Of a stretch of 64,000 bases of DNA, positions 1-64,000 are shown piece after piece. The stretch covers positions 2,503,290 to 2,567,289 of the forward strand of contig NZ_LR732707.1 in the NCBI RefSeq assembly GCF_902506555.1. Direction: 5' to 3'. The notes below the pieces were generated by a model. The model was given only the letters and a program-made list of their open reading frames with translations, searched no databases and had not been told where the DNA came from. Positions within the stretch are counted from its first letter, which is position 1; every line of letters begins with the position of its first letter. The DNA comes from Sphingorhabdus sp. 109 (GTDB lineage: Bacteria > Pseudomonadota > Alphaproteobacteria > Sphingomonadales > Sphingomonadaceae). Position numbers and translations under genes: made by a program.

Positions 1-7
1 TTACCCC

Positions 8-889
8 ATGCTTCGCAAAGGGATGGACCATGACCTCTATCCGGCAGCCAATATGTTCGAGCAGCCCGGAATCGCATGGCCCGACAGCAAACCGATAGCG
101 CTCATGGTCACCGTAGCTGTCGAATTCTTTCCGCTGACCCCCAATGACGGTCCGTTCAGAGCGGCCGGGCATATGGCGACGCCTTTTCCTGATTTGCGGA
201 CGTTCACCGCGCGCGACTACGGCAACCGGGTCGCGATATACCGGATAATGGATGCTCTGGCGGCCGCCGATATCGCCGCGACAGCGTTCGTCAGCAGCGC
301 GCTGATCGACCGCACGCCGCAGCTTGTCCAGGATATCCGGACAGCTGGCTGGGAAATCGCGGCGCATGGCAAAGACATGAACTCCATACATTATGGTGAC
401 ATGCCGCTGGATCTCGAACAGCACCAGATTGAGTCCTGTCTGGCGGCCTGGTCCGACTATGGTGTCACTCCGAAAGGCTGGATGTCTCCGGGCCGGGGAC
501 AGAGCGAAGACACGCTTGGCCTGCTCAAACGTGCCGGCATTGAATGGACCGCAGACTGGGGCAATGACGATATGCCCTATGCGATGAACGATGGTCCGGT
601 TGCCATGCCCTATACCGATGAGATGGAAGACCGGAAATGCATCACCATACTCGGCCAGAATGAAGAGGTGTGGTCCCGGCAGGTTGTGGGAGCGGCTGAT
701 CTTCTGGCAAAAGAAGCCCAGTCCTACGGCGGCCGTATTTTGCATCTGGCTCTGACACCCTATATAATCGGACAGCCGTTCCGGATCAAATTCTTGCGGG
801 ATCTACTAGCTGAATTGGCTGGGCGTGACGATATCTGGTCGGCGACCGCATCGGAAATCCATGGGTGCTGGCAGGGCCAGACTGCCTGA
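8..889 (+). CDS. Polysaccharide deacetylase-family protein, PuuE/allantoinase-like
   Basis: A 293-residue protein with the NodB/polysaccharide-deacetylase (CE4) fold. Visible features are the AAHGKDM stretch with H120 and H128 and the MSPGRGQSEDTLGLLKRAG segment, typical of the PuuE-like branch acting on cyclic amides or N-acyl groups rather than on chitin. The classical N-terminal TFDD motif is not seen; the equivalent strand reads VAVEFF. The ATG at 8 has only seven bases before it, so the true start may lie outside the window. Downstream is the convergent aldehyde dehydrogenase. The substrate is unknown; a cytoplasmic hydrolase of small amides is my best inference, since no signal peptide is visible. 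Confidence 0.8.
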   Translation: MLRKGMDHDLYPAANMFEQPGIAWPDSKPIALMVTVAVEFFPLTPNDGPFRAAGHMATPFPDLRTFTARDYGNRVAIYRIMDALAAADIAATAFVSSALIDRTPQLVQDIRTAGWEIAAHGKDMNSIHYGDMPLDLEQHQIESCLAAWSDYGVTPKGWMSPGRGQSEDTLGLLKRAGIEWTADWGNDDMPYAMNDGPVAMPYTDEMEDRKCITILGQNEEVWSRQVVGAADLLAKEAQSYGGRILHLALTPYIIGQPFRIKFLRDLLAELAGRDDIWSATASEIHGCWQGQTA

Positions 890-1063
890 CACGCAAGCTT
901 GTTGAGTCATCTGGGCACTGACGGGAAACCGGCACAGCAGCATAGTGGATTCCCGGGCTGAGAACCACGGCCCGTCGATGGCTTCGAGATTATCGGAGAA
1001 ACCGGCGGGCCGTCTCCTGGCTATTACCAGCGCTCGGGGCTGCCAGCTCTGGGCAATCGGGAC

Positions 1064-2557
1064 TCAACCCACTCGGAGCCCTTCGGGTACGCCGTCGAGT
1101 AGAACCGTTTTGGGCTCGAGGAAGGCCTTCAGACCCGCAACACCGCCTTCGCGACCGAGGCCTGATTTCTTGAATCCGCCAAAGCCGATGGTGAAGTCGT
1201 TTCTGGGGCCATTTTGCCCCATGGTACCGGTCCGTACACTGCGGGCAACATGATAGGCTTTTTCAAGATCGTTGGTGAAAACGGCACCGGAAAGACCAAA
1301 ATCGGAATCATTGGCGATCGCGATCGCCTCATCCAGATCATCATAAGGGATCACGCAGATGACCGGGCCAAAAATCTCTTCCTGCGCGATGCGCATGTCA
1401 TTGCTGACATTGGCAAAGATTGTCGGTTCCATGAAATAGCCCTTGTCGAGATGCGCTGGCCGCTTGCCCCCGCTCACGAGATTTGCTCCTTCGGCCACCC
1501 CGGCAGCGATCAGGCCTTCGATACGTTCAAGCTGGCGCTTCATAGCGACCGGGCCGATAACCGTATCTTCGTCAAAGGCGTGGCCTATTTTTACCGCTTC
1601 GGCGATATCCTTCATCTTGCCGACAAGTTCGTCATGCCGCTTCCGACTGACCAGTACGCGGGACAATAATGCACAATTCTGCCCCGCGATCGAACAGATA
1701 CCGTCGATCAACATCTTGGCCACCATATCAAGATCATAATCGTCAAGGACAATCGCCGGTGACTTGCCGCCAAGTTCCAGCGAGCATCTTGCGATGCGTT
1801 CGCCGCAGACCGAAGCAATCCGCTGCCCTGCGGCAACGCTGCCGGTAAAACTGACCTTGTCGACATCGGACCGGCGGACCAGATAATCGGAAATCTCGCG
1901 ATGTGCGCAGACCAGATTCAGCACACCGGCCGGCAGCCCGATCTCGTCAGCGCATTGGGCTATGATATAGGCTTCAAGCGGCGTTTCGGGGGCGGGCTTC
2001 ATGATGACGCTACATCCAGCCACCAACGCGGGACCGACCTTGTTGAGCATGGTGTTTATCGGCACATTCCATGGCGCGATCGCGGCGACCACACCAACGG
2101 GTTCATAAACGAGGAAGCCAGTACCTTCGCCTGCGATTTCGCGCTGTTCGACAAAATCCATATTCTCGGCAATTTCGATATACTGATCCATCGCATTGGT
2201 CAGAAAGGGGGCGAATATCCTGGCGACATTATAAGGCATGCCAATCTGATACGTCCAGCAGAGACCCAGTTCTTCGGTCCGCGCAACGATGGCAGCCGAA
2301 AGCTTGCGCACCCATTCATTGCGTTCCTCGACGGCCATCTTCGGCCAGGGCCCCTTGTCGAAAGCCTCGCGCGCCGCCGCAACAGCTTGGTCAATATCAT
2401 ATTCAGCAGCTTCGGCGACTTGGGCAATCACTTTTTCGCTATCGGGTGAAATGACCGAGATCATATTGTTCTGGCTAGGGTCGACCCATCTGCCGCCGAT
2501 ATAGAATTTGTCGATGGGAAGCGTTGCGAGATCGAGTTCTGGATGCTGATCACTCAT
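1064..2557 (-). CDS. NAD(P)-dependent aldehyde dehydrogenase
   Basis: A 497-residue aldehyde dehydrogenase that oxidises an aldehyde to an acid with NAD(P)+. Family landmarks are all present: PWN at about 162-164, the cofactor lysine in MKPAP near 187, FTGS at 237-240, the general-base glutamate E261 in LELGGKSP and the catalytic cysteine C295 in AGQNC. The start at 2557 follows an AGAAGGA ribosome-binding site; the frame stays open to 2653 but that extension lacks family character. It is transcribed leftward after the GntR regulator and GPH transporter genes, suggesting a role in catabolism of the transported compound. The specific aldehyde cannot be told. Confidence 0.93.
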   Translation of the reverse strand: MSDQHPELDLATLPIDKFYIGGRWVDPSQNNMISVISPDSEKVIAQVAEAAEYDIDQAVAAAREAFDKGPWPKMAVEERNEWVRKLSAAIVARTEELGLCWTYQIGMPYNVARIFAPFLTNAMDQYIEIAENMDFVEQREIAGEGTGFLVYEPVGVVAAIAPWNVPINTMLNKVGPALVAGCSVIMKPAPETPLEAYIIAQCADEIGLPAGVLNLVCAHREISDYLVRRSDVDKVSFTGSVAAGQRIASVCGERIARCSLELGGKSPAIVLDDYDLDMVAKMLIDGICSIAGQNCALLSRVLVSRKRHDELVGKMKDIAEAVKIGHAFDEDTVIGPVAMKRQLERIEGLIAAGVAEGANLVSGGKRPAHLDKGYFMEPTIFANVSNDMRIAQEEIFGPVICVIPYDDLDEAIAIANDSDFGLSGAVFTNDLEKAYHVARSVRTGTMGQNGPRNDFTIGFGGFKKSGLGREGGVAGLKAFLEPKTVLLDGVPEGLRVG

Positions 2558-2770
2558 GAATTTATCCTTCTGGAATCTGATCGGTAGGATCGGCGACAAG
2601 CGCAGATGAAGCAGGGTTTTCTGCGGGTCAGACCGGTTTTCAGCCTGTCCCAATCACGATATTTCTGAAGACTGGCCGGCGAAGACACAAGCACCGTTGA
2701 CCGCTATTTTCACTCTATCCGCTCGACGGACAAATGGGCCAAAATATCCCGGTACGCGGATCCGGAATGC

Positions 2771-3559
2771 CTAATCGTTAGCCTCTGAAGCCGGCAGAAC
2801 CAGCGTATATTCATAGCGGTCAGGTCTGAAGTACATGGTTGTATGCTGCACTGGCAGCAATTCTGCTGTCTTGAACACGCGCACCGCTCTCAATACCGGC
2901 TGACCTGGCTCAAGGCCGAGATTCGCAGCCACGATCTCATCAGCCGAAGCGGCGTTCATTCTCTGATACGCTTCGAGCGGTGGGAAGCCGGCATTGGTCA
3001 GGAGCTGCAGCAGCGACGTTTTTTCCGCACCCCTGTCCGGGAACCGTTCTGCCACTTTGGTAGGGATATAGGAGACTGAATAGACATAAGGCTCGCCATC
3101 AACCAATCTTCGGCGCAAGATTTGCAGTGCCGGCACGTCCGGTTCAAGATCGAGGTCATCCGCCACCTTTGACGGCGGTACCGCTTCTTCTTCCGACAGC
3201 AATTCGACATCGGTCGTGTTCTCGACGTCGTGCAAATTTTTCATCATTTCACCAAAATCGGCGCGCATGATGCCTTTCGATTTCTGGGCTTTCACGATAG
3301 TGCCCCGTCCGCGATGGCGGGCAATCAACCCCTCCGCCGCAAGTTCGGACAATGCCCGCTTGATTGTGATCCGCGAGACGCCCAATTTTTCGCACAAGGC
3401 TGTTTCGGTAGGAAACTGGTCACCATGTACGAACTCGCCCGACGCAATCCAGCTTCGCATCACCGTATAGGCCTGATGATACAGCGGAACCGGCAAAGCG
3501 GCGTCCAGCTTCTGGTCGCTTTGATTTGCCTTGCCATTCTGGCTGGCGATTGACGACAT
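2771..3559 (-). CDS. GntR-family regulator with UTRA effector domain (HutC-like)
   Basis: A 262-residue transcription regulator. Residues from about 25 to 95 form the GntR winged helix (PLYHQAYTVMRSWI, FPTETALCEKLGVSRITIKRAL, GRGTIV); the rest matches the UTRA ligand-binding domain of HutC/FarR-type regulators (LQILRRRLVDGEPYVY and the C-terminal QHTTMYFRPDRYEY). It lies between the aldehyde dehydrogenase and the GPH transporter, all leftward, so it probably controls these genes in response to a pathway intermediate. A 10-bp palindrome, AGCTATAGCT (3597-3606), 38 bp upstream of the start codon could be its own operator. The effector is unknown. Confidence 0.92.
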   Translation of the reverse strand: MSSIASQNGKANQSDQKLDAALPVPLYHQAYTVMRSWIASGEFVHGDQFPTETALCEKLGVSRITIKRALSELAAEGLIARHRGRGTIVKAQKSKGIMRADFGEMMKNLHDVENTTDVELLSEEEAVPPSKVADDLDLEPDVPALQILRRRLVDGEPYVYSVSYIPTKVAERFPDRGAEKTSLLQLLTNAGFPPLEAYQRMNAASADEIVAANLGLEPGQPVLRAVRVFKTAELLPVQHTTMYFRPDRYEYTLVLPASEAND

Positions 3560-3596
3560 TCGCGATGACCTCGGGGATCGTGAAACAATGTGGCAG

Positions 3597-3606
3597 AGCT
3601 ATAGCT
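3597..3606. promoter_or_regulatory. Perfect 10-bp palindrome upstream of the GntR/UTRA gene
   Basis: AGCTATAGCT is a perfect palindrome in the 114-bp gap between the GPH transporter stop and the GntR start. GntR/UTRA regulators often bind short palindromes near their own promoters, so an autoregulatory operator is possible. The assignment rests on position only; I found no second copy near the aldehyde dehydrogenase or the transporter. Confidence 0.25.
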
Positions 3607-3673
3607 GCTGATGCCGGCAAGTGCTATCGCAAAACCGGATTCTGCTGATGAGCAGGCAACGGTGTCGGGCCCT

Positions 3674-5026
3674 TTATATCTGCTGGGCCTTGTCTGGAGT
3701 CTGGGCAATTTTCTGCTCATTCAGATCATAGAATAATAGTCCTACAAACATCGCCAGACTGCACAATCCGGGAATCCACGCCATACCGAGCGTGATAGCG
3801 AACAATGCGGATTCGGGCTGGGCCGCGTCCCTCGGAAGGCTGTTGTCAAATCCGTAGACAGATAGCAGGCCACCGATCAGCAGCGGTCCGGCGGCGTACA
3901 TTGTTTTTTCCAGAAAGCTGAATGCGGCGGAGGCCACGCCTTCCCGGTTCATACCGCTCAGTCTCCGGTCATATTCAATCACGTCCAGGACCATGGATTG
4001 CCCGCAGATCACGATACCGCTGATCGTTCCGCCAAGGGCTGCCGCGCGCAGATACAGCAACCAGTCGGGTTCAGCGGGTGTCGCCAGCGCCCAGCTTAGA
4101 AAGGCCAGGGATTGCAACACAAGTCCAAACATGAAGATTTCTTTTTTGCCAAAGCGATTGATCAACATCACCCATGGCCGGATGCTCAGGAGAGAGGCCG
4201 ACATATAGGCGATACCGAACGGGAACAGTGCTTGTTCTCCCTTCTGCAGAACCTGCACGAAGAAGAAAAATGTGGAGGTTCCGCCGGCTGCAAGCTGCAG
4301 GAATTGGACGATTTTCACTCCACCCAGAACCATGAAGGGTTTGTTGACCAGAAAGAAGCGGACCTGATCTTTCAACGGCACTTTGACCGCTTTCAGATTG
4401 TTGACGAAACGCGCCTTGCGGGTCCCGACCACGCAGGTCATCATGGCAAAAAATGCGATGGCCGCCAGAAACCAGCCAACCGTTGAATAGGCAGCTTCAT
4501 CGCCGCCGAGCCGCCCGGCGATCAGTCCGGCGATAGCCGTTCCGGTAAAAGTTCCGAGAACCAGAAACAGAGCGCGATAGGACATGATCGTAGACCGCTC
4601 GGAATAGCTGTCGGTCATTTCCGCCGGCATCGCGAGATAAGGGACGTTGAACGTCGTCAGCGCCAGCGCGAAAAAGAGCAGCAGAAACTCCACATATGCG
4701 GCCTGGGCGAAACTGCTTTCAAACGACGGCAGATTGAACAGCATTACCATCGAGGCCGCGCACAGGAAGCTTGATCCGAATAGATAGGGTCGACGGCGTC
4801 CCCAGCGGGTATTGGTGCGGTCACTAATCCAGCCCATGACCGGGTCGGAAACAACGTCAAAGATTTTGGACGCAAAGATCAGCGCCCCGGCAAGCGCCGG
4901 TGCCATGCCGATGATGCCGACGAGAAAAAACAGATACAGGCTGGTGAGACTGTTGATCATCATAACCGTGCCCAATGTGCCGAAGCCCCAGGACAGATGG
5001 ATCGTATTGGGCAGAAACTTTTTGAT
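3674..5026 (-). CDS. GPH-family (MelB-like) sugar/organic-acid cation symporter, MFS superfamily
   Basis: A 12-helix carrier of the glycoside-pentoside-hexuronide type. Diagnostic stretches are FASKIFDVVSDPVMGWISDRTNTRWGRRRP-like sequence after helix 2 and VIEYDRRLSGMNREG in the C-terminal half. Family alignment needs the segment KKFLPNTIHLSWGFGTLG before the first in-frame TTG (4975), but between that TTG and the upstream stop at 5129-5131 there is no ATG, GTG or TTG. An AAGGAG box sits seven bases before an ATC codon whose first base is 5026, so I give the extended frame (450 residues). If only standard starts are allowed the gene is 3674-4975 and loses half of helix 1. Substrate unknown. 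Confidence 0.82.
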   Translation of the reverse strand: MKKFLPNTIHLSWGFGTLGTVMMINSLTSLYLFFLVGIIGMAPALAGALIFASKIFDVVSDPVMGWISDRTNTRWGRRRPYLFGSSFLCAASMVMLFNLPSFESSFAQAAYVEFLLLFFALALTTFNVPYLAMPAEMTDSYSERSTIMSYRALFLVLGTFTGTAIAGLIAGRLGGDEAAYSTVGWFLAAIAFFAMMTCVVGTRKARFVNNLKAVKVPLKDQVRFFLVNKPFMVLGGVKIVQFLQLAAGGTSTFFFFVQVLQKGEQALFPFGIAYMSASLLSIRPWVMLINRFGKKEIFMFGLVLQSLAFLSWALATPAEPDWLLYLRAAALGGTISGIVICGQSMVLDVIEYDRRLSGMNREGVASAAFSFLEKTMYAAGPLLIGGLLSVYGFDNSLPRDAAQPESALFAITLGMAWIPGLCSLAMFVGLLFYDLNEQKIAQTPDKAQQI

Positions 5027-5118
5027 CGGGGGTCTCCTTGATATGCCACCAGCTGGTGTTCGACAGCAGAGCTTGGTCCGGACAGCGGGTCGACATGCAA
5101 TTCTGTGGCGGCACAGTG

Positions 5119-5155
5119 CAATGCCGGATCATTCAGAACAAATGATCCGGCATTG
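5119..5155. terminator. Perfect 15-bp intergenic hairpin
   Basis: Positions 5119-5133 and 5141-5155 are exact reverse complements with a 7-base loop. The hairpin lies between the stop of the methyltransferase-fold gene (5223) and the GPH transporter start, both leftward. There is no clear T-run on either side, so it may be an mRNA-stabilising or rho-assisted structure rather than a classical intrinsic terminator. Confidence 0.6.
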
Positions 5156-5222
5156 TTTCAACATTCTCTCTATCCTTAACTCTTTGGGCCGGGACGCCCG
5201 GAGCAATCCTGTCCTGAAAAGG

Positions 5223-6422
5223 TCAGGCGGGCTTCATGGCCTTGATCGATCCCGTGCCCCAAACCGCTGGAGGAAGGGATTCGTCAACAACAAAGCCGGC
5301 CTTGCGGATCAGGTCACCAAAATCGCGGGACTCGAAGTCAGCGCGCCAGACTTCATTGTTGATCGCCCGATCATTGAATGCCCAGAATTTCGTGCTGACG
5401 GTTTTCTTGGGTGCCTGTTTCCCGGTCGGGTGATCAATCGGATAGAAAATACCGCCGGGCCGCAAGATGCGGAATGCTTCCTTGATAATCTCGTCGGTGG
5501 CTGCAGCATCCACTTCGTGATGCAGAATGTTGGAGGCAATCACGTCGAAATGATTGTCCGGGAACCCCGTTGCTTCGGCGGACCGCTGCGCAAAGAAGCA
5601 ATCAATTCCCAGATCGACAGCCCGCTTGTGCGAGAAACGCACCATCGGGCCGGCAATGTCAATGCCGGAAACCTTGGCCTCGGGGAAACGGTTTTTCAGA
5701 CCATAAGCGAGGCGACCGGTGCCGCAACCCATATCCAGCGCCCGCTCGACTTTACCGTCATCCGGAAGCGGCACGGCTGCTGCCATCAGGGCTATCCGTT
5801 CATCCTGAATGTTACTGCCAAACAAGGCTTCATAGAGAATATTACCATAATGGTAGTTTACATAGCCGGCCAGGGGATTGCCGACGTAACCACCTTTCTG
5901 AAGATGAATCTCGTGCTTGGCATATTCAGGCATGTGCATATCGGGGTTGAGTTCGATACGGTTGGGATATTTGGCTTCCGCCGCTTCCATTTCGGCGAAA
6001 TATTGTTCGGATGCCCGGCCCAGCGATTCCTCAAGCCCCCCCAGCATCAACTCCTGATTGCTGAGCCACGTGCGCATGCGCAAGGCCATCAGGGGGTCGG
6101 AGCGAATGTCATCAAGAAGCGGAATCAGATCCACATTCGTATTGGGGTCAATACCTTTCTCGGCGAGAATGGCGTGCAAACGCTTGGTCGACTGTTTTTC
6201 GAAATCGTTGAGCGACCAGGCGAGAAAACCGGCGTGAAAGTCCATCTGTCCCGCAACATCGGCGTTTGGCAACAATTCATCATAGTCCAGCGGCGGTTTG
6301 CCTGTCTTGGCCTCTGCGGCGGGCTTTGTCGAAGCGGAAGCAACAGCCCTGCTGCCACCGAAAAGCCATGCAAAAGTAGAGCTGAATGCAGCTCCTGCGA
6401 ATAAAGTCCGGCGATCAATCAT
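5223..6422 (-). CDS. Class I SAM-dependent methyltransferase-fold protein with Tat-like signal peptide
   Basis: A 399-residue protein. Residues 1-30 look like an export signal with twin arginines (MIDRRTLFAGAAF, then a hydrophobic run ending AVASA). Residues 40-215 are a helical region I do not recognise. Residues 227-236 carry the SAM-binding motif I (ALDMGCGTGR), followed by an acidic motif II (VSGIDIAG) and a post-motif FRILRPGG. It begins 3 bp after the stop of the 118-residue gene upstream, implying coupled translation. A methyltransferase with an export signal is odd because SAM is made in the cytoplasm; either the N-terminus is not cleaved or exported, or the domain has another role. 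Confidence 0.8.
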   Translation of the reverse strand: MIDRRTLFAGAAFSSTFAWLFGGSRAVASASTKPAAEAKTGKPPLDYDELLPNADVAGQMDFHAGFLAWSLNDFEKQSTKRLHAILAEKGIDPNTNVDLIPLLDDIRSDPLMALRMRTWLSNQELMLGGLEESLGRASEQYFAEMEAAEAKYPNRIELNPDMHMPEYAKHEIHLQKGGYVGNPLAGYVNYHYGNILYEALFGSNIQDERIALMAAAVPLPDDGKVERALDMGCGTGRLAYGLKNRFPEAKVSGIDIAGPMVRFSHKRAVDLGIDCFFAQRSAEATGFPDNHFDVIASNILHHEVDAAATDEIIKEAFRILRPGGIFYPIDHPTGKQAPKKTVSTKFWAFNDRAINNEVWRADFESRDFGDLIRKAGFVVDESLPPAVWGTGSIKAMKPA

Positions 6423-6425
6423 GAT

Positions 6426-6782
6426 TCAGCCTCCCTGCCGCAGGCTGTCCATACCCGCACCATATTGTGTCCTTGCCTCGCCGGTCTTCTCAAGCGATCC
6501 GTAAACGCGCTTGATGAACTGGTCGCGCTGCGCCCGCCAGGCTTTCTCTTCTTCAGCCGTCGGCTGATATTGATTCACCTTCTCAAGCGAGATACCCTGA
6601 CTGGTAAGAACGGATTCCAGCACTTTTATCCGCCGCTGCGCACTCCAGACCTCAGAGCCCATGGCGACAATGGATGACACCAGCGCATCGATCGCAGGAT
6701 GGTCAAAAAATGCCGCCTTTTCGACGTCATAGGACAAAAAGTCCGTTGTATATGTCTCGTGCTTGCCGTTCTTCGATACCAT
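6426..6782 (-). CDS. Small helical protein, paralogue of the 107-residue gene at 8169-8492
   Basis: A 118-residue protein with no signal peptide or membrane segment. The central part (AFFDHPAIDALVSSIVAMGSEV) aligns without gaps to YFFDDPSVDKVLAMVMALTGEV in the product of 8169-8492, and both continue into a charged helical C-terminus rich in E, R and Q. A GGAG box lies 8 bases before the ATG. It is immediately upstream of the exported methyltransferase-fold protein and probably co-translated with it. I do not recognise the family; a small partner or structural subunit is plausible, but no function should be assigned. Confidence 0.75.
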   Translation of the reverse strand: MVSKNGKHETYTTDFLSYDVEKAAFFDHPAIDALVSSIVAMGSEVWSAQRRIKVLESVLTSQGISLEKVNQYQPTAEEEKAWRAQRDQFIKRVYGSLEKTGEARTQYGAGMDSLRQGG

Positions 6783-6980
6783 GATGCTGCTCCATTAGAC
6801 GAAAATTATTCATAAGATCAGTTGCACACACGCTATTCAACGCAGTGCTGCAGTGTCCAATATTTCATGCCTATCAAACCATCGACAAAACCGCTTGCGT
6901 GCCGTGGTCGGGCACCGCCAGACGATCATGGATCCATCACAAGGTCCATCGCTTTGACCGGAAAAGATAATCTGCTCCGC

Positions 6981-7922
6981 CTATGGCATGCCTTCAAAAG
7001 CTGTCGATTCCAGCTCGAAATACTCCCTGAACTCGGCGAGGGCGGCAATAACTTTTGCCAGTGCGGGTTCTTCGATAAACGCCTGATCCTCTTCCATCAC
7101 CGGTCCAGCGAGAATGGCCAGCTCGAGCGGGTCAGCCGGCGCCGGGAGGGGGAAAACTGTCGTACCTGTGGGTATTGCCAAAATGCCGACGACGTGGCTG
7201 GGCGCAATGCCTATCAGCCCGTTTCTGCGGACAGCCTGAAGCATGGTCAGCCAGCAGTCGGTTTCGAGGGCAACATCATAATCCTTGCAATGCTCTTCGA
7301 GACAGGCATCGATAATCGGACGGCTGGGTACATTTTTTGTCGGCAGGCACAATTGTCCCGAAGAAAGCTCCGACCAGGACAGGCGCGACGGCAGCACCGT
7401 GTCGCTTTCACCATATTTGAAAGCCACATAGGTTTCGGGGGCCAGGGGGAAGGTACGGATATCCAGATCATCGACAGTCGACAAATAGGTAATGCCCAGA
7501 TTCAGATTGGCATGGGAAACACCGCGCGCCACTTCGGTGGCGGACAACGTCTGGATTTCAGCCGAAACCGGCACATCCTTGAGGCGCAAGAACGACAATA
7601 GCAGAGACGCCAGGGGCGAAGCCGATGGCACGATGCCGACCGAAATAGAACCCTCGCCGGCCTGCCTGATTCTGGAAAAGTCACGCTTCAGGGCATCACA
7701 ATCTTCCAGCACGCTGGTCGCCCATTCCTCGACCCGGTCGCCAAAACGCGTCAGCCCGCGAAAGCGATGGTCGCGGACCACCAGTGGCACGCCAAATTCA
7801 TCTTCAAGTTGCCGGATTCGAGCGGAAAGCGTCGGTTGCGTTACAAAGCAGATGTCCGCCGCGCGGGCAAAATGATGTTCTTTCGCTAAGGTAACGAAAT
7901 ATTTCAGTTGACGCAGATCCAA
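6981..7922 (-). CDS. LysR-family transcriptional regulator
   Basis: A 313-residue LysR-type regulator. Residues 1-60 form the winged helix (LRQLKYFVTLAKEHHFARAAD, VTQPTLSARIRQLEDEFG), followed by a linker helix and a periplasmic-binding-protein-like effector domain (SISVGIVPSASPLASLL). The family N-terminus MDLRQL fits a TTG start at 7922, preceded by a GGAGAG box. It sits between the two paralogous small-protein genes, all leftward, with about 200 bp to the next gene on each side. It likely controls one or both small-protein transcription units. The effector is unknown. Confidence 0.92.
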   Translation of the reverse strand: MDLRQLKYFVTLAKEHHFARAADICFVTQPTLSARIRQLEDEFGVPLVVRDHRFRGLTRFGDRVEEWATSVLEDCDALKRDFSRIRQAGEGSISVGIVPSASPLASLLLSFLRLKDVPVSAEIQTLSATEVARGVSHANLNLGITYLSTVDDLDIRTFPLAPETYVAFKYGESDTVLPSRLSWSELSSGQLCLPTKNVPSRPIIDACLEEHCKDYDVALETDCWLTMLQAVRRNGLIGIAPSHVVGILAIPTGTTVFPLPAPADPLELAILAGPVMEEDQAFIEEPALAKVIAALAEFREYFELESTAFEGMP

Positions 7923-8168
7923 TATGGCTCTCCCGGAATATCAGCAGACACTATCTTTCCTATCAGGATATGCGCCGTTATGCCAGACGATCGCCGGAAT
8001 ATCTCCATCGGAATCGCGCGAACGATCCTGCCCGCGCAGGCCGCGAGCCTATAGCCCTTCGTCCTGCGTGGAATACGGGACGAACGTTGATTGACTGGCA
8101 ATATGATCGCCCGGGTTCAGATCGGTCGAACGGTTGAGATGCATATCCGTCACGGCAGGAGAGACGAG

Positions 8169-8492
8169 CTAACTGTCAGTCGAGGTGTCGCGCTTCAGAC
8201 GCTCAAGCTCTTCCGTTACAATTCTCATCACACGGCCGAGATATTCTCCCCGCCGCTGGTCGCGCTCTTGCTCGACCTCTTCGGTAATCTCGAAAGATTC
8301 GACATTCTCGGGAGTTGGCCAGATTTTCGCCTTGGCCAGTTTTTCATGGGTATCGAGACGGTCGGACAGAACGGAGACCTCTCCGGTCAGGGCCATCACC
8401 ATCGCCAAGACTTTATCGACGCTCGGGTCATCAAAGAAATATGGTCGACGCCCCTTGGCAACCTTCGGCCGTTCCATGGATTCTACAGACAT
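8169..8492 (-). CDS. Small helical protein, paralogue of the 118-residue gene at 6426-6782
   Basis: A 107-residue protein with an excellent ribosome-binding site (AAGGAGATAAACAA before the ATG). The region RRPYFFDDPSVDKVLAMV and the following helix match the 118-residue product on the other side of the LysR gene. The C-terminus is a charged helix (RRGEYLGRVMRIVTEELERL), possibly a coiled coil. It has no membrane segment or signal peptide and stands alone, with about 250 bp free on both sides. The function is unknown; the paired arrangement suggests the two small proteins may form a heteromer or be alternative partners of one enzyme. Confidence 0.72.
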   Translation of the reverse strand: MSVESMERPKVAKGRRPYFFDDPSVDKVLAMVMALTGEVSVLSDRLDTHEKLAKAKIWPTPENVESFEITEEVEQERDQRRGEYLGRVMRIVTEELERLKRDTSTDS

Positions 8493-8762
8493 TTGTTTAT
8501 CTCCTTGATAGGCCCAAATCGTAAGCAGGCCGCAACTTGCAATATGGCTATAGTTCTACTTGCATCCCCTGAGTGTAACAACCCGAACATTGCTAGATTG
8601 ATTCTATGGGTTGATTAGCTATCTCTATCGAACAGCGAAATAATCGGCAGAATATAGGGATTTTCCACAAGACAACGCGTCGCTTGCCACCAGCAGAGCT
8701 ATCCCTCGACCGACGCGCTTGTCTGACCATCTTTGCAAACCGATGCCGTAACGTACCTGCAC

Positions 8763-9623
8763 CTAGACACCGCCATGCCTGTCTTGCAGCGCGACAACAT
8801 CTTCCATTCCGAGTTGCCGGGACATGTCTCCGAAATCATAATGACCGCTTCCTTCGCTATTGGCATTACCAGCTTTCAAATCTGCGTAGAATTTGCGCGC
8901 CGCCTGCGCCGCAGCAAGCGGAGCGCCGGCGGGATAAATCACGAACTTGGCACCCAGCTTCTGATATTCTGCCGGCGCCAATATCGGGGTGAAGCCGCCA
9001 TGCGCAGCGTTGACCAACAAGGGTTTGCTGAGCCTGGCCGCCGCCTCGGCGATTTCCTCAACGCCTTGCGGTGCTTCCAGAAACAGGATGTCCGCCCCGT
9101 TTTCTGCATATTGATTCAATCTGGCAATTGCCGAGTCCAGACCTTCTGTGCGCCGCGCATCGGTACGGGCTATCAACAGAATATCGCCTTCGCCCCGGGC
9201 TTCCACTGCCACGTGCAAGCGGCGGATCATGTCACCCGCCGGCACCGAGACAGCCTGCCCGACATGCCCGCAGATTTTCGGAAACCCCTGATCTTCTATT
9301 TGCATGGCAGCAATGCCGACCCGTTCATAGCCTTTGACGGCGTGGGCAAGATTGGCGAGGCTGCCAAAACCGGTGTCCGCATCCGCTATGACCGGAGCAT
9401 TGCTCTTTAAGACAAAGCCGCTGAATGTCCGAAGAAAATCGCTATAGCCTGCAATCCCGACATCAGGCTCGCCCATGGCTGACGCGGTACCCCAGTAACC
9501 GGAAGCATAATGCGCATCAAAGCCAATATCATTGGCCATCAGCAAACTCATATGATCATAAATGCCAGGAGCCGCGATAATGTTATTGCCCGACATTTTT
9601 GCCCGGAGTTGCTTTGCACTCAT
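8763..9623 (-). CDS. Isocitrate lyase/PEP mutase-family protein, methylisocitrate-lyase-like
   Basis: A 286-residue TIM-barrel enzyme of the isocitrate lyase/PEP mutase superfamily. Metal-binding acidic residues are seen in VIADADTGFG and in MQIEDQ, and the mobile catalytic loop keeps the lyase signature K-x-C-G-H (PKICGH), which supports a C-C lyase such as 2-methylisocitrate lyase. The start codon overlaps the stop of the upstream acyl-CoA synthetase gene by 4 bp. Together they resemble part of a propionate route, but no methylcitrate synthase or dehydratase is in the window. Oxaloacetate decarboxylase or dimethylmalate lyase activity are alternatives. Confidence 0.85.
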   Translation of the reverse strand: MSAKQLRAKMSGNNIIAAPGIYDHMSLLMANDIGFDAHYASGYWGTASAMGEPDVGIAGYSDFLRTFSGFVLKSNAPVIADADTGFGSLANLAHAVKGYERVGIAAMQIEDQGFPKICGHVGQAVSVPAGDMIRRLHVAVEARGEGDILLIARTDARRTEGLDSAIARLNQYAENGADILFLEAPQGVEEIAEAAARLSKPLLVNAAHGGFTPILAPAEYQKLGAKFVIYPAGAPLAAAQAARKFYADLKAGNANSEGSGHYDFGDMSRQLGMEDVVALQDRHGGV

Positions 9624-11551
9624 GCGTCTTTTGCCTTTTGTTCAAATAGGTATAGCAGTTCATCCAGCGCCGACCGGTCCTCGATGGTTGCCGGAACGGT
9701 CGGCGCCTCCCCATCTGCAATCTGGCGGATATTGCGTCTCAAAATCTTGCCGGACCGGGTTTTCGGCAGTCGACTAACGGCATGAACCCGCTTGAAACTC
9801 GCCACCGGGCCGATTTCCCGCCGCACATCCGCTACCAGCCGCTCGGCCAGTTCCGCAGCATCGATTGCCGAGCCGGCCTTCAGTACGACGAAGCCTGCCG
9901 GAATCTGGCCTTTCAAGGCATCATGAACGCCGACTACCGCGCACTCCGCCACCGCGGGGTTTGCCGCCAGCACTTCCTCAATCGCGGACGACGACAAACG
10001 ATGACCCGCCACGTTGATGACATCGTCAATCCGCGTCATCACGAAAACAAAACCATCCTCGTCGACAAACCCTGCGTCACCCGAAAGATAATAGCCCTCG
10101 TACCGCTCGAGATAGGCCTCGACATATCGCTGTTCGGCGTTCCATAACGTCGGCGCCGCTCCGGGCGGGAGCGGGAGCTTTGCAACGATGGAGCCCGTTT
10201 CATTCGGCCCAACGGGAACACCTTCTTCATCCAGACAGCAGATTTGCCAGCCCGGCATGGGAACGCTGGTCGATCCTGCCTTAATCGGCAGTTCTTCAAT
10301 TCCGAGGGGGTTCCCGCAAATAGCCCAGCCCGTTTCCGTCTGCCACCAATGGTCAACGACCGGCTTGCCCAGCAATTTCTCGATCCAGTGTAATGTGCTC
10401 GGGTCGGTCCGCTCCCCGGCTAGATAGACAGCGCGCAATTGCGACATATCATGCCCTGCGGCCAGTGCCCCCTCCGGATCGACTTGCTTGATTGCCCGGA
10501 TCGCCGTCGGAGCGGTAAAAAAGCTGCGCACAGCGTACTTTGCGATGATCTCCCAGAAAATGCCGGCGTCCGGGGTGCCGACCGGCTTGCCTTCAAATAT
10601 TACCGTCGCGCTGCGGTTCATCAGCGGGCCGTAGACAATATAGCTATGTCCGACCACCCAACCGACGTCGCTGGCAGCCCAGTAGGTTTCGCCCGGTCGG
10701 CAATTATACAGACCCTCCATCGTCCATGACAGCGCCACAAGATATCCGCCTGTATCGCGCACAACGCCTTTGGGCTGGCCGGTGGTACCCGATGTGTACA
10801 GAATATAGAGGGGATCCGTCGCCGCGACCGGCACGCAATCCGCCCATTCGGCCGCCGCCAGTTCCTCGTGCCAATCCAGATCATCGCGGGCAGTAACATC
10901 GGCAAGCTGCTGCTCGCGTTGCCAGTATATCGTTGCATCTATTTCATGATCGGCAAGATCGTAAGCCTCTTCCAGAATCGGCTGATAGGGCAATATCTTG
11001 GCACCCTCGATTCCGCAGGAAGCCGCCAGAACCAATTTGGGCGTTGCGTCATCGATCCGCACTGCCAGTTCCTTGGCGGCAAATCCGCCAAAAACAACCG
11101 AATGGATGGCGCCGATCCTGGCGCATGCGAGCATGGCAATCGCCGCCTCGGGCGAATTGGGCATGTAGATCAGGACGCGATCCCCTTTGCCAACGCCGTG
11201 CTTTTGCATCGCTCCGCCCAGTCGCGCTGTAGCATCCTGCAGATCCCGAAAGCTCAATTCGCGGGACGTCCGGGTTACCGGACTTTCATAATAGATCGCG
11301 GTCTGGTCACCGAAGCCCGCCAGAACATGACGATCGACACAATTATAGCAGGCATTGAGCCGACCGCCGCTAAACCAGCGCGGAATCGGGCCTTCGCCAT
11401 CGGCGACAACAGAATCCCATTTGGCATCCCAGTCCAGATTCTCGGCTATATTGCCCCAGAATTGCTCCGGGTTCTCAGCCGAGAACCGGCGCAGTTCTGC
11501 ATAAGTATCAAATTCAAAGATCATCGGTTCCCAATCGCTCAATTCCTCCAT
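9620..11551 (-). CDS. prpE: Propionyl-/acetyl-CoA synthetase (PrpE-like)
   Basis: A ~643-residue ANL-superfamily acyl-CoA synthetase that activates a short carboxylic acid with ATP and CoA. Signatures are YILYTSGTTGQPKG (ATP binding), VDHWWQTETGW, YYLSGDAGFVDEDGF and the C-terminal PKTRSGKILRR whose lysine is the usual acetylation site. The N-terminal YAELRRFSAENPEQFWG matches the family start, so I prefer an internal ATG (11551, or 11524) over the far upstream ATG at 11632. This also leaves room for a promoter facing the divergent hydrolase gene. It overlaps the lyase gene downstream by 4 bp. Propionate is the likely substrate by context; acetate cannot be excluded. Confidence 0.88.
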   Translation of the reverse strand: MEELSDWEPMIFEFDTYAELRRFSAENPEQFWGNIAENLDWDAKWDSVVADGEGPIPRWFSGGRLNACYNCVDRHVLAGFGDQTAIYYESPVTRTSRELSFRDLQDATARLGGAMQKHGVGKGDRVLIYMPNSPEAAIAMLACARIGAIHSVVFGGFAAKELAVRIDDATPKLVLAASCGIEGAKILPYQPILEEAYDLADHEIDATIYWQREQQLADVTARDDLDWHEELAAAEWADCVPVAATDPLYILYTSGTTGQPKGVVRDTGGYLVALSWTMEGLYNCRPGETYWAASDVGWVVGHSYIVYGPLMNRSATVIFEGKPVGTPDAGIFWEIIAKYAVRSFFTAPTAIRAIKQVDPEGALAAGHDMSQLRAVYLAGERTDPSTLHWIEKLLGKPVVDHWWQTETGWAICGNPLGIEELPIKAGSTSVPMPGWQICCLDEEGVPVGPNETGSIVAKLPLPPGAAPTLWNAEQRYVEAYLERYEGYYLSGDAGFVDEDGFVFVMTRIDDVINVAGHRLSSSAIEEVLAANPAVAECAVVGVHDALKGQIPAGFVVLKAGSAIDAAELAERLVADVRREIGPVASFKRVHAVSRLPKTRSGKILRRNIRQIADGEAPTVPATIEDRSALDELLYLFEQKAKDA

Positions 11552-11670
11552 CAATCTAACGCAATTATGATTCCTAACCAATGTGCGATCAAATTCATGC
11601 TGCAGGTTGATGCTCCAGCCGTCACCGGTCATGAAATTTGGAGAATTATCAAGGCAGCCATTACAGCATT

Positions 11671-12477
11671 ATGTCCATTCCAACCGAACAGCGACGGATC
11701 AGTGTCGACGATGCCGAAATCCATGTCGAGATCACCGGTAGCGGGCCAGACCTTTTGCTGGGAGCGGGGCTTGGTGGCCGCGGAATATTCTGGGCCAGGC
11801 AAATACAGCAATTTGCCAAATATTTCCGCGTAATTACCCATGATCATCGCGGTTGCGGCAAAAGTACGCCAGGGAAAACCGTCAGCGGGGTCAGTCAGAT
11901 GGCCGATGATCTGATCGCAGTCATGGATGCCCTGAATATCGACACGGCACATATGGTCGGCCACTCGACAGGCGGGGCAATTTTCCAGCATATCGCCCTC
12001 GAACATCCTGGCCGAATGCACAAGCTGGTGCTTAGCTGCAGCTGGGCCGGACCCGATGAATATTTTGTGCAGCTCTTTGCAATGCGCCGGGAAATTCTGG
12101 TCAAATGCGGTCCCGCTGCATATTTTGCCTCCGGCACCTTTCTTGCGATGCCGAGCAGCCATTTACAGCCCCAGATGCAAGATTCGCGAGCTTTTATGGA
12201 AGAGCGGATGGCGGCTTTCCCGGGTCTGGAAGTCGAACTGTCCCGTCTCGACGCGGTGGTTGGCCACGACCTGCGCAACGAACTGCATAAAATCCAGCAC
12301 GAAACATTGTGTATCGGCGCGCGCGACGACCAGATCACGCCACCGGGGTTTACGGAAGAACTTGGCCGGAAAATTCCCGGCGCCACGACCCATCTGCTGG
12401 ACGAGGGCGGGCATTTTTGTCCCATCGCATCGGCCGAAGCCTATTCGGCCCGCTTACTGCAGTTCCTCGCACCATAG
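11671..12477 (+). CDS. Alpha/beta hydrolase
   Basis: A 268-residue alpha/beta-hydrolase-fold enzyme. The nucleophile elbow is GHSTGG (S99), the oxyanion region is GAGLGGRG near 31-38, the acidic residue is likely in GARDDQITP, and the catalytic histidine is in DEGGHF near the C-terminus. The overall style is that of small-molecule ester, lactone or C-C bond hydrolases (RutD or 3-oxoadipate enol-lactonase type). The ATG at 11671 fits the family start; there is no strong ribosome-binding site. It heads a rightward operon with the cupin and the ornithine-cyclodeaminase-like gene, 9 bp upstream of the cupin. Substrate unknown. Confidence 0.88.
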   Translation: MSIPTEQRRISVDDAEIHVEITGSGPDLLLGAGLGGRGIFWARQIQQFAKYFRVITHDHRGCGKSTPGKTVSGVSQMADDLIAVMDALNIDTAHMVGHSTGGAIFQHIALEHPGRMHKLVLSCSWAGPDEYFVQLFAMRREILVKCGPAAYFASGTFLAMPSSHLQPQMQDSRAFMEERMAAFPGLEVELSRLDAVVGHDLRNELHKIQHETLCIGARDDQITPPGFTEELGRKIPGATTHLLDEGGHFCPIASAEAYSARLLQFLAP

Positions 12478-12486
12478 GAGACCAAG

Positions 12487-12987
12487 ATGAGCAATGATAT
12501 CACCAAAGGCCACTCGGTCATCATCGGACCGGATGAAGGCCGCTCGCTTTGGCAGCCCCTGCCGTCTCGCGGCTATGTTGACGTCAATCTGACGCCTGAC
12601 AATATGGTCTACGAGACATTCTCGAGCGGCATCCAGGTCATGCCGCCCGGCTGCACGGTGGGAGAACATGGCCACAAGCAAAACCATGAACTGATTTTCG
12701 TTTACGAGGGCACGGGCCAGGTGAAAATCGACGGCAAGCTATCGGAATTCGGTCCCGGTACTACAATATTGTTCGGCCGGAATTGCACCCACTGGATCAA
12801 AAACACCGGTGAAACCGATCTAAAAATGTTCTGGATCTTTCTTCCGCCCGGACTGGAACAGCTGTTCTATGCGATCGGCAAGGAGCGGAAACCCGGCGAC
12901 CCCATGCCGGAACCCTTTGAACGGCCCGACCATGTCGAGGAGATCAAAGAAAAGTTACACTTCATGTCCCCAGGGAATACAGACTGA
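12487..12987 (+). CDS. Cupin-domain protein
   Basis: A 166-residue single-domain cupin. The first cupin motif (G-x5-H-x-H type) is GEHGHKQNHELIFVYEGTG at about 60-78 and the second is near TTILFGRNCTHWIKNTG. The histidines H62, H64 and H68 region and H97 are suitable metal ligands. It starts after an AGGAG box and its stop codon overlaps the next start (TGATG), so it is translationally coupled to the ornithine-cyclodeaminase-like gene. Possible roles are a small dioxygenase, an isomerase or a sensor protein; the sequence does not decide. Confidence 0.85.
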   Translation: MSNDITKGHSVIIGPDEGRSLWQPLPSRGYVDVNLTPDNMVYETFSSGIQVMPPGCTVGEHGHKQNHELIFVYEGTGQVKIDGKLSEFGPGTTILFGRNCTHWIKNTGETDLKMFWIFLPPGLEQLFYAIGKERKPGDPMPEPFERPDHVEEIKEKLHFMSPGNTD

Positions 12988-13970
12988 TGCGTATCATCAC
13001 CCGATCTGACGTCGAGCGATTGTTGCCGGTCGCTGCGTGCGTCGATGTCATGCGAAGCGCCATGCAGGAAACCTCGCGCGGCAACGCAACCCTTCCGATC
13101 CGGCAATTCATACCGATCCCCCATGCGCCCGGAAAGCTGGCAGTCATGCCGGGAACACTCGGCGCGCCCGCTTGTTTCGGGATCAAGTTGGTTTGCAAAT
13201 ATGACCGGCCGCATGGCGATCCGCTGGGCACGCATGTCGGCATGGTAATGTTGTTCGACAGCGACAAGGGTATCCCGCTGGCGATGATCGAAGGAAGCTC
13301 GCTCACCGCAATCCGTACATCGGCTGCCAGTGCGCTGGCTACCGATGTTCTCGCGCGGGAAGATGCGCGTCGCGTAGCGATTATCGGCAATGGTGAACAG
13401 GCCATGCGCCACAGCCATGCGATGCGCGCGGTCCGCAAGATCGAGCATTTCACCGTCTGGGGTAGGGATGCCGCTCGGACGGAAGCTTTCGCTGCCAGAG
13501 TATACCGGGAAACCGGGGTTGAGACTGCAGCCGCCGCTACTGTCGAAGCCGCTGTCGCCGAAGCGGATATCATCTGCACGGCCACATCCGCCAAACAGCC
13601 GATCCTGTTTGGCAGGCATCTCAAATCCGGCCAGCATATCAACCTGGTTGGCGCAGCGATTCCGAGCGCTGCAGAAGCCGATGACGAGGCAGTGGCCCGG
13701 TCACGCTTCTATGTCGACTATCAGGATGCTGCCATGGCTGCTGCCGGGGAATTGCTGGGTGCGATCAGCCGCGGAGCGGTCCAGGATAACCATATCGTCG
13801 GCGAGATCGGCAATGTCATAGATGGGACCGCACCTGGCCGCAGCAACGGTGACGAGATTACGATCTACAAATCACTGGGTGTTGCGTCGCAGGATCTGGC
13901 TGCCGCCCACGCAATTTGGACAATGGCGGAAACCGAGAATAGCGGCGCATCCATCGATCTGCTCGATTAG
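12987..13970 (+). CDS. Ornithine cyclodeaminase / mu-crystallin family dehydrogenase
   Basis: A 327-residue member of the ornithine cyclodeaminase, alanine dehydrogenase and ketimine reductase family. The N-terminal part has the substrate lysine segment FGIKLVCKY, the middle a Rossmann motif RVAIIGNGEQA with downstream TATSAKQPILFG, and the end the typical DEITIYKSLGVASQDLAAAH. It uses NAD(P)(H) for reductive or oxidative conversion of an amino or imino acid. It overlaps the cupin stop by 1 bp and is followed by a hairpin terminator. The exact substrate (ornithine, alanine, cyclic ketimine) is open. Confidence 0.9.
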   Translation: MRIITRSDVERLLPVAACVDVMRSAMQETSRGNATLPIRQFIPIPHAPGKLAVMPGTLGAPACFGIKLVCKYDRPHGDPLGTHVGMVMLFDSDKGIPLAMIEGSSLTAIRTSAASALATDVLAREDARRVAIIGNGEQAMRHSHAMRAVRKIEHFTVWGRDAARTEAFAARVYRETGVETAAAATVEAAVAEADIICTATSAKQPILFGRHLKSGQHINLVGAAIPSAAEADDEAVARSRFYVDYQDAAMAAAGELLGAISRGAVQDNHIVGEIGNVIDGTAPGRSNGDEITIYKSLGVASQDLAAAHAIWTMAETENSGASIDLLD

Positions 13971-14043
13971 GTTTCCGCCCGGGATCTGGTGCACGTGATT
14001 TCGGCTTAGCGACATCGGCCTGCCCGACAGGCCCGACGGATGA

Positions 14044-14075
14044 CGGGGGTTGATAGTTATCAGCACCCCGTTATT
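14044..14075 (+). terminator. Bidirectional intrinsic-terminator-like hairpin
   Basis: Between convergent genes, 14044-14055 pairs with 14058-14070 over about 12 base pairs with one bulged A and one wobble, and the + strand continues TTATTTCG. It likely ends the hydrolase/cupin/cyclodeaminase transcript, and perhaps the opposing glutathione-transferase transcript as well. Confidence 0.6.
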
Positions 14076-14096
14076 TCGTTATGCTAACTGGAACAA

Positions 14097-14783
14097 TCAG
14101 TTGCGACCGAAAAATGCTTCGCGGGCTTCCTCGGTCGGATTGCCAATTTTAAGATCCTTCGCCATTACCTGCAGGCCCCGTTGCGCGCCGGGACGACTGT
14201 TGATCGCCGCCAGCCAGCGCTGGACATTGGGAAATTCAGTGACGTCAATGCCGTGAAATTTCTGTTGCTTCTCTATCATCCAGGGGAAGGTCGCCATATC
14301 TGCCAGCGAATATTTTTCACCGGCCAGATATTCATGTTCACCCAGCCGCCGGTCGATCAGACCGTAGAGCCGCTTTGTTTCGCCGCAGTAGCGGTTGATG
14401 CCATGTTCGATCCGTTCCGCAGCATAGCCGTTAAAATAGCCGCACTGGCCGAACATCGGCCCGACATTGGCGCATTGGAAGAACAGCCACTGTGTGACGA
14501 GAGACTGCTCGACCGGATCGGCAGGCCAGAACTTGTCGTACTTTTGCGCCAGATAAAGCAGAATCGCGCCCGATTCAAAAACTGCATGGGGGTTTCCGTC
14601 GGGACCATCATGATCGACAATGGCGGGAACCCGGTTATTGGGGCTGATTGCAATAAATTCGGGCGTGTGCTGCTCCCCGGTCAGAATATTGATCGGCTTG
14701 ACCGCATATTCCAGCTCCATTTCTTCCAGAGCGATCGAAATCTTGTGCCCGTTGGGCGTCGGCCAGTAATAGAAATCGATCAT
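14097..14783 (-). CDS. Glutathione S-transferase (YfcG/YghU-like)
   Basis: A 228-residue soluble glutathione S-transferase. An N-terminal thioredoxin-fold domain carries TPNGHKISIALEEMELEY, the cis-proline segment NNRVPAIVD and the glutathione gamma-glutamyl site ESGAILLYLA. An all-helical C-terminal domain follows with YSLADMATFPW. The Thr/Asn-type N-terminus resembles disulfide-bond reductases of the YfcG/YghU group. It overlaps by 4 bp the stop of a second transferase gene upstream. A pair of transferases next to lyase/mutase and hydrolase genes suggests glutathione-dependent cleavage or isomerisation of a pathway intermediate, but this is inference. Confidence 0.9.
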   Translation of the reverse strand: MIDFYYWPTPNGHKISIALEEMELEYAVKPINILTGEQHTPEFIAISPNNRVPAIVDHDGPDGNPHAVFESGAILLYLAQKYDKFWPADPVEQSLVTQWLFFQCANVGPMFGQCGYFNGYAAERIEHGINRYCGETKRLYGLIDRRLGEHEYLAGEKYSLADMATFPWMIEKQQKFHGIDVTEFPNVQRWLAAINSRPGAQRGLQVMAKDLKIGNPTEEAREAFFGRN

Positions 14784-15517
14784 CCTGCATGTTCCTTCTG
14801 TAGGGCGAGTACGTCCTGAATCGCCTGCTGGCAGCGTTCTGCGCTGGTATCACCCTGATAATCCACATTGTAATGGACTTTTACCGAGGGTCTTTCGATT
14901 GACTCGTCATACCAGTCGGACAAAGCCGGCCGGTTCTCACGCCAATTGAAATCTGGGTGGATCGGGTCTTTGGCGTCATAAAATTCTACGCGAAATCCGA
15001 GGTAGCTGATCGCGTGCAGCATCGATGCATGACCCACGTCAAATGTAGACCAGCCTGCTTTTGCATCCTGTTCCAGCTTATCTAGCGCCGCGATATATTT
15101 CGGCCATAGGCGCTCGAACACGCTCATGTTCCACTGCTCTTCCGGCTGCCATTGTTCAGCCACCATCTGTACCGTCGTTTCAAATATCGTATCTCCCGTC
15201 GCCAGCCGGGTAATGGCGTCCCACCGGTCGGGGCCGGGTTCGGGATACATGCGCCGGGCAACCGAAATAGAGTCGAGATATTCGCAGATGGCCTGACTGC
15301 CATAAATGACCTGCCCCGTTTCGGTTGCCAGTGTCGGCACCTTGCTGAGGGGATTGATCGGAGTCAGATCATAGGCATCGCCCTGATCTTCTCCATCCAG
15401 ATTCTTGAACGGAAACGTAGCGATGAAATCGATATTGTTCCAATGACCACATTCATGCGCGGTCACCAGCACCTTGTGAATGAATGTGTGAAACGGTGAG
15501 TAGAATAGCCTGATCAT
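14780..15517 (-). CDS. Glutathione S-transferase-family protein
   Basis: A 245-residue glutathione-transferase homologue. The thioredoxin-like domain shows LFYSPFHTFIHKVLVTAHECG, NPLSKVPTLATETG and YGSQAICEYLDS, and a helical C-terminal domain follows. The stop overlaps the start of the next transferase (ATGA), and the start lies 21 bp after the stop of the lyase/mutase-family gene, so the three form one leftward operon. The two transferases are divergent rather than recent duplicates. Substrate unknown. Confidence 0.88.
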   Translation of the reverse strand: MIRLFYSPFHTFIHKVLVTAHECGHWNNIDFIATFPFKNLDGEDQGDAYDLTPINPLSKVPTLATETGQVIYGSQAICEYLDSISVARRMYPEPGPDRWDAITRLATGDTIFETTVQMVAEQWQPEEQWNMSVFERLWPKYIAALDKLEQDAKAGWSTFDVGHASMLHAISYLGFRVEFYDAKDPIHPDFNWRENRPALSDWYDESIERPSVKVHYNVDYQGDTSAERCQQAIQDVLALQKEHAG

Positions 15518-15538
15518 CAGTGCGTTTCTGTTCCTTAG

Positions 15539-16363
15539 TTACTTCAGATATTCGGCGGCACCGATCCGGTCGGCTTTCAGACCGCTCTCGTTCAGGCGAG
15601 GCTTCGCCTTCAGCGCGCCCAGACTGTCGTCCAGAGCCTGACCAACCGCAGACAGCGTCACCGCCGGGAACAAGGCGACAGAATAGCCTATTTCCTCGAC
15701 TATAGTCGCATCAGTGACTTCGTCATCGCAGCGCAGCAGGTTATGCAACAAGGGAACATGTCCGCCCAATTGCCGGACCAGTTCCTCCATCTGTTCGCGT
15801 CTGGTGAGCGACTCTACGAAAATCATATCTGCTCCCGCTTCCGCATAAGCATGGGCGCGATCCATTGCCGCACCGAAGCCTTCGCTGCTCATCGCGTCGC
15901 TTCGCGCGCTGATGATGATATCCTGATCGACAAGGGCATCGCGTGCAGCCTTGATTTTCCCGACCATGGTTTCGGTGCCAACCAGCGGCCGGGACAAAGG
16001 TGCATCCGCAGCCTTTACTTCCAGCTGGTCTTCCATCTGCAACGCCGCCACGCCGGCCCGTTCAAACAGCCTCACCGTGCGCGCCACGGTATAGTCATTG
16101 CCGAAACCCTGATCGACATCGACCAGCAGCGGGATCGAGATCCGTTCTGTTATCCGGCCGACAATTTCACTGGTCTCGGTTAGCGACAACAGACCGATGT
16201 CGGGTCGCGCGAGATGTGTCGCCGCCAGTGAGGAGCCGGACGCGAATACCGCTTCAAATCCGGCCGCTTCGGTTCTGTAGGCGCTCAACGCATCGTAGAT
16301 ACCGGGAACCACGATGATTTCCCGCTGTTGCATCCGCGTCCGCAATTTTCTGGCTAGACTCAT
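15539..16363 (-). CDS. Isocitrate lyase/PEP mutase-family protein lacking the CGH lyase motif
   Basis: A 274-residue TIM-barrel protein of the same superfamily as the product of 8763-9623. It keeps PGIYDALSA, the metal-site acidic pair VDVDQGFGND and ALQMEDQ, and RSDAMSSEGF. Where lyases have K-x-C-G-H after the EDQ motif, it reads EVKAADAPLSRPLVG, so the catalytic cysteine loop is missing. This points to the PEP-mutase, oxaloacetate-decarboxylase or phosphonopyruvate-hydrolase-like side of the superfamily. It is first in an operon with the two glutathione transferases. Confidence 0.83.
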   Translation of the reverse strand: MSLARKLRTRMQQREIIVVPGIYDALSAYRTEAAGFEAVFASGSSLAATHLARPDIGLLSLTETSEIVGRITERISIPLLVDVDQGFGNDYTVARTVRLFERAGVAALQMEDQLEVKAADAPLSRPLVGTETMVGKIKAARDALVDQDIIISARSDAMSSEGFGAAMDRAHAYAEAGADMIFVESLTRREQMEELVRQLGGHVPLLHNLLRCDDEVTDATIVEEIGYSVALFPAVTLSAVGQALDDSLGALKAKPRLNESGLKADRIGAAEYLK

Positions 16364-16549
16364 TGCCGCCTCTAATCAAAATTGCCAGGTCAGCGCGGCG
16401 GGGCCAACGGAAGAAAAATCTGCTGACTGCATGGCAATCCCTCAAATAGCGTCCATCCCAGGAGGTCCCCCGGCGGGGAAGGGAGAGACAATGAAACCCG
16501 TCAATAAAGCGCAAGTGATATTTCGTCGCCACCACCCCGGCTTTTGTTC

Positions 16550-16575
16550 AACTGGCGGTCAGTTGATCGCCGGTT
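16550..16575. other. Hairpin downstream of the E2 gene
   Basis: Positions 16550-16561 pair with 16564-16575 (12 base pairs, two of them G-T) around a 2-base loop, 20 bp after the E2 stop codon. No T-run follows on the minus strand, so an intrinsic terminator is not proven. The rest of the 16364-16595 gap shows no gene. Confidence 0.4.
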
Positions 16576-16595
16576 TGGTTTCATGCCGGCGTGTC

Positions 16596-17885
16596 CTAGC
16601 CCATGATCAGCAACGGACTCTCGACCAGCAGTTTGAAAGCCGCCATGAATCTGGCCGCAACCGCTCCATCGATGGCACGATGATCGAAGCTGGCGGTGGC
16701 GGACAAGATTGTAGCGAGCGCTAATTCTCCGTACACTTTCCAAGGCTGTTCTATTCCTGCACCGATGCCGAGGATGAGCGCTTGTGGCGGATTGATGACC
16801 GGAAACATCTCGTCGATACCAAACATACCTAAATTGGATATGGATGCTGTCCCGCCCTCATAATCACCGGGCACCAGTTTGCCTTCGCGCGCCTTTGCGG
16901 CAAGCGCCTGACTCTGCTCTGCAATGGCGGACAGCGAAAGCGACGCGGCGTCCCGGATAACCGGCGTAACCAGACCGCCATCAATGGCGACGGCCATGGC
17001 GATATCGGACCGGCTGAACCGATGCAGCATATCCCCGCCAAACTGCACATTCGCGTCCGGCACTTCGGCCAGCGCTCCGGCGAGAGCCTTGATCATGAAA
17101 TCATTGACCGAAAGCTTTACTCCCCGCGCCGCCAGACTGGCGTTAAGCTCGCGACGCAACGTGAGGAGCGGATCGAGATTGCAACGCACGGTCAGGTAGA
17201 AGTGGGGAACCGTCCGTTTGGATTCACCCAGCCGGCGGGCAATGGTCTTGCGCATTGTCGAGAGCTTGACGCTCTCGACCGGCACGCCTGGAGGCGGATC
17301 ATAGACAAGCGGAAGCCGGGGTTCCGTTATTTGCGCCGCCGCAGTCTGCGGAGGCGACAGCAATGAGGGCAGGCCGAGGTCGGCCTTGACGATTTTGCCG
17401 CGCGAACCCGACCCCTTGAGACTGCCAAGCGCAAGCCCTTTCATACTGGCAATACGCCGCGCGAGTGGGGTCGCATTATACGCCTTTCCGTTAGCGCGCC
17501 CGTCGGTCGCCGGTATCGGGTCAGCAACCGGAGCCGGCGCCGGTTCCGGAGCGGCTGGCGCTGCCGATCGCTGTGTTTCCAGCAAAGCTTCAGCAGCAGC
17601 CGGCTGGCGGGTTTCCGGTGCCGGGGCGGCTACTATGTCTTCCCCCTGTTCGGCCATAGTAGCGATCGCCGTACCGACAGGGACATCATCGGTCCCCTCC
17701 GCGAACAGAAGCGAGGCTATCCGTCCCTCGTCAACCGCTTCCAATTCCATTGTCGCCTTGTCGGTTTCAATCTCGGCAATCACATCGCCCGATTTGACTT
17801 CATCGCCAACGGCGACGAGCCATTTTGCCAATGTCCCTTTTTCCATCGTCGGGGACAATGCCGGCATTTCGACGTCAATCGCCAT
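16596..17885 (-). CDS. Dihydrolipoamide acyltransferase, E2 component of a 2-oxoacid dehydrogenase complex
   Basis: A 429-residue E2 protein. Residues 1-80 form one lipoyl domain with the lipoylation lysine in IETDKATMELEAV. An Ala/Pro-rich linker follows, then a peripheral-subunit-binding domain (NATPLARRIASMKG, GSGSRGKIVKADL). The C-terminal acyltransferase domain ends with the catalytic DHRAIDG (His and Asp). The start at 17885 gives the canonical MAIDVEMPALSPTMEKG and is 1 bp after the E1 stop codon. It would transfer the acyl group from lipoamide to CoA. No E3 (dihydrolipoamide dehydrogenase) gene is nearby, so E3 must come from elsewhere. Confidence 0.94.
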   Translation of the reverse strand: MAIDVEMPALSPTMEKGTLAKWLVAVGDEVKSGDVIAEIETDKATMELEAVDEGRIASLLFAEGTDDVPVGTAIATMAEQGEDIVAAPAPETRQPAAAEALLETQRSAAPAAPEPAPAPVADPIPATDGRANGKAYNATPLARRIASMKGLALGSLKGSGSRGKIVKADLGLPSLLSPPQTAAAQITEPRLPLVYDPPPGVPVESVKLSTMRKTIARRLGESKRTVPHFYLTVRCNLDPLLTLRRELNASLAARGVKLSVNDFMIKALAGALAEVPDANVQFGGDMLHRFSRSDIAMAVAIDGGLVTPVIRDAASLSLSAIAEQSQALAAKAREGKLVPGDYEGGTASISNLGMFGIDEMFPVINPPQALILGIGAGIEQPWKVYGELALATILSATASFDHRAIDGAVAARFMAAFKLLVESPLLIMG

Positions 17886-17886
17886 C

Positions 17887-20235
17887 TTAATTCTCCAGAA
17901 ACAGTTCAGCGACAGCGTCAACGATAGCCTCGGCATCGAGGCGATACTCGCGGTAAAGGTCAGGCAAATCGCCGGTCTGGCCAAAGCGGTCGGTGCCCAG
18001 AGGGCTGACTCGCATGCCTTTCACACCGCCAAGCCAAGATAGCGCACCCGGCGAACCGTCCAATATTGTCACCAGTCCGGCACCGGGTGCCAGAGCGGAC
18101 AGCAAATGTTCGGCATGCGAGGGTGGAATATCCGCTCGTCCGTTGGTCCACCGGCCGGCGCGGCACGCTGACCAGCCCCGGTGCAGCAGATCGGGTGACG
18201 TCACATTGAGAAGCCCCAGCCCCGGCATGTCTTCCGACAGGCTTTCCCATGCTTCCAGTGCCTCAGGCGCAACAGCACCGGTGAAAATAATCGCAGCTTC
18301 GGCCCCGGGACCCGGCGGACGCAGCCAGTAGCCGCCTTTCAAGGCGTCTGCCTCCCAGCTGTCATCACTGCGTTCGATCTGCGGCACCGAGCGTGTACTC
18401 AACCGCAAATAGACCGAACTGCCATCCGGCTTCTGCATATGTTCAAAGGCATGGCGCATCATCAGCGCCAATTCGTCGGCCCACGCCGGTTCGAAATAGT
18501 CGAGATTGGGCTGGCCCATGCCGATGAGCGGCGTGTTGATCGACTGATGCGCTCCACCTTCGCCGGCAAGCGTCAGACCCGACGGCGTTCCAACCAGCAA
18601 AAAGCGGGCGTCCTGATAACAGCCATAGTTGAGCGCATCGAGACCGCGCGCGATGAACGGATCATAGACCGTGCCAATCGGCAGCAGCCGCGTGCCGAAA
18701 TGCGGCGCAGAAAGGCCCAGCGAGGTCAGCATCAGAAAGAAATTATTCTCAGCAATGCCCAGTTCGATATGCTGGCCTGCCGCATGGGCCGCCCATTTTT
18801 GCGCTGACGGAATTTTCGCTTGCCGGAACACATCGGCCACTTCCTGACGGCGAAACAGGCCACGCTGGTTCACGAAAGCACCAAGATTAGTCGTCTGCGT
18901 CACATCCGGTGCAGTCGACACGATCCGGTTGCCGATTTCTCCGTCGGACTTGGCGAGATCAAACAATATTTTGCCGAAGACCGCTTGCGTCGACAGTTCA
19001 TCGCCGTCAGGGACCGCGAAACGAGCAGGAACCGCTATCGCTTCGGCGTCCTGCTCTGGCGGCGTCTTGGCGAAGGCACTGTTTTCCATGAAGGCTTTGA
19101 GCTCGGCGGCGATATTATCGCCCAGCCCCGCAAAGGGTTCCCATTCATCCCCTTCGGCAATGCCGAGCCGATCGCGCAGACCGTGAATCTGCGGCGGGTT
19201 CATCATACCCGAGTGATTATCCTTATGGCCGGCCAGTGGGAGGCCGAATCCCTTCACCGTATAAGCAATAAACATGGTTGGCAGTTCGTCGTCCGCCGCA
19301 TCGAACGCTTCGGTCAGACTGGCCATGCAATGACCGCCCAAATTGGTCATCAACGCAGCCAGCTGCTCGTCATCATAGCCGGCAAGGAGCTCTCTGACAT
19401 TTGTCTTGTCACCTATATCGGCAAGCAACCGCTCACGCCACGCTTCTCCGCCCTTGTAGGTCAGAACGGCGAAATCGGCATTCGGGCAATTGTCGATCCA
19501 TTCCTCCAGCGCCTTGCCGCCCGGTTTCTTGAATGCCGCCTGCTGGAGCTTGCCATATTTCAACGTGACGACTCGCCAGCCACATGTTTCGAATATATCG
19601 TCGAAGCGCCGGAACATCCGGTCGGCCGTGGTGCTGTCGAGCGACTGCCTATTATAATCGACGATCCACCAGCAATTGCGGATATTATGCTTATATCCCT
19701 CGATCAGGCACTCGTAGATATTGCCTTCGTCCAGCTCGGCATCACCCATCAGCGCGATCATTCTGCCCGCGTCTTCGTTTTTTACCTGGCCGTGCGCGAT
19801 CAGATAGTCCTGCACCAGGCTCGAGAAAGCCGTGACTGCCACGCCGAGACCGACCGAGCCGGTTGAAAAATCGACGGGGATGCTATCCTTGGTGCGCGAG
19901 GGATAGCTCTGAACCCCGCCAAGGCCGCGAAAATTGATCAGATTGTCCCGCGACTGCTTGCCGAGCATATAATGAATCGCGTGGAGCACCGGCCCGGCAT
20001 GGGGCTTGACCGCCACCTTGTCCTGTGGCCGCAACGCGTGGAAATAGAGCGCCGCCATGATTGCGGTCATCGACGAGCAGCTCGCCTGGTGCCCGCCGAC
20101 CTTCAGGCCGTCGCGCTTTGGCCGGATATGATTGGCATTGTGCACCGTCCAGGACGAAAGCCAGCGCAAGCGCGCTTCCAGCGTTTCCAGCATATTTATG
20201 GTTTCCGCATTAGAGCGCTGCACCGTCTTCACCAT
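17887..20235 (-). CDS. 2-oxoacid (pyruvate) dehydrogenase E1 component, single-chain transketolase-like
   Basis: A 782-residue thiamine-diphosphate enzyme in which the alpha- and beta-type halves are joined, as in AceE and transketolase. The N-terminal half has HQASCSSMTAIMAALYF and the ThDP/Mg motif MGDAELDEGN with the paired asparagine in DYNRQSLDS; the C-terminal half has HIELGIAENNFFLML, GEGGAHQS and a transketolase C domain. The start at 20235 has a GGAG box 8 bases upstream. It is shorter than enterobacterial AceE (about 890 residues). It lies directly upstream of the E2 gene and divergent from an Lrp-type regulator. The oxoacid could be pyruvate or a branched-chain/aromatic one. Confidence 0.9.
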   Translation of the reverse strand: MVKTVQRSNAETINMLETLEARLRWLSSWTVHNANHIRPKRDGLKVGGHQASCSSMTAIMAALYFHALRPQDKVAVKPHAGPVLHAIHYMLGKQSRDNLINFRGLGGVQSYPSRTKDSIPVDFSTGSVGLGVAVTAFSSLVQDYLIAHGQVKNEDAGRMIALMGDAELDEGNIYECLIEGYKHNIRNCWWIVDYNRQSLDSTTADRMFRRFDDIFETCGWRVVTLKYGKLQQAAFKKPGGKALEEWIDNCPNADFAVLTYKGGEAWRERLLADIGDKTNVRELLAGYDDEQLAALMTNLGGHCMASLTEAFDAADDELPTMFIAYTVKGFGLPLAGHKDNHSGMMNPPQIHGLRDRLGIAEGDEWEPFAGLGDNIAAELKAFMENSAFAKTPPEQDAEAIAVPARFAVPDGDELSTQAVFGKILFDLAKSDGEIGNRIVSTAPDVTQTTNLGAFVNQRGLFRRQEVADVFRQAKIPSAQKWAAHAAGQHIELGIAENNFFLMLTSLGLSAPHFGTRLLPIGTVYDPFIARGLDALNYGCYQDARFLLVGTPSGLTLAGEGGAHQSINTPLIGMGQPNLDYFEPAWADELALMMRHAFEHMQKPDGSSVYLRLSTRSVPQIERSDDSWEADALKGGYWLRPPGPGAEAAIIFTGAVAPEALEAWESLSEDMPGLGLLNVTSPDLLHRGWSACRAGRWTNGRADIPPSHAEHLLSALAPGAGLVTILDGSPGALSWLGGVKGMRVSPLGTDRFGQTGDLPDLYREYRLDAEAIVDAVAELFLEN

Positions 20236-20361
20236 GTTTGAATCTCCGGATCTATACGTTTGCTTATAAATGTTTCCGGCCAACATGTCCTTGCTATTGG
20301 TTGCGCCATATCTTAGTAAATTGGCATAATTTCTCGATTTATTGATTCTACAAGGCAGATT

Positions 20362-20835
20362 ATGTCAAATATTGGGATAGATGCCTATGACCGGCGGATA
20401 TTGGATGCGCTTCAGACCGATGGTCGCATGACCAACAGCGATCTTGCGGAAAAAATCGGACTATCCCCCAGCCCGTGCCTCCGCAGGGTTCGCCAGCTCG
20501 AATCCAGAGGCATGATCTCCGGCTATGTCGCTCTGGTCGACCCGCAGGCCATTGGCCTTTCCGTTTCTGCTTTCGTGCGCGTTCGCCTCGATCAGCAGGA
20601 TGACCAGCACCTGCGCGCCTTCGAAACGGCCATTGCCGATTTCCCGGAAGTGATGGAATGTTATTTGATGAGCGGAGATTCTGATTACCAGTTGCGGGTG
20701 ATGGTGGAATCGCTGAATGCGTTCGAGGATTTTCTGCGTAACAAGCTCACCATGATAGGTGGCGTTGCTCAGGTCACCACAAGCTTCGCCTTGCGTCCGA
20801 TCATCTACAAGACCGCATTGCCGCTCGGACAATGA
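20362..20835 (+). CDS. Lrp/AsnC-family transcriptional regulator
   Basis: A 157-residue feast/famine regulator. Residues 8-60 form the helix-turn-helix (YDRRILDALQTDGRMTNSDLA, LSPSPCLRRVRQLE) and the rest the RAM ligand domain (ECYLMSGDSDYQLRVMVESL). An AAGGCAGATT sequence precedes the ATG. It is divergent from the E1/E2 operon with a 126-bp AT-rich intergenic space, the usual arrangement for a local regulator such as BkdR that senses amino acids and controls oxoacid dehydrogenase genes. That role is inferred from position. Confidence 0.93.
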   Translation: MSNIGIDAYDRRILDALQTDGRMTNSDLAEKIGLSPSPCLRRVRQLESRGMISGYVALVDPQAIGLSVSAFVRVRLDQQDDQHLRAFETAIADFPEVMECYLMSGDSDYQLRVMVESLNAFEDFLRNKLTMIGGVAQVTTSFALRPIIYKTALPLGQ

Positions 20836-20903
20836 ACGGGCACGCCCGCACGCTGGAAGACCTGCCGATTAACCGCTTTACTCCGGTACGTTGAGGTCTG
20901 CGA

Positions 20904-21176
20904 TCAGACGGAATCTGTTGCGGTCACTCCGTCACCACACTCCCGCATCCATTTCAGGGAACCGGGATTCATGCCCTTGAACTTCGGCGCATCGGATAGC
21001 GGCGCCAACAGCAGCGGACTGTCTGGATCGAGCTGCCATTTGATCCGGTGATAGAGCGGGGAGCGGTTCAATTCGCTGCTGATGAGAAACAGGTTATCAT
21101 CGACCCTGTAGCCATCGCCGTACAGATCAAGCGGTTGCTCCGTGGTTTGCGGACAATATAACAGATAGAGAGCCAT
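20904..21176 (-). CDS. Small hypothetical protein
   Basis: A 90-residue product starting MALYLLYCPQTTEQPLDLYGDGYRVDDN and ending in a soluble charged tail, with no signal peptide or transmembrane segment. An AGGTGG sequence lies about 10 bases before the ATG at 21176; the frame stays open to 21215. The segment LDPDSPLLLAPLSDAPKFK has amino-acid composition like a real protein rather than a shadow frame, and it is convergent with the Lrp gene. I do not recognise the family. Confidence 0.5.
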   Translation of the reverse strand: MALYLLYCPQTTEQPLDLYGDGYRVDDNLFLISSELNRSPLYHRIKWQLDPDSPLLLAPLSDAPKFKGMNPGSLKWMRECGDGVTATDSV

Positions 21177-21534
21177 GATCGATCGCCACCTTTTTCCAGC
21201 CATGGTTTGCGCCAATATTCCGGAACAGCGATGCGGATTTCCGGATGCCGCTTCGGATGATCAACGATATTGGCCTGTCCATGGTTCCCAATTAAATTCG
21301 GAACCGTCTGCTCGACTGGAAGGCCTGACGATCATATCTCACTATGCCGCGTTGCCACTTGCCGGGGTATAGGCCGGAATCCACCGACAGGTGCCGGCCC
21401 GTTTTCAAGAAACGATCAATAAAACCGGACCATGATGTCGATCATTTGTCTTAACCGGCCAATGAACCCGATCGCGCTTGAATTTGTTAACCTGCCTGAT
21501 GCGATATGGCCTACTATTCTGGCTCCAGCAGGGA
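21177..21534. other. 358-bp stretch without a recognised gene
   Basis: Between the leftward small gene and the rightward glycosyltransferase. Frames here are short and show no family features. I see no tRNA, hairpin with a T-run or repeat. It presumably holds the two divergent promoters, but no convincing -35/-10 pair stands out. Confidence 0.4.
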
Positions 21535-22653
21535 ATGCAGATAGTGAAATCTATATTGGTCGTCGGCGCCCACGGCATCCCGGATGTCGAAGGCGGCGCT
21601 GAGAAAAATGCTGAACGGCTATTTCCTCTGGTTGCAAGCCGGGGCTGGACCGTATGCCTGGCCGGGATGAAGCCTCATATCCACAGTGACCATTATCGCG
21701 GAGTTTCCCTCAGGTCCTCCCCGTCGCTGGGCGTCCCCGCAATAGACCGGATGCTCTATACCATCGCGACGCTGTTCCATGCTGTCCGGATGCGGCCGGA
21801 CATTGCCCATTTCACCTGCCTGAGGGCAGCGTTGCTGCTATGGGCCTATAAAATGGTCGGCTGCAAGACCGTCGTTAGCTATGGTGCCAATTGTCACTCC
21901 AGACCGGCGAGCGGCCCCGCGAAATTGGTCATGGGCTGGGCAAGATATCAGCTGCGCCTGGCCGATGAAATAATCTCCGTCACCCCCGCTCTGGCCAGGA
22001 AGATCGACGGCCCCGGCAAGAAGGGTAATATCCATGTGATCGGCAACGCGCTTGACCGGTCCGAACATTATCCGGAAGGTCTGCCCGCGCCAGTCAGCGG
22101 CGACTATATTTTGTTCGTCGGCAAGATATCGCGGAAAAAGAATATCCACAGCCTGATTTCCGCTTTTCGCATCTTCGCCGAGGACCATCCGCAGATGCAT
22201 CTGGTGATCGTCGGAGACTGGGGGAAACAGAGCGGTCGCAAGCAGATCGAGGAGCTGGAAGATGAACGGATCATATTGCTCGGCAGCCTGCCGCGATCAA
22301 AATTGGCATCCCTGTACCGCGGCGCACGCTTTTTTGTAAACCCGTCGATCCGGGAGGGCCATTCCAACACCTTGCTCGAAGCGATCAGCCTCGGCTGTCC
22401 ACTGCTATTGAGTGATCTGCCGGAGAACCGGGATCTGAGGCTCAATGCGAAACATTATTTCAGCCCGGGCAATATCCGCAGCATGGTCAGCGCGCTGATC
22501 CGGGCCAATGCCAATCCGGATGCATTTCGGGTCGACCCGGCCCGTTTTCCACAATGGGAAAAGATCGCCGACCAGACAATCAGCCTTTACGAGTCAATGC
22601 TCTCCGATGATGGCGTCCGTCAGCCATCCGGAGCCGAGACTTCACGAGCATAG
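21535..22653 (+). CDS. Glycosyltransferase family 4 (GT-B fold)
   Basis: A 372-residue glycosyltransferase of the GT4 type. The N-terminal domain has ILVVGAHGIPDVEGGAEKNAERLF (acceptor side) and the C-terminal domain has ILFVGKISRKKNIHSLI and the E-x7-E motif in REGHSNTLLEAISLG that contacts the nucleotide sugar. The ATG at 21535 follows GCAGGGA; an in-frame TTG at 21478 would add 19 non-family residues. It stands alone between unrelated genes, with no other polysaccharide genes around, and ends before a strong hairpin. It likely transfers a hexose to a lipid or polysaccharide acceptor at the inner membrane. Confidence 0.88.
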   Translation: MQIVKSILVVGAHGIPDVEGGAEKNAERLFPLVASRGWTVCLAGMKPHIHSDHYRGVSLRSSPSLGVPAIDRMLYTIATLFHAVRMRPDIAHFTCLRAALLLWAYKMVGCKTVVSYGANCHSRPASGPAKLVMGWARYQLRLADEIISVTPALARKIDGPGKKGNIHVIGNALDRSEHYPEGLPAPVSGDYILFVGKISRKKNIHSLISAFRIFAEDHPQMHLVIVGDWGKQSGRKQIEELEDERIILLGSLPRSKLASLYRGARFFVNPSIREGHSNTLLEAISLGCPLLLSDLPENRDLRLNAKHYFSPGNIRSMVSALIRANANPDAFRVDPARFPQWEKIADQTISLYESMLSDDGVRQPSGAETSRA

Positions 22654-22694
22654 GCGAGAACAGTCGGCGGGCGCTCGATCCGCCAGCGGGCGGT

Positions 22695-22724
22695 AGAAAA
22701 TCCCGGCGTCCAGAAGACGCCGGG
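22695..22724 (-). terminator. Intrinsic terminator of the TonB-receptor operon
   Basis: 22702-22710 and 22716-22724 are exact 9-bp reverse complements with a 5-base loop. On the minus strand the hairpin is followed by ATTTTCT. It lies 13 bp past the receptor stop codon, between convergent genes. Confidence 0.75.
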
Positions 22725-22737
22725 TGCTGTAACGGGT

Positions 22738-25263
22738 TCAGAATGTATATCCGACTTCCACACCAAAGCGACGAAGGCTTCCGGGTGACACGAACGAGCC
22801 GCCGAATTCGACCGCAGTGATCACCTCGTTGAGATAGCGCTTGTCGAGCAGATTGTCCGCAAAAGCGGTGATGTTCCAGTTGTCCCCTTCCAGTCCGAAA
22901 CGCAGATCGAGCACGCCAAAGGCATCGCGCTCGGTGATTGACATGTCCGCGTCACCGACGAAGGCGGGCAAAGCCAGAGTAGAGCCGGGCAACAGACCGC
23001 TGAAGAGGGTCGGGCCGACATCTTCCTGAACCGTGTGAAACCAGGTCGGACCGGTAATCCGGTAGTCGGCGCGCATCACCAGATCGAAACTGTCGGCAAT
23101 CGGAGCAACCATCTGGGTGCCCAGATTGATCGTATAGTCCGCAGTGTGCGGCGACTTGTTGCCCACCGTATAGGGACGGGAGGCATTGGCCTTGATCTCG
23201 CTTTCGGTAACATTGACCGAACCGAACACATCCCAGCCCTCGACGATTTCCGCATTGGCGTTGAATTCCAGTCCGTAGATATCGACCTTGTCGATATTCG
23301 AAACCACCCGCAGCAACCCGAAGGAACCGACGAAAAATTCGAAGAACTGCATGTCATCGACTTTGGTATAATAGCCGGCGAGATCGAAGGTTATCGCGCC
23401 ATTGACAGCCGAGCCCTTGAAACCGGCCTCGAACGCGCTCGACGTTTCCTTGCGATAGATATCATTGATCAGGATATCGGTACCGAGGAACTGGTTGAAA
23501 TTCTGGTCGACAATGGCGGCCGATCCCTGGTTGTTGAAACCGCCCGATTTGAATCCGATACCCCAGTTGGCATAAAAGTTCAGATTGTCGGTCAAACCGT
23601 AGCGCAGCGAAAGTTTTGGCTGCAACTCCTTGAAGGTTTCCTTCTGGTCCGGAATCGGGCCGAAAGCCTGACCGGGGTTGATCGGACCACCGGTGATCGG
23701 ATCGGTTACCAGCGGCACCCGGCTGGAGACTTCCCGCTGCTCGATATCGTAGCGCAGGGCGAGGCTGACATCGAAATTGTCGGCGACCTGATAGTCAAGC
23801 GAGCCGAAAGCGGCATAGACATTGGTGTTAAAATTGTCGGAAAACAGCTGCGAGGTCGGGTTGCTGCTATCCGCATCATTGTACAATTGGCGGATGATGC
23901 CCTGCCCGAGATCGGCACCAAGGCTGATTCCGACATCGCGATCGATGTTCAGATAATAGGCTCCAATCTGCCAGCCCAACGGCCCGTCGCCATTGGACGC
24001 CAGCCGCACCTCCGCACTGATGTCGGTCTGTTCGCGAATCTGATATTGAGTGCCGTCGCAGGTCGTCGGGCTATAGGCGCCCAGCGTTGATCCATTGACC
24101 GGATCGAAAATGAACGGGATCGGATTATTGCCGATAAACGTCGGCGCATTGAGCGGAAAGCCCGTCAGTTGCGCCGTGCTGGTGAAACAGGCGTTCGACG
24201 CCGCCACCGATGCGGGCGTTGCGCCGGGGAAGGTATAGCGCGCGAAATCCGCCGAGGTGCCGTCTGCCGTCAACGCCTGGTCGACGTCGCTGTAGAGCGC
24301 CCATGCGGTCAGCGTCATCGTGTCAAATTCATGGGTCAGCTTGACCGATGTTTCGAACGTGGTCTGGTCGTTGGTCGGACGGATATTGGAATAATAGCCG
24401 AATTCGTGATCGTTCACATCTTCGAAAAAGGCCGGATCCACACCCGCAAAATTGGGGAGGTGGAAGGCGGTGTTGAAATTGATCGATGCCCCCGAAAGAT
24501 CGGCATAGCGCGCCTTGACATCGATTTCGGTTGAATCGCCCAGTTCGGCGATGAACCGGCCGTCAACCGACCAGGTTTCCTGGTCATCGACCACTTTGCG
24601 GTTGTCGAGGAAGCTGTTGCGATAAAAGCCGTCGCTGGTGTTGTAGGAAGCCGACAGCACCAGACCGGCGCTGTCACCAATCGGTGTCGAGATATAGCCC
24701 GAGGCTTTATATGTATTGTCTTCTGCAGCGCTGAGCTTGACGCCGCCTTCCAGAATGTCACCCGGCTTTAGCGTCTGGATGACAATCGCTCCGGCCGCAG
24801 CATTGCGTCCATAGAGCGCGCCTTGCGGGCCTTTCAATATCTCGATCTGGCGGAGCGTGCCCTGGTCCTGGTTGAGCTGCGCGGTGTTGGTCTTGAGAAT
24901 GCCGTCGACGACAAGAGCGACCGAGCTTTCCGCGTCACGAGCGCCGTTAACGCCGCGAATGTTGATCTGGGTGTCACCCGCTTCTGCGGTACCGCTGACA
25001 ATCGTCACGCCGGCGGTCAGCTGAACAAATTCGTCTGCCTGCTGGACGCCGGTCCGGTCTAGCATATCGGCGGTGAACACCGTCACCGATGCCGGCACCT
25101 CGGCCAGCAATTCGTCCTGGCGACGGGCCGTCACGATGATGACATTGCCATCCTGGGCTTCGCTCGCCGTCTGCTCGCCGCCGCTCTGCGCGAAGGCTGG
25201 GTTAACGGCAACAAGCGCGGCGAAGCCGGCCGATAGTGAAAGAGCTCTTCTGATAGGACGCAT
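22738..25263 (-). CDS. TonB-dependent outer-membrane receptor
   Basis: An 841-residue outer-membrane receptor. The start at 25263 has an AAGGAAG box and gives a signal peptide (RRALSLSAGFAALVAVNPAFA). A plug domain follows (NVIIVTARRQDELLAEVPASVTVF, INIRGVNGARDAESSVALVVDG, GPQGALYGRNAAAGAI), then a large beta-barrel ending RRFGVEVGYTF with a terminal aromatic residue. It is the last gene of a leftward operon with two NTF2-fold proteins and the racemase-fold protein, so it probably imports the substrate of that pathway using TonB energy. A hairpin at 25285-25314 separates it from the upstream gene and may lower or separate its expression. Confidence 0.95.
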   Translation of the reverse strand: MRPIRRALSLSAGFAALVAVNPAFAQSGGEQTASEAQDGNVIIVTARRQDELLAEVPASVTVFTADMLDRTGVQQADEFVQLTAGVTIVSGTAEAGDTQINIRGVNGARDAESSVALVVDGILKTNTAQLNQDQGTLRQIEILKGPQGALYGRNAAAGAIVIQTLKPGDILEGGVKLSAAEDNTYKASGYISTPIGDSAGLVLSASYNTSDGFYRNSFLDNRKVVDDQETWSVDGRFIAELGDSTEIDVKARYADLSGASINFNTAFHLPNFAGVDPAFFEDVNDHEFGYYSNIRPTNDQTTFETSVKLTHEFDTMTLTAWALYSDVDQALTADGTSADFARYTFPGATPASVAASNACFTSTAQLTGFPLNAPTFIGNNPIPFIFDPVNGSTLGAYSPTTCDGTQYQIREQTDISAEVRLASNGDGPLGWQIGAYYLNIDRDVGISLGADLGQGIIRQLYNDADSSNPTSQLFSDNFNTNVYAAFGSLDYQVADNFDVSLALRYDIEQREVSSRVPLVTDPITGGPINPGQAFGPIPDQKETFKELQPKLSLRYGLTDNLNFYANWGIGFKSGGFNNQGSAAIVDQNFNQFLGTDILINDIYRKETSSAFEAGFKGSAVNGAITFDLAGYYTKVDDMQFFEFFVGSFGLLRVVSNIDKVDIYGLEFNANAEIVEGWDVFGSVNVTESEIKANASRPYTVGNKSPHTADYTINLGTQMVAPIADSFDLVMRADYRITGPTWFHTVQEDVGPTLFSGLLPGSTLALPAFVGDADMSITERDAFGVLDLRFGLEGDNWNITAFADNLLDKRYLNEVITAVEFGGSFVSPGSLRRFGVEVGYTF

Positions 25264-25284
25264 TTTTCTTCCTTCCCTGAATGG

Positions 25285-25314
25285 AAAAATTTGCGGGCTT
25301 TTTGACCCGTCAAA
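25285..25314 (-). terminator. Attenuator-like hairpin inside the leftward operon
   Basis: On the minus strand, a stem of eight base pairs with one bulged A (25306-25314 with 25290-25297) and an A-rich 8-base loop is followed directly by five T residues and CC. It fills the 55-bp gap between the NTF2-fold gene stop and the TonB-receptor start. It could act as a partial terminator or as a processing/stability site. Confidence 0.5.
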
Positions 25315-25318
25315 TGGG

Positions 25319-25717
25319 TTAGACGAGCACATTGGCTCCGCTCATGTAAACATAGACTTCCTGAAACTTGCCGTCGCGAACGCGCCAGAAATTAATATTG
25401 TTGAGCAATGTGACGTTGCCATCGGCATCGGTCAGTTCGGCCACGAAAGAAGCTGCGATGCGGCCATTGGCTTCATCAACGGTGCAGTTGAAATCGCGAT
25501 GGATGATGGTTTCATAGGCAGAGAAGAAATCCTCGAACATGCGCCGGATTTCTTCCTTGCCGCTGTGCCGGGTGAAATCGGTCTGGACGCAGAAGAGGGC
25601 GCCGTCATGGAAACAGTCGAGCGTGGCTTCCATATTCTTGGCGTCAACATTGCCGAAATAGGTTTTGGTGGCGAGCTCGATCAACTCATCGCGGGACAGT
25701 CCGGGTTCATATTGCAT
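25319..25717 (-). CDS. NTF2-fold (SnoaL/ketosteroid-isomerase-like) protein, copy 2
   Basis: A 132-residue single-domain protein of the nuclear-transport-factor-2/SnoaL fold. It shows TKTYFGNVDAKNMEATLDCF, EIRRMFEDFFSAYETI and the closing strand EVYVYMSGANVLV. The start codon overlaps the stop of the neighbouring NTF2-fold gene (TGATG), so the two are coupled. The two proteins are clear paralogues. Members of this fold act as isomerases, dehydratases, hydroxylase small subunits or binding proteins; here the function is not set by sequence, but the context suggests handling of the imported substrate. Confidence 0.85.
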   Translation of the reverse strand: MQYEPGLSRDELIELATKTYFGNVDAKNMEATLDCFHDGALFCVQTDFTRHSGKEEIRRMFEDFFSAYETIIHRDFNCTVDEANGRIAASFVAELTDADGNVTLLNNINFWRVRDGKFQEVYVYMSGANVLV

Positions 25718-26148
25718 CAGACGTCTCCCTCTTTCAGCAGATTGTCGCCGCTCATATAAACGGTAACGTCCTGGAACAGGCGGTCCTTGCAATAGAAGCG
25801 GTTGCAATTTTCATAGCGCAGCTGCTCGCCGCCATTGGGCGTGATGAGCACCGTGAACTGCGAACAGATCGCGTTGGATGCCGGGTCGGCGGTGTGGACA
25901 AAATTGCCGTGCCAGATCTGCTCGAAATCCGCGAACAGCTTTTCGAACATTGCGCGGATCGCGTCGCGGCCCTTGTGGGTGGTGTCCGAGGTTGCTTCGT
26001 AAAGCACTGCGTCGGGCGCGAAACAGTTGAGCACCTGGGTCATATTCTTGTTATCGACGCCGTCGAAATAGCGCTTGGTCACGATGTCTATGTAGAAGGG
26101 GTAAGGCAAGGGCACCTGGCCTGCCATCCCGGGTGTCCAGTCCGTCAT
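25717..26148 (-). CDS. NTF2-fold (SnoaL/ketosteroid-isomerase-like) protein, copy 1
   Basis: A 143-residue NTF2-fold protein. RYFDGVDNKNMTQVLNCF and AIRAMFEKLFADFEQI align throughout with the next gene, and both end in a VTVYMSG/VYVYMSG strand. The ATG at 26148 overlaps the racemase-fold stop codon (TAATG), and its own stop overlaps the next start, making a run of three translationally coupled genes. No signal peptide is seen. The pair may form a heterodimer; the precise activity is unknown. Confidence 0.85.
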   Translation of the reverse strand: MTDWTPGMAGQVPLPYPFYIDIVTKRYFDGVDNKNMTQVLNCFAPDAVLYEATSDTTHKGRDAIRAMFEKLFADFEQIWHGNFVHTADPASNAICSQFTVLITPNGGEQLRYENCNRFYCKDRLFQDVTVYMSGDNLLKEGDV

Positions 26149-26891
26149 TAATACCATCCCTTTCGAATATCCTCGTCTTTCGGCACTTCGGGCGCCGGAA
26201 AGGCTTTCTTGCTGTGGGTCAGGCCCAGTTCAATCAGCGTTTCCAGAAATTTATAGGCAACCTGCCCCGGGTTGAGCACCGGGATCGGCAGGTTATCGTC
26301 GAGAAATTTGGCCGACTGGTGCATGGTGGTCGATCCCAGCACGATAACATCCGCGCCGTCCTCTTCCATCGCAAGCGTCGCTTCTTCCACGAGCTTGTCG
26401 AATATCACCTCTTCCTTGCCAGCCAGCAATTCGGTGACATCGGGCCGGGTTTCGATCGAGCGTAGCGAGGCCACCCGTTCCCACCAGCCATATTCGGTTA
26501 GCGTCTTCTCATAGAGCGGGAACCATTCGGGCCACATCGTCAGCACGGTGAATTTCTTGCCCAGCATCATGGCCGCGGCAAAGGCCGCTTCGCCGGGACC
26601 GACCACCGGAATATTGAGACGCGAGCGGAGCGCCCGCATGCCGCTGTCGCTGACCGTGTCGATCAGGACGCCGGCATAGCCTTCTTCCTCGGCCTTGATC
26701 CCGGCCTGGAAAACGGTCCAGTCCATCAACAGCGTGTCGTGATAACTGTCTCCGAGCGCAGCCCCCCAGGGTACAGCGACAAATTCGGGCTGGAAACCGC
26801 TGCGGACAAAGTCGGCGGGCAATTGCTCGGCTCTGGCCGCTACTCCCTCTGCATCCATAGGGATCGGCACGATAACCTTGATCCGTTTCAT
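26148..26891 (-). CDS. Asp/Glu/hydantoin racemase-fold protein without catalytic cysteines
   Basis: A 247-residue protein with the two-domain fold of the Asp/Glu/hydantoin racemase, maleate isomerase and arylmalonate decarboxylase superfamily (GVLIDTVSDSGMRALRS; PVVGPGEAAFAAAMMLG; ADVIVLGSTTM; IPVLNPGQVAYKFLETL). In the family, two cysteines act as acid/base; here the first site is T79 (DTVSD) and the second is S187 (LGSTTM), and there is no cysteine anywhere in the chain. The start at 26891 is set by homology, since no strong ribosome-binding site is present. It is first in the leftward operon with the NTF2-fold pair and the TonB receptor and faces the FCD GntR gene. Probably an isomerase, decarboxylase or hydrolase of altered mechanism. 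Confidence 0.8.
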   Translation of the reverse strand: MKRIKVIVPIPMDAEGVAARAEQLPADFVRSGFQPEFVAVPWGAALGDSYHDTLLMDWTVFQAGIKAEEEGYAGVLIDTVSDSGMRALRSRLNIPVVGPGEAAFAAAMMLGKKFTVLTMWPEWFPLYEKTLTEYGWWERVASLRSIETRPDVTELLAGKEEVIFDKLVEEATLAMEEDGADVIVLGSTTMHQSAKFLDDNLPIPVLNPGQVAYKFLETLIELGLTHSKKAFPAPEVPKDEDIRKGWY

Positions 26892-26937
26892 AGCGATTGC
26901 AGCATATTCATAACCTTCATCCCCCTGAACACTTTCT

Positions 26938-26949
26938 ATTGTATACAAT
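26938..26949. promoter_or_regulatory. Operator palindrome ATTGTATACAAT, copy 1
   Basis: A perfect 12-bp palindrome between the divergent racemase-fold gene (start 26891) and the FCD GntR gene (start 26979 or 27015). An identical copy lies at 28912-28923. The GTATAC core with flanking T and A runs is typical of sites bound by FCD/VanR-type GntR proteins, so it is probably the operator of the adjacent regulator. Confidence 0.75.
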
Positions 26950-27014
26950 TGCGTTCCGTCAAGAGGAAAGGTGAAGGCTTGCCCATCGCCCCTATTTCGG
27001 CCAATAGCCGGTCC

Positions 27015-27668
27015 ATGACCCGTGCTTCCGATCGTGCCTATCGAAAAATTCGGAGCTTCATCCTTTCGGATGACGTGCACCCGGGCATGCAATTGACCGA
27101 AGAGCGACTCGCCGAGATTTCTGGCGTTTCACGGACGCCGGTGCGCGATGCGGTGCAGAGGCTGGAAAACGAGATGCTGCTGGTTCGCAGCGCCTCGAAG
27201 CGGCTTTCGGTGGCGGACTGGTCGCATGATGAAATTGACGAGATTTTCTCTCTCAGGGCGATGCTCGAGTCCCACGCGGCGGAACGGGCCGCACAGCGGA
27301 TGGATGACGAAAGCCTAGCCAGGCTGCGCGCCATCAATGTGACCCTGACCGAAGCAGTCAACCGACCGGAGGCCGATATTGCGACTTTTCTCGAAGCAAA
27401 CCGGCAGTTTCATGGCCTGATTCTCGATCGCGCCCAGTCCCCGCGCCTGAGCCAATTGCTCCCGTCCCTAGTCGAACAGCCGGTCGTTCGCCGCACCGCC
27501 GCCCAATATTCGCGCGACGACCTGATCCAGTCGGGCATTGATCACGAAGAGCTGATCGCCGCTTTTGCAGCCAGGGATTCAAAGTGGGCGCGCGCGGTCA
27601 TGACCAGTCATATCCGCCGCGCCTTTCACAGCTTCAGCAGCGCAACCTCGAGAATTGCGAAAGACTGA
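27015..27668 (+). CDS. GntR-family regulator with FCD effector domain
   Basis: A 217-residue regulator. The N-terminal winged helix has SDRAYRKIRSFIL, LTEERLAEISGVSRTPVRDAVQRLE; the C-terminal FCD helical domain has the metal/ligand residues in FLEANRQFHGLIL and MTSHIRRA. An alternative TTG start at 26979 is better supported by AAAGGTGAAGG and would add 12 residues. It is divergent from the racemase-fold operon and convergent with the CoA-transferase gene (13 bp apart). Two identical palindromes in the flanking promoter regions are probable binding sites, making it the local regulator of both operons; FCD proteins usually release DNA on binding an organic acid. Confidence 0.93.
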   Translation: MTRASDRAYRKIRSFILSDDVHPGMQLTEERLAEISGVSRTPVRDAVQRLENEMLLVRSASKRLSVADWSHDEIDEIFSLRAMLESHAAERAAQRMDDESLARLRAINVTLTEAVNRPEADIATFLEANRQFHGLILDRAQSPRLSQLLPSLVEQPVVRRTAAQYSRDDLIQSGIDHEELIAAFAARDSKWARAVMTSHIRRAFHSFSSATSRIAKD

Positions 27669-27681
27669 ACGCAGGCCTGCC

Positions 27682-28863
27682 TCAGATAATTCCGCGCTCC
27701 TGCAAGTCTTTCATTTTTGCGCTGTCCATACCCAGTAGCTCGCCATAGACAGCTTCGTTATGCGCGCCCAGATCCGGCCCCACGCTATCGATATGGCCGG
27801 GAGTCTTGGACAATTTCGGCGCGACATTCTGCATGACGAAATGCTCGTGATGGGGGTGGTCCATCTCGACCAGCGCCTCGCGTGCCTTGAAATGCGGATC
27901 TGCCAGCATTTCGGGAGCGCGATAGACATTGCCCGCCGGGACGCCATGCTCCTCGCACATATCGAGCAAATCCTGGCTTTTTATGGTCTTGGTCCATTCC
28001 ATGATCAGTTCGTCCAGTTCGGTCTGGTTTTCACCGCGCGCAACATGAGTCGCATAGCGGGGATCTTCGGCCAGCTCCGGCCGCCCCATCATCGCAGCCA
28101 TGCGTTTCCAGACGCTGTCCTGATTGCCGCCGATCAATATGCTGCCATCGCTGGTCGGATAGACATTGGAAGGGGCAATTTTTGGCAGAATCGACCCCGT
28201 CCGCTCCCGGATATGGCCCGCCACCGTATATTCGGCGACAGTCGATTCCATATTCGCCAGCACCGCTTCGTAAATAGCCGAATCGACAACCTGCCCTTCG
28301 CCGGTCTTGTGCCGGTGCTCCAGCGCCATAAGCCCGCCAAGACAGGCGTAGGTGGCGGCAAGCGAATCGCCAATCGACAAGCCAGCGCGGCTGGGCGGAC
28401 GGTCCGGTTCACCAATGATATAGCGCATCCCGCCCATTGCCTCGCCTATGCCTCCATAGCCGGCGCGGTGCGAATAGGGACCAGTCTGACCATAGCCCGA
28501 GACGCGGATCATGATCAGCCCCTTGTTGATCGCGCTCAGCGTCTCGTAATCCAGACCCCATTTTTCCATCGTGCCGGCGCGGAAATTCTCGAGCAGAAAG
28601 TCGGATTTCTCGACCAGCTGCTTGACGATCGCCTGACCTTCCTTTTCCCGTAAATTCAGTGTGATCGACTTTTTGTTGCGGCCGACAACGGAAAACCAGA
28701 GCGGAATGCCCTGGCCCCAGCTGCGCATCGCGTCACCAACCTTTGGCGGCTCGATCTTGATTACTTCTGCGCCATGGTCGCCCATCAGCTGGCCACAGAA
28801 CGGCCCCGCGATCAGCTGACCCATTTCGATCAGCCGCAACCCGGTCAATGCACCTTGCGTCAT
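27682..28863 (-). CDS. Class III CoA transferase (CaiB/BaiF family)
   Basis: A 393-residue CoA transferase. Landmarks are LIEMGQLIAGPFCGQLMGDHGAEVIKIEPP at the N-terminus, the CoA-site GRNKKSITLNLR, and the catalytic aspartate in LSIGDSLAATYACLGGLMAL that forms the acyl-glutamyl/aspartyl intermediate of this class. A GGGAG box precedes the ATG at 28863. It faces the HMG-CoA-lyase-like gene across a 64-bp gap holding the second operator. It would activate a carboxylic acid (for example a dicarboxylate or aromatic acid) with CoA from succinyl-CoA or similar, feeding the lyase. Acid identity unknown. Confidence 0.93.
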   Translation of the reverse strand: MTQGALTGLRLIEMGQLIAGPFCGQLMGDHGAEVIKIEPPKVGDAMRSWGQGIPLWFSVVGRNKKSITLNLREKEGQAIVKQLVEKSDFLLENFRAGTMEKWGLDYETLSAINKGLIMIRVSGYGQTGPYSHRAGYGGIGEAMGGMRYIIGEPDRPPSRAGLSIGDSLAATYACLGGLMALEHRHKTGEGQVVDSAIYEAVLANMESTVAEYTVAGHIRERTGSILPKIAPSNVYPTSDGSILIGGNQDSVWKRMAAMMGRPELAEDPRYATHVARGENQTELDELIMEWTKTIKSQDLLDMCEEHGVPAGNVYRAPEMLADPHFKAREALVEMDHPHHEHFVMQNVAPKLSKTPGHIDSVGPDLGAHNEAVYGELLGMDSAKMKDLQERGII

Positions 28864-28888
28864 GAAAAATACTCCCGCATCATCCTTT

Positions 28889-28900
28889 CTTCTATACAAA
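28889..28900. promoter_or_regulatory. Degenerate operator half, 23 bp from operator copy 2
   Basis: Matches 9 of the 12 bases of the ATTGTATACAAT palindrome, keeping the TATACAA arm intact. Its centre is 23 bp from the centre of the perfect copy, close to two helical turns, so a second dimer could bind on nearly the same face. Supported only by similarity. Confidence 0.4.
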
Positions 28901-28911
28901 GCAGTTACAGG

Positions 28912-28923
28912 ATTGTATACAAT
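28912..28923. promoter_or_regulatory. Operator palindrome ATTGTATACAAT, copy 2
   Basis: Identical to the palindrome at 26938-26949. It lies in the divergent space between the CoA-transferase gene (start 28863) and the HMG-CoA-lyase-like gene (start 28928), ending only four bases before the latter's ATG. Its TATACA/TACAAT core could double as a -10 element, so repressor binding would block transcription directly. Confidence 0.75.
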
Positions 28924-28927
28924 TTAT

Positions 28928-29848
28928 ATGAGCACAGATAGTCGCACCGCGATCACCATTTTGGAAGTCGGCCCGCGAGACGGGCTGCAAAACGAAGCCG
29001 AAGTCATTTCTACGGCGGACAAGCTGGGCCTGATCACCCGCATGCTGGATGCCGGGGCAAAGCGCATGGAAGTGGCCAGTTTTGTCCATCCGGGCCGGGT
29101 TCCGCAAATGGCGGATGCGGAAGCGGTTATTGCCGGCCTGCCCGACCGCGATGACGTTTCCTATATCGGCCTTTGCCTGAACAAGCGCGGCGTGCTGCGC
29201 GGGCTGGCAACGCGCGAAGGCAACAAGCGCGGGATTGACGAAGCCGGCTGCGTGGTCGTGGCCAGCGATACATTCGGCCAGAAGAACCAGGGCCAGACCA
29301 TCGAGCAGGGGATCAGAGAGAATCGCGAGATGATCCGCTTCGCCAAAGCCGAGGGACTGAAGGCGCAGGTTACCATATCGGCCGCCTTTGGCTGTCCATT
29401 CGAGGGCGCGGTGTCTCCCGAGACGGTTCTCCATATCGCCGAAGAAATGGCCGCCGAAGACCCCACGGAAATCGCACTGGCCGACACGATCGGCGTCGGC
29501 GTTCCGGCGCAAGTTACCGACTTGTTCGGACGTCTCCGGGAATTGCTTCCCGGCCATATTAAGATGCGGGCCCATTTCCATGACACGCGCAACACCGGTA
29601 TAGCCAATGCATGGGCCGCCGTGCAGGCCGGTGTGGAAACGCTGGATTCCAGCCTCGGCGGGCTGGGCGGATGTCCGTTCGCGCCCAATGCCACGGGCAA
29701 TATCGCGACGGAAGATCTGGTCAACCTGCTCAACCGCTCCGGGATTGATCATGATCTAGATCTGCAGAAAGCCATCGCCACCAATCAGTGGTTCGAAACG
29801 ATTCTCGGCCGGCCGCTGCCGTCTCTGGTTGCGAGAGCCGAATCCTGA
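28928..29848 (+). CDS. HMG-CoA lyase-like acyl-CoA lyase (DRE-TIM metallolyase)
   Basis: A 306-residue HMG-CoA-lyase-family enzyme. The catalytic arginine and metal aspartate are in VGPRDGLQNE (R17, D18), metal histidines in RAHFHDTRNTG (H216, H218) and the loop cysteine in GGLGGCPFAPNATGN (C249); CPFEG in the middle also fits the family. All residues needed to cleave a 3-hydroxy-3-methylacyl-CoA by retro-Claisen reaction are present. The start at 28928 lies only four bases after the operator palindrome, leaving almost no leader. It heads a rightward operon with the hydantoinase subunits. The true substrate may be another tertiary 3-hydroxyacyl-CoA. Confidence 0.92.
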   Translation: MSTDSRTAITILEVGPRDGLQNEAEVISTADKLGLITRMLDAGAKRMEVASFVHPGRVPQMADAEAVIAGLPDRDDVSYIGLCLNKRGVLRGLATREGNKRGIDEAGCVVVASDTFGQKNQGQTIEQGIRENREMIRFAKAEGLKAQVTISAAFGCPFEGAVSPETVLHIAEEMAAEDPTEIALADTIGVGVPAQVTDLFGRLRELLPGHIKMRAHFHDTRNTGIANAWAAVQAGVETLDSSLGGLGGCPFAPNATGNIATEDLVNLLNRSGIDHDLDLQKAIATNQWFETILGRPLPSLVARAES

Positions 29849-29878
29849 ATGACAAGATAATAAGAGAGAGATTGAAAT

Positions 29879-31933
29879 ATGGGGTATCGATTGGGTGTCG
29901 ACGTCGGCGGAACTTTTACCGACCTGCTGCTGATTGACGAGGCTACCGGCCAGACGTTCCGGGACAAGGTCCCGTCGACCCCGAGCGACCCCTCTCAGGC
30001 GGTGATCAATGGCGCAAGGGGGTTGTGCGAGCGACAGGATATCGCGCCCGACCAGATCGATCTGTTCCTGCACGGCACCACCGTCGCGACCAACGCGGTG
30101 CTGGAGAAGAAAATTGCAAAGGTCGGACTCTTGGTCACCGACGGCTATCGCCACTTGATGCAGATTGCCCGCAGTCTGGTGCCTGGTGGGCTGGCAGCCT
30201 GGATCATCTGGCCAAAACCCGAACCCATGGCAGCCCTCGAACGCACGATCGAAGCACCGGAACGAATGGATGCCGAAGGCAATACTGTCCGCGAACTGGA
30301 CGAGGGAGAAATGCGCGCCCGACTAGAAAAGCTTAAGGCATCGGAAGAAGTCGAGGCGCTGACCATCTGCCTGATGAACAGCTATGTCGATGGTCGTCAC
30401 GAAAAGGCCGTCGCGGCCATTTGTGCCGAGGTCTTTCCGGATATTCCGATTTCCATCTCCTCCGACATCCTGCCGGAAATGCAGGAATATGAACGCGCCC
30501 TCACAACCATCGCCAATAGCGCGGTGCGCCCGGCTGTCGCCCGCTATGTCGGCAATCTGGAACGGGAACTGAAGGATTGGGGTAGCAAGGCAAAACTCAA
30601 CCTGCTGCGCTCCGATGGCGGATTGATGTCGGCGGAAAAAAGCGCCGAGGCGCCGGTCAATCTGCTGATGTCCGGGCCGGCCGGTGGTGTTGCCGGTGCC
30701 GTCTGGGTAGCGAAAAGCGCGGGCGTAAAAAATATTCTCACGCTTGATATGGGCGGCACGTCGACCGATGTGGCGCTGATCGAGAATGGCGCGGCGCGGC
30801 TGCAGCGGGAAACCTCGGTCGGGGACCTAAATGTCCGCGCGTCGTCGATCGACGTCAAAACCGTGGGCGCCGGCGGCGGCTCGATCGCCTTTGTGCCCGA
30901 ACTGACCAAGGCGCTGCGGGTCGGCCCGGAAAGCGCCGGCGCGGTCCCCGGCCCGGTGGCTTATGGCAAGGGCGGGGAATTGCCGACCGTGACCGACGCC
31001 AATGTCGTGCTCGGCTATTTGCCGGAATCGCTGCTCGGCGGCAGCTTTACCCTCGATCGCGAGGGCGCGAAGAAATCGGTGCAGACGATCGCCGACGCGC
31101 TGGGTATCGACCTGATGGATGCCGCTGCTGGGATCATCGATATCGTCAATGAAAATATGTTCGGCGCGCTGCGGCTGGTCTCGGTGCAGCAGGGCTATGA
31201 TCCGCGCGACTTCGCCCTGATGGGCTTTGGCGGCGCCGGACCGCTGCACGCCAATGCAATGGGCAAGCTGATGAACAGCTGGCCGGTGATCATTCCGCCC
31301 TCGCCAGGCGTGCTCTGCGCCTATGGCGATGCAACAACACGACAACGCGTCGAAACGCAGCGCAGCTTCAACAAGATGGTCCAGAACACGACCGATGAAG
31401 AGCTCACCGCCTATCTCGACAGTCTCGGCGCGCAGGTGAAACAGGAGCTGGAGGCCGAAGATGTCGCGCCCGGCGATATCGAATTGCTTTATGAAATCGA
31501 TATCCGCTACGCTGGCCAAGCCTTCGAAATTCCCCTGTCGGTGGAACCCGAAGGCCTTTCGATTGCCAGCCTGATCGCCCGCTTCGATACCGAGCACGAA
31601 CGATTGTTCACCTTCAATCTCGACGAGACACCGCACGAAATCGTCAACGTCCGCGCCGTGGCGCTCGGTAAATCCGCCGATGTTGCGCCGCCATCGATCG
31701 GCAAGGGCGACGCCGACCCGGCCGCCGCAAAAACCCGTGATCATCAACTCTACATGGACGGCAAGATGCAGGACGCGGCAATCTATGACCGCGCCCTGCT
31801 GAAAGCTGGCAATCGCGTCCAGGGACCTGCCATCGTCACCGAAATGGACAGCACGACATTGGTGCACAGCGGCTGTGAAGCGCTGGTGGACGACCATGGC
31901 AATCTGATCATCAACCTGGTGGAAGGAGCCTGA
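29879..31933 (+). CDS. hyuA: Hydantoinase A-type ATP-dependent subunit (hydantoinase/oxoprolinase/acetone carboxylase family)
   Basis: A 684-residue protein with an actin/HSP70-like ATPase fold. Phosphate-binding motifs are LGVDVGGTFTDLLL at the N-terminus, LLMSGPAGGV, LTLDMGGTSTDVALI and GFGGAGPLHA. The family includes N-methylhydantoinase A, 5-oxoprolinase and the alpha/beta-type subunits of acetone and acetophenone carboxylases, all of which phosphorylate an amide or enol oxygen with ATP. The next gene encodes the B subunit with a 1-bp gap, and its ribosome-binding site lies inside the end of this gene. No gamma subunit as in acetone carboxylase is present, so an ATP-dependent cyclic amide hydrolase or an unusual carboxylase are both possible. 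Confidence 0.93.
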   Translation: MGYRLGVDVGGTFTDLLLIDEATGQTFRDKVPSTPSDPSQAVINGARGLCERQDIAPDQIDLFLHGTTVATNAVLEKKIAKVGLLVTDGYRHLMQIARSLVPGGLAAWIIWPKPEPMAALERTIEAPERMDAEGNTVRELDEGEMRARLEKLKASEEVEALTICLMNSYVDGRHEKAVAAICAEVFPDIPISISSDILPEMQEYERALTTIANSAVRPAVARYVGNLERELKDWGSKAKLNLLRSDGGLMSAEKSAEAPVNLLMSGPAGGVAGAVWVAKSAGVKNILTLDMGGTSTDVALIENGAARLQRETSVGDLNVRASSIDVKTVGAGGGSIAFVPELTKALRVGPESAGAVPGPVAYGKGGELPTVTDANVVLGYLPESLLGGSFTLDREGAKKSVQTIADALGIDLMDAAAGIIDIVNENMFGALRLVSVQQGYDPRDFALMGFGGAGPLHANAMGKLMNSWPVIIPPSPGVLCAYGDATTRQRVETQRSFNKMVQNTTDEELTAYLDSLGAQVKQELEAEDVAPGDIELLYEIDIRYAGQAFEIPLSVEPEGLSIASLIARFDTEHERLFTFNLDETPHEIVNVRAVALGKSADVAPPSIGKGDADPAAAKTRDHQLYMDGKMQDAAIYDRALLKAGNRVQGPAIVTEMDSTTLVHSGCEALVDDHGNLIINLVEGA

Positions 31934-31934
31934 T

Positions 31935-33800
31935 ATGCCCGCACAGATTATTGAAACCAACCAAGCTCCCTTCAACAAGGTCGAGGTTGATCCGGTCACC
32001 CTCGACATCATGGAAAACGCCCTGCGCAACGCTCGGATCGAGATGGACGCCACATTGGTCCGCACCGCCATGTCGCCCGGTATCCGCGAACAAGGCGACG
32101 CCTTTCCGCTGATCGCCGACCGCGACGGCAAGATGGTGGTCGGCCAGTTCGGCAGCTTCATCGACGGCTTCCTGCGCTCCTATCCCGGCACGATCGAGGA
32201 AGGCGACATGATCTTCCTCAGCGACCCTTACAGCTGCGACGGCGCCGTCAGTCATAATAATGACTGGCTGGTTCTGCTGCCGGTTTATCGCGGCGGCAGG
32301 CTGGTCGCCTGGACCGCGATGTTCGGCCACCAGTCCGACATTGGCGGCAAGGTGGCCGGTTCGATTCCGATCGACAGCAAGAGCGTGTTCGAAGAAGGCG
32401 TCCGGATACCGCCGGTCAAAATCTACCAGAAGGGCGTCTATAACGAGGAGATGGTCAAGGTCGTCCTGCACCAGAGCCGCAAACCGGACTGGTGCGCCGC
32501 CGATCTCAACGCGCTGATCGCTTCCTGCCGGGTGGCGGCCCGCCGGGTCGATGAAATATGTGCGCGCTTTGGCGAGGATGAATTTGCCGGTGCCACCGAT
32601 CTGCTGCTCGAACGCAATCACCGCGCGATGAAACATCTGATCGAAACCAGCATCGGCGAGGAACCGGTCAGCTTCAGCGACTATATCTGCGACGACGGCG
32701 TCGGTTTCGGCCCCTACAAGATCAGCTGCAAAATGTGGCGCGAGGGCGGCAAGGTCATCCTCGATTTCGAAGGCACCGACCCGCAGGCGCCAAGCTCGAT
32801 CAACTTCTTCCTCAACGAAAATATGTTCAAGATGTTCTTCGGCATCTATATGATCATGGTCTTTGACCCGCAGATCCTGTTCAACGACGGCTTCTACGAT
32901 CTGGTCGATGTCCGCATTCCGGAAGGGTCGCTGCTCAAGCCGAAATATCCCGCCGCACTAGCCGGCCGGACCCATGCGCTGGGCCGGATTTTCGATATAT
33001 TGGGTGGCCTGCTCGGCCAGCGCCAGCCAGAATTCCTCAACGGTGCCGGTTTCTCGTCCAGTCCGCATCTGATGTATTCGGGCTTCGACAAGGGCGGTGA
33101 ATGGTTCCAGCTGTTCCAGATCGGCTTTGGCGGTATTCCCGGGCGGCCCTTTGGCGACGGCCCGGACGGCCACTCGCTATGGCCCGGCTTCACCAATGTG
33201 CCGAACGAATTTCTCGAGAAATATTTCCCTCTGCGAATCGAGCGCTACGAGGCCAAGCCCGACAGCGGTGGCGCCGGCAGCTTCCGCGGCGGCAACGGCA
33301 TCCACATGACTTACCGTTTCCTGGAGCCCGGAACGGTGGCAATCCACGATGACCGCTGGTTCACCTATCCGTGGGGCGTCAATGGCGGCCAGCCCGGTGA
33401 CCGGGCCACCAAGATATTGGAGCGCGCCGATGGCACGAAAGAGGTGGTCGGCAACAAACAGGATGGCGTCGAGGTCCGCGAAGGCGACCTGCTGCACTTC
33501 ATTACCTGGGGTGGTGGCGGCTGGGGCAACCCGCTCGAACGCGACCCCGAACTGGTCGCTCTGGAAATCCGCCAGGGACTGGTGACCGTCAAAGGCGCGC
33601 GCGACTATGGCGTGGTTATCGCCGATGACGGCAGCGTCGATGGTCCGGCCACCGAAAGCCTGCGCGCGGAAATGGCGGCCGATGTGGTCGAGAGCGACAG
33701 TCCTTTCAACTTTGGCCCCGATATCGAGACCTTGCGGGCCAATTGTCTGGAAGAAACCGGACTGCCGGCACCAGTGCAGCCGGGAACGGTCGCCGCCTAG
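31935..33800 (+). CDS. hyuB: Hydantoinase B-type subunit
   Basis: A 621-residue hydantoinase B/oxoprolinase-family protein. The conserved core DPVTLDIMENALRNARIEMDATLVRTAMSP-like start, then FLSDPYSCDGAVSHNNDW, AMFGHQSDIGG and the ligand-rich histidines identify it; the C-terminus has the GGGGWGNPLERDP signature. It pairs with the A subunit directly upstream to form the ATP-dependent enzyme, where B is thought to hold the hydrolytic or carboxylating site. AAGGAG within the A gene precedes its ATG. The substrate cannot be named from the sequence. Confidence 0.93.
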   Translation: MPAQIIETNQAPFNKVEVDPVTLDIMENALRNARIEMDATLVRTAMSPGIREQGDAFPLIADRDGKMVVGQFGSFIDGFLRSYPGTIEEGDMIFLSDPYSCDGAVSHNNDWLVLLPVYRGGRLVAWTAMFGHQSDIGGKVAGSIPIDSKSVFEEGVRIPPVKIYQKGVYNEEMVKVVLHQSRKPDWCAADLNALIASCRVAARRVDEICARFGEDEFAGATDLLLERNHRAMKHLIETSIGEEPVSFSDYICDDGVGFGPYKISCKMWREGGKVILDFEGTDPQAPSSINFFLNENMFKMFFGIYMIMVFDPQILFNDGFYDLVDVRIPEGSLLKPKYPAALAGRTHALGRIFDILGGLLGQRQPEFLNGAGFSSSPHLMYSGFDKGGEWFQLFQIGFGGIPGRPFGDGPDGHSLWPGFTNVPNEFLEKYFPLRIERYEAKPDSGGAGSFRGGNGIHMTYRFLEPGTVAIHDDRWFTYPWGVNGGQPGDRATKILERADGTKEVVGNKQDGVEVREGDLLHFITWGGGGWGNPLERDPELVALEIRQGLVTVKGARDYGVVIADDGSVDGPATESLRAEMAADVVESDSPFNFGPDIETLRANCLEETGLPAPVQPGTVAA

Positions 33801-33885
33801 CAATTTGTCGCTATCCAAAGTGCGGTTTGTCGCACCTTGTCCAAGCCCCTAGACTGGTCGCCAATCCGGTTACGGGAGAGGTGCG

Positions 33886-35511
33886 ATAGTCGATAGCGAG
33901 ACAGATGTTCTGATCATCGGTGCGGGGGCAGCGGGGCTGACCGCCGCATTGGCCGCGCATGAATCCGGCGCCTCGGTCCGGCTGATCGAAAAACAGAAGC
34001 GGCTGGGCGGAACCGCCGCGATCTCCGGCGGCGTGGTCTGGCTTCCCGATCATGACCAGATGGCCGCGCAGGGCATAGAGGATAGCAGCGCCGATGCATT
34101 GGCCTATTTTCTCTCCCTCGACCATGGCGAGATCGATGAAGCCGTGCTGTCTGCCTTTGTCACCGAAGCCGGACCGATGCTCTCCTTTCTGACCGGCTTG
34201 GATGCGATCAGGCTGACGATGATGCCCGATTATCCGGACTATTATGAGGACCGCCCCGGCGCGAAAACGGGTGGCCGCTCGCTCGACAACGAGCTGTTTG
34301 ACTTCAAGACGCTCGGCCAGTGGAAAGACTGGGTGTTCGCCCATGGCCCGGCACCCAGAATGATGTTGCGCGAAACGCCGCTCGGCGGCGGCAGCGGCTT
34401 GGTTGATCCAGCAGAAATGCAGCGCCGCGAGACCGAAGATCTGCGCGGCTGGGGCCAGGCGCTGGTCGGGCGGTTGCTTAAGGCCTGTCTCGATCGCGGC
34501 ATCGAGCCGGTGCTGGGATGCGGCGGCTATCGTCTGCTGGTCGAGAATGGCCGGGTGACCGGCGCGATTGTCGAACGCGGCGGCGAGCGGGAGACCATCA
34601 CGGCGCGCAATGGCGTGATATTGGCCACTGGTGGATTCGAGTGGAATGACGCTGTGAAACATGCCTTTCTGCGAGGGCCGCTCGATGCACCGGCTTCACC
34701 ACCTACCAATCGCGGCGATGGACTTAAAATGGCAATGGCGGCGGGGGCGGGTCTTGGCAACATGACCAGCGCCTGGTGGGTGCCCACGCTCGCGATACCC
34801 GAAGCACAATGGCAAAGCGGCGAGACCCGCAACATGCCGGTGCTGATCGAAAGGACCCTGCCGCACGGCATCATGGTCAACCGCGAGGGCAAGAGATTCT
34901 GCAACGAAGCGGCCAATTATTCCGCGCTCGCGGGGGCCTTTCATGCCTTCGATCCGGCAAGCTATGCCTATCCCAATCTCCCCGCCTATCTGATCTTCGA
35001 CTCGCACTATCGGGAGCGCTATCCGCTTTCTTCGATCATGCCCGGCACGCCATTGCCGGAATGGGTGGCACAAGCCGGTTCGCTCGAAGAGCTGGCGGCA
35101 CAAATCGGCGTCGATGCGAAGAATCTCCCCGCCACCGTCAACCGGTTCAACGAGCTGGCCGAGCAACTGGATGATCAGGATTTCGGCCGCGGCAAGACCG
35201 GCTATGACCGCTTTTACGGCGACCGCTCCCGCGACGGTGCTGCAGCCACATTGGGCGGTGTCACCAAGGCCCCCTTTTATGCGGTGGAAATCCGGATGGG
35301 GGCGCTTGGTACCAATGGCGGCGCGAAAACCAACGCACAGGCGCAGATCGTCGACGTCGATGGGGAACCGATTGCCGGGCTGTTTGGCGCCGGCAATGTG
35401 ATCGGCGCGCCCACCGGCAGTGTCTATGCCGGAGCGGGCGGCACATTGGGACCGGCCCTGACATTTGGTTATATCGCCGGTCGCGCAGCGGCCAAACGGG
35501 TCAACCAGTGA
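33886..35511 (+). CDS. FAD-dependent dehydrogenase, 3-ketosteroid 1-dehydrogenase / fumarate-reductase flavoprotein family
   Basis: A flavoprotein of about 541 residues. The FAD-binding GAGAAGLTAALAAHESG lies within the first 30 residues, followed by RLGGTAAISGGVVWLP, the cap domain, ILATGGFEWN and the C-terminal GLFGAGNVIGAPTG, a layout shared by KstD and flavocytochrome c. The FAD motif lies upstream of the first TTG (33949), and no ATG, GTG or TTG occurs in frame between the stop at 33850 and that TTG. A GGGAGAGG box sits 4 bases before an ATA codon at 33886, which I take as the start. It would insert a C=C bond next to a carbonyl. It follows the hydantoinase genes and precedes an SDR. Confidence 0.85.
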   Translation: MVDSETDVLIIGAGAAGLTAALAAHESGASVRLIEKQKRLGGTAAISGGVVWLPDHDQMAAQGIEDSSADALAYFLSLDHGEIDEAVLSAFVTEAGPMLSFLTGLDAIRLTMMPDYPDYYEDRPGAKTGGRSLDNELFDFKTLGQWKDWVFAHGPAPRMMLRETPLGGGSGLVDPAEMQRRETEDLRGWGQALVGRLLKACLDRGIEPVLGCGGYRLLVENGRVTGAIVERGGERETITARNGVILATGGFEWNDAVKHAFLRGPLDAPASPPTNRGDGLKMAMAAGAGLGNMTSAWWVPTLAIPEAQWQSGETRNMPVLIERTLPHGIMVNREGKRFCNEAANYSALAGAFHAFDPASYAYPNLPAYLIFDSHYRERYPLSSIMPGTPLPEWVAQAGSLEELAAQIGVDAKNLPATVNRFNELAEQLDDQDFGRGKTGYDRFYGDRSRDGAAATLGGVTKAPFYAVEIRMGALGTNGGAKTNAQAQIVDVDGEPIAGLFGAGNVIGAPTGSVYAGAGGTLGPALTFGYIAGRAAAKRVNQ

Positions 35512-35536
35512 CCAGCAGTATCAAGGGAGCGTAACA

Positions 35537-36310
35537 ATGGGTATTTTGGATCAGTATAAACTCGACGGCGAAGTCGCGGTCGTAACCGGAGCCGGCAAGG
35601 GGATCGGGCGGGCGATCGCGCTCGGCCTGGCCGAAGCGGGCGCTGATGTCGCCATCGCCGCGCGCTCCGCCGATGATCTGGAAAAGGTGGCCGGAGAAAT
35701 CCGCGCACTGGGCCGCCGCGCCATCGCGGTTCCGACCGATGTGACCAGCCGCGCCGCTCTCGAAAATCTCGCCAACCGCGCGGTCGAGGAACTGGGCCGG
35801 CTAACGATCTGGGTCAGCAATGCGGGCGGATTGCCCGATGGCACGCCCCGCTATCTGACCCGCACGCCGGAAGACAGCTGGGACGCGCAGATTGAGCTCA
35901 ATCTGAAGAGCGTCTGGATGGGTGCGGTCGCCGCTGCCAGCCATATGGGCGAAAACGGCGGTGCGATTATCAACATCTCTTCCCGCGCGGCAATCGGCGG
36001 GCAAGTGAAGAACGCGCCTTATGGCGCCTCCAAGGCGGCGGTGAACAGCCTGACCGCAAGCCTGTCGCTTGAACTCGCGCCGAAAATTCGCGTCAACGCA
36101 GTGGCGCCCGGCCCGATCCCGACAGAGAATTTCGACGAGTCGATGGGCATTGATTCGGAAGAAAAACGCGCAGCGCTGCTCAAGCAGTTCCAGATTCCGC
36201 TGGCCCGTTTCGGCCGGGAAGAGGATATTGCCGCCGCCGTGGTTTATATGGCGTCGCCTGCCTCCAGCTGGGTCACGGGCCAATGTCTCTATGTTACTGG
36301 CGGCAAGTGA
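35537..36310 (+). CDS. Short-chain dehydrogenase/reductase (classical SDR)
   Basis: A 257-residue classical SDR. The cofactor motif is VVTGAGKGIGRAI, NAGG follows in VSNAGGLPDG, and the catalytic Ser and Y-x3-K are in NISSRAAIG and APYGASKAAV. The C-terminus ends in SSWVTGQCLYVTGGK as in FabG-like enzymes. It starts 25 bp after the flavoprotein stop, with AAGGGAG upstream, and is the last gene of the HMG-CoA-lyase/hydantoinase operon. It probably interconverts a hydroxyl and a keto group on the pathway intermediate with NAD(P)(H). Confidence 0.92.
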   Translation: MGILDQYKLDGEVAVVTGAGKGIGRAIALGLAEAGADVAIAARSADDLEKVAGEIRALGRRAIAVPTDVTSRAALENLANRAVEELGRLTIWVSNAGGLPDGTPRYLTRTPEDSWDAQIELNLKSVWMGAVAAASHMGENGGAIINISSRAAIGGQVKNAPYGASKAAVNSLTASLSLELAPKIRVNAVAPGPIPTENFDESMGIDSEEKRAALLKQFQIPLARFGREEDIAAAVVYMASPASSWVTGQCLYVTGGK

Positions 36311-36314
36311 TTTT

Positions 36315-37631
36315 TCAGGCGCGTTGGCGCTTCATCCACGTCCAGACACGCCAATAATGGAAACCCGCCCATAGGTTGAAGAGCGCCAGCACCGCGAGCG
36401 CTTGCTGCAAGGCGCTTGCCTCCAACGCGCGATCACCCCCGGCAAAATAGTCGGACAGGCCACCGACAGAGACCGGACCGATGCCCAATCCGACGAGGCC
36501 TGCGATCATCAGATAGATTGCCACCGCCATCGCCCGCGTCCGGTCACTCGCCAGAGTCTGGACGGCGGCGAAACTGGGTCCGAAATAGAAGGTCGCGGCA
36601 AAGGTCGGGATACCGAGCAGGGCGATCGCGATATTGGCATTGTCGGCATAGATGGCGGCAATCATGCCGGGCGCGGCGAGCGCCAGCACCAGCCCGCTTG
36701 TCAGCAAGGGCAAGGCCGGATCCCGCTTGCCGATCAGATCGCCGGTCTTGCCGCCGAACCAGGCGCCGAATCCGCCGGTCAAACCGACCATCACGCCCAG
36801 TTTCCAGCCAAGCTCGCCATAGTTCATGCCGTGCACCCGGACAAACAGGCCGCCGTAGAAACTGGCCAGACCATAAGAAATAAATTGCACCAGAACGCCT
36901 GCGGCCACGAGATGCCAGTAGGCGGGTTTGCGCGACAGTTCGATCAGGGCGGCGCGCAAGGTCATTTCGCCCGCCACCGGTTGAAAGGCCTTGGCCAGAC
37001 TGACCTTGCCACGCGGATCGGGCACGGTGAACCAGATCACCAGAGCGATTATGATGCCCGGCAGGCCGGCCAGCAGAAACGCCGCCCGCCAGCTGAACAT
37101 TTCCGTGATATAGCCGCCACCGGCATAGGCAATGAAAGCACCAAGCGGCACCGCCGCCCCCATGATACCGAGCGCGCCGGCCCGGCGCTCCGGTGGGAAC
37201 AGGTCGGCGATCAGACTGTGCGACGCCGGCGCCGATCCCGCTTCACCAATGCCGACACCGACCCGCGCCAGAAACAGCTGCACGAAATTGCCCGCCATGC
37301 CGCATAGCACCGTCATCAGCGACCAGATGGCAATGGCAATGGCGATGATTCGGCTACGGTTCCAGCGATCCGCCAGCGCCGCCAGCGGGATCGCCAGCGT
37401 GGTATAGAAAATTGCGAAGGACAGGCCGGTCATCAGGCCAAGTTGCGTGTCCGACAGGCCAAGATCGCGCTTGATCGGTTCCGCGACGATCGAGATCACC
37501 TGCCGGTCAAGAAAGTTGAGCATCGTGACGATGAACAGGATCGCGAGCGCGTAATTGGCGCGCCGGCGCGAGGCAGACCCATTGTCTGCCGAAATCTCGA
37601 AGCCCTCGTTGGGGCGATTGTCCTCTACCAT
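36315..37631 (-). CDS. MFS transporter, Spinster-like
   Basis: A 438-residue 12-helix MFS carrier. The signature between helices 2 and 3 is PLAALADRWNRSR, and FLARVGVGIGEAGSAPASHSLIADLFPPERR is typical of the Spinster-type group common in sphingomonads. The start LNFLDRQVISIVAEPIKRDLGLSD also fits. It is convergent with the SDR gene (4 bp apart) and transcribed leftward after the SDR at 37701-38471. It probably moves an organic acid, lipid or steroid-like compound across the inner membrane; the direction is unknown. Confidence 0.92.
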   Translation of the reverse strand: MVEDNRPNEGFEISADNGSASRRRANYALAILFIVTMLNFLDRQVISIVAEPIKRDLGLSDTQLGLMTGLSFAIFYTTLAIPLAALADRWNRSRIIAIAIAIWSLMTVLCGMAGNFVQLFLARVGVGIGEAGSAPASHSLIADLFPPERRAGALGIMGAAVPLGAFIAYAGGGYITEMFSWRAAFLLAGLPGIIIALVIWFTVPDPRGKVSLAKAFQPVAGEMTLRAALIELSRKPAYWHLVAAGVLVQFISYGLASFYGGLFVRVHGMNYGELGWKLGVMVGLTGGFGAWFGGKTGDLIGKRDPALPLLTSGLVLALAAPGMIAAIYADNANIAIALLGIPTFAATFYFGPSFAAVQTLASDRTRAMAVAIYLMIAGLVGLGIGPVSVGGLSDYFAGGDRALEASALQQALAVLALFNLWAGFHYWRVWTWMKRQRA

Positions 37632-37700
37632 CCGCCAGCTATGACAGGATTATTTTCTTCCCGGCACCCTTTGTTTAGCTAGGGCTGCCTATTCTTCAGA

Positions 37701-38471
37701 TCAGAGCGACTGGCCGTCATCGATGACAATATCCGACCCTGTCACCATCCTCGACGCGTCTGAGGAAAAATAGAGCATCATCGGATCGAGTGATTCGATA
37801 TCCTGCAAGCGGCGGCGGTGGAAGCCGGCAATCTGCGCTTCGCCGCCTGCGGTCTGGTACCAGTCACCCTGAATCTCGGTTGGGATATAGCCCGGGTGGA
37901 TCGTATTCACATTCACACCCATCCGCACCCATTCGCGCGCCAGGTTACGGCCGAGATGGGTCACGCCGGCCTTGCTCGCGGCATAGGCACTGTCGCCTTC
38001 CCCGGTCAGCCGCGAGGTGATCGATCCGATGATCACGATCCGGCCGTTTTCCTTCTCCCGGCTGCCGCTGGCGATCAGTCGCTTGGCCCCTTCACGGGCG
38101 ACCAGATAGACGCCCTTGAAATTGGTATCGAGCAGCATCTGCAACCGGTCGGCGGGCACTTCGGTTGATCGCCCGCTCGCGGCGACACCGGCATTGGCGA
38201 CAATCGTATCGACCGTTCCAAATTTTGCTTCAGCAGCATCATAAGCAGCGATGATCGACGCTTCGTCGGTAACATCCAGTGGCACCGCCAGCGCCTGACC
38301 GCCTACATCAATAATTTCCTTCGCCAAGGCGTCGGTCCGGTCCGTCCGCCGCGCACCAAGCACGACATTCGCGCCGGCCGCTGCAAACAGACTGGCAAAG
38401 CGCGCGCCAAAACCTGATGAAGCACCGGCGATCAGCGCGGTGCGGCCTGCAAGCGAAAAGGGGATGTCCAT
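37701..38471 (-). CDS. Short-chain dehydrogenase/reductase (classical SDR)
   Basis: A 256-residue SDR. TALIAGASSGFGARFASLF binds the cofactor, IVANAGVAASGRS has the NAG motif, SITSRLTG and SAYAASKAGV give the catalytic Ser and Tyr-Lys, and the end is MVTGSDIVIDDGQSL. The R following VLGARRTDRT suggests NADP preference, by family rule. The start at 38471 is chosen over an upstream ATG because the family begins near SLAGRTALI. It is divergent from the next SDR and shares its direction with the Spinster-like carrier, 69 bp downstream. Substrate unknown. Confidence 0.91.
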   Translation of the reverse strand: MDIPFSLAGRTALIAGASSGFGARFASLFAAAGANVVLGARRTDRTDALAKEIIDVGGQALAVPLDVTDEASIIAAYDAAEAKFGTVDTIVANAGVAASGRSTEVPADRLQMLLDTNFKGVYLVAREGAKRLIASGSREKENGRIVIIGSITSRLTGEGDSAYAASKAGVTHLGRNLAREWVRMGVNVNTIHPGYIPTEIQGDWYQTAGGEAQIAGFHRRRLQDIESLDPMMLYFSSDASRMVTGSDIVIDDGQSL

Positions 38472-38558
38472 GATGTTTCTGCTCCGGGATAGAATGTTCA
38501 ACAACCCCTAGACGATCCCGAAATGGTCAGCCAATAGTCAATTGCATAGGAGAGAATA

Positions 38559-39299
38559 ATGATAGACATGTCCATCGATTTTACCGGGCAGACCGTTTGC
38601 ATAATTGGCGGCTCAAGTGGCATCGGCAATGCCAGCGCTCAGGCCTTTCGCGCCGGGGGTGCCGAGGTCCATGTCACCGGCACAAGGAGCAGCGAAGCTG
38701 ACTATAGCCCCGCGGAAGGCTCAGACCTGACCGGTCTGGTTTATCACCAGCTCGATGCCGGTGACGATGCCGCGATCATCGCATTGCGCCAGAAATTCAC
38801 CAGGCTAGACATATTGGTCTGCGCGCAAGGCATGGTCTTATACAAACGCGCCGAATTCGAACCGGAAAATTTCGCCAAAGTCATGCAGGTCAATCTCAAC
38901 AGCCTGATGACCTGTGCGGGCCAGTTTTACGACCTTCTGAAAGAAGCAAAGGGCTCGCTGATCATCATCAGTTCAACGGCTGCCTTTCACGCCACCGTCG
39001 GTAATCCCGGCTATAATGCTTCCAAGGCCGGTGCGGCCGGACTGACCCGCACATTGGGCAAGGCCTGGGCGCCGGATGGTATCCGGGTCAACGGTGTCGC
39101 CCCCGGTCTGATCGCGACCAAGATGACCAAGGTGACGACCGAAAACCCCAAGCGGCGCGAGGCGACCATCCGATCAATCCCGCTTGGTCGTATCGGCGAC
39201 CCCGATGATATGGCGGGACTGGTGCTGTTCCTCGCCTCGCCCCTAGCCGGCTATATCGTCGGCCAGACGATCATCGCGGACGGGGGACTATTGCTCTAG
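38559..39299 (+). CDS. Short-chain dehydrogenase/reductase (classical SDR)
   Basis: A 246-residue SDR. CIIGGSSGIGNASAQAF is the cofactor motif; VCAQGMVLYKRAEF replaces the usual NAG with AQG; ISSTAAFHATVGNPGYNASKAGAAG has the catalytic Ser and Tyr-Lys; the end is GYIVGQTIIADGGLLL. AGGAGAGAATA precedes the ATG. It runs divergently from the SDR at 37701-38471, and its last 12 bp overlap the end of the opposing MFS gene. A carbonyl reduction or alcohol oxidation role in the neighbouring catabolic pathway is inferred from position. Confidence 0.91.
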   Translation: MIDMSIDFTGQTVCIIGGSSGIGNASAQAFRAGGAEVHVTGTRSSEADYSPAEGSDLTGLVYHQLDAGDDAAIIALRQKFTRLDILVCAQGMVLYKRAEFEPENFAKVMQVNLNSLMTCAGQFYDLLKEAKGSLIIISSTAAFHATVGNPGYNASKAGAAGLTRTLGKAWAPDGIRVNGVAPGLIATKMTKVTTENPKRREATIRSIPLGRIGDPDDMAGLVLFLASPLAGYIVGQTIIADGGLLL

Positions 39300-40589
39300 C
39301 GCCAGCCCCGACGGCGTATCGGCCATCGCCCTGCTGGTCCACCAGAACAGGCAGACCGATACCGTCAGGCTGACCACTGCGGTCACCATGACCGCATAGC
39401 TTAGTGACATCGCACCATATTGATCCGTCCAGCCGTCGCTCATTACGCCGATCAGCGCCGGCCCAATCGCATAGCCGAGCAGATTGGCCAGCAGGCTGCC
39501 GATGGCAGAGGCCGTGCCGCGCTCGGTCGGCTTCACGGCGGACTGTATCATCGAATAGGCCGCACCCTGGGTGGACACGAGCAATATATAGCCGGCAATA
39601 TAAAGGCCCAGCGTCCATTGAAGGCTGTCGGCAAGCAGGCAGGAGGCCCAGAAAGGCAGAGTCAGGCCGAGCGCCAGGGCGCAATACCACGGACGCCATT
39701 TCGGGGTTCTCTTTGCCAGATGGTCGGCCAGAAATCCGCCGAATATCATGCCGGGGACGCCGCCAATGAACAGAACCGCGCCGAGATAGAGGCCGGCTTC
39801 TCCCTGAGTGATCTCAAATTTGCGTATCAGGATCGGCGCCAGCCAGATGGCGAAGGCGAAGGCCGGAACATTGGCGAAGGCATTGGCCGTGATCACACGA
39901 GCGAGGACGGAGTTGCGCCATAGTGAGAGCATCGCTGTCCTGAACGGCTCCTGCTTCGCGACACCGGCCGCGCTCGCATCGGCCGGGAAAAAGCAGCCAC
40001 GCACCGGTTCCTTGACGGTCAGATAAAGTATGATACCCAGCAGTACGCCGGGCAGGCCCAGCAGGATGAAGGCCCAGCGCCAGCCATATTCGGACGCCAG
40101 ATAACCGCCCGCCGAATAGCCGAGAACCGGACCGAGCACAGCACCGGCGGTAAAGATACCCATGGCACGCGACAGTTCGTGCGGCGCAAAATAGTCGGTA
40201 ATGATCGATACCGACGGCGGCGCACCACCGGCTTCCCCGACACCGACGCCGAGTCGCGCCAGAAACAGAGTCCAGAAACCGGTGGCCGCGCCGCATAATG
40301 CCGCCATGATGCTCCACAGCGAGACCGCCATCGCCACCATCGTCCGGCGATTGGTCCGATCCGCCAGCCGGCCGGCAGGAATGCCGAGCAGCAGATAGAA
40401 TATGGTGAAAGCGGTACCGGCGAGCAGTCCGATCTGCGTATCGCTCAGCAGGAATTCGGCCTTGATGTCCTCGATCAGGATCGACATCACCAGACGGTCG
40501 GTGATGTTGAACGTGAAGGTCAGCATCAGCATGATCAGAACATAGTATCGATAGACCCCGCCGGAAGTCTGGTCAGATAACTTACTCAT
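39288..40589 (-). CDS. MFS transporter, Spinster-like
   Basis: A 433-residue MFS carrier related to the product of 36315-37631 (ITDRLVMSILIEDIKAEFLLSDTQIGLLAG, PAGRLADRTNRR, FLARLGVGVGEAGGAPPSVSIITDYF). The start at 40589 follows GGAGAGGATGTTT. It is preceded by about 150 bp of non-coding DNA and the leftward acyl-CoA dehydrogenase pair. Two carriers of the same subfamily in one catabolic cluster could handle two compounds, or import and export. Its 3' end overlaps the SDR gene tail to tail by 12 bp. Confidence 0.92.
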   Translation of the reverse strand: MSKLSDQTSGGVYRYYVLIMLMLTFTFNITDRLVMSILIEDIKAEFLLSDTQIGLLAGTAFTIFYLLLGIPAGRLADRTNRRTMVAMAVSLWSIMAALCGAATGFWTLFLARLGVGVGEAGGAPPSVSIITDYFAPHELSRAMGIFTAGAVLGPVLGYSAGGYLASEYGWRWAFILLGLPGVLLGIILYLTVKEPVRGCFFPADASAAGVAKQEPFRTAMLSLWRNSVLARVITANAFANVPAFAFAIWLAPILIRKFEITQGEAGLYLGAVLFIGGVPGMIFGGFLADHLAKRTPKWRPWYCALALGLTLPFWASCLLADSLQWTLGLYIAGYILLVSTQGAAYSMIQSAVKPTERGTASAIGSLLANLLGYAIGPALIGVMSDGWTDQYGAMSLSYAVMVTAVVSLTVSVCLFWWTSRAMADTPSGLALEQ

Positions 40590-40738
40590 AAACATCCTCT
40601 CCAACGGATGCCTGTGATCTAGCGCGAAAAAAGGGATAGAACCAGCGTGGCTCTATCCCCTTATTTGATAGGAGCAATATTCATGCAGACCCGCACCGTT
40701 CGTCCCGAGCCTGTCGCAGCACGAACGGATATGCCCGC

Positions 40739-41872
40739 CTAACCTGCGGTTAGTGCAATGTGTCGCCGCATATGATGGTCAACGCTGCCGAATTCGCCTT
40801 CGATGATAGACAGGCGCTTGAAATAACTGCCCACCGCGAGTTCGTCGGTCATGCCCATGCCACCATGGGTCTGGATCGCCGACTGGCCGATGAAGCGCGC
40901 GGCCTGGCCGATACGGACCTTGGCTGCAGAGACATTCTTCTTGCGCGTTGCGTCATCCTCGTCGAGCTTGATCGTCGCCAGATAGCACATTGACACCGAC
41001 TGTTCATATTCCATCAGCATGTCGGCCATGCGGTGCTGCAAGACCTGAAAGGAACCGATCGGGGTGCCGAACTGCTTGCGCTGGCGAGAATATTCGACCG
41101 TGGTTTCGTTGGTGACCTTCATCGCACCGATCGCTTCGGCGCAGACCGCTGCGGTCGCTTCGTCAACGACCTTCTCGATCAGGGGCAGGCCATTGTCCGC
41201 CTCACCGATCAGGGCATCGCCGGAGACTTTGACATTCTCGAAATAGACTTCCGAAGCGCGGCGGCCATCGACCGTTGCATAGTCCCGGGTGCTGACGCCT
41301 TGTGCATCTTTGGCGACGATGAAGAGGGAAACACCATCCTTGTCGCTCTGTCCGCCGGATGTGCGCGCGGTAACGACCAGATGCGTCGCCCAGGGCGCGC
41401 CAATGACAACCGCCTTGTGGCCGTTGAGAATATAATCGCTGCCGTCGGCCTTGGCCGTCGTTTCCAGATTGGCCAGGTCATAGCGCCCGCGCGGTTCGGC
41501 ATAAGCGAAGGCAAAGACCATCTCGCCGGAAATGAGACCACCGATATATTCTTCGCGTTGCGTCGCATTTCCACCATGTTTCAGGGCCCCGCCCGCGCAG
41601 ACCACGGATGGAATAAACGGCTCGACCGCCAGGCCCTTGCCGAATTCTTCCATGATGATCATCGCTTCGGTGGCGCCGCCAAAGCCACCATCTTCTTCCG
41701 AAAACGGGGCCGCCAGCATGCCCAGCTCGGCGAGCTGCGCCCAAAGCTCCGGCCGCCAGCCGGATTCGCTTTCGATCACGCCACGGCGCGTATCGAAATC
41801 ATATTCCTCGCGGATCAGGCGCGAAATGCCGTCGCGCACCATATTCTGTTCGTCGGTAAAATCGAAATCCAT
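40739..41872 (-). CDS. Acyl-CoA dehydrogenase family protein (smaller subunit of a probable pair)
   Basis: A 377-residue acyl-CoA dehydrogenase. FAD/substrate regions are seen in FAFAYAEPRGRYDLANL, YILNGHKAVVIGAPWATHLVV, RKQFGTPIGSFQVLQHRMADMLME and IQTHGGMGMTDELAVGSYFKRL. It lies 24 bp after the second dehydrogenase gene. Adjacent unlike acyl-CoA dehydrogenase genes often encode alpha2beta2 heterotetramers for bulky acyl-CoA esters (steroid side chains, terpenoids). I infer such a complex here. It has a good GAGGGGAATTAAC ribosome-binding site. Confidence 0.93.
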   Translation of the reverse strand: MDFDFTDEQNMVRDGISRLIREEYDFDTRRGVIESESGWRPELWAQLAELGMLAAPFSEEDGGFGGATEAMIIMEEFGKGLAVEPFIPSVVCAGGALKHGGNATQREEYIGGLISGEMVFAFAYAEPRGRYDLANLETTAKADGSDYILNGHKAVVIGAPWATHLVVTARTSGGQSDKDGVSLFIVAKDAQGVSTRDYATVDGRRASEVYFENVKVSGDALIGEADNGLPLIEKVVDEATAAVCAEAIGAMKVTNETTVEYSRQRKQFGTPIGSFQVLQHRMADMLMEYEQSVSMCYLATIKLDEDDATRKKNVSAAKVRIGQAARFIGQSAIQTHGGMGMTDELAVGSYFKRLSIIEGEFGSVDHHMRRHIALTAG

Positions 41873-41896
41873 GTTAATTCCCCTCTGTCGGTCCGG

Positions 41897-43093
41897 TTAA
41901 AGGCCGAGGATCATTTTGGTGATGATGTTGCGCTGGATCTCGTTGGACCCGCCGTAGATCGACGTCTTGCGCATGTTGAAATAGGTCGGTGCCGCGTGAT
42001 GGGCATAATCCGGACCAATCGGAAAGTCGTTCGACCCGTCATCCGGGAAGCTGCGGAAATCGGGCGTGCCATAATGGCCAACCGCTTCCAGGGTCAGCTC
42101 GGTGAGCCGCTGCTGGATTTCCGTACCCTTGACCTTCAGCAAAGAGCTTTCCGGTCCCGGCCCCTTGCCCGCCTGTTCGCCGGCCAGCGTCCGCAGTTCA
42201 GTGATTTCCAGCGCCGAGAGATCGATTTCCAGCTGGCTGATTTTCTGGGCAAAGCCCATGTCCTCGATCAGCGGCTTGCCGTCGAGCAATTCGGCAGCAG
42301 CAATTTCCTTGAGCTGTTCGACGCCGCGCTTCGACCGCGCCACGCCGGCAATGCCGGAGCGTTCATGCGCGAGCAGGAACTTGGCATAGGTCCAGCCCTT
42401 ATTCTCTTCGCCGATCAGATTGGTTGCCGGTACGCGGACATCGGTCAGCCACACTTCGTTAACCTCGTAGCCACCGTCGATCAGTTTGATCGGGCGCACT
42501 TCGATACCCGGCGTATTCATGTCGACGAGGATGAAGCTGATGCCCATTTGCGGCTTCGGGGCATCGGAGTCGGTCCGGCACAGGAAGAAACCCCAGTCGG
42601 CATGCTGCGCCAGCGTCGTCCATGTTTTCTGGCCGTTGATGATATAATCATCGCCATCGCGTACCGCAGTGGTTTTCAGCGAAGCCAGATCGGAACCGGC
42701 ACCAGGCTCCGAATAGCCCTGACACCACCAGACATCACCCGAACGGATGCCGGGCAGATGTTCGGCTTTCTGCTCTTCATTGCCGAATGTGTAGATCACC
42801 GGTCCGACCATCGATACGCCGAAAGGCAGCGGCATGACCGTGTTCTTGCGGGCATTTTCCTCACCCCAGATATAGCGCTGCGTCGGGGTCCAGCCGGTGC
42901 CGCCATATTCGGTTGGCCAGGCCGGAACCGACCAGCCTTTCTTGCCGAGAATCTTATGCCAGGCGAGCATATCCTCGCGGCTCATTTCATCCTGAACACC
43001 GCGCGTCCCGATATCTTTCGGATAATTATTGTCAATAAAGTCACGCACTTCGGCGCGAAAGGCCTTTTCTTCTTCTGTGAATTCCAGATTCAT
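41897..43093 (-). CDS. Acyl-CoA dehydrogenase family protein (larger subunit of a probable pair)
   Basis: A 398-residue acyl-CoA dehydrogenase. WCQGYSEPGAGSDLASLKTTA, YIINGQKTWTTLAQHADWGFFL, and the C-terminal RKTSIYGGSNEIQRNIITKMILGL are typical of FadE26-like long subunits. A GGAG box lies 8 bases upstream of the ATG. It is first in the two-gene operon. An imperfect palindrome of the TTAATTG type (43156-43171) is 63 bp upstream, with a close relative upstream of the acyl-CoA dehydrogenase at 62101. It introduces an alpha,beta double bond into an acyl-CoA ester; the ester is unknown. Confidence 0.93.
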   Translation of the reverse strand: MNLEFTEEEKAFRAEVRDFIDNNYPKDIGTRGVQDEMSREDMLAWHKILGKKGWSVPAWPTEYGGTGWTPTQRYIWGEENARKNTVMPLPFGVSMVGPVIYTFGNEEQKAEHLPGIRSGDVWWCQGYSEPGAGSDLASLKTTAVRDGDDYIINGQKTWTTLAQHADWGFFLCRTDSDAPKPQMGISFILVDMNTPGIEVRPIKLIDGGYEVNEVWLTDVRVPATNLIGEENKGWTYAKFLLAHERSGIAGVARSKRGVEQLKEIAAAELLDGKPLIEDMGFAQKISQLEIDLSALEITELRTLAGEQAGKGPGPESSLLKVKGTEIQQRLTELTLEAVGHYGTPDFRSFPDDGSNDFPIGPDYAHHAAPTYFNMRKTSIYGGSNEIQRNIITKMILGL

Positions 43094-43155
43094 GGGAGTG
43101 CTCCTTGGTCAGAATTTGCCCGGACTATAGGCTGAAAACCGCGCAAAACAAGCAA

Positions 43156-43171
43156 TTAACCGAGCAATTAA
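43156..43171. promoter_or_regulatory. TTAATTG-type palindrome, copy A (acyl-CoA dehydrogenase pair)
   Basis: Read on the minus strand this is TTAATTGCTCGGTTAA, an imperfect inverted repeat with TTAA arms. It matches 13 of 16 bases of the site at 62011-62026. It lies 63 bp upstream of the acyl-CoA dehydrogenase start at 43093. The shape is like a TetR- or MarR-type operator; no such regulator gene is in the window. Confidence 0.5.
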
Positions 43172-43178
43172 GCTGACG

Positions 43179-44150
43179 CTACGGCAAGCGTGGATCGCCG
43201 CCAGTCCCCGCCTGATGCTCGGTCGAAAACTTGTCCTTGCGGCGCCGGCCGAATCTCATGCTGCGTTCCAGCCGGGCACGCAGCGCGGTGTAATAAGCCT
43301 CGAGAAAAATACGCTCGTCGCCGCTGCCGGGTTCCCATCCGATTTTCTGACAAATCGAGGCCGCTACTCTTTCCAGCGCATCATCCTGGCCACTACGCAG
43401 GACATTTTCCAGCGTCTGCAACTCATATTCGCCATAGACCGACAGGTCTTCGTCAGAAAATTGATATTGTGCGGCGGGCGCTGCTTCGTCGGATGATGCT
43501 GCTGCAGGGGCGACAATATCCCCGAGATCCTTTTTCACATTCTCGATCACCCAGGTCCCTGCAATCACATCGCCGCCGCGCAGCCGGTCCTTGTTGAACA
43601 AAGGAAAGAGCAGGAACATCAATACCCAGAGAAAACCGGCCCAGGCGGTCATATCCGTCAGCGAACCACTGGCTTCCCCTGAGGTCAGGAATACCAGCGG
43701 CAGAAACAGTTCGATATCCCGGACAATATTGCGGGCAATTACCGCTTCCGCAGTTAAACGGCCACCATTTCTGGCCGCCACCCGGATACCGACCGCCCGC
43801 TTTCCCCAAGTCGCAGCACGATCACCCAGTTCGAAATAGAGAAAATAGGCGTTGCGAAACAGAAAAACCGAAATGAGCCAGAGGACCGCCAGCAGTTGCA
43901 CAGGACCGCTGGCATTTTCCAGACTGTCGGCAGAAGCCAGCCCGAAACCCCAGAACAGCAGCATCCCGCCTATTGTCACTAAAACGATGAGCCCGAGTAT
44001 GATGATGATATCCAGCGCGAGCGCGCCGGCCCTTGCTCCGGCTGCGGCCACCGTGACATTCAGCGACACGCCTTCGGGCGTCACCATGACCCGGTCGAGC
44101 TTGGGATTGGCCGATCGCCGGATCCACGGCTCGGCGGCTTTGCTGCTCAT
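43179..44150 (-). CDS. RDD-family membrane protein
   Basis: A 323-residue protein. The RDD domain covers about residues 35-215 with several membrane helices ([27 protein letters not shown]-like strands and [10 protein letters not shown]), and the conserved aspartates and arginines in [16 protein letters not shown]. The C-terminal 100 residues are soluble and charged. It is the last gene of the leftward six-gene operon (48715-49350 down to here), overlapping the SpoIIM-type gene by 4 bp. RDD proteins are thought to be transporters or ion exchangers; here a role linked to the MoxR/DUF58 set is likely. Confidence 0.88.
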
Positions 44151-45169
44151 GCCCCCGGCCTCCCCGTTTGACGTCCGAAGCGGAAGAAATAGAGCAGCCA
44201 GAAAAACAGCATCCCGCCACCAACGGCAAAACGTCCGATACTATTGTTAATCAATTGACGCGCATAGCCTTCGAGCAGACCGGCGCAAATCAGCATGAGA
44301 ATGACTCCGACCATCACCAGCGCCGCCCGTTTTCCCGCGTCACTCGCGGCATTGAGGTGCGATTTGGCTCCCGGAAAGGCTATCGATCGGCCGACATGAA
44401 TTCCAGCGGCCCCCGCCAGCAGGATCGCGAACAGTTCGGTCGTCCCGTGAATCGAAAGCCAGCCGATAAAATCAATCGTCAGCCCCCGCTGCGCAAAGAC
44501 CCAGAGCATGGCCCCGAGCAACGCCATATTGTGAATCAGCAGCAATATACTGGGGATGGCAAAGGCGAAACCCAGAGCAAAAGCGAGCAGCGCAACCTGC
44601 GCATTGTTGCTGAACAGAAAAGCCGCAAAAACCGCGAGACCGTCTCCGTCGTGCGCCCCGAACAGTGTTTCACGCAGGGCTTGTTCGCTCGCCCCCGGCA
44701 CCCGGGCATCGGCAAAATTTCCCGGTACCAGTGCGTAGAACCAGTCGCTGTTGCCAGCGACCAGAATATAGCCGATCACCGCGCCGGCAATCATCACCAG
44801 CAGGGCAATCCAGATATCTGGTTGGATCGCGCGTACCGCCCGGCTCCACCCCCCGCCGAAAAAGCTCCCGAGCCAGCGACCGAAACTGGTCTGTGTGCCG
44901 TAGACCATGAAATAGGAGCGCAGTGCCAACCCCTCAAGATAGTCTATCAGGCCGGCGTCGAGCGAATTTTCCCGGGCGATCGACAGGCTGGACAGCAGCG
45001 TCCGGTAAAGCGTCGGTAGCGCCAGGACATCCTCGTCGGTCAGTTGGCCGGCCTTGCCCTTTTCCATTTTACTGACGATCGATTCCAGCCGGGTCCAGTC
45101 AGTTTCCCGTTCCAGGCGGAAGCGATCGCTGCGCAGCAGCGCGGCGTTCAGGGCCTGTTCGCTGCTCAC
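44147..45169 (-). CDS. Stage II sporulation protein M-family membrane protein
   Basis: A 340-residue SpoIIM-domain integral membrane protein. An N-terminal helical segment of about 100 residues (DRFRLERETDWTRLESIVSKME) is followed by at least five membrane helices (DIWIALLVMIAGAVIGYILVA, NNAQVALLAFALGFAFAIPSILLLIHNM, LFAILLAGAAGIHVGRSIAFPG). Non-sporulating bacteria carry this family next to MoxR/DUF58 genes, as here. It overlaps both neighbours by 4 bp. The molecular function is not established; involvement in envelope or membrane-protein homeostasis is the usual inference. Confidence 0.9.
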   Translation of the reverse strand: MSSEQALNAALLRSDRFRLERETDWTRLESIVSKMEKGKAGQLTDEDVLALPTLYRTLLSSLSIARENSLDAGLIDYLEGLALRSYFMVYGTQTSFGRWLGSFFGGGWSRAVRAIQPDIWIALLVMIAGAVIGYILVAGNSDWFYALVPGNFADARVPGASEQALRETLFGAHDGDGLAVFAAFLFSNNAQVALLAFALGFAFAIPSILLLIHNMALLGAMLWVFAQRGLTIDFIGWLSIHGTTELFAILLAGAAGIHVGRSIAFPGAKSHLNAASDAGKRAALVMVGVILMLICAGLLEGYARQLINNSIGRFAVGGGMLFFWLLYFFRFGRQTGRPGA

Positions 45170-46488
45170 AGGCTACCCCGTCGTTTGATTTTGAGATAGG
45201 TATTGATCAGCCTTGTCCCGATGTCCTGATACGCCCCCTCAATCACGTCAATGCCCATATGCCGGAGCTTGGTCAGCACCAGATTTTTCTGCTCAAGCAG
45301 ATTCTGCGCTGTCACAGCCCGGGCGACATCCTCGGCGCTTTCGGGAGCCTTGTTGATGATTCCGGCCAACTCCCGGTCCTGCAATATCACGAACAGCACA
45401 AGATGCCGGTCGATCAGCCGCGCCGCTGCCTCGAGCATCAGATCAGCCGCGGTGGGATCGGTAAAGTCGGTGAAAATGACGATGAGCGAGCGGCGCTGAA
45501 GCCGGCTTTGCAAGGTCGAGAGCGCCAAGGTGTAATTGCTCTCCTGATGGCGGTAATCGATGCGCGCGGCTTCCTGCTGCAGCCGGAAGAAATTGCGGCT
45601 GCCCGATAGGAAAGGCGTCGACAATTCGGGTCTCGCGGCAAAACTGAACAGGCTGGTCCGGTCGCCTGCCTTCAGCGTGATATAGGCGGTCAGCAATGCA
45701 GCCGACACGGCCCGGTCGATGCGCGGCAGGCCATCTATCGGTTCGCACATCGCCGCACCGCAATCCAGCGCAAAGATGATCTGGTTGTTTCGCTCGGTAT
45801 CATATTCCTTGGCCAGCAATTTGCTGTGCCGCGCCGATCCTTTCCAGTCGATGCTGCGCCGGTCCATACCCGGCTGATATTCGGCAAGAGCTTCGAACTC
45901 GCTGCCTTCTCCCCTGAACTTGCGGGCCAGCAACCCGAATATGGAATCGCGCAGGAACATCTGGATCGTCGGACTGCGAATGGCTGATATATTCGGCAGC
46001 ACGGCCACGTTCTGCTTGCTCTGTTTCTGGATCTGCCGCCAGGCCAGACCCAGCGGCCCGCTCCATCTCAGCCAGAGCCTGCCGATCCGGCCGGTGCCGC
46101 GACGGACAGGAATGATGGTGCTTTGGCCCGAGAAGACACCGTCGGCCGCGCCGTTGCCTTCCAGCTCGAAAGTAACCGTTCCCTTCTCGGCCAGGCGTTC
46201 GTCCAGCCCGAGATTGCCCGACAGACTGCGCGGGGCAATCCTGCCGGAGAATTCCGCCGCCAGCGCCAGTTGCAGCGGAGCACCGATTTCACCACTGGGG
46301 GGCACCGCCAGCCGAACATCTTCGGACTTTGCCGCAACCAGTCCATCGAATAGCAGCAGCAGCAGCAACATCACCGCCCAGGCGGCACCGACGGCCCATA
46401 GCGCCGGGGTAATCGCCGCCAGAATCGCGGAAATTGGCGCGCCGAGAGCGATGAGCCAGACGGCTCGCCGGGTCGGATAGAAATTCAA
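45166..46488 (-). CDS. DUF58-domain protein, MoxR-associated
   Basis: A 440-residue protein with two N-terminal membrane helices (VWLIALGAPISAILAAITPALWAVGAAWAVMLLLLL) and a cytoplasmic or periplasmic DUF58/VWA-like domain (GSEFEALAEYQPGMDRRSIDWKGSARHSKLLAKEYDTERNNQIIFALDCGAAM). DUF58 proteins work with MoxR AAA+ ATPases as adaptors that recognise a client. It overlaps MoxR and the SpoIIM-type gene by 4 bp, consistent with fixed stoichiometry. The client is unknown. Confidence 0.91.
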   Translation of the reverse strand: MNFYPTRRAVWLIALGAPISAILAAITPALWAVGAAWAVMLLLLLLFDGLVAAKSEDVRLAVPPSGEIGAPLQLALAAEFSGRIAPRSLSGNLGLDERLAEKGTVTFELEGNGAADGVFSGQSTIIPVRRGTGRIGRLWLRWSGPLGLAWRQIQKQSKQNVAVLPNISAIRSPTIQMFLRDSIFGLLARKFRGEGSEFEALAEYQPGMDRRSIDWKGSARHSKLLAKEYDTERNNQIIFALDCGAAMCEPIDGLPRIDRAVSAALLTAYITLKAGDRTSLFSFAARPELSTPFLSGSRNFFRLQQEAARIDYRHQESNYTLALSTLQSRLQRRSLIVIFTDFTDPTAADLMLEAAARLIDRHLVLFVILQDRELAGIINKAPESAEDVARAVTAQNLLEQKNLVLTKLRHMGIDVIEGAYQDIGTRLINTYLKIKRRGSL

Positions 46489-47441
46489 CGCGGCGCTTCC
46501 GTCCGTTCAACCAGATCGTTGATAATAGTGTCAACCTGCCGGCCCTCGATCTCGGCGGCGGGCGACAATATCGTCCGGTGGCGCAAGACGGATGGCGCCA
46601 GCGCCTTCACATCATCGGGGATAACATAGTCCCGGCCGGAGATTGCGGCGCGGGCGCGGGCGGCGTGGGCCAGCATGATCGCGGCGCGCGGACTGGCGCC
46701 GTTCTCCAGATCGGCGGTTTCGCGCGTCGCCCGGATCAGCCGCACGACATAATCGACGACATCCTCGACCAGTTTCACCGACTGCACCGCTCCGGTTGCC
46801 GCAGCCAGGGTTGCACTGTCGACCTGTTGTTCGATCTCAAAATCCTTCGCTGCCTGCCCGCCGATCCGCTCGCCATAACGGCTAACGATTTTCTTTTCTT
46901 CCTCGGCATCGGGATATGCGATCAACAGCTTGAACAGGAACCGGTCAAGCTGCGCCTCGGGCAGCGGATAGACACCCTGCTGCTCGATCGGATTCTGGGT
47001 GGCAACCACCATGAAGCGCGAGCCGAGCGCATGAGTCTCGCCATCAATGGTGACAGAGCGTTCCTGCATCGCTTCCAGCATCGCCGCCTGGGTTTTCGGC
47101 GGGGTACGGTTGATTTCATCAGCGAGCAGCAGATCGCAGAAGATCGGACCGCGCGTCAGCGTGAAACTGCTGGTCTGGAAATTGAACAGGTTGGAGCCGA
47201 TAATGTCCCCGGGCATCAGATCGGGGGTAAACTGGATCCGGCCGAAGTTGAGGCCCAAGGTGGCCGAGAAACATTGCGCCAGAAATGTCTTCGCCGTGCC
47301 CGGCGGCCCTTCGAGCAGGACATGGCCGGACGAAAAGAGCGCGATCAGCAAATGATCGACAATCTCTTCCTGCCCGACTATCGCCCTGGCCACCTGACCG
47401 CGGATATTGTCCGCCAGCGTTTTCAGTTCGTCGATCTGCAT
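46485..47441 (-). CDS. MoxR-type AAA+ ATPase
   Basis: A 318-residue MoxR ATPase. Walker A is GPPGTAKT near residue 44, Walker B is LLADEINRTPPKTQ, sensor 1 is VATQNPIEQQGVYPLPEAQLDRF, and the C-terminal lid domain ends with LRHRTILSP. These proteins act as chaperones that assemble or activate metal-containing or envelope complexes. It starts 19 bp inside the end of the DUF4350 gene and ends overlapping DUF58, so it is made with both. Confidence 0.94.
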   Translation of the reverse strand: MQIDELKTLADNIRGQVARAIVGQEEIVDHLLIALFSSGHVLLEGPPGTAKTFLAQCFSATLGLNFGRIQFTPDLMPGDIIGSNLFNFQTSSFTLTRGPIFCDLLLADEINRTPPKTQAAMLEAMQERSVTIDGETHALGSRFMVVATQNPIEQQGVYPLPEAQLDRFLFKLLIAYPDAEEEKKIVSRYGERIGGQAAKDFEIEQQVDSATLAAATGAVQSVKLVEDVVDYVVRLIRATRETADLENGASPRAAIMLAHAARARAAISGRDYVIPDDVKALAPSVLRHRTILSPAAEIEGRQVDTIINDLVERTEAPR

Positions 47442-48718
47442 CCGATAATTTCCTTTTTCCAGGCGTGTAGGGCCGCAGCTCCTTCGGCAATATCTTGTGG
47501 CTTGCGGGCACGAACAAGCTGGTGGAACAGGGCCGAGAAACGGTTGCCTTCGCTCTCTCCCAGTTCATCCAGCCGCTCGAGAATTTCCTTGTCATCGGCC
47601 TGCGGGCTGATGCCGACCGCTTCGGCCGCTTGCGCACGGATCATTCCGGCATAAGGGTCGGTTACCAGATATCCGCGCTGCATCCGGTTGATGAACGCGG
47701 CGCTGTTGTTGACCAGCGCGGTCTTGCCGAAGTCCAGGCTGCGTTGCTCACGAACCGGCGGACCGAACCGGTTGAAGGCCATCCAGGCTGCGGCCAACGC
47801 GGCGGTGATCAGACAGATGGTCGCCGAAAGAAATGGTGGCGTGAACGCCAGTGTGAGCAGATTTTCCGCGCCTCCAAGACCGTTAAAGGTCAGATCAAAG
47901 GTTACGCCACCATCGGCCGCGATGGATACTGCCTTGACCAGCGCAAGCGCGTGGCGGGCCGTCGGCTTGTCGGCCATGCCCGCATTATTGAGCAAGTCGG
48001 CGTCGCCGACGATCACCACCGGAAAGAGGGAGGCATCGATCTCCTCTTTTTCGGTGATGTGCGATTCATCAAGCCGGTCGAGCTGCGCATAGACACCGCC
48101 ATCATCAAGATAGGCAACCAGCGCGCTGCCAGGCAATGGCCCGCGGACCACCGTGCGGAGCAATTCTCCCTTGATGCTGATCGGATGTTCCGGCGTTTTC
48201 ACGCCCGCGCCGACCGCCGAGACCAGGGATTGGCCGGAGCCGGCCTTGCCATCGACGCTGATGCTGACCTTGGCCACGTCCTGTAACAGTGCCTCGCCCA
48301 CAGTCCCGTCCCACGGGTCGTTGCGCACCACCCAGCCTTTTTTCAGCCTATCGCTTCTTGCGACCTGCCATTTCGGCAGGATCACCATCGTTGGCCCGAT
48401 ATAGGAGCGCTGTTGGATCACCGCGTCAATATCTTCGGGCGGTACAAATGGTCCGGGTGTCAATATCATCAACCCCTCATTGTCCATACCCGCAGGTGAG
48501 CGCGAATATTGCACCGGCACACCGGTCTTCTCGAGCAGACTGGCCAGCGCCCGGTAGCCGACAATGCTGTTGGACGCGCCATGCGCATCGCCATTCTTGC
48601 CCGAAGCCAGACGGTCGCCCATGCCAAGCCCGTAAAGCAAGGCGATGAACGCGGCAAAGCTGACCGCGAACATGATGATGATCGTCGTCCGCTGAAAGGG
48701 ATTGGCCTGCACGCTCAT
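47423..48718 (-). CDS. DUF4350-domain membrane protein
   Basis: A 431-residue protein with an N-terminal membrane helix (TTIIIMFAVSFAAFIALLYGLGMG), a large extracytoplasmic DUF4350 domain (SNSIVGYRALASLLEKTGVPVQYSR; ILTPGPFVPPEDIDAVI) and a second helix near residue 310 (FLSATICLITAALAAAWMAF), then a soluble tail. DUF4350 is related to glutamine-amidotransferase-like and GATase-like domains. The gene overlaps MoxR by 19 bp and DUF4129 by 4 bp. The function is unknown; co-occurrence with MoxR/DUF58 is the main guide. Confidence 0.87.
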   Translation of the reverse strand: MSVQANPFQRTTIIIMFAVSFAAFIALLYGLGMGDRLASGKNGDAHGASNSIVGYRALASLLEKTGVPVQYSRSPAGMDNEGLMILTPGPFVPPEDIDAVIQQRSYIGPTMVILPKWQVARSDRLKKGWVVRNDPWDGTVGEALLQDVAKVSISVDGKAGSGQSLVSAVGAGVKTPEHPISIKGELLRTVVRGPLPGSALVAYLDDGGVYAQLDRLDESHITEKEEIDASLFPVVIVGDADLLNNAGMADKPTARHALALVKAVSIAADGGVTFDLTFNGLGGAENLLTLAFTPPFLSATICLITAALAAAWMAFNRFGPPVREQRSLDFGKTALVNNSAAFINRMQRGYLVTDPYAGMIRAQAAEAVGISPQADDKEILERLDELGESEGNRFSALFHQLVRARKPQDIAEGAAALHAWKKEIIGCRSTN

Positions 48719-49350
48719 CCCGCAACTTCCGCCGGCCGGCCCTTGCCGAGGGCAAAGCCGGCATAAGCCTCGCGGGATTCCAGCCAGCCTTGCTCGTCAA
48801 CCGGCAAGGCCGCAAACAGGCCGCGCTCGACCTGGCTGGCAATTACCGCAAACATCGCGCGCGAGGCATCGGGCAGGCTGTCAAAGCGCCCGATCTCGCG
48901 CGACGTGCTTGACGGTCGCAACAGATTCGGACGATGTTTTTCGATATCGGCAATACTGCGATAGAGCAGCAGGTGGACGGCCTCTTCAAACCGCCCTTTT
49001 GCAGCCAGTGCCTCCGCCTCGGCCAGCAATTCGCGTGCGTCCTCCGGGGCCGGTTGCCAGACTGTTTCGGCCACGGGCGTGCGGCTGCGCCACTGTTCGA
49101 CATAGGGTGCCAATATTATCCAGAGCAAGGTCAGCACACCGGCCGCCAGCAACAGCAGCAGCAATATGCGCAATATCGGCCAGGCCGATCCTATGGCTTC
49201 AAACAGGGGTGAGAGGAAGGCACCAAGCCAGTCCAGAAAGTCCAGCCACCATTGCGGGAGCTCCGGCGGCGCGGGACTGGCAGCGGGGGTGAACTGGATA
49301 TCGGAATCGGCACGCATGCCGTCCCACGCATCGTCAAAAGAAGCGCTCAC
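48715..49350 (-). CDS. DUF4129-domain membrane protein
   Basis: A 211-residue protein with one strong membrane helix (ILRILLLLLLAAGVLTLLWIILAPYV) preceded by a Trp-rich amphipathic segment and followed by the DUF4129 domain (ARELLAEAEALAAKGRFEEAVHLLLYRSIADIEKHRP). I place the start at a GTG (49350) because AAGGGG lies 6 bases upstream; the frame is open to 49383. It is first in the six-gene MoxR operon. DUF4129 is otherwise found in transglutaminase-containing operons. Confidence 0.85.
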   Translation of the reverse strand: MSASFDDAWDGMRADSDIQFTPAASPAPPELPQWWLDFLDWLGAFLSPLFEAIGSAWPILRILLLLLLAAGVLTLLWIILAPYVEQWRSRTPVAETVWQPAPEDARELLAEAEALAAKGRFEEAVHLLLYRSIADIEKHRPNLLRPSSTSREIGRFDSLPDASRAMFAVIASQVERGLFAALPVDEQGWLESREAYAGFALGKGRPAEVAG

Positions 49351-49537
49351 TTCATTCCCCTTGCCTTGCGCTACTTTTACCACCGCTCCGGTGTTGCAGA
49401 ATCCAAATGATGGGGCAAGAGCGAAGATAAGATTGGCAGTTCAACTTTACCCGCGATAAAAAATATGCCAGCCTGTCGGTCAAGCGACAGTAGGGAGCAA
49501 ATAATCTGTCGGTTGCTTGATATAGGGGGAAAGAAAA

Positions 49538-50278
49538 ATGGCCGAACCAACAGGTAAAATCGATATCAGTCGGGTGCTGAACAATACATTTGGCGTGATC
49601 ATGCGCCATCCCCTGATCTATCTTGGCCTTTCATTCCTGATCATCGGCATCCCCAATGCGTTGCTGCAAACCGCACAGGGCAGCTTCACCACCGGCGCAG
49701 ACGGATTTGCTGTCGCATCCAGCTATTCGGCACAAGGGGTCGGGTTCATCGTCCTGATGCTGCTTTCCATCCTGTTGCAGGCGACCCTGATCGTGGCCAC
49801 GCTGAACGACCTCGGCGGCAAGCCGCTCAGCCTGGCCGATTGTTTTGCAAAGGCCCTGAAAAAACTGCTGCCCCTGATCGGTCTCGGCATCGTTGTCGCT
49901 CTGGGCGTCGGATTGGGCATGATGCTGCTCGTCGTTCCCGGTGTCATTCTCTACCTGATGTGGATTGTAGCGACTCCGGTGATGATGGCCGAAGACCGCG
50001 GAGTAATCGACTCTCTGAAGCGCAGCGCCGAATTGACCTCGGGATCGAAAGGGATGATTTTCGTGCTGCTGATCATCTTCTTTGTGCTGGCGGTTGTCTT
50101 CGGGCTGTTTGTTGCCTTCATCGGATCGCTCAGCACTATATTACTGGCGATCATCACATTGGTCAGCAACACTGTTACCGGCGCGATCCAGGGCGCCGGC
50201 GTCGCATCGATCTACGTTGATTTGCGCACCGCGAAAGAGGGCACCGATACCAGTACGCTCGCCGAAATTTTTGCCTGA
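49538..50278 (+). CDS. Multipass membrane protein (DUF-type, glycerophosphodiester-phosphodiesterase membrane-domain-like)
   Basis: A 246-residue protein with about five to six membrane helices (LIYLGLSFLIIGIPNALLQ, GFIVLMLLSILLQATLIVATL, LLPLIGLGIVVALGVGLGMMLLVVPGVILYLMWIV, MIFVLLIIFFVLAVVFGLFVAF). The motif VPGVILYLMW-x-VATPVMMAEDRGVIDSLKRSAELTSG is shared with membrane domains of the YciC/GdpD-associated type. It is divergent from the MoxR operon. A 6-bp hairpin at 49474-49491 lies in its leader. A role in envelope stress or lipid handling is only a guess. Confidence 0.82.
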   Translation: MAEPTGKIDISRVLNNTFGVIMRHPLIYLGLSFLIIGIPNALLQTAQGSFTTGADGFAVASSYSAQGVGFIVLMLLSILLQATLIVATLNDLGGKPLSLADCFAKALKKLLPLIGLGIVVALGVGLGMMLLVVPGVILYLMWIVATPVMMAEDRGVIDSLKRSAELTSGSKGMIFVLLIIFFVLAVVFGLFVAFIGSLSTILLAIITLVSNTVTGAIQGAGVASIYVDLRTAKEGTDTSTLAEIFA

Positions 50279-50398
50279 TCCGGACCATCCGGCCGGCTTG
50301 GCGCGGGATCCGGGCTATAGCCCAAAGGCCGCTTGGCTTGAGGCAGACCCTGCGCTATAAGTTGCAAATTGCCATTTAATAGTCCGGGTGAAAATTCC

Positions 50399-50878
50399 AT
50401 GATCAAGCTGAATGTCAACGGTCAGCCCCGGGAGGTCGACGCCGACCCGGCGACGCCCTTATTGTGGATTATACGAGAGAATCTGAAGATGCCCGGCACC
50501 AAATTCGGTTGCGGCATCGCCCAGTGCGGTGCCTGTACGGTGCATCTCGACGGCAAGCCGGTGCGCAGCTGTTCGACGTCCCTTTCTGCCGCCGAAGGCA
50601 AGACGATCGCCACGATCGAAGGCCTCGCCAGCGAAGACGGCACCTTGCACAAGGTGCAGCAGGCGTGGATCGAGGCGCAGGTACCGCAATGCGGCTATTG
50701 CCAGTCCGGACAGATCATGTCGGCTGTCGCGCTGCTGGAAAAAAATCCCCGGCCGACCGACGCGCAGATCGACGAAGCCATGGCAGGCAATGTCTGCCGA
50801 TGCGGCATGTATGGCCGGATACGCAGAGCGATCAAGGCCGCCGCCGATATCGATCAACCCGCACAAGTGGAGGCGTAG
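50399..50878 (+). CDS. iorA: Isoquinoline 1-oxidoreductase alpha-type [2Fe-2S] subunit
   Basis: A 159-residue ferredoxin-like subunit of the xanthine-oxidase family. The plant-type cluster cysteines are in [18 protein letters not shown] with a fourth in RSCS, and the second cluster cysteines are in QCGYCQSGQ and NVCRCG. It passes electrons from the molybdenum site of the B subunit to the cytochrome encoded two genes downstream. The gene is 3 bp upstream of the B subunit. Substrate of the enzyme (N-heterocycle or aldehyde) unknown. Confidence 0.94.
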
Positions 50879-50881
50879 ATC

Positions 50882-53089
50882 ATGGGCAAATGGTCAAGAC
50901 GCGCGTTCATCGGAGCCGGCGTCACAGCCGGTGGTGCTCTGATCGTCGGCGTTGCCGTCCGTCAGGGCAATCCGATCGACGAACTGGGTCCGCTGCTCGC
51001 CAATGGCGAGAATGAACAGCTGCTCAACGCCTGGGTGAAGGTGGATACCGACAATGTCGTCACCGCTGTCATCCCGCATGTCGAAATGGGGCAGGGCGTC
51101 CATACGGCGCTCGCCCAGATGCTGGCGGACGAGATGGATGCCGACTGGAACAAGGTGCAGATTCTCGAAGCGCCCGCTGACATGCAATATGTATCCGATT
51201 CGATCGGTCGCGATTTTCTGTTTCCCAATCTGCAGGTGCCAGCGCTGCTGGAACCGACGGTCGCGGGCGGCATATTGGAACTGGCGCAGGCCATGGGTCT
51301 GCAGTTCACCGGCGGCAGCTATTCGGTGCGCGCCACCGGCCAGCGCGCGATGCGCACCGCCGGTGCCGCAGCCCGCGAAATGCTGGTGGCGGCAGCGGCG
51401 AGCGAATGGCAGGTTCCGGAAAGCGAGATCACCGCGGCAGACAGCATGGTCATCCATGCCAGGAGCGGCAAGTCCGAACCCTTTGCCGCATTTGCCCGCG
51501 CCGCCGCAGAGCAAAGCCTCCCCGCCAAACCTAAGCTCAAATCACCGGACAATTACAAGATCATGGGCCAGCCAATGGCCCGCCACGATATTCCGGCGAA
51601 AGTCGATGGCAGCGCGATATTCGGCATTGATGCCGATGTCCCGGGAATGAAATATGCAGCGGTCAAGGCCCCACCGGTCATCGGTGCCACGGTTGAATCG
51701 ATGAATGCAAGCACCGCCAAAACCATGCCGGGCGTGCTGCAGATTCTCAACATGGGCGATTTTGTCGCCGTGGTGGCCGACAGCTATTGGCTGGCGCAGC
51801 AGGCGCTGAACAGTATCGACACCCGCTATAGCAAAACCGAAGGCGATGGCCTTGATCAAGACGCGATCTTTGCCCGCTACGCCGCCGCTCTCGATGAAGC
51901 CGGTGAAGACGGCGGCGATACGCAGACCGAAGCGGGCGATGCAGTCCAAAGCTTTGCCGAGGCCGCAACCAAGGTGGAAGCCGAATATACAGTGCCCTTC
52001 CTCGCCCATGCAACGATGGAGCCGATGAACTGCACCGCCTGGGTGCGCGATGGCAAATGCGATGTCTGGTCGGGCCATCAGGCTCCCGTCAACGCGCGCC
52101 AGGCCGCCGCCGATGCCGCCGGTCTCGCGTTCGAGGATGTGACCTATCATAACGGCTATCTCGGCGGCGGTTTCGGACGCCGGTCCGACAATGATGCGAT
52201 CATCATGGCAACGCGGATCGCCAAGGCCACCGGCTATCCGGTCAAGATGATCTGGTCGCGGGAAGAAGACACGGCGCAGGATCATTATCGCCCGTCGGCG
52301 ACCAGTCGCTTCAAGGGCGGGCTCGACAAGGATGGAAAGCTGGTCAGCTGGGACAATATCCACACCCATCTCTTTGATCCCGCAGACGCGCCCACCGTGC
52401 CTTACTACAACATCGCCAGTCACAAGATCCGCAAGGTCGATGTGCCGATGCATCTGCGCTTCGGCCCCTGGCGTTCGGTCGATCACAGCCAGCACGGCTT
52501 CTTCATCGAATCCTTTGTCGACGAAATGGCCGATGCCGCCGGCAAGGACGGCTATGCCTTTCGCCGCGAACTGCTGGCAGAATCGCCGCGCCATCTGAAA
52601 GTGCTCGACACCGCTGCGAAAATGTCGGGCTGGGGCAATGCGCTGCCCGAGAAACATGGCCGGGGGATCGCCTTTGTGCCGTCCTTCGGGTCGATTGTCG
52701 CACAGGTCGCCGAAGTCGACATGAGCGGGCCCAAGCCGAAGGTGACGAAAGTCTATGTCGCCGCCGATCCCGGCTTTGTCGTCAATCCCGACGGTTTTAC
52801 CGCGCAGATGGAAAGCGGCATCGTCTACGGCCTGACCGCTGCGCTTTATGGCGACATCACGCTCAAGGACGGCGCGGTCCAGCAGAGCAATTTCCACGAT
52901 TATCGGATGCTGCGGATCGACGAGATGCCGGAGGTGGAAGTGGCGCTGATCAATGGCGATCACGAACGTCTGGGCGGTGGCGGGGAACCCGGCCTGCCAC
53001 CCATTGCACCGGCCGTTACCAACGCGATATTTGCGGCCACGGGCAAACGGATTCGCGCACTGCCTATTGCCAAGCATGATTTTGCCTGA
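50882..53089 (+). CDS. iorB: Isoquinoline 1-oxidoreductase beta-type molybdopterin subunit, Tat-exported
   Basis: A 735-residue molybdenum hydroxylase large subunit. The N-terminus is a Tat signal (KWSRRAFIGAGVTAGGALIVG). Molybdopterin-contacting and active-site stretches are GGGFGRRSDNDA, GRGIAFVPSFGSIVAQ and the catalytic glutamate in GGGGEPGLPPIAP near the C-terminus. It lacks an FAD subunit gene next to it, as usual for IorAB-type enzymes that use a cytochrome acceptor. It sits between IorA and a cytochrome c gene, so the enzyme probably works in the periplasm. Confidence 0.94.
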   Translation: MGKWSRRAFIGAGVTAGGALIVGVAVRQGNPIDELGPLLANGENEQLLNAWVKVDTDNVVTAVIPHVEMGQGVHTALAQMLADEMDADWNKVQILEAPADMQYVSDSIGRDFLFPNLQVPALLEPTVAGGILELAQAMGLQFTGGSYSVRATGQRAMRTAGAAAREMLVAAAASEWQVPESEITAADSMVIHARSGKSEPFAAFARAAAEQSLPAKPKLKSPDNYKIMGQPMARHDIPAKVDGSAIFGIDADVPGMKYAAVKAPPVIGATVESMNASTAKTMPGVLQILNMGDFVAVVADSYWLAQQALNSIDTRYSKTEGDGLDQDAIFARYAAALDEAGEDGGDTQTEAGDAVQSFAEAATKVEAEYTVPFLAHATMEPMNCTAWVRDGKCDVWSGHQAPVNARQAAADAAGLAFEDVTYHNGYLGGGFGRRSDNDAIIMATRIAKATGYPVKMIWSREEDTAQDHYRPSATSRFKGGLDKDGKLVSWDNIHTHLFDPADAPTVPYYNIASHKIRKVDVPMHLRFGPWRSVDHSQHGFFIESFVDEMADAAGKDGYAFRRELLAESPRHLKVLDTAAKMSGWGNALPEKHGRGIAFVPSFGSIVAQVAEVDMSGPKPKVTKVYVAADPGFVVNPDGFTAQMESGIVYGLTAALYGDITLKDGAVQQSNFHDYRMLRIDEMPEVEVALINGDHERLGGGGEPGLPPIAPAVTNAIFAATGKRIRALPIAKHDFA

Positions 53090-53102
53090 CCGGAGACCTG
53101 AA

Positions 53103-53564
53103 ATGCTGCTATTGATCCGCGCCGCCGCTCTCTCTTCCCTGATTGTCCTAGCGGCTTGTGGCGCCGATCCCGCACCGGGACCGGTCGAACAAATCATCGT
53201 CCGCGAACCCGGCGCGGCCGCCGCCGTTGCTTCCGCCGAAGCGCCAGCCGATGCATTGCTGGCCGAAGGAAAAGCCGCTTTTGCCAATTGCACCGCCTGC
53301 CACACGCTAGAGGAAGGTGCGCCCAATGGCGTCGGTCCCAATCTCTTCGGGATTGTCGGGGCCGGGGCCGGCGAGGTTGCCGGTTTTGCCTATTCGGACG
53401 CTCTGAAAGGCTCGGGCATCACCTGGACCGCCACAGAACTGGACAGCTTCATCGCCGATCCCGCAGCCAAAATTCCGGGCACGACGATGGTGGCCGGTGC
53501 GATTGCGGACGCGGCAAAAAGACAGGCGGTCATCGCCTATATCGATAGCGTAACCGCCAATTGA
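53103..53564 (+). CDS. Lipoprotein cytochrome c (class I)
   Basis: A 153-residue c-type cytochrome. A lipobox, LIVLAAC, ends the signal at about residue 20, followed by an Ala/Pro-rich linker. The heme motif is NCTACH and the likely methionine ligand is in PGTTMVAG. GGAG lies 8 bases before the ATG at 53103. Directly downstream of IorAB, it is the likely electron acceptor of the molybdoenzyme, tethered to a membrane facing the periplasm. Confidence 0.92.
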   Translation: MLLLIRAAALSSLIVLAACGADPAPGPVEQIIVREPGAAAAVASAEAPADALLAEGKAAFANCTACHTLEEGAPNGVGPNLFGIVGAGAGEVAGFAYSDALKGSGITWTATELDSFIADPAAKIPGTTMVAGAIADAAKRQAVIAYIDSVTAN

Positions 53565-53578
53565 ACGGGAAGTCCGGC

Positions 53579-54163
53579 ATGATGCTGGCGCTGCTGGCGG
53601 CCGGGCAGTCGCGCCGGTTCGGCGATCAGGACAAGCTGGGCGCGCTGCTCGGCGACCGGATGCTCGGCCTGCACGCAACCGCGACCGGCGCGGAAATGCC
53701 CTTCAGCGGGAAGCTGGTGATCGGTACCCCGGACCATGTCTGCGCGGCAAGCTGGCGCGACATGGGTTACGAAGTCCTGGACAATGACAAGGCCGCGCAG
53801 GGTCAGGCGACCTCTGTCCGGCTGGCCGCCGCCCGCGCCATCGACGCCGGAGCGAGCAGTCTTTGCCTGATGCTGGCCGACATGCCCTTCGTGACGCGCG
53901 ACCATATCGAGAAACTGGTCGCGGCCTTCGACCAGACAGGCGGAACCCGGACCGTCGCATCCGCGCGCGACGGTCAGCCGATGCCGCCGGCGATTTTCCC
54001 GGCCGACGCGCTGGCCGAGCTGGTGGAACTGAAAGGCGATACCGGCGCCCGAAAACTGCTGGCTAATGCGGTTCTGGTGGCGGGCAGCGACCGGCTGCTG
54101 ACAGATATCGACACAGCCGGAGATTTGGCGGAAGCCAATCTCTCTATCCGGCAAATCAGGTAG
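53579..54163 (+). CDS. MobA/MocA-like molybdenum-cofactor nucleotidyltransferase
   Basis: A 194-residue NTP-transferase-fold protein. LALLAAGQSRRFGDQDKL is the nucleotide-binding loop, SLCLMLADMPFVT the metal-binding acidic strand, and GDTGARKLL the late conserved region. The family includes MocA, which adds CMP to the molybdenum cofactor for xanthine-oxidase-type enzymes. The gene follows IorAB and the cytochrome with a 14-bp gap, so cofactor maturation for IorB is the likely job. A TTG at 53561 overlapping the previous stop is an alternative start. Confidence 0.88.
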   Translation: MMLALLAAGQSRRFGDQDKLGALLGDRMLGLHATATGAEMPFSGKLVIGTPDHVCAASWRDMGYEVLDNDKAAQGQATSVRLAAARAIDAGASSLCLMLADMPFVTRDHIEKLVAAFDQTGGTRTVASARDGQPMPPAIFPADALAELVELKGDTGARKLLANAVLVAGSDRLLTDIDTAGDLAEANLSIRQIR

Positions 54164-54181
54164 CGGCTTGCTGAAACGCGG

Positions 54182-54823
54182 TCAGTCGCGGTCCAGCCTC
54201 TGCCCCAGTTTCACGAAAAACACGATCAGGAAAGGCACCAGCAGGAAGGACAGGACCACTTTCGCCGACCCCTGACCCAGCAGCAATTGCCCGATCGGGC
54301 GCTCCCCGTAAAAGGCGATGGTGATGAAGATGACCGTATCGACAAGCTGGGACAGGGCGCTGGCAATGGCCGCGCGCAGAGCCAGCATCCGGCCTTTCAT
54401 CGCCGCCAGCCGGGAGAAGATATAGACGTTGAGAAACTGCGACACGCCATAAGCGATAATCCCGGCGAACATCAGACGTGCGCCCTGCTCCAAAATGATT
54501 GGAAAGGCTTCTTTCGCCGGTTCGTACATGCCCGGATCGGTCGGCAACGCCAGCACGATCTGGATCAGGACGATCGCGGTGATCAGCGGCACGAAGCCCA
54601 GACGGACCAGACGGTTGGCGACATCCCGACCGTGCAGTTCGGCCACCGAACTGGACAGGACCACCAGCAACAGGAACGGAAAAATACCTGCTTCCACCGC
54701 TAGCGGGCCAATTGCGACCTGCTTCGCGCCCAATATTCCGGCGATACAGGTCATGCCGCCATAGAGCACGGCAAAGACAAAAAGGGATCGCGGGATGAGG
54801 TTGGTTTTCGATATCTCGGTCAT
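54182..54823 (-). CDS. Queuosine precursor transporter (YhhQ/VUT family)
   Basis: A 213-residue membrane protein with about six helices. The family hallmarks are VLYGGMTCIAGILGAKQVAI, LLLVVLSSSVAELHGRDVANRLVRLGF and NVYIFSRLAAMKGRMLALRAAIASALSQLVDTVIFITIAFYG. YhhQ-type proteins import queuosine precursors (preQ0/preQ1) for tRNA modification. It is convergent with the MocA-like gene and divergent from the LOG gene. I checked the leader for a preQ1 riboswitch and did not find a recognisable one. Confidence 0.92.
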   Translation of the reverse strand: MTEISKTNLIPRSLFVFAVLYGGMTCIAGILGAKQVAIGPLAVEAGIFPFLLLVVLSSSVAELHGRDVANRLVRLGFVPLITAIVLIQIVLALPTDPGMYEPAKEAFPIILEQGARLMFAGIIAYGVSQFLNVYIFSRLAAMKGRMLALRAAIASALSQLVDTVIFITIAFYGERPIGQLLLGQGSAKVVLSFLLVPFLIVFFVKLGQRLDRD

Positions 54824-54949
54824 CGCAAATGCCTAGCGCGATCGGCCACGAAAAAAAAGAAATAGTCACAAGTGTGATTTTTTCTATAGGGGAAAGAATA
54901 TCGGAAGCAGCAGATCGCGGCCCCTCGGCTCGCGTCATCGGGGGATGTT

Positions 54950-55519
54950 TTGCAGAGACTGGCAGTATATTGTGGCGCCAATGCCGGACAGGACCCGGCC
55001 TATGCCGAATCGACGGTTCTGCTTGGCCGGGCCATGGCGAAGCGTGATGTCGAACTGGTCTATGGCGGCGGCAGGCTTGGCCTGATGGGCATTATCGCCG
55101 ATACCGTGCTGGCCGAGGGCGGCCGCGTCCACGGCGTTATTCCCGAAATGCTGAAGGATCTCGAAGTCGCCCATACCGGCGTCACGGAGCTACACATCGT
55201 CAAGAATATGCACGAGCGCAAAGCCAGGATGACCGATTTGACCGACGCCTTTGTCGCCTTGCCAGGCGGCGTCGGCACGATGGATGAACTGTTCGAGGCC
55301 TGGAGCTGGAACGCGCTTGGCTATCACAACAAGCCGTTCGCCATCCTGAATATTGGCGGCTATTGGAATTCGCTGATCGATTTTCTCGATACGATGTCGC
55401 AGCAGGGATTCGTCTCGGCCGAGCGGCGCAAGCATCTGATTATCTCCGACAACATCGACGACTGCCTCGACCGGCTCGCCGCCGCCTGCAACAATGAAAC
55501 CGGCAGCTTTACTTGGTGA
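54950..55519 (+). CDS. LOG-family protein (nucleoside 5'-monophosphate phosphoribohydrolase)
   Basis: A 189-residue Rossmann-fold enzyme of the LONELY GUY/TIGR00730 family. The active-site signature PGGVGTMDELFEAWSWNALG is intact, with upstream YGGGRLGLMGIIAD. These enzymes cleave nucleotide 5'-monophosphates to base plus ribose phosphate, releasing cytokinin-type or normal bases. The only start that fits is TTG at 54950 preceded by GGGGGA; no ATG or GTG is available in frame. Genes downstream encode a nucleoside transporter and a uridine kinase, consistent with nucleotide salvage. Confidence 0.92.
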   Translation: MQRLAVYCGANAGQDPAYAESTVLLGRAMAKRDVELVYGGGRLGLMGIIADTVLAEGGRVHGVIPEMLKDLEVAHTGVTELHIVKNMHERKARMTDLTDAFVALPGGVGTMDELFEAWSWNALGYHNKPFAILNIGGYWNSLIDFLDTMSQQGFVSAERRKHLIISDNIDDCLDRLAAACNNETGSFTW

Positions 55520-55556
55520 GCCCGATCCGACCTGAAACAGCGACTGGAAGATTCCG

Positions 55557-56792
55557 ATGATCCCGATCCTGACAAGCATCGCCGGCATGGCGCTGATCCT
55601 GCTGATTGCCTTTGCCCTGTCAACCGGCCGGAAGAATATCCGATTCCGCGTGGTCGGCGCCGCCTTTGCGCTGCAGGCCGGGATCGCCGTGATCGTACTC
55701 TATATTCCGGCCGGCAAGCGAGTGATCGAGGCGATGGCCTTCGGCGTCTCCAATCTGCTGGGCTATGCCTCCGCCGGCACCAATTTCATCTTCGGCCCGC
55801 TCGCCGACCCGTCGATTGGCGGCAACAGCTTCGCGATCGCGGCGCTGCCGGTGATCATCTTCTTCTCGGCGCTGATCTCGATCCTCTATTATCTCGGCAT
55901 CATGCAATTCGTCATCAAATGGGTCGGCGGCGGCATCCAGAAGATCACCGGCATCTCCAAAGTCGAATCGCTTTGCGCCGCGGCCAATATCTTCGTCGGC
56001 CAGTCCGAATCGCCTTTGGTCATCCGCCCCTATCTCGCCAGCCTGACCCAGTCGCAGCTGTTCACCGTGATGAGCGTCGGCATGGCTGGTGTCGCCGGCA
56101 CCATTCTGGCGGCTTATGCGGCCATGGGCATCCGGATCGACTATCTGCTCGCCGCCGCCTTCATGTCGGCGCCGGGTGGCATAATGATGGCCAAGATCAT
56201 CATGCCGGACAATCCGGAGGATCCGGCGCCGGAAGAGCTGGTCGTCGCGGTTGAATATGAAGAGGAAAAGCCGGCCAATATCATCATGGCTGCGGGAATG
56301 GGCGCCCAAACCGGCGTCAAGCTGGCGGTTGCCGTGGGCGCAATGGTGCTTGCTTTTGTCGCGCTGGTGGCGCTGGCCAATGGCCTGCTCGGCGGCATCG
56401 GCGGCTGGTTCGGCTATCCGGAACTCAGCTTCCAGCAAGTGATCGGCTATGTTTTTGCTCCGATCATGTATCTCATCGGCGTACCCTGGGAAGAGGCGCT
56501 GAACGCTGGCGGACTGTTCGGCACCAAGGTCGTGCTCAACGAATTTGTCGCCTTCATCGAGCTCGGCAAGATGCAGGCGGGCATTTCCCCGCTGACCAAT
56601 GCGATCGTCATTTTCGCTTTGTGCGGTTTCGCCAATTTCAGCAGCATCGCCATCCAGCTTGCGGTCACTGGCGGCCTGGCTCCCAACCAGCGTCCGGTGA
56701 TTGCCCGCCTTGGCCTACGCGCCTTGGCAGCCGGATCACTCGCCAATCTGATGAGCGCAGCGCTGGCCGGCATATTGCTGTCGCTGGCCTGA
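55557..56792 (+). CDS. Concentrative nucleoside transporter (NupC/CNT family)
   Basis: A 411-residue inner-membrane symporter of the CNT family. Typical stretches are FVGQSESPLVIRPYLASLTQSQLFTVMSVGMAGVAGTI, the scaffold region VLNEFVAFIELG and the C-terminal CGFANFSSIAIQLAVTGGLAPNQRP. It imports nucleosides with H+ or Na+. It begins 37 bp after the LOG gene, and the downstream 2-oxoglutarate oxygenase and uridine kinase genes are in the same direction, so uptake feeds directly into salvage. Confidence 0.94.
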   Translation: MIPILTSIAGMALILLIAFALSTGRKNIRFRVVGAAFALQAGIAVIVLYIPAGKRVIEAMAFGVSNLLGYASAGTNFIFGPLADPSIGGNSFAIAALPVIIFFSALISILYYLGIMQFVIKWVGGGIQKITGISKVESLCAAANIFVGQSESPLVIRPYLASLTQSQLFTVMSVGMAGVAGTILAAYAAMGIRIDYLLAAAFMSAPGGIMMAKIIMPDNPEDPAPEELVVAVEYEEEKPANIIMAAGMGAQTGVKLAVAVGAMVLAFVALVALANGLLGGIGGWFGYPELSFQQVIGYVFAPIMYLIGVPWEEALNAGGLFGTKVVLNEFVAFIELGKMQAGISPLTNAIVIFALCGFANFSSIAIQLAVTGGLAPNQRPVIARLGLRALAAGSLANLMSAALAGILLSLA

Positions 56793-56836
56793 TTCATCCC
56801 GATTGACAATGAAGCACGAGAGCGCATTTTAAGAGC

Positions 56837-57781
56837 ATGACCCAGAACCCGGATACATTGGCCGCCGTTTCGCTCGCCATGGCGGACGACAACAGCGACG
56901 CATTTGCCGAACAGATTGGCCGCAGCTTTTCCGACTGGGGCTTCGCGGTGGTCGCCGATCACGGCATATCGGAGGACCTGATCGAACGCGCCGAAGCCAT
57001 GTCACGCGCCTTTTTCGCTCTGCCCGAAGCGGTGAAGCGATCCTATCACATAGCCGGCGGTGGCGGCGCCCGCGGTTACACGCCTTTCGGTACCGAAAGC
57101 GCCAAGGATAGCAATATCAGCGATCTCAAGGAATTCTGGCATATCGGCCGCGACCTGCCGGCCGGCCACGCGTTCGAATCCTTCATGCCACCCAATATCT
57201 GGCCCAAGGAACTCGACGGATTTCGCGAAACCTATCTCGAGATGTTCGCTGCCTTCGACAAGGCCGGCGCGCGCATTCTGGAGGCGATTGCCCGCTTCCT
57301 CGGACTGGCGCCGGATTTCTTCGTCGACACGGTGCGCGACGGCAATTCGGTGATGCGGCTGATCCACTATCCTCCGGTACCCGAAGATTCGCCAGCCGTC
57401 CGCGCGGGAGCGCATGAGGATATCAACACGATTACGCTGCTGATCGGTGCCGAAGAAGCCGGCCTGGAACTGCTCGACCGGAATGGCCAGTGGCGGTCGG
57501 TAACCCCGAAGCCCGGCGAGCTGGCGGTGAATATCGGCGACATGCTGCAGCGGCTGACCAACAACCGCCTGCCCTCGACCACCCATCGGGTGGTCAACCC
57601 GGCACCGGAGCGGCGTGGCTTTTCGCGCTACTCGATGCCTTTCTTTCTTCACTTTCGCCCGGATTATTCGATCGAGACATTGCCGAGCAGCGTCGATGAT
57701 ACCCATCCGGACCTCTATCCGGAACCGATCACCGCGCACGATTATCTAATGCAGCGGCTGCGCGAAATCGGACTGGCATGA
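56837..57781 (+). CDS. Isopenicillin N synthase-family 2-oxoglutarate/Fe(II) oxygenase
   Basis: A 314-residue double-stranded-beta-helix oxygenase. The Fe(II) ligands are in GAHEDINTITLLI (His, Asp) and STTHRVVNP (His), and the 2-oxoglutarate-binding arginine and serine in RGFSRYSMPFF. The N-terminal DIOX-like domain shows GFAVVADHGISEDLI. It overlaps the uridine kinase start by 4 bp and follows the nucleoside transporter. In this family, thymine and pyrimidine-nucleoside oxygenases are known, so oxidation of an imported nucleoside or base is plausible; the sequence alone does not fix the substrate. Confidence 0.91.
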   Translation: MTQNPDTLAAVSLAMADDNSDAFAEQIGRSFSDWGFAVVADHGISEDLIERAEAMSRAFFALPEAVKRSYHIAGGGGARGYTPFGTESAKDSNISDLKEFWHIGRDLPAGHAFESFMPPNIWPKELDGFRETYLEMFAAFDKAGARILEAIARFLGLAPDFFVDTVRDGNSVMRLIHYPPVPEDSPAVRAGAHEDINTITLLIGAEEAGLELLDRNGQWRSVTPKPGELAVNIGDMLQRLTNNRLPSTTHRVVNPAPERRGFSRYSMPFFLHFRPDYSIETLPSSVDDTHPDLYPEPITAHDYLMQRLREIGLA

Positions 57782-58398
57782 CCGTTAAAGTGGTCGGCAT
57801 CAGCGGCGGCAGCTGTTCCGGGAAATCGACCCTGACGCAACTGCTGTTCGAAGCCCTTGGCCCCGATCAATGCGTCATCCTGCCGCAGGACGATTATTTC
57901 TTCGGCCTTGGCGATGCCCCGCAGGGCAAGGGCGGGCCCAATTTCGATCATCCCAATGCGGTCGATTTTGACAAGCTGTGCACGCAGCTGACGCAACTGA
58001 GAGCCGGACAGGCGATTGACCGGCCGCTCTATGATTTCCCGACGCATATGCCCAAAACGGAAACCCGGCGAACCGAGCCGCGCCCGGTCATTCTGCTCGA
58101 TGGCATATTGATACTGCAACACGCACCATTGCGAGATCTGATGGATCTCAGCATTTTTGTAGAATGCGATTCAGAAACCCGTTTTGCCCGCAGACTCGAG
58201 CGCGACATCCGCGAAAGAGGCCGCAGCGCCCAATCCGTAGAGGATCAATTTGTCAATCAGGTAGGCCCGATGCACGATCTGCATGTCGAACCTTCCAAAA
58301 TTCATGCGGATATCGTGATAAATTCGCAACAGTCGGAATTGCACTATAAACAGCCAATCCGCCGGATCATGGCGGAAATATTCCCTCAAAATCAGTGA
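57778..58398 (+). CDS. udk: Uridine kinase
   Basis: A 206-residue P-loop kinase of the uridine kinase/phosphoribulokinase family. Walker A is GISGGSCSGKST; YDFPTH and DGILIL fit the nucleoside-binding and base-recognition strands; the lid includes RRLERDIRERGR. It phosphorylates uridine or cytidine with ATP or GTP. The start overlaps the oxygenase stop (ATGA), making it the last gene of the nucleoside set. Related phosphoribulokinase-like kinases are less likely given the transporter context. Confidence 0.92.
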   Translation: MTVKVVGISGGSCSGKSTLTQLLFEALGPDQCVILPQDDYFFGLGDAPQGKGGPNFDHPNAVDFDKLCTQLTQLRAGQAIDRPLYDFPTHMPKTETRRTEPRPVILLDGILILQHAPLRDLMDLSIFVECDSETRFARRLERDIRERGRSAQSVEDQFVNQVGPMHDLHVEPSKIHADIVINSQQSELHYKQPIRRIMAEIFPQNQ

Positions 58399-58476
58399 CC
58401 TAATGAGAGCGGACCGATCGGGTTCGACTGGATTTCCACCCATTTTTTCCCACAGAATCGCATTGTTACAAAAGTA

Positions 58477-58497
58477 AAATGCTGCACTGCGGCATTT
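58477..58497. other. Hairpin in the leader region of the second TonB receptor
   Basis: 58477-58485 pairs with 58489-58497 (nine pairs, one G-T, 3-base loop) in the 236-bp gap between the uridine kinase and the receptor. It lacks a T-run on the + strand. It may be a transcript end for the nucleoside operon or a leader structure. Confidence 0.3.
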
Positions 58498-58634
58498 GGC
58501 GTTTCAATTGAGACAAAACTGTCATTATTGGCACCTAGAGCAGCTCCTGCTTTGGTCTGGCAGCGCAAAAATTCGCCAGCATTCACCTTAAGTCCGTTTC
58601 TCTTAACGCCGTTCATGAACAGGGATTGATTATC

Positions 58635-61151
58635 ATGAAAACAAAATATCTTTTGGCTGTCAGCGTTGTCAGCCTTTCCACCGCAGGCCTCTTGGCTACA
58701 CCGGCATCGGCACAGTCCACCGGTACGCGCGATTTCGAAAATGATGTCATCATCGTCACCGGCGGCCGGTCCAGTGATGTGGGCGGAGTAGAAATTCCCA
58801 ACACGCCGAAGGCGAAACAGGTTCTCGAGGAAGAAATCATCCGGCGCCAGCGGCCCGGCCAGACGGTCAATGATATCGTCAACCTTGTTCCCGGCGTCAG
58901 CTTCCAGAACAATGATCCCTGGGGTTCTTCCGGCGGTTCGTTCACCATCCGCGGTTTCAGCGACGACCGCATCTCGCAGACGCTTGACGGCCTGCCGCTC
59001 AACGATTCGGGCAACTACGCGCTGTACACCAACCAGCAGGTCGATTCGGAAATCATCGAGCAGGTTAACGTCAACCTGGGCGTGACCGACGTCGACAGCC
59101 CGACTGCTTCGGCCGTCGGTGGCACGATCAACCTTCGCACCCGCGAGCCGAGCGACGAATTCAAGCTCACCGGCACGCTTTCGACTGGCAGCACCTTTGC
59201 AAAAGGCGATAACGGCAACCGCGACCGTCTATATGTTCGTGGTTTTGGCATGATTGATACCGGCGACATTACCGGTTTCGGTACCAAGGCATTCGTTTCG
59301 GCAAGCTATACGCGCTACAACAATCCGTTCAACAATTACGGCATTGTCGAGAAGCAGCAATATAATGGCCGTATCTGGCAGGATATCGGAAGCAACGGCG
59401 ACTTCATCGCTGTGGCCGGTCACTATAATGAAAACCGGAACAACTTCTTCGGTTCCTTCTCGCTGGACAGCTTCCCGCAGACGCGTGCGGATCGCTTCTA
59501 TGACATCAACTATCCTTGTACGGTAGAATTGCCGCAAGCCGGAACCGCCCAGAGCGACAACAATTGCGGCGCCGAATTTGACCGTCGTTACAACCCGTCG
59601 AACACCGGCAACATCCGCGGTGCGTCGCGCTTCACTCTGACCGACGGCCTGGTTCTTTCGGTCGATCCAAGCTTCCAATATGTAAAAGCCAATGGCGGCG
59701 GTGACGAAGAACTGCTCGAGCAGACGCGCAACGTTGGCGGCGTTGAAATGACCGGTTTCATTAGCGGACGTTATTATTTCGGTCGCGACCTCAACGGTGA
59801 CGGCGATACGCTTGACGAAGTAACCGGTCACGATCCAAGCCAGACCCGCACCCGGCGTTTTGGTGTTATTTCCAACCTCTCCTACGAGCTTAACCCGGAC
59901 CACCGTTTCCGTCTTGCCTATACTTATGACGATGCCAACCACCGTCAGACGGGCCAGACCTCAGTCGCTCTGTTCAACGGCGAAATCGCCGATGTTTTCC
60001 CGGTCAACGATGGTCTGGTTACGGTTGACGGCTTCGAGCTCAACAAGCGCGACCGTCAGTCTTATGCAACCCTGCACCAGATTTCCGGTGAATATCGCGG
60101 TACATTCGGTGATCTCACCGCGGTACTCGGTCTGCGCGCACCATTTTTCAAGCGCGAACTGAACCAGAATTGCTACACCACTTCGGCAAGCGGTTTCCTC
60201 GATTGCGTGGGCGGCGTCAGCGCGGCCTACGAAGCAGCCAACCCATATAATTATGATGCAGCAACCAACACTGTCACCGGTTCGGCAGTGCCGCAGTCAC
60301 GCACATATAAATATGACGATATTCTGCCGAACATTGGTCTGACCTACGCTTTCGGCAGCGCATCGGTGTTTGCAAACTATGCCAAGGGGCTTTCGGTCCC
60401 GGCTACCGATCCGCTCTATGACTCGCTCTATTTCCCGGAAGATGCTCCGGGCGTACAGCCGGTACCTGAAACAACCGACAGCCTCGATTTGGGTCTCCGG
60501 TATCAGAGCGGAAACATCCAGGCACAATTTGCTGGCTGGTACACGCGCTATAACAACCGACTGGCATCTTCCTATGATCCGATTCTCGATGAATCGGTAT
60601 TCCGGAACCTCGGCCGTGTCGACAAATATGGTCTCGACGCCTCGGTTGCCTGGTCTCCGACACCGGCAACGATGGTCTATGTCTTCGGCTCGATCAACGA
60701 ATCGGAAATCAAGGACAATGTACAGACCGACGTCTGCTCAGCGACCGACATAACCAATGGCGTTGCCCAGTGCACCGCGGTTGGCGATCCGATCTTTGCC
60801 CTCACGGCCGGCAAGAATGAAAGCGGAGCCCCGCTCTGGACCGTTGGTGCACGCGTGCAGCAGCAATTTGGTGACTTCGAACTGGGTGCCCAGGTCAAGC
60901 ACACCGGCAAGCGCTGGGTGAATGACACCAATGAACGCTCTGTCGGTGGTTACACGCTGGTCGACCTCGACCTGCGCTGGACGATCACGCAGAACCCGTT
61001 CGGTGACGATGTTGCGCTACAGCTGAACGTGACCAATCTGTTCGACGAACTCTATGTCGGAGGCTTTGGCGGCGACCTCGATGGCAATTCGCCATTCGTC
61101 CAGATCGGCGCACCACGCGCGGCGAGCATCTCGCTGATCTTCGGTTACTAA
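58635..61151 (+). CDS. TonB-dependent outer-membrane receptor
   Basis: An 838-residue receptor. The signal peptide is MKTKYLLAVSVVSLSTAGLLATPASA, followed by a TonB-box-like NDVIIVTGG, a plug (GGSFTIRGFSDDRISQTLDGLPLND, ASAVGGTINLRTREP) and a long beta-barrel ending SISLIFGY with a terminal aromatic. AGGGA lies 9 bases before the ATG at 58635. Codon use leans strongly to CGT, GGT, AAC and CTG, unlike most neighbours, suggesting high expression. It stands alone and ends in a good intrinsic terminator. The ligand is unknown. Confidence 0.95.
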   Translation: MKTKYLLAVSVVSLSTAGLLATPASAQSTGTRDFENDVIIVTGGRSSDVGGVEIPNTPKAKQVLEEEIIRRQRPGQTVNDIVNLVPGVSFQNNDPWGSSGGSFTIRGFSDDRISQTLDGLPLNDSGNYALYTNQQVDSEIIEQVNVNLGVTDVDSPTASAVGGTINLRTREPSDEFKLTGTLSTGSTFAKGDNGNRDRLYVRGFGMIDTGDITGFGTKAFVSASYTRYNNPFNNYGIVEKQQYNGRIWQDIGSNGDFIAVAGHYNENRNNFFGSFSLDSFPQTRADRFYDINYPCTVELPQAGTAQSDNNCGAEFDRRYNPSNTGNIRGASRFTLTDGLVLSVDPSFQYVKANGGGDEELLEQTRNVGGVEMTGFISGRYYFGRDLNGDGDTLDEVTGHDPSQTRTRRFGVISNLSYELNPDHRFRLAYTYDDANHRQTGQTSVALFNGEIADVFPVNDGLVTVDGFELNKRDRQSYATLHQISGEYRGTFGDLTAVLGLRAPFFKRELNQNCYTTSASGFLDCVGGVSAAYEAANPYNYDAATNTVTGSAVPQSRTYKYDDILPNIGLTYAFGSASVFANYAKGLSVPATDPLYDSLYFPEDAPGVQPVPETTDSLDLGLRYQSGNIQAQFAGWYTRYNNRLASSYDPILDESVFRNLGRVDKYGLDASVAWSPTPATMVYVFGSINESEIKDNVQTDVCSATDITNGVAQCTAVGDPIFALTAGKNESGAPLWTVGARVQQQFGDFELGAQVKHTGKRWVNDTNERSVGGYTLVDLDLRWTITQNPFGDDVALQLNVTNLFDELYVGGFGGDLDGNSPFVQIGAPRAASISLIFGY

Positions 61152-61168
61152 GCCAAGAAACCAATCCA

Positions 61169-61195
61169 CCCGGTGCGTAGCAGTTTCGCACCGGG
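61169..61195 (+). terminator. Hairpin just after the second TonB receptor
   Basis: 61169-61177 and 61187-61195 are exact 9-bp reverse complements with a 9-base loop, 18 bp after the stop codon. The following GATTTGG is only weakly T-rich, so this is probably the first of two stacked stem-loops, the second being the true terminator at 61215-61243. Confidence 0.55.
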
Positions 61196-61214
61196 GATTT
61201 GGAAAGCAGGAATT

Positions 61215-61243
61215 CGGCGGTGCTGCAGAGTGCCGCCGTTTTT
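61215..61243 (+). terminator. Intrinsic terminator of the second TonB receptor
   Basis: 61215-61224 pairs with 61229-61238 (ten pairs, two of them G-T) around a GCAG loop, followed at once by five T residues and CG on the + strand, the classical rho-independent layout. Confidence 0.8.
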
Positions 61244-61382
61244 CGTTGGGGGTTCGCGCTCCGCAAGACGCAACGTTCTTTTACGCAACAGTTGCAGGCC
61301 GATCCGCCGGCCAATGCTCAAAATGGCTGTGATAGGACGCCCGGCCCGAGAAAACGGGGGCGACGGCTGACTGCCGGAAAAG

Positions 61383-61985
61383 CTAGTGCACTTCGCTGCG
61401 CAGCATCACCTGCTGGGCAACCAGTTTCAGCTGTTGATTGACGCTTTCATCGGTGCATATGCCCTCGCTGAACATGCCGCCCGATGCATTGATGCCGACG
61501 CCCAGCGGCGTCGGCCAGCCGCGCAGCGAGTGGACGATCGAGCGCAGCGCCGCCAGGGTGCTGCCTACCGCTTGCCAGCCGTAGGCGGTGACGATCAGGC
61601 CGACCGGTATCCCGTCGAGATAAACCCGCGCGTCGGTCGATGTCTCTTCGATATAGTCGATCGCATTCTTGACCAGGCCGGAAACGGTACCGTGATAGCC
61701 GGGGCTGGAAATCACAATGCCGTCGGCGCGCCGCACCAGTTCGACCAGATCCTTGCCGGTCTGGTTCAGGCCGGCCGGATCCGAACGGTAATGCGGCAGC
61801 GCCATCAGCCGGTCCGATCCGAACAATTCGGTTTCGGCGCCGGCATCTTCGGCGGCTTGCAAAGCAATTCCGAGCGCGACTTCGGTCGAGGAAGTCGGGC
61901 TGGTCGTACCGCCAAGCCCGAGGATGAAAGGTTTTTCTGTCTGTTGCACAGGATTGCCATAACGAGGGTTGGTGGGCAATTGCAA
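61383..61985 (-). CDS. NADPH-dependent FMN reductase-family flavodoxin-like protein
   Basis: A 200-residue flavodoxin-fold reductase. The phosphate-binding loop is LGLGGTTSPTSSTEVAL, and VISSPGYHGTVSGLVKNAIDYIEE contacts the isoalloxazine ring. Such proteins supply reduced FMN to monooxygenases or reduce quinones and azo groups. The frame starts at TTG 61985; a GTG at 61949 would fit the family start as well, and no ribosome-binding site decides. It is divergent from the acyl-CoA dehydrogenase gene with a promoter region of about 115 bp. Confidence 0.87.
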   Translation of the reverse strand: MQLPTNPRYGNPVQQTEKPFILGLGGTTSPTSSTEVALGIALQAAEDAGAETELFGSDRLMALPHYRSDPAGLNQTGKDLVELVRRADGIVISSPGYHGTVSGLVKNAIDYIEETSTDARVYLDGIPVGLIVTAYGWQAVGSTLAALRSIVHSLRGWPTPLGVGINASGGMFSEGICTDESVNQQLKLVAQQVMLRSEVH

Positions 61986-62010
61986 CGGCCTTGTGCCCTG
62001 GCTTTGTTTC

Positions 62011-62026
62011 TTAATTGACCGATTAA
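62011..62026. promoter_or_regulatory. TTAATTG-type palindrome, copy B (acyl-CoA dehydrogenase)
   Basis: TTAATTGACCGATTAA, a near-perfect inverted repeat with TTAAT/ATTAA arms, 75 bp upstream of the acyl-CoA dehydrogenase start at 62101. A related site at 43156-43171 precedes the acyl-CoA dehydrogenase pair. It is likely an operator of an unlinked TetR- or MarR-type regulator. Confidence 0.55.
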
Positions 62027-62100
62027 ATTTGCGGCATTATGACCGTAGCCAACGGGCGGACTGCGCGCGCTTCTCTTTTCTCAGACCAAAGGAATCTCCC

Positions 62101-63261
62101 ATGCGTAAATTTACCGAAGAACAGCATATGTTCCGCGATGCCTATCGCCGCTTCCTCGCCGACGAGGTCGCGCCGCGGATGGACGAATTCCGCGAAGCCG
62201 GCATTGTCGACCGCGAGATATTCAAAAAGGCGGGCGACCAAGGCTTTCTGATGATCTGGCCGGACGAGAAATATGGCGGCATGGGCGACAATGATTTCCG
62301 TTACGAGCAGGTCATTATCGAGGAAACCGTGCGGGCGGGCTGCGCCGAATGGTATAATACGCTGCACAGCCGGCTGGTCGGACCCTATTTGCAGAATATC
62401 GGCAATGAAGAACAGCGCGAGCGTTTCTTGCCGAAATGCGTCAGCGGTGAAACGATCCTTGCTGTTGCTATGACCGAACCGGGTGCCGGCAGCGATCTGT
62501 CCGGCATGAAGTCCATGGCAAAGGATATGGGCGATCACTGGCTGCTCAACGGATCGAAAACCTATATTTCCAACGGCATCAACGCCGACGTGGTCATTGT
62601 CGCGGCCAAGATCGACGGGGTTGATGACAAGCATGCGATGGTGCTGCTGATCGTCGAGCGCGGCATGGAAGGCTTCGAACGCGGCCAGAATCTGGAGAAG
62701 ATCGGCCTGCACGCGCAGGACACGGCAGAGCTGTTTTTCAACAATGTCAAAATCCCCAAGGAAAATACGCTGGGGACGCCGGGCAAGGGCTTCATCCATC
62801 TGATGGAAGGACTGGCCGAGGAACGGCTGATCGGGATGGTCGGCTATGCCGCATCGGCGCGGCGGGCATTTGACGTGACACGCGAATTTGTCATGGAACG
62901 GGATGTTTTCGGCAAAAAATTGTCGGATATGCAGAATACCCAGTTCAAAATGGCCGAAATGGACGCAAAAATCGACATGTTCCAGGTCTATGTCGACCAT
63001 TGTATCGACATCCACAACCAGGGCGGGCTGACCGCCAATATCGCCGCCAAAGGCAAGATGCTGGGTAGCGAGATCGAGTGGGAAATGGCCGATCTCGGGC
63101 TGCAGCTGCACGGCGGCGCCGGCTATATGAAGGAATATGAAATCAGCCGGATCTTCACCGACGCCCGGATGAGCCGCATCTACGCCGGGTCGAGCGAGAT
63201 CATGCGCTACATCATCGGCCGTGACGTTTTCAGCCAGAAATATCAATCTATCCTCGAATAG
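62101..63261 (+). CDS. Acyl-CoA dehydrogenase
   Basis: A 386-residue acyl-CoA dehydrogenase. Features are AVAMTEPGAGSDLSGMKSMA, WLLNGSKTYISNGINADVVIVAAK, KIGLHAQDTAELFFNNVKIPKEN, LQLHGGAGYMKEYEISRIFTDARMSRIYAGSSEIMRYIIGRD. The late Glu in this GYMKEYEI region is a candidate for the general base. AAGGAATCTCCC precedes the ATG at 62101. The thiolase gene follows after a hairpin, suggesting a beta-oxidation pair under separate promoters. The chain-length preference is not clear; the long-chain/glutaryl-like subgroup is possible. Confidence 0.93.
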   Translation: MRKFTEEQHMFRDAYRRFLADEVAPRMDEFREAGIVDREIFKKAGDQGFLMIWPDEKYGGMGDNDFRYEQVIIEETVRAGCAEWYNTLHSRLVGPYLQNIGNEEQRERFLPKCVSGETILAVAMTEPGAGSDLSGMKSMAKDMGDHWLLNGSKTYISNGINADVVIVAAKIDGVDDKHAMVLLIVERGMEGFERGQNLEKIGLHAQDTAELFFNNVKIPKENTLGTPGKGFIHLMEGLAEERLIGMVGYAASARRAFDVTREFVMERDVFGKKLSDMQNTQFKMAEMDAKIDMFQVYVDHCIDIHNQGGLTANIAAKGKMLGSEIEWEMADLGLQLHGGAGYMKEYEISRIFTDARMSRIYAGSSEIMRYIIGRDVFSQKYQSILE

Positions 63262-63280
63262 TTTATAGCGGAATAGCGTC

Positions 63281-63307
63281 GGTCAGGGGGCGAGTCGCCC
63301 TCTGACC
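63281..63307 (+). terminator. Hairpin after the acyl-CoA dehydrogenase
   Basis: 63281-63291 pairs with 63297-63307 (eleven pairs, one G-T) with a 5-base loop, 20 bp past the stop codon. The following AGGTTGACG is not T-rich, so it may be a rho-assisted end or a stability element. Confidence 0.5.
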
Positions 63308-63315
63308 AGGTTGAC

Positions 63316-63327
63316 GTTTACGTAAAC
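63316..63327. promoter_or_regulatory. Perfect 12-bp palindrome upstream of the thiolase gene
   Basis: GTTTACGTAAAC, a perfect palindrome 74 bp upstream of the thiolase ATG and preceded by TTGAC. Similar ACGT-centred palindromes are known for regulators of acyl-CoA catabolism in proteobacteria, though I cannot match it to one with certainty. Confidence 0.5.
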
Positions 63328-63400
63328 TGCTTGACTGTGTTGCACTGCACCATTAGCATTGCGCAACACTTTTCCAATTCTTCCAGCGAGAGGAACCCAA

Positions 63401-64000
63401 ATGACCGAAGCCTTTATCTATGACGCAGTGCGATCCCCACGCGGCAAGGGCCGCAATGATGGCGCCCTGCATGAAATCACCGCTCTCGATCTGTCGGCCC
63501 AGGTGCTGGCATCGATCAATGACCGCAACGAGCTTGAAGGCCATGAAGTCGAGGATATCGCCTTTGGCTGCGTCTCTCCCGTGGGTGAACAGGGCGCAGT
63601 CATCAGCCGCATGGCGGCGCTGAAAGCCGGCTATGCCGACACCACCTCGGCAATCCAGGTCAACCGCTTCTGCGGGTCCGGTCTGGAAGCGGTGAATATC
63701 GCGGCCGGCAAGGTCTGCTCCGGCGAAACCGATCTGGCCGTCGGCGGCGGCATCGAATCCATGTCCCGCATCCCGATGGGCAGTGACGGTCTCGGCGGCA
63801 TGGCCGATCCCTCTCTCGTCTTTCAGGAATATTTCGTGCCGCAGGGCATTTCCGCCGATCTGATCGCCACCAAATATGGCTATAGCCGCGATGATGTCGA
63901 CGCCTATGCCGTCGAAAGCCAGAAACGCGCTGCCAAGGCCTGGGACGAGAAGCGCTTTGCCAAATCGATCCTGCCGATCCGTGATGTCATCGGTGAAGTC
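63401..64000 (+). CDS. Thiolase / acetyl-CoA C-acyltransferase (3' end beyond window)
   Basis: The first 200 codons of a thiolase, open to the edge of the window; the stop codon is not included. The N-terminus AVRSPRGKGRNDGALHEI and the active-site cysteine in VNRFCGSGLEAVNIAA, plus GGGIESMSRIPMGSDG, are typical of the acetyl-CoA acyltransferase family that cleaves 3-ketoacyl-CoA with CoA. The second-half His and Cys motifs would be downstream. GAGAGGAACCCAA precedes the ATG. The upstream palindrome suggests its own regulated promoter. Confidence 0.93.
   Translation, partial: MTEAFIYDAVRSPRGKGRNDGALHEITALDLSAQVLASINDRNELEGHEVEDIAFGCVSPVGEQGAVISRMAALKAGYADTTSAIQVNRFCGSGLEAVNIAAGKVCSGETDLAVGGGIESMSRIPMGSDGLGGMADPSLVFQEYFVPQGISADLIATKYGYSRDDVDAYAVESQKRAAKAWDEKRFAKSILPIRDVIGEV

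Follow-up and report, generated by a model that had tools for sequence, protein, structure and literature searches.

In the available part of PMC12661438, the two cysteines of the Asp/Glu racemase superfamily are described as conserved throughout, and the exceptions known so far keep one of the two. What, then, does a protein of this fold do when it belongs to a clade that has neither? The question is raised by a gene, here called RAC, in the 64,000-nucleotide stretch of Sphingorhabdus sp. 109 that was analysed (the window, whose numbering is used below), where an earlier note had described a racemase-fold protein with Thr79 and Ser187 at the two catalytic positions. A large and well-constrained clade lacking both cysteines would mean that chemistry without thiols is possible on this fold and would caution against calling such genes racemases, while a compact regulon in the sequenced genera Parasphingorhabdus, Blastomonas and Erythrobacter would offer a route to substrate and reaction. 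We found no description of this clade or its gene cluster in the literature, as covered by the titles and abstract openings of open-access papers. The answer that we favour, tentatively and at somewhat under even confidence, is that RAC works as an enzyme without cysteine on the Asp/Glu racemase fold, and that it would contribute a step to a catabolic regulon of the GntR type.

The RAC Protein and Its Fold

The coordinates in the earlier note were right, and the minus strand can now be added (Table 1). The ORF begins with ATG, and its 247-residue translation contains no cysteine. The protein reaches 98.1 bits against the PF01177 profile, whose curated cut-off is 31, and 17.7 bits with the NCBIfam model TIGR00035 (asp_race), short of the cut-off of 93.1. 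An AlphaFold2 model built from 34 close sequences (mean pLDDT 89) has the two-domain pseudo-symmetric fold (Z 28.4 to 5lfd, 2.3 Å over 234 residues). Among solved structures it matches allantoin racemases best (Z 28, 2.3–2.7 Å, 234–240 residues), followed by hydantoin racemase (Z 24.7) and OpaE (Z 22.6), with arylmalonate decarboxylase, glutamate and aspartate racemases and maleate isomerase at Z 13–16. Model confidence is lowest in a block (pLDDT 55) within P150–E160, a stretch that aligns near lid loop B of OpaE.

Alignment with the Klebsiella allantoin racemase 3qvj (IACFGDPG / VLGCGGM) places T79 on Cys79 and S187 on Cys184, so that the earlier claim of two replaced catalytic cysteines stands; the 3qvk chain of the same Klebsiella enzyme has Ser at both positions. 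A threonine at the first position is already known, since the E. coli L-Asp/Glu racemase has Thr83 first and Cys197 second according to the available part of PMC12661438, and the unusual part is therefore the loss of the second cysteine.

Table 1. Features of the RAC locus and of related loci (L numbers are our own labels for loci; unlabelled positions are those of the window).
Feature	Position	Strand	Basis or remark
RAC, Asp/Glu-racemase-fold protein with Thr79/Ser187, 247 aa	26148..26891	-	ORF, PF01177, 3qvj alignment, AF2 model
Thr79 codon ACG, first catalytic-Cys position	26655..26657	-	alignment
Ser187 codon TCG, second catalytic-Cys position	26331..26333	-	alignment
His191 codon; candidate acid/base	26319..26321	-	27/28 clade representatives, 0/20 Cys/Cys members
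G158-K159-E160, low-confidence loop near OpaE lid loop B; candidate acid/base	26412..26420	-	28/28 clade representatives
SnoaL-like protein 1 (SnoaL1)	25717..26148	-	ATG overlaps RAC stop (TAATG)
SnoaL-like protein 2 (SnoaL2)	25319..25717	-	start overlaps SnoaL1 stop (TGATG)
TonB-dependent receptor	22738..25263	-	ATG at 25263; in-frame ATG at 25332 also possible
GntR-family regulator with FCD domain	27015..27668	+	divergent from RAC
Family III (CaiB/BaiF) CoA-transferase	27682..28863	-	
HMG-CoA-lyase family protein	28928..29848	+	equivalents of catalytic Arg, Asp, two His, Cys
HyuA-type subunit	29879..31933	+	best solved relative N-methylhydantoinase
HyuB-type subunit	31935..33800	+	
Palindrome TTGTATACAA, putative GntR operator	26939..26948		RAC/GntR intergenic
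Palindrome TTGTATACAA, second putative operator	28913..28922		CoA-transferase/lyase intergenic; one-mismatch copy 28890-28899
Second racemase-fold gene directly after RAC, pair lost	L181:10793-11533; L182:10774-11463; L184:10771-11427		also in L229, L230

Conservation of the Thr/Ser Pair

The earlier note had allowed for a sequencing error at both codons, which, together with gene decay, we regard as vanishingly improbable. All 95 unique close sequences (from 125 loci) have both Thr79 and Ser187, so chance or error is ruled out as the source of the pair. The two residues are kept across independent assemblies, 30 of 32 genus genomes (own included) carry RAC at 91–100% identity without an internal stop, and nothing turned up in favour of error or decay of RAC.

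A RAC match was found in 40 of 60 genomes, the own genome included (E ≤ 1e-5). A collection of named genomes, searched with words that excluded both catalytic sites, gave 109 relatives; the best 80, which were kept, come from Parasphingorhabdus, Blastomonas, Erythrobacter, Novosphingobium and others. Counted as relatives by match, with Thr/Ser status read for the fetched loci only, RAC has kin at 50% identity or more in 45 of 396 genomes of an order-wide sample, at 47% or more in 6 of 398 genomes of a phylum sample and, as clade-profile matches (E ≤ 1e-45), in 17 of 385 genomes of a class sample. Relatives in a plasmid collection all lie below 60% identity, with 6 of 30 records at 45–53% among the matches listed. 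Carriage of RAC as phage cargo was considered and dropped, the viral collection having given a single match, L179. In that locus, filamentous-phage-like ORFs (Zot-like, by eye; L179:1693-4505) lie immediately upstream of the RAC gene and look like a filamentous prophage.

From 191 family ORFs, 179 of at least 200 aa yielded 143 unique ones, which fall by the residues at the two sites into 111 T/S, 3 S/S, 20 C/C, 5 A/G, 1 S/C and 3 others. The T/S and S/S classes (114 of the 143) reach down to 43% identity with RAC; the remaining ORFs, at 40% or less, are C/C, A/G or S/C, degenerate tandem copies excepted. Synonymous codons vary at the pair across the 114, which have ACN in 111 and TCN in 3 at position 79, and TCN in 113 and AGC in 1 at position 187.

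These codons bear on the idea that RAC racemises or epimerises a substrate whose C–H is unusually acidic, as in a hydantoin or imide, and manages with Ser and Thr. Its nearest fold matches, allantoin and hydantoin racemases, would suit such a role, as would the presence in the same apparent regulon of HyuAB, whose HyuA is nearest to N-methylhydantoinase. However, Cys itself occurs at position 187 in none of the 114 sequences, although in 47 of them the Ser187 codon (TCC or TCT) is one base away from it. Moreover, in the available part of PMC12661438, OpaE is reported to keep 4.8% of its activity as C90S and at most 0.3% as C199S or C90S/C199S, and since these Cys-to-Ser variants are nearly dead, the Thr/Ser pair of RAC is unlikely to racemise. 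We therefore consider a racemase of this kind quite improbable.

The earlier note had also stressed the complete absence of cysteine. This is true of the 247-residue chain, but it does not define the group: 36 of the 114 T/S or S/S sequences are cysteine-free, and across the sequences compared the absence is incidental. Nor is a catalytic cysteine found relocated to another equivalent position, as had also been envisaged, since the clade has no conserved Cys column; its cysteines lie in patchy columns (140 in 51, 76 in 20 and 216 in 14 of the 114), none of which holds a cysteine in RAC.

A Separate Clade

In a tree that masks the two catalytic columns, one branch with support of 98/97 unites the hydroxyl class, taken as 28 representatives (<80% identity), and three degenerate tandem paralogs nest within it. 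The C/C and A/G sequences sit across a 99/90 branch, and the S/C row joins the tree beside the clade on a very long branch. The conserved Thr/Ser clade that had been looked for thus exists as 114 of 143 unique family ORFs on a single branch and, to judge from alignment and tree, is real and stands apart from the Cys/Cys racemases. The tree fits a single replacement of the Cys pair, with later loss in some tandem copies; because it is unrooted, the direction of replacement rests on Cys/Cys being general in the superfamily.

Other departures from the cysteine pair were seen as well. A racemase-fold ORF in L144 (about 6648-7331, minus strand) has Ser first and Cys second, resembling the Thr/Cys layout of the E. 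coli L-Asp/Glu racemase, and five phylum-sample loci (L152, L155, L156, L162 and L168) have Ala first and Gly second (IIAAFGDPG / AGAPLSG), a second group lacking both cysteines that forms one 100/100 branch on the opposite side of the tree.

The earlier note held that the fold signatures and acidic residues were otherwise preserved, which holds in part only: among the positions kept in at least 27 of the 28 representatives, 24 are present in 10% or less of the 20 C/C sequences. Invariant (28/28) are W120, Y127, K129, P150, L155, G158, K159, E160, F164, S187, T189 and G209, which, together with H191 (27/28), are clade-characteristic by this measure. Q23, G64 and S81 are likewise invariant, as are T188, M190, N207 and P208, these last four not being clade-specific (50, 45, 20 and 55% of C/C sequences, respectively); M119, W123, E133 and D151 are kept in 27 of 28. 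A class search brought in 28 further ORFs (21 T/S, 4 S/S, 1 A/S and 2 degenerate tandem copies, D/Q and D/R), which are not all independent, as some repeat earlier records (L227/L100) and L229, L230 and L182 apparently belong to one genus. Exceptions occur among its 25 T/S or S/S ORFs, of which 2 lack W at position 120, 5 lack Y at 127, 3 lack K at 159 and 4 lack H at 191; S81 and E160 are kept in all 25. Such strong constraint on RAC and its clade agrees with the earlier view that the protein is probably functional.

Tandem Copies and the Question of Catalysis

In five tandem pairs the first copy is T/S and the second is A/S (L181), D/Q (L182), D/- (L184), D/Q (L229) or D/R (L230), a pattern which suggests that the pair matters in the first copy; the pair-less second copy is perhaps a heteromeric partner. 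Other arrays (L183, L218-L222) retain the pair in both or all copies; in L218-L222 (our genomes G1099, G823 and G1028) two or three genes of the Thr/Ser type follow one another. Clade matches number from 4 to at least 7 per genome in four genomes of a single alphaproteobacterial family, some of them in tandem.

It can be asked whether RAC catalyses anything at all, or whether it is a ligand-binding, scaffold or regulatory subunit, for example one serving HyuAB or the SnoaL-like proteins. In favour of such a subunit, RAC lacks both catalytic residues of the known mechanism, its gene is joined to the SnoaL genes by stop/start overlaps, and the T/S pair has also been lost by some tandem paralogs in other genomes. 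On the other hand, the residues that surround both positions, like those of the lid, are near-invariant and specific to the clade, every tandem array seen has at least one T/S or S/S copy, and in some genomes there are several copies for which no SnoaL neighbour was found. On balance we judge a non-catalytic RAC unlikely; the different mechanism proposed in the earlier note would still be the best reading, with a binding-only role as an alternative to it.

The Operon and Its Apparent Regulon

The tight operon described earlier is borne out by the two stop/start overlaps in Table 1, and the likely start of the TonB receptor lies 55 bases past SnoaL2. Of the nine cluster proteins, RAC has the highest median identity, 82.7% over 80 loci (the best 80 of 109, picked by RAC). 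In these best 80 named loci, neighbour matches (E ≤ 1e-20) were found for SnoaL1 in 76, SnoaL2 in 76, the TonB receptor in 76, GntR in 78, the CoA-transferase in 68, the lyase in 71, HyuA in 73 and HyuB in 67, matches being counted anywhere in the locus, with some loci incomplete and some matches possibly paralogs (lyase at 36%). Of the 114 T/S rows, 99 have a SnoaL-like ORF within 3 kb, as against 0 of the 20 C/C rows, 10 of the latter being on loci of about 3.5 kb.

The neighbours suggest a catabolic gene set. The lyase scores 283.7 bits with the HMG-CoA lyase model NF004283 (cut-off 246), and its Arg, Asp, His, His and Cys, which we take to be the catalytic residues, are retained in every one of the 71 loci where the lyase has a match. 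For the CoA-transferase the top-scoring model is succinate-glutarate CoA-transferase, under the cut-off (302.2 of 750); the available part of PMC7426296 uses the name "Succinate-hydroxymethylglutarate CoA-transferase" for SUGCT. HyuA scores 463.5 bits as N-methylhydantoinase, 372.2 as 5-oxoprolinase and 282.5 and lower as acetone/acetophenone carboxylases, and the NCBIfam equivalog cut-offs for caprolactamase and acetophenone carboxylase were missed (HyuA 525.3 of 1000, HyuB 204.9 of 1000, carboxylase models lower). HyuA and HyuB are thus both encoded nearby, as in a hyu gene set, and HyuC (N-carbamoyl amino acid hydrolase) was not among the nine ORFs given to Pfam or the nine given to NCBIfam. 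The model of SnoaL1 (pLDDT 75) matches many cone-fold proteins, including limonene epoxide hydrolase, ketosteroid isomerase and putative polyketide cyclases, and as far as this model goes the matches single out no one reaction.

What ties the two halves of the cluster together is the palindrome TTGTATACAA. With at most one mismatch it has three matches in the window, a number reached in 0 of 100 shuffles; the 3.62-Mb genome holds no further exact copy and one copy of a reversed control pattern. Over the 32 genus genomes (own included) the palindrome occurs twice in 27, three times in 2, once in 2 and not at all in 1, and the 29 genomes with at least two sites all have two of them beside RAC, spaced by about 2 kb. 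G017, the genome lacking any site, has no RAC match, and of those with one site, G014 has RAC and G029 is without it. As the reversed control occurs in 0–6 copies per genus genome, single sites mean little, and it is the pairing beside RAC that counts. Of the 80 named loci (best 80 of 109), 65 have a site of the pattern TYGTATACRA no more than 250 bp upstream of RAC. Because both promoters share the palindrome, RAC is tied to the CoA-transferase, the lyase and HyuAB as one pathway. This apparent GntR-type catabolic regulon with two sites is well supported by the genomes compared, and the GntR regulator would bind TTGTATACAA.

Contexts of Distant Members

The shared gene context anticipated in the earlier note holds in the main branch of the clade, but distant members have other neighbours. 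Among 34 loci below 80% identity, HyuA was found in 13, HyuB in 13, isochorismatase-like genes in 14, SnoaL in 15, the CoA-transferase in 9 and the lyase in 9; among 17 loci below 65% the corresponding counts are 4, 4, 5, 3, 1 and 1, so that the SnoaL association thins with divergence. Eight Cys/Cys control loci had HyuA in all 8 and HyuB, SnoaL, CoA-transferase, lyase and isochorismatase in none at the threshold used. HyuAB as proof of a new function was accordingly set aside, HyuA being present at 8 of 8 controls.

As seen with a crude gene caller, some of whose ORFs are shadows, L126, L127 and L129 (50–53% identical to RAC) have Rieske-type and AMP-ligase genes near, with extradiol-type genes in L126 and L127, and UbiD occurs among the neighbours of distant clade members. 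RAC relatives on Tistrella and Neorhizobium plasmids are accompanied by MmgE/PrpD, isocitrate-lyase-type, FAD and tautomerase-like genes and a second racemase-fold gene, and one on a Variovorax plasmid adjoins transporter genes and a second racemase-fold gene. In L182 (8126-8617) and L184 (8111-8602), a 163-aa protein adjoining RAC has a tautomerase-like N-terminal part, and the L184 protein also has a weak C-terminal match to DUF4440 (NTF2-like). With such different neighbours a single pathway cannot hold for the whole clade, and the family seems versatile and catabolic, unbound to any one pathway.

The AMP ligases beside or near RAC in L126, L127 and L129, of which the one scored, that of L126, reaches 635 bits as malonyl-CoA synthase (cut-off 558), invite another interpretation, namely that RAC is a decarboxylase or C–C lyase akin to arylmalonate decarboxylase, with a malonate-like or acetic-acid-like product. 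The shared fold (3dg9, Z 16.4) accords with this, but the equivalent of Cys188 is Ser in RAC and no such ligase is among the window cluster ORFs scanned, which makes such a decarboxylase or lyase rather unlikely.

Proposed Chemistry

Since the swap is kept in more than 100 relatives and RAC sits in an apparent breakdown gene set, the protein may well do chemistry unlike that of the textbook family, and it is most likely an active, cysteine-independent isomerase or lyase. In the scheme that we envisage, the TonB receptor would take up the substrate, and HyuAB would open a cyclic amide or imide at the expense of ATP, its likeliest role given that HyuA is closest to N-methylhydantoinase. RAC and the two SnoaL-like proteins would rearrange the opened product, after which the CoA-transferase would activate it and the HMG-CoA-lyase-like enzyme would cleave it. 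The lyase and CoA-transferase matches make a 3-hydroxy-3-alkyl-dicarboxylate a plausible late intermediate, ahead of which RAC and the SnoaL pair may act. A tetrapyrrole-derived maleimide was considered as substrate and dropped for want of evidence.

Within the former racemase pocket of RAC, the hydroxyls of Thr79 and Ser187, together with Thr188 and the backbone amides of Val80 and Thr188, could bind a carboxylate or an enolate; in OpaE, backbone amides form the oxyanion hole. His191 and the Lys159/Glu160 of the lid are candidates for acid and base because they are typical of the clade, and proton transfer by them would yield an isomerase or lyase and not a two-cysteine racemase. For the clade as a whole it is possible, rather than probable, that a thiol-free centre (an oxyanion cradle of Thr79, Ser187 and Thr188 with His191 and a Lys-Glu lid) carries out an isomerisation or a C–C or C–N step in undescribed catabolic pathways. 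The same thiol-free reading is equally provisional when extended to a clade that reaches across Alphaproteobacteria and further, has multiplied in some genomes and in some cases is accompanied by site-less paralogs.

Comparison with Known Enzymes

With the second cysteine missing, the known mechanisms of racemases, arylmalonate decarboxylase and maleate isomerase fail for RAC. Maleate isomerase (4fq7, 2xed) shares the fold at Z 15, and MmgE/PrpD and isocitrate-lyase-type genes accompany some distant RAC relatives; however, it uses two catalytic cysteines (C194 and C200 appear in the structure titles), whereas the RAC chain is Cys-free. Arylmalonate decarboxylase (2vlb, 3dg9; Z 15–16) likewise has a non-Cys first position (Gly74, title of 3ixm), but its second position is Cys188 (title of 3ixl), a catalytic residue of that enzyme, where RAC has Ser187.

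The closest likeness is to allantoin racemase (Klebsiella 3qvj/3qvk; AllR 5lfd), with which RAC shares the fold over the whole chain (Z 28, 26–27% identity) and both aligned sites. Yet the Cys79/Cys184 of that enzyme are Thr79/Ser187 in RAC, which thus lacks the two catalytic cysteines that mark hydantoin and allantoin racemases, and RAC has 24 further clade-characteristic positions, several of them in the lid loop and in 119–133. The fungal epimerase OpaE (9qbx, Z 22.6) has the superfamily fold but keeps Cys90/Cys199, its Ser variants being almost inactive (available part of PMC12661438). The E. coli L-Asp/Glu-specific racemase (5ell, 5elm; Z about 15), as described in the same part of that source, agrees with RAC at the first position with its Thr83, but at the second it keeps Cys197 where RAC has Ser.
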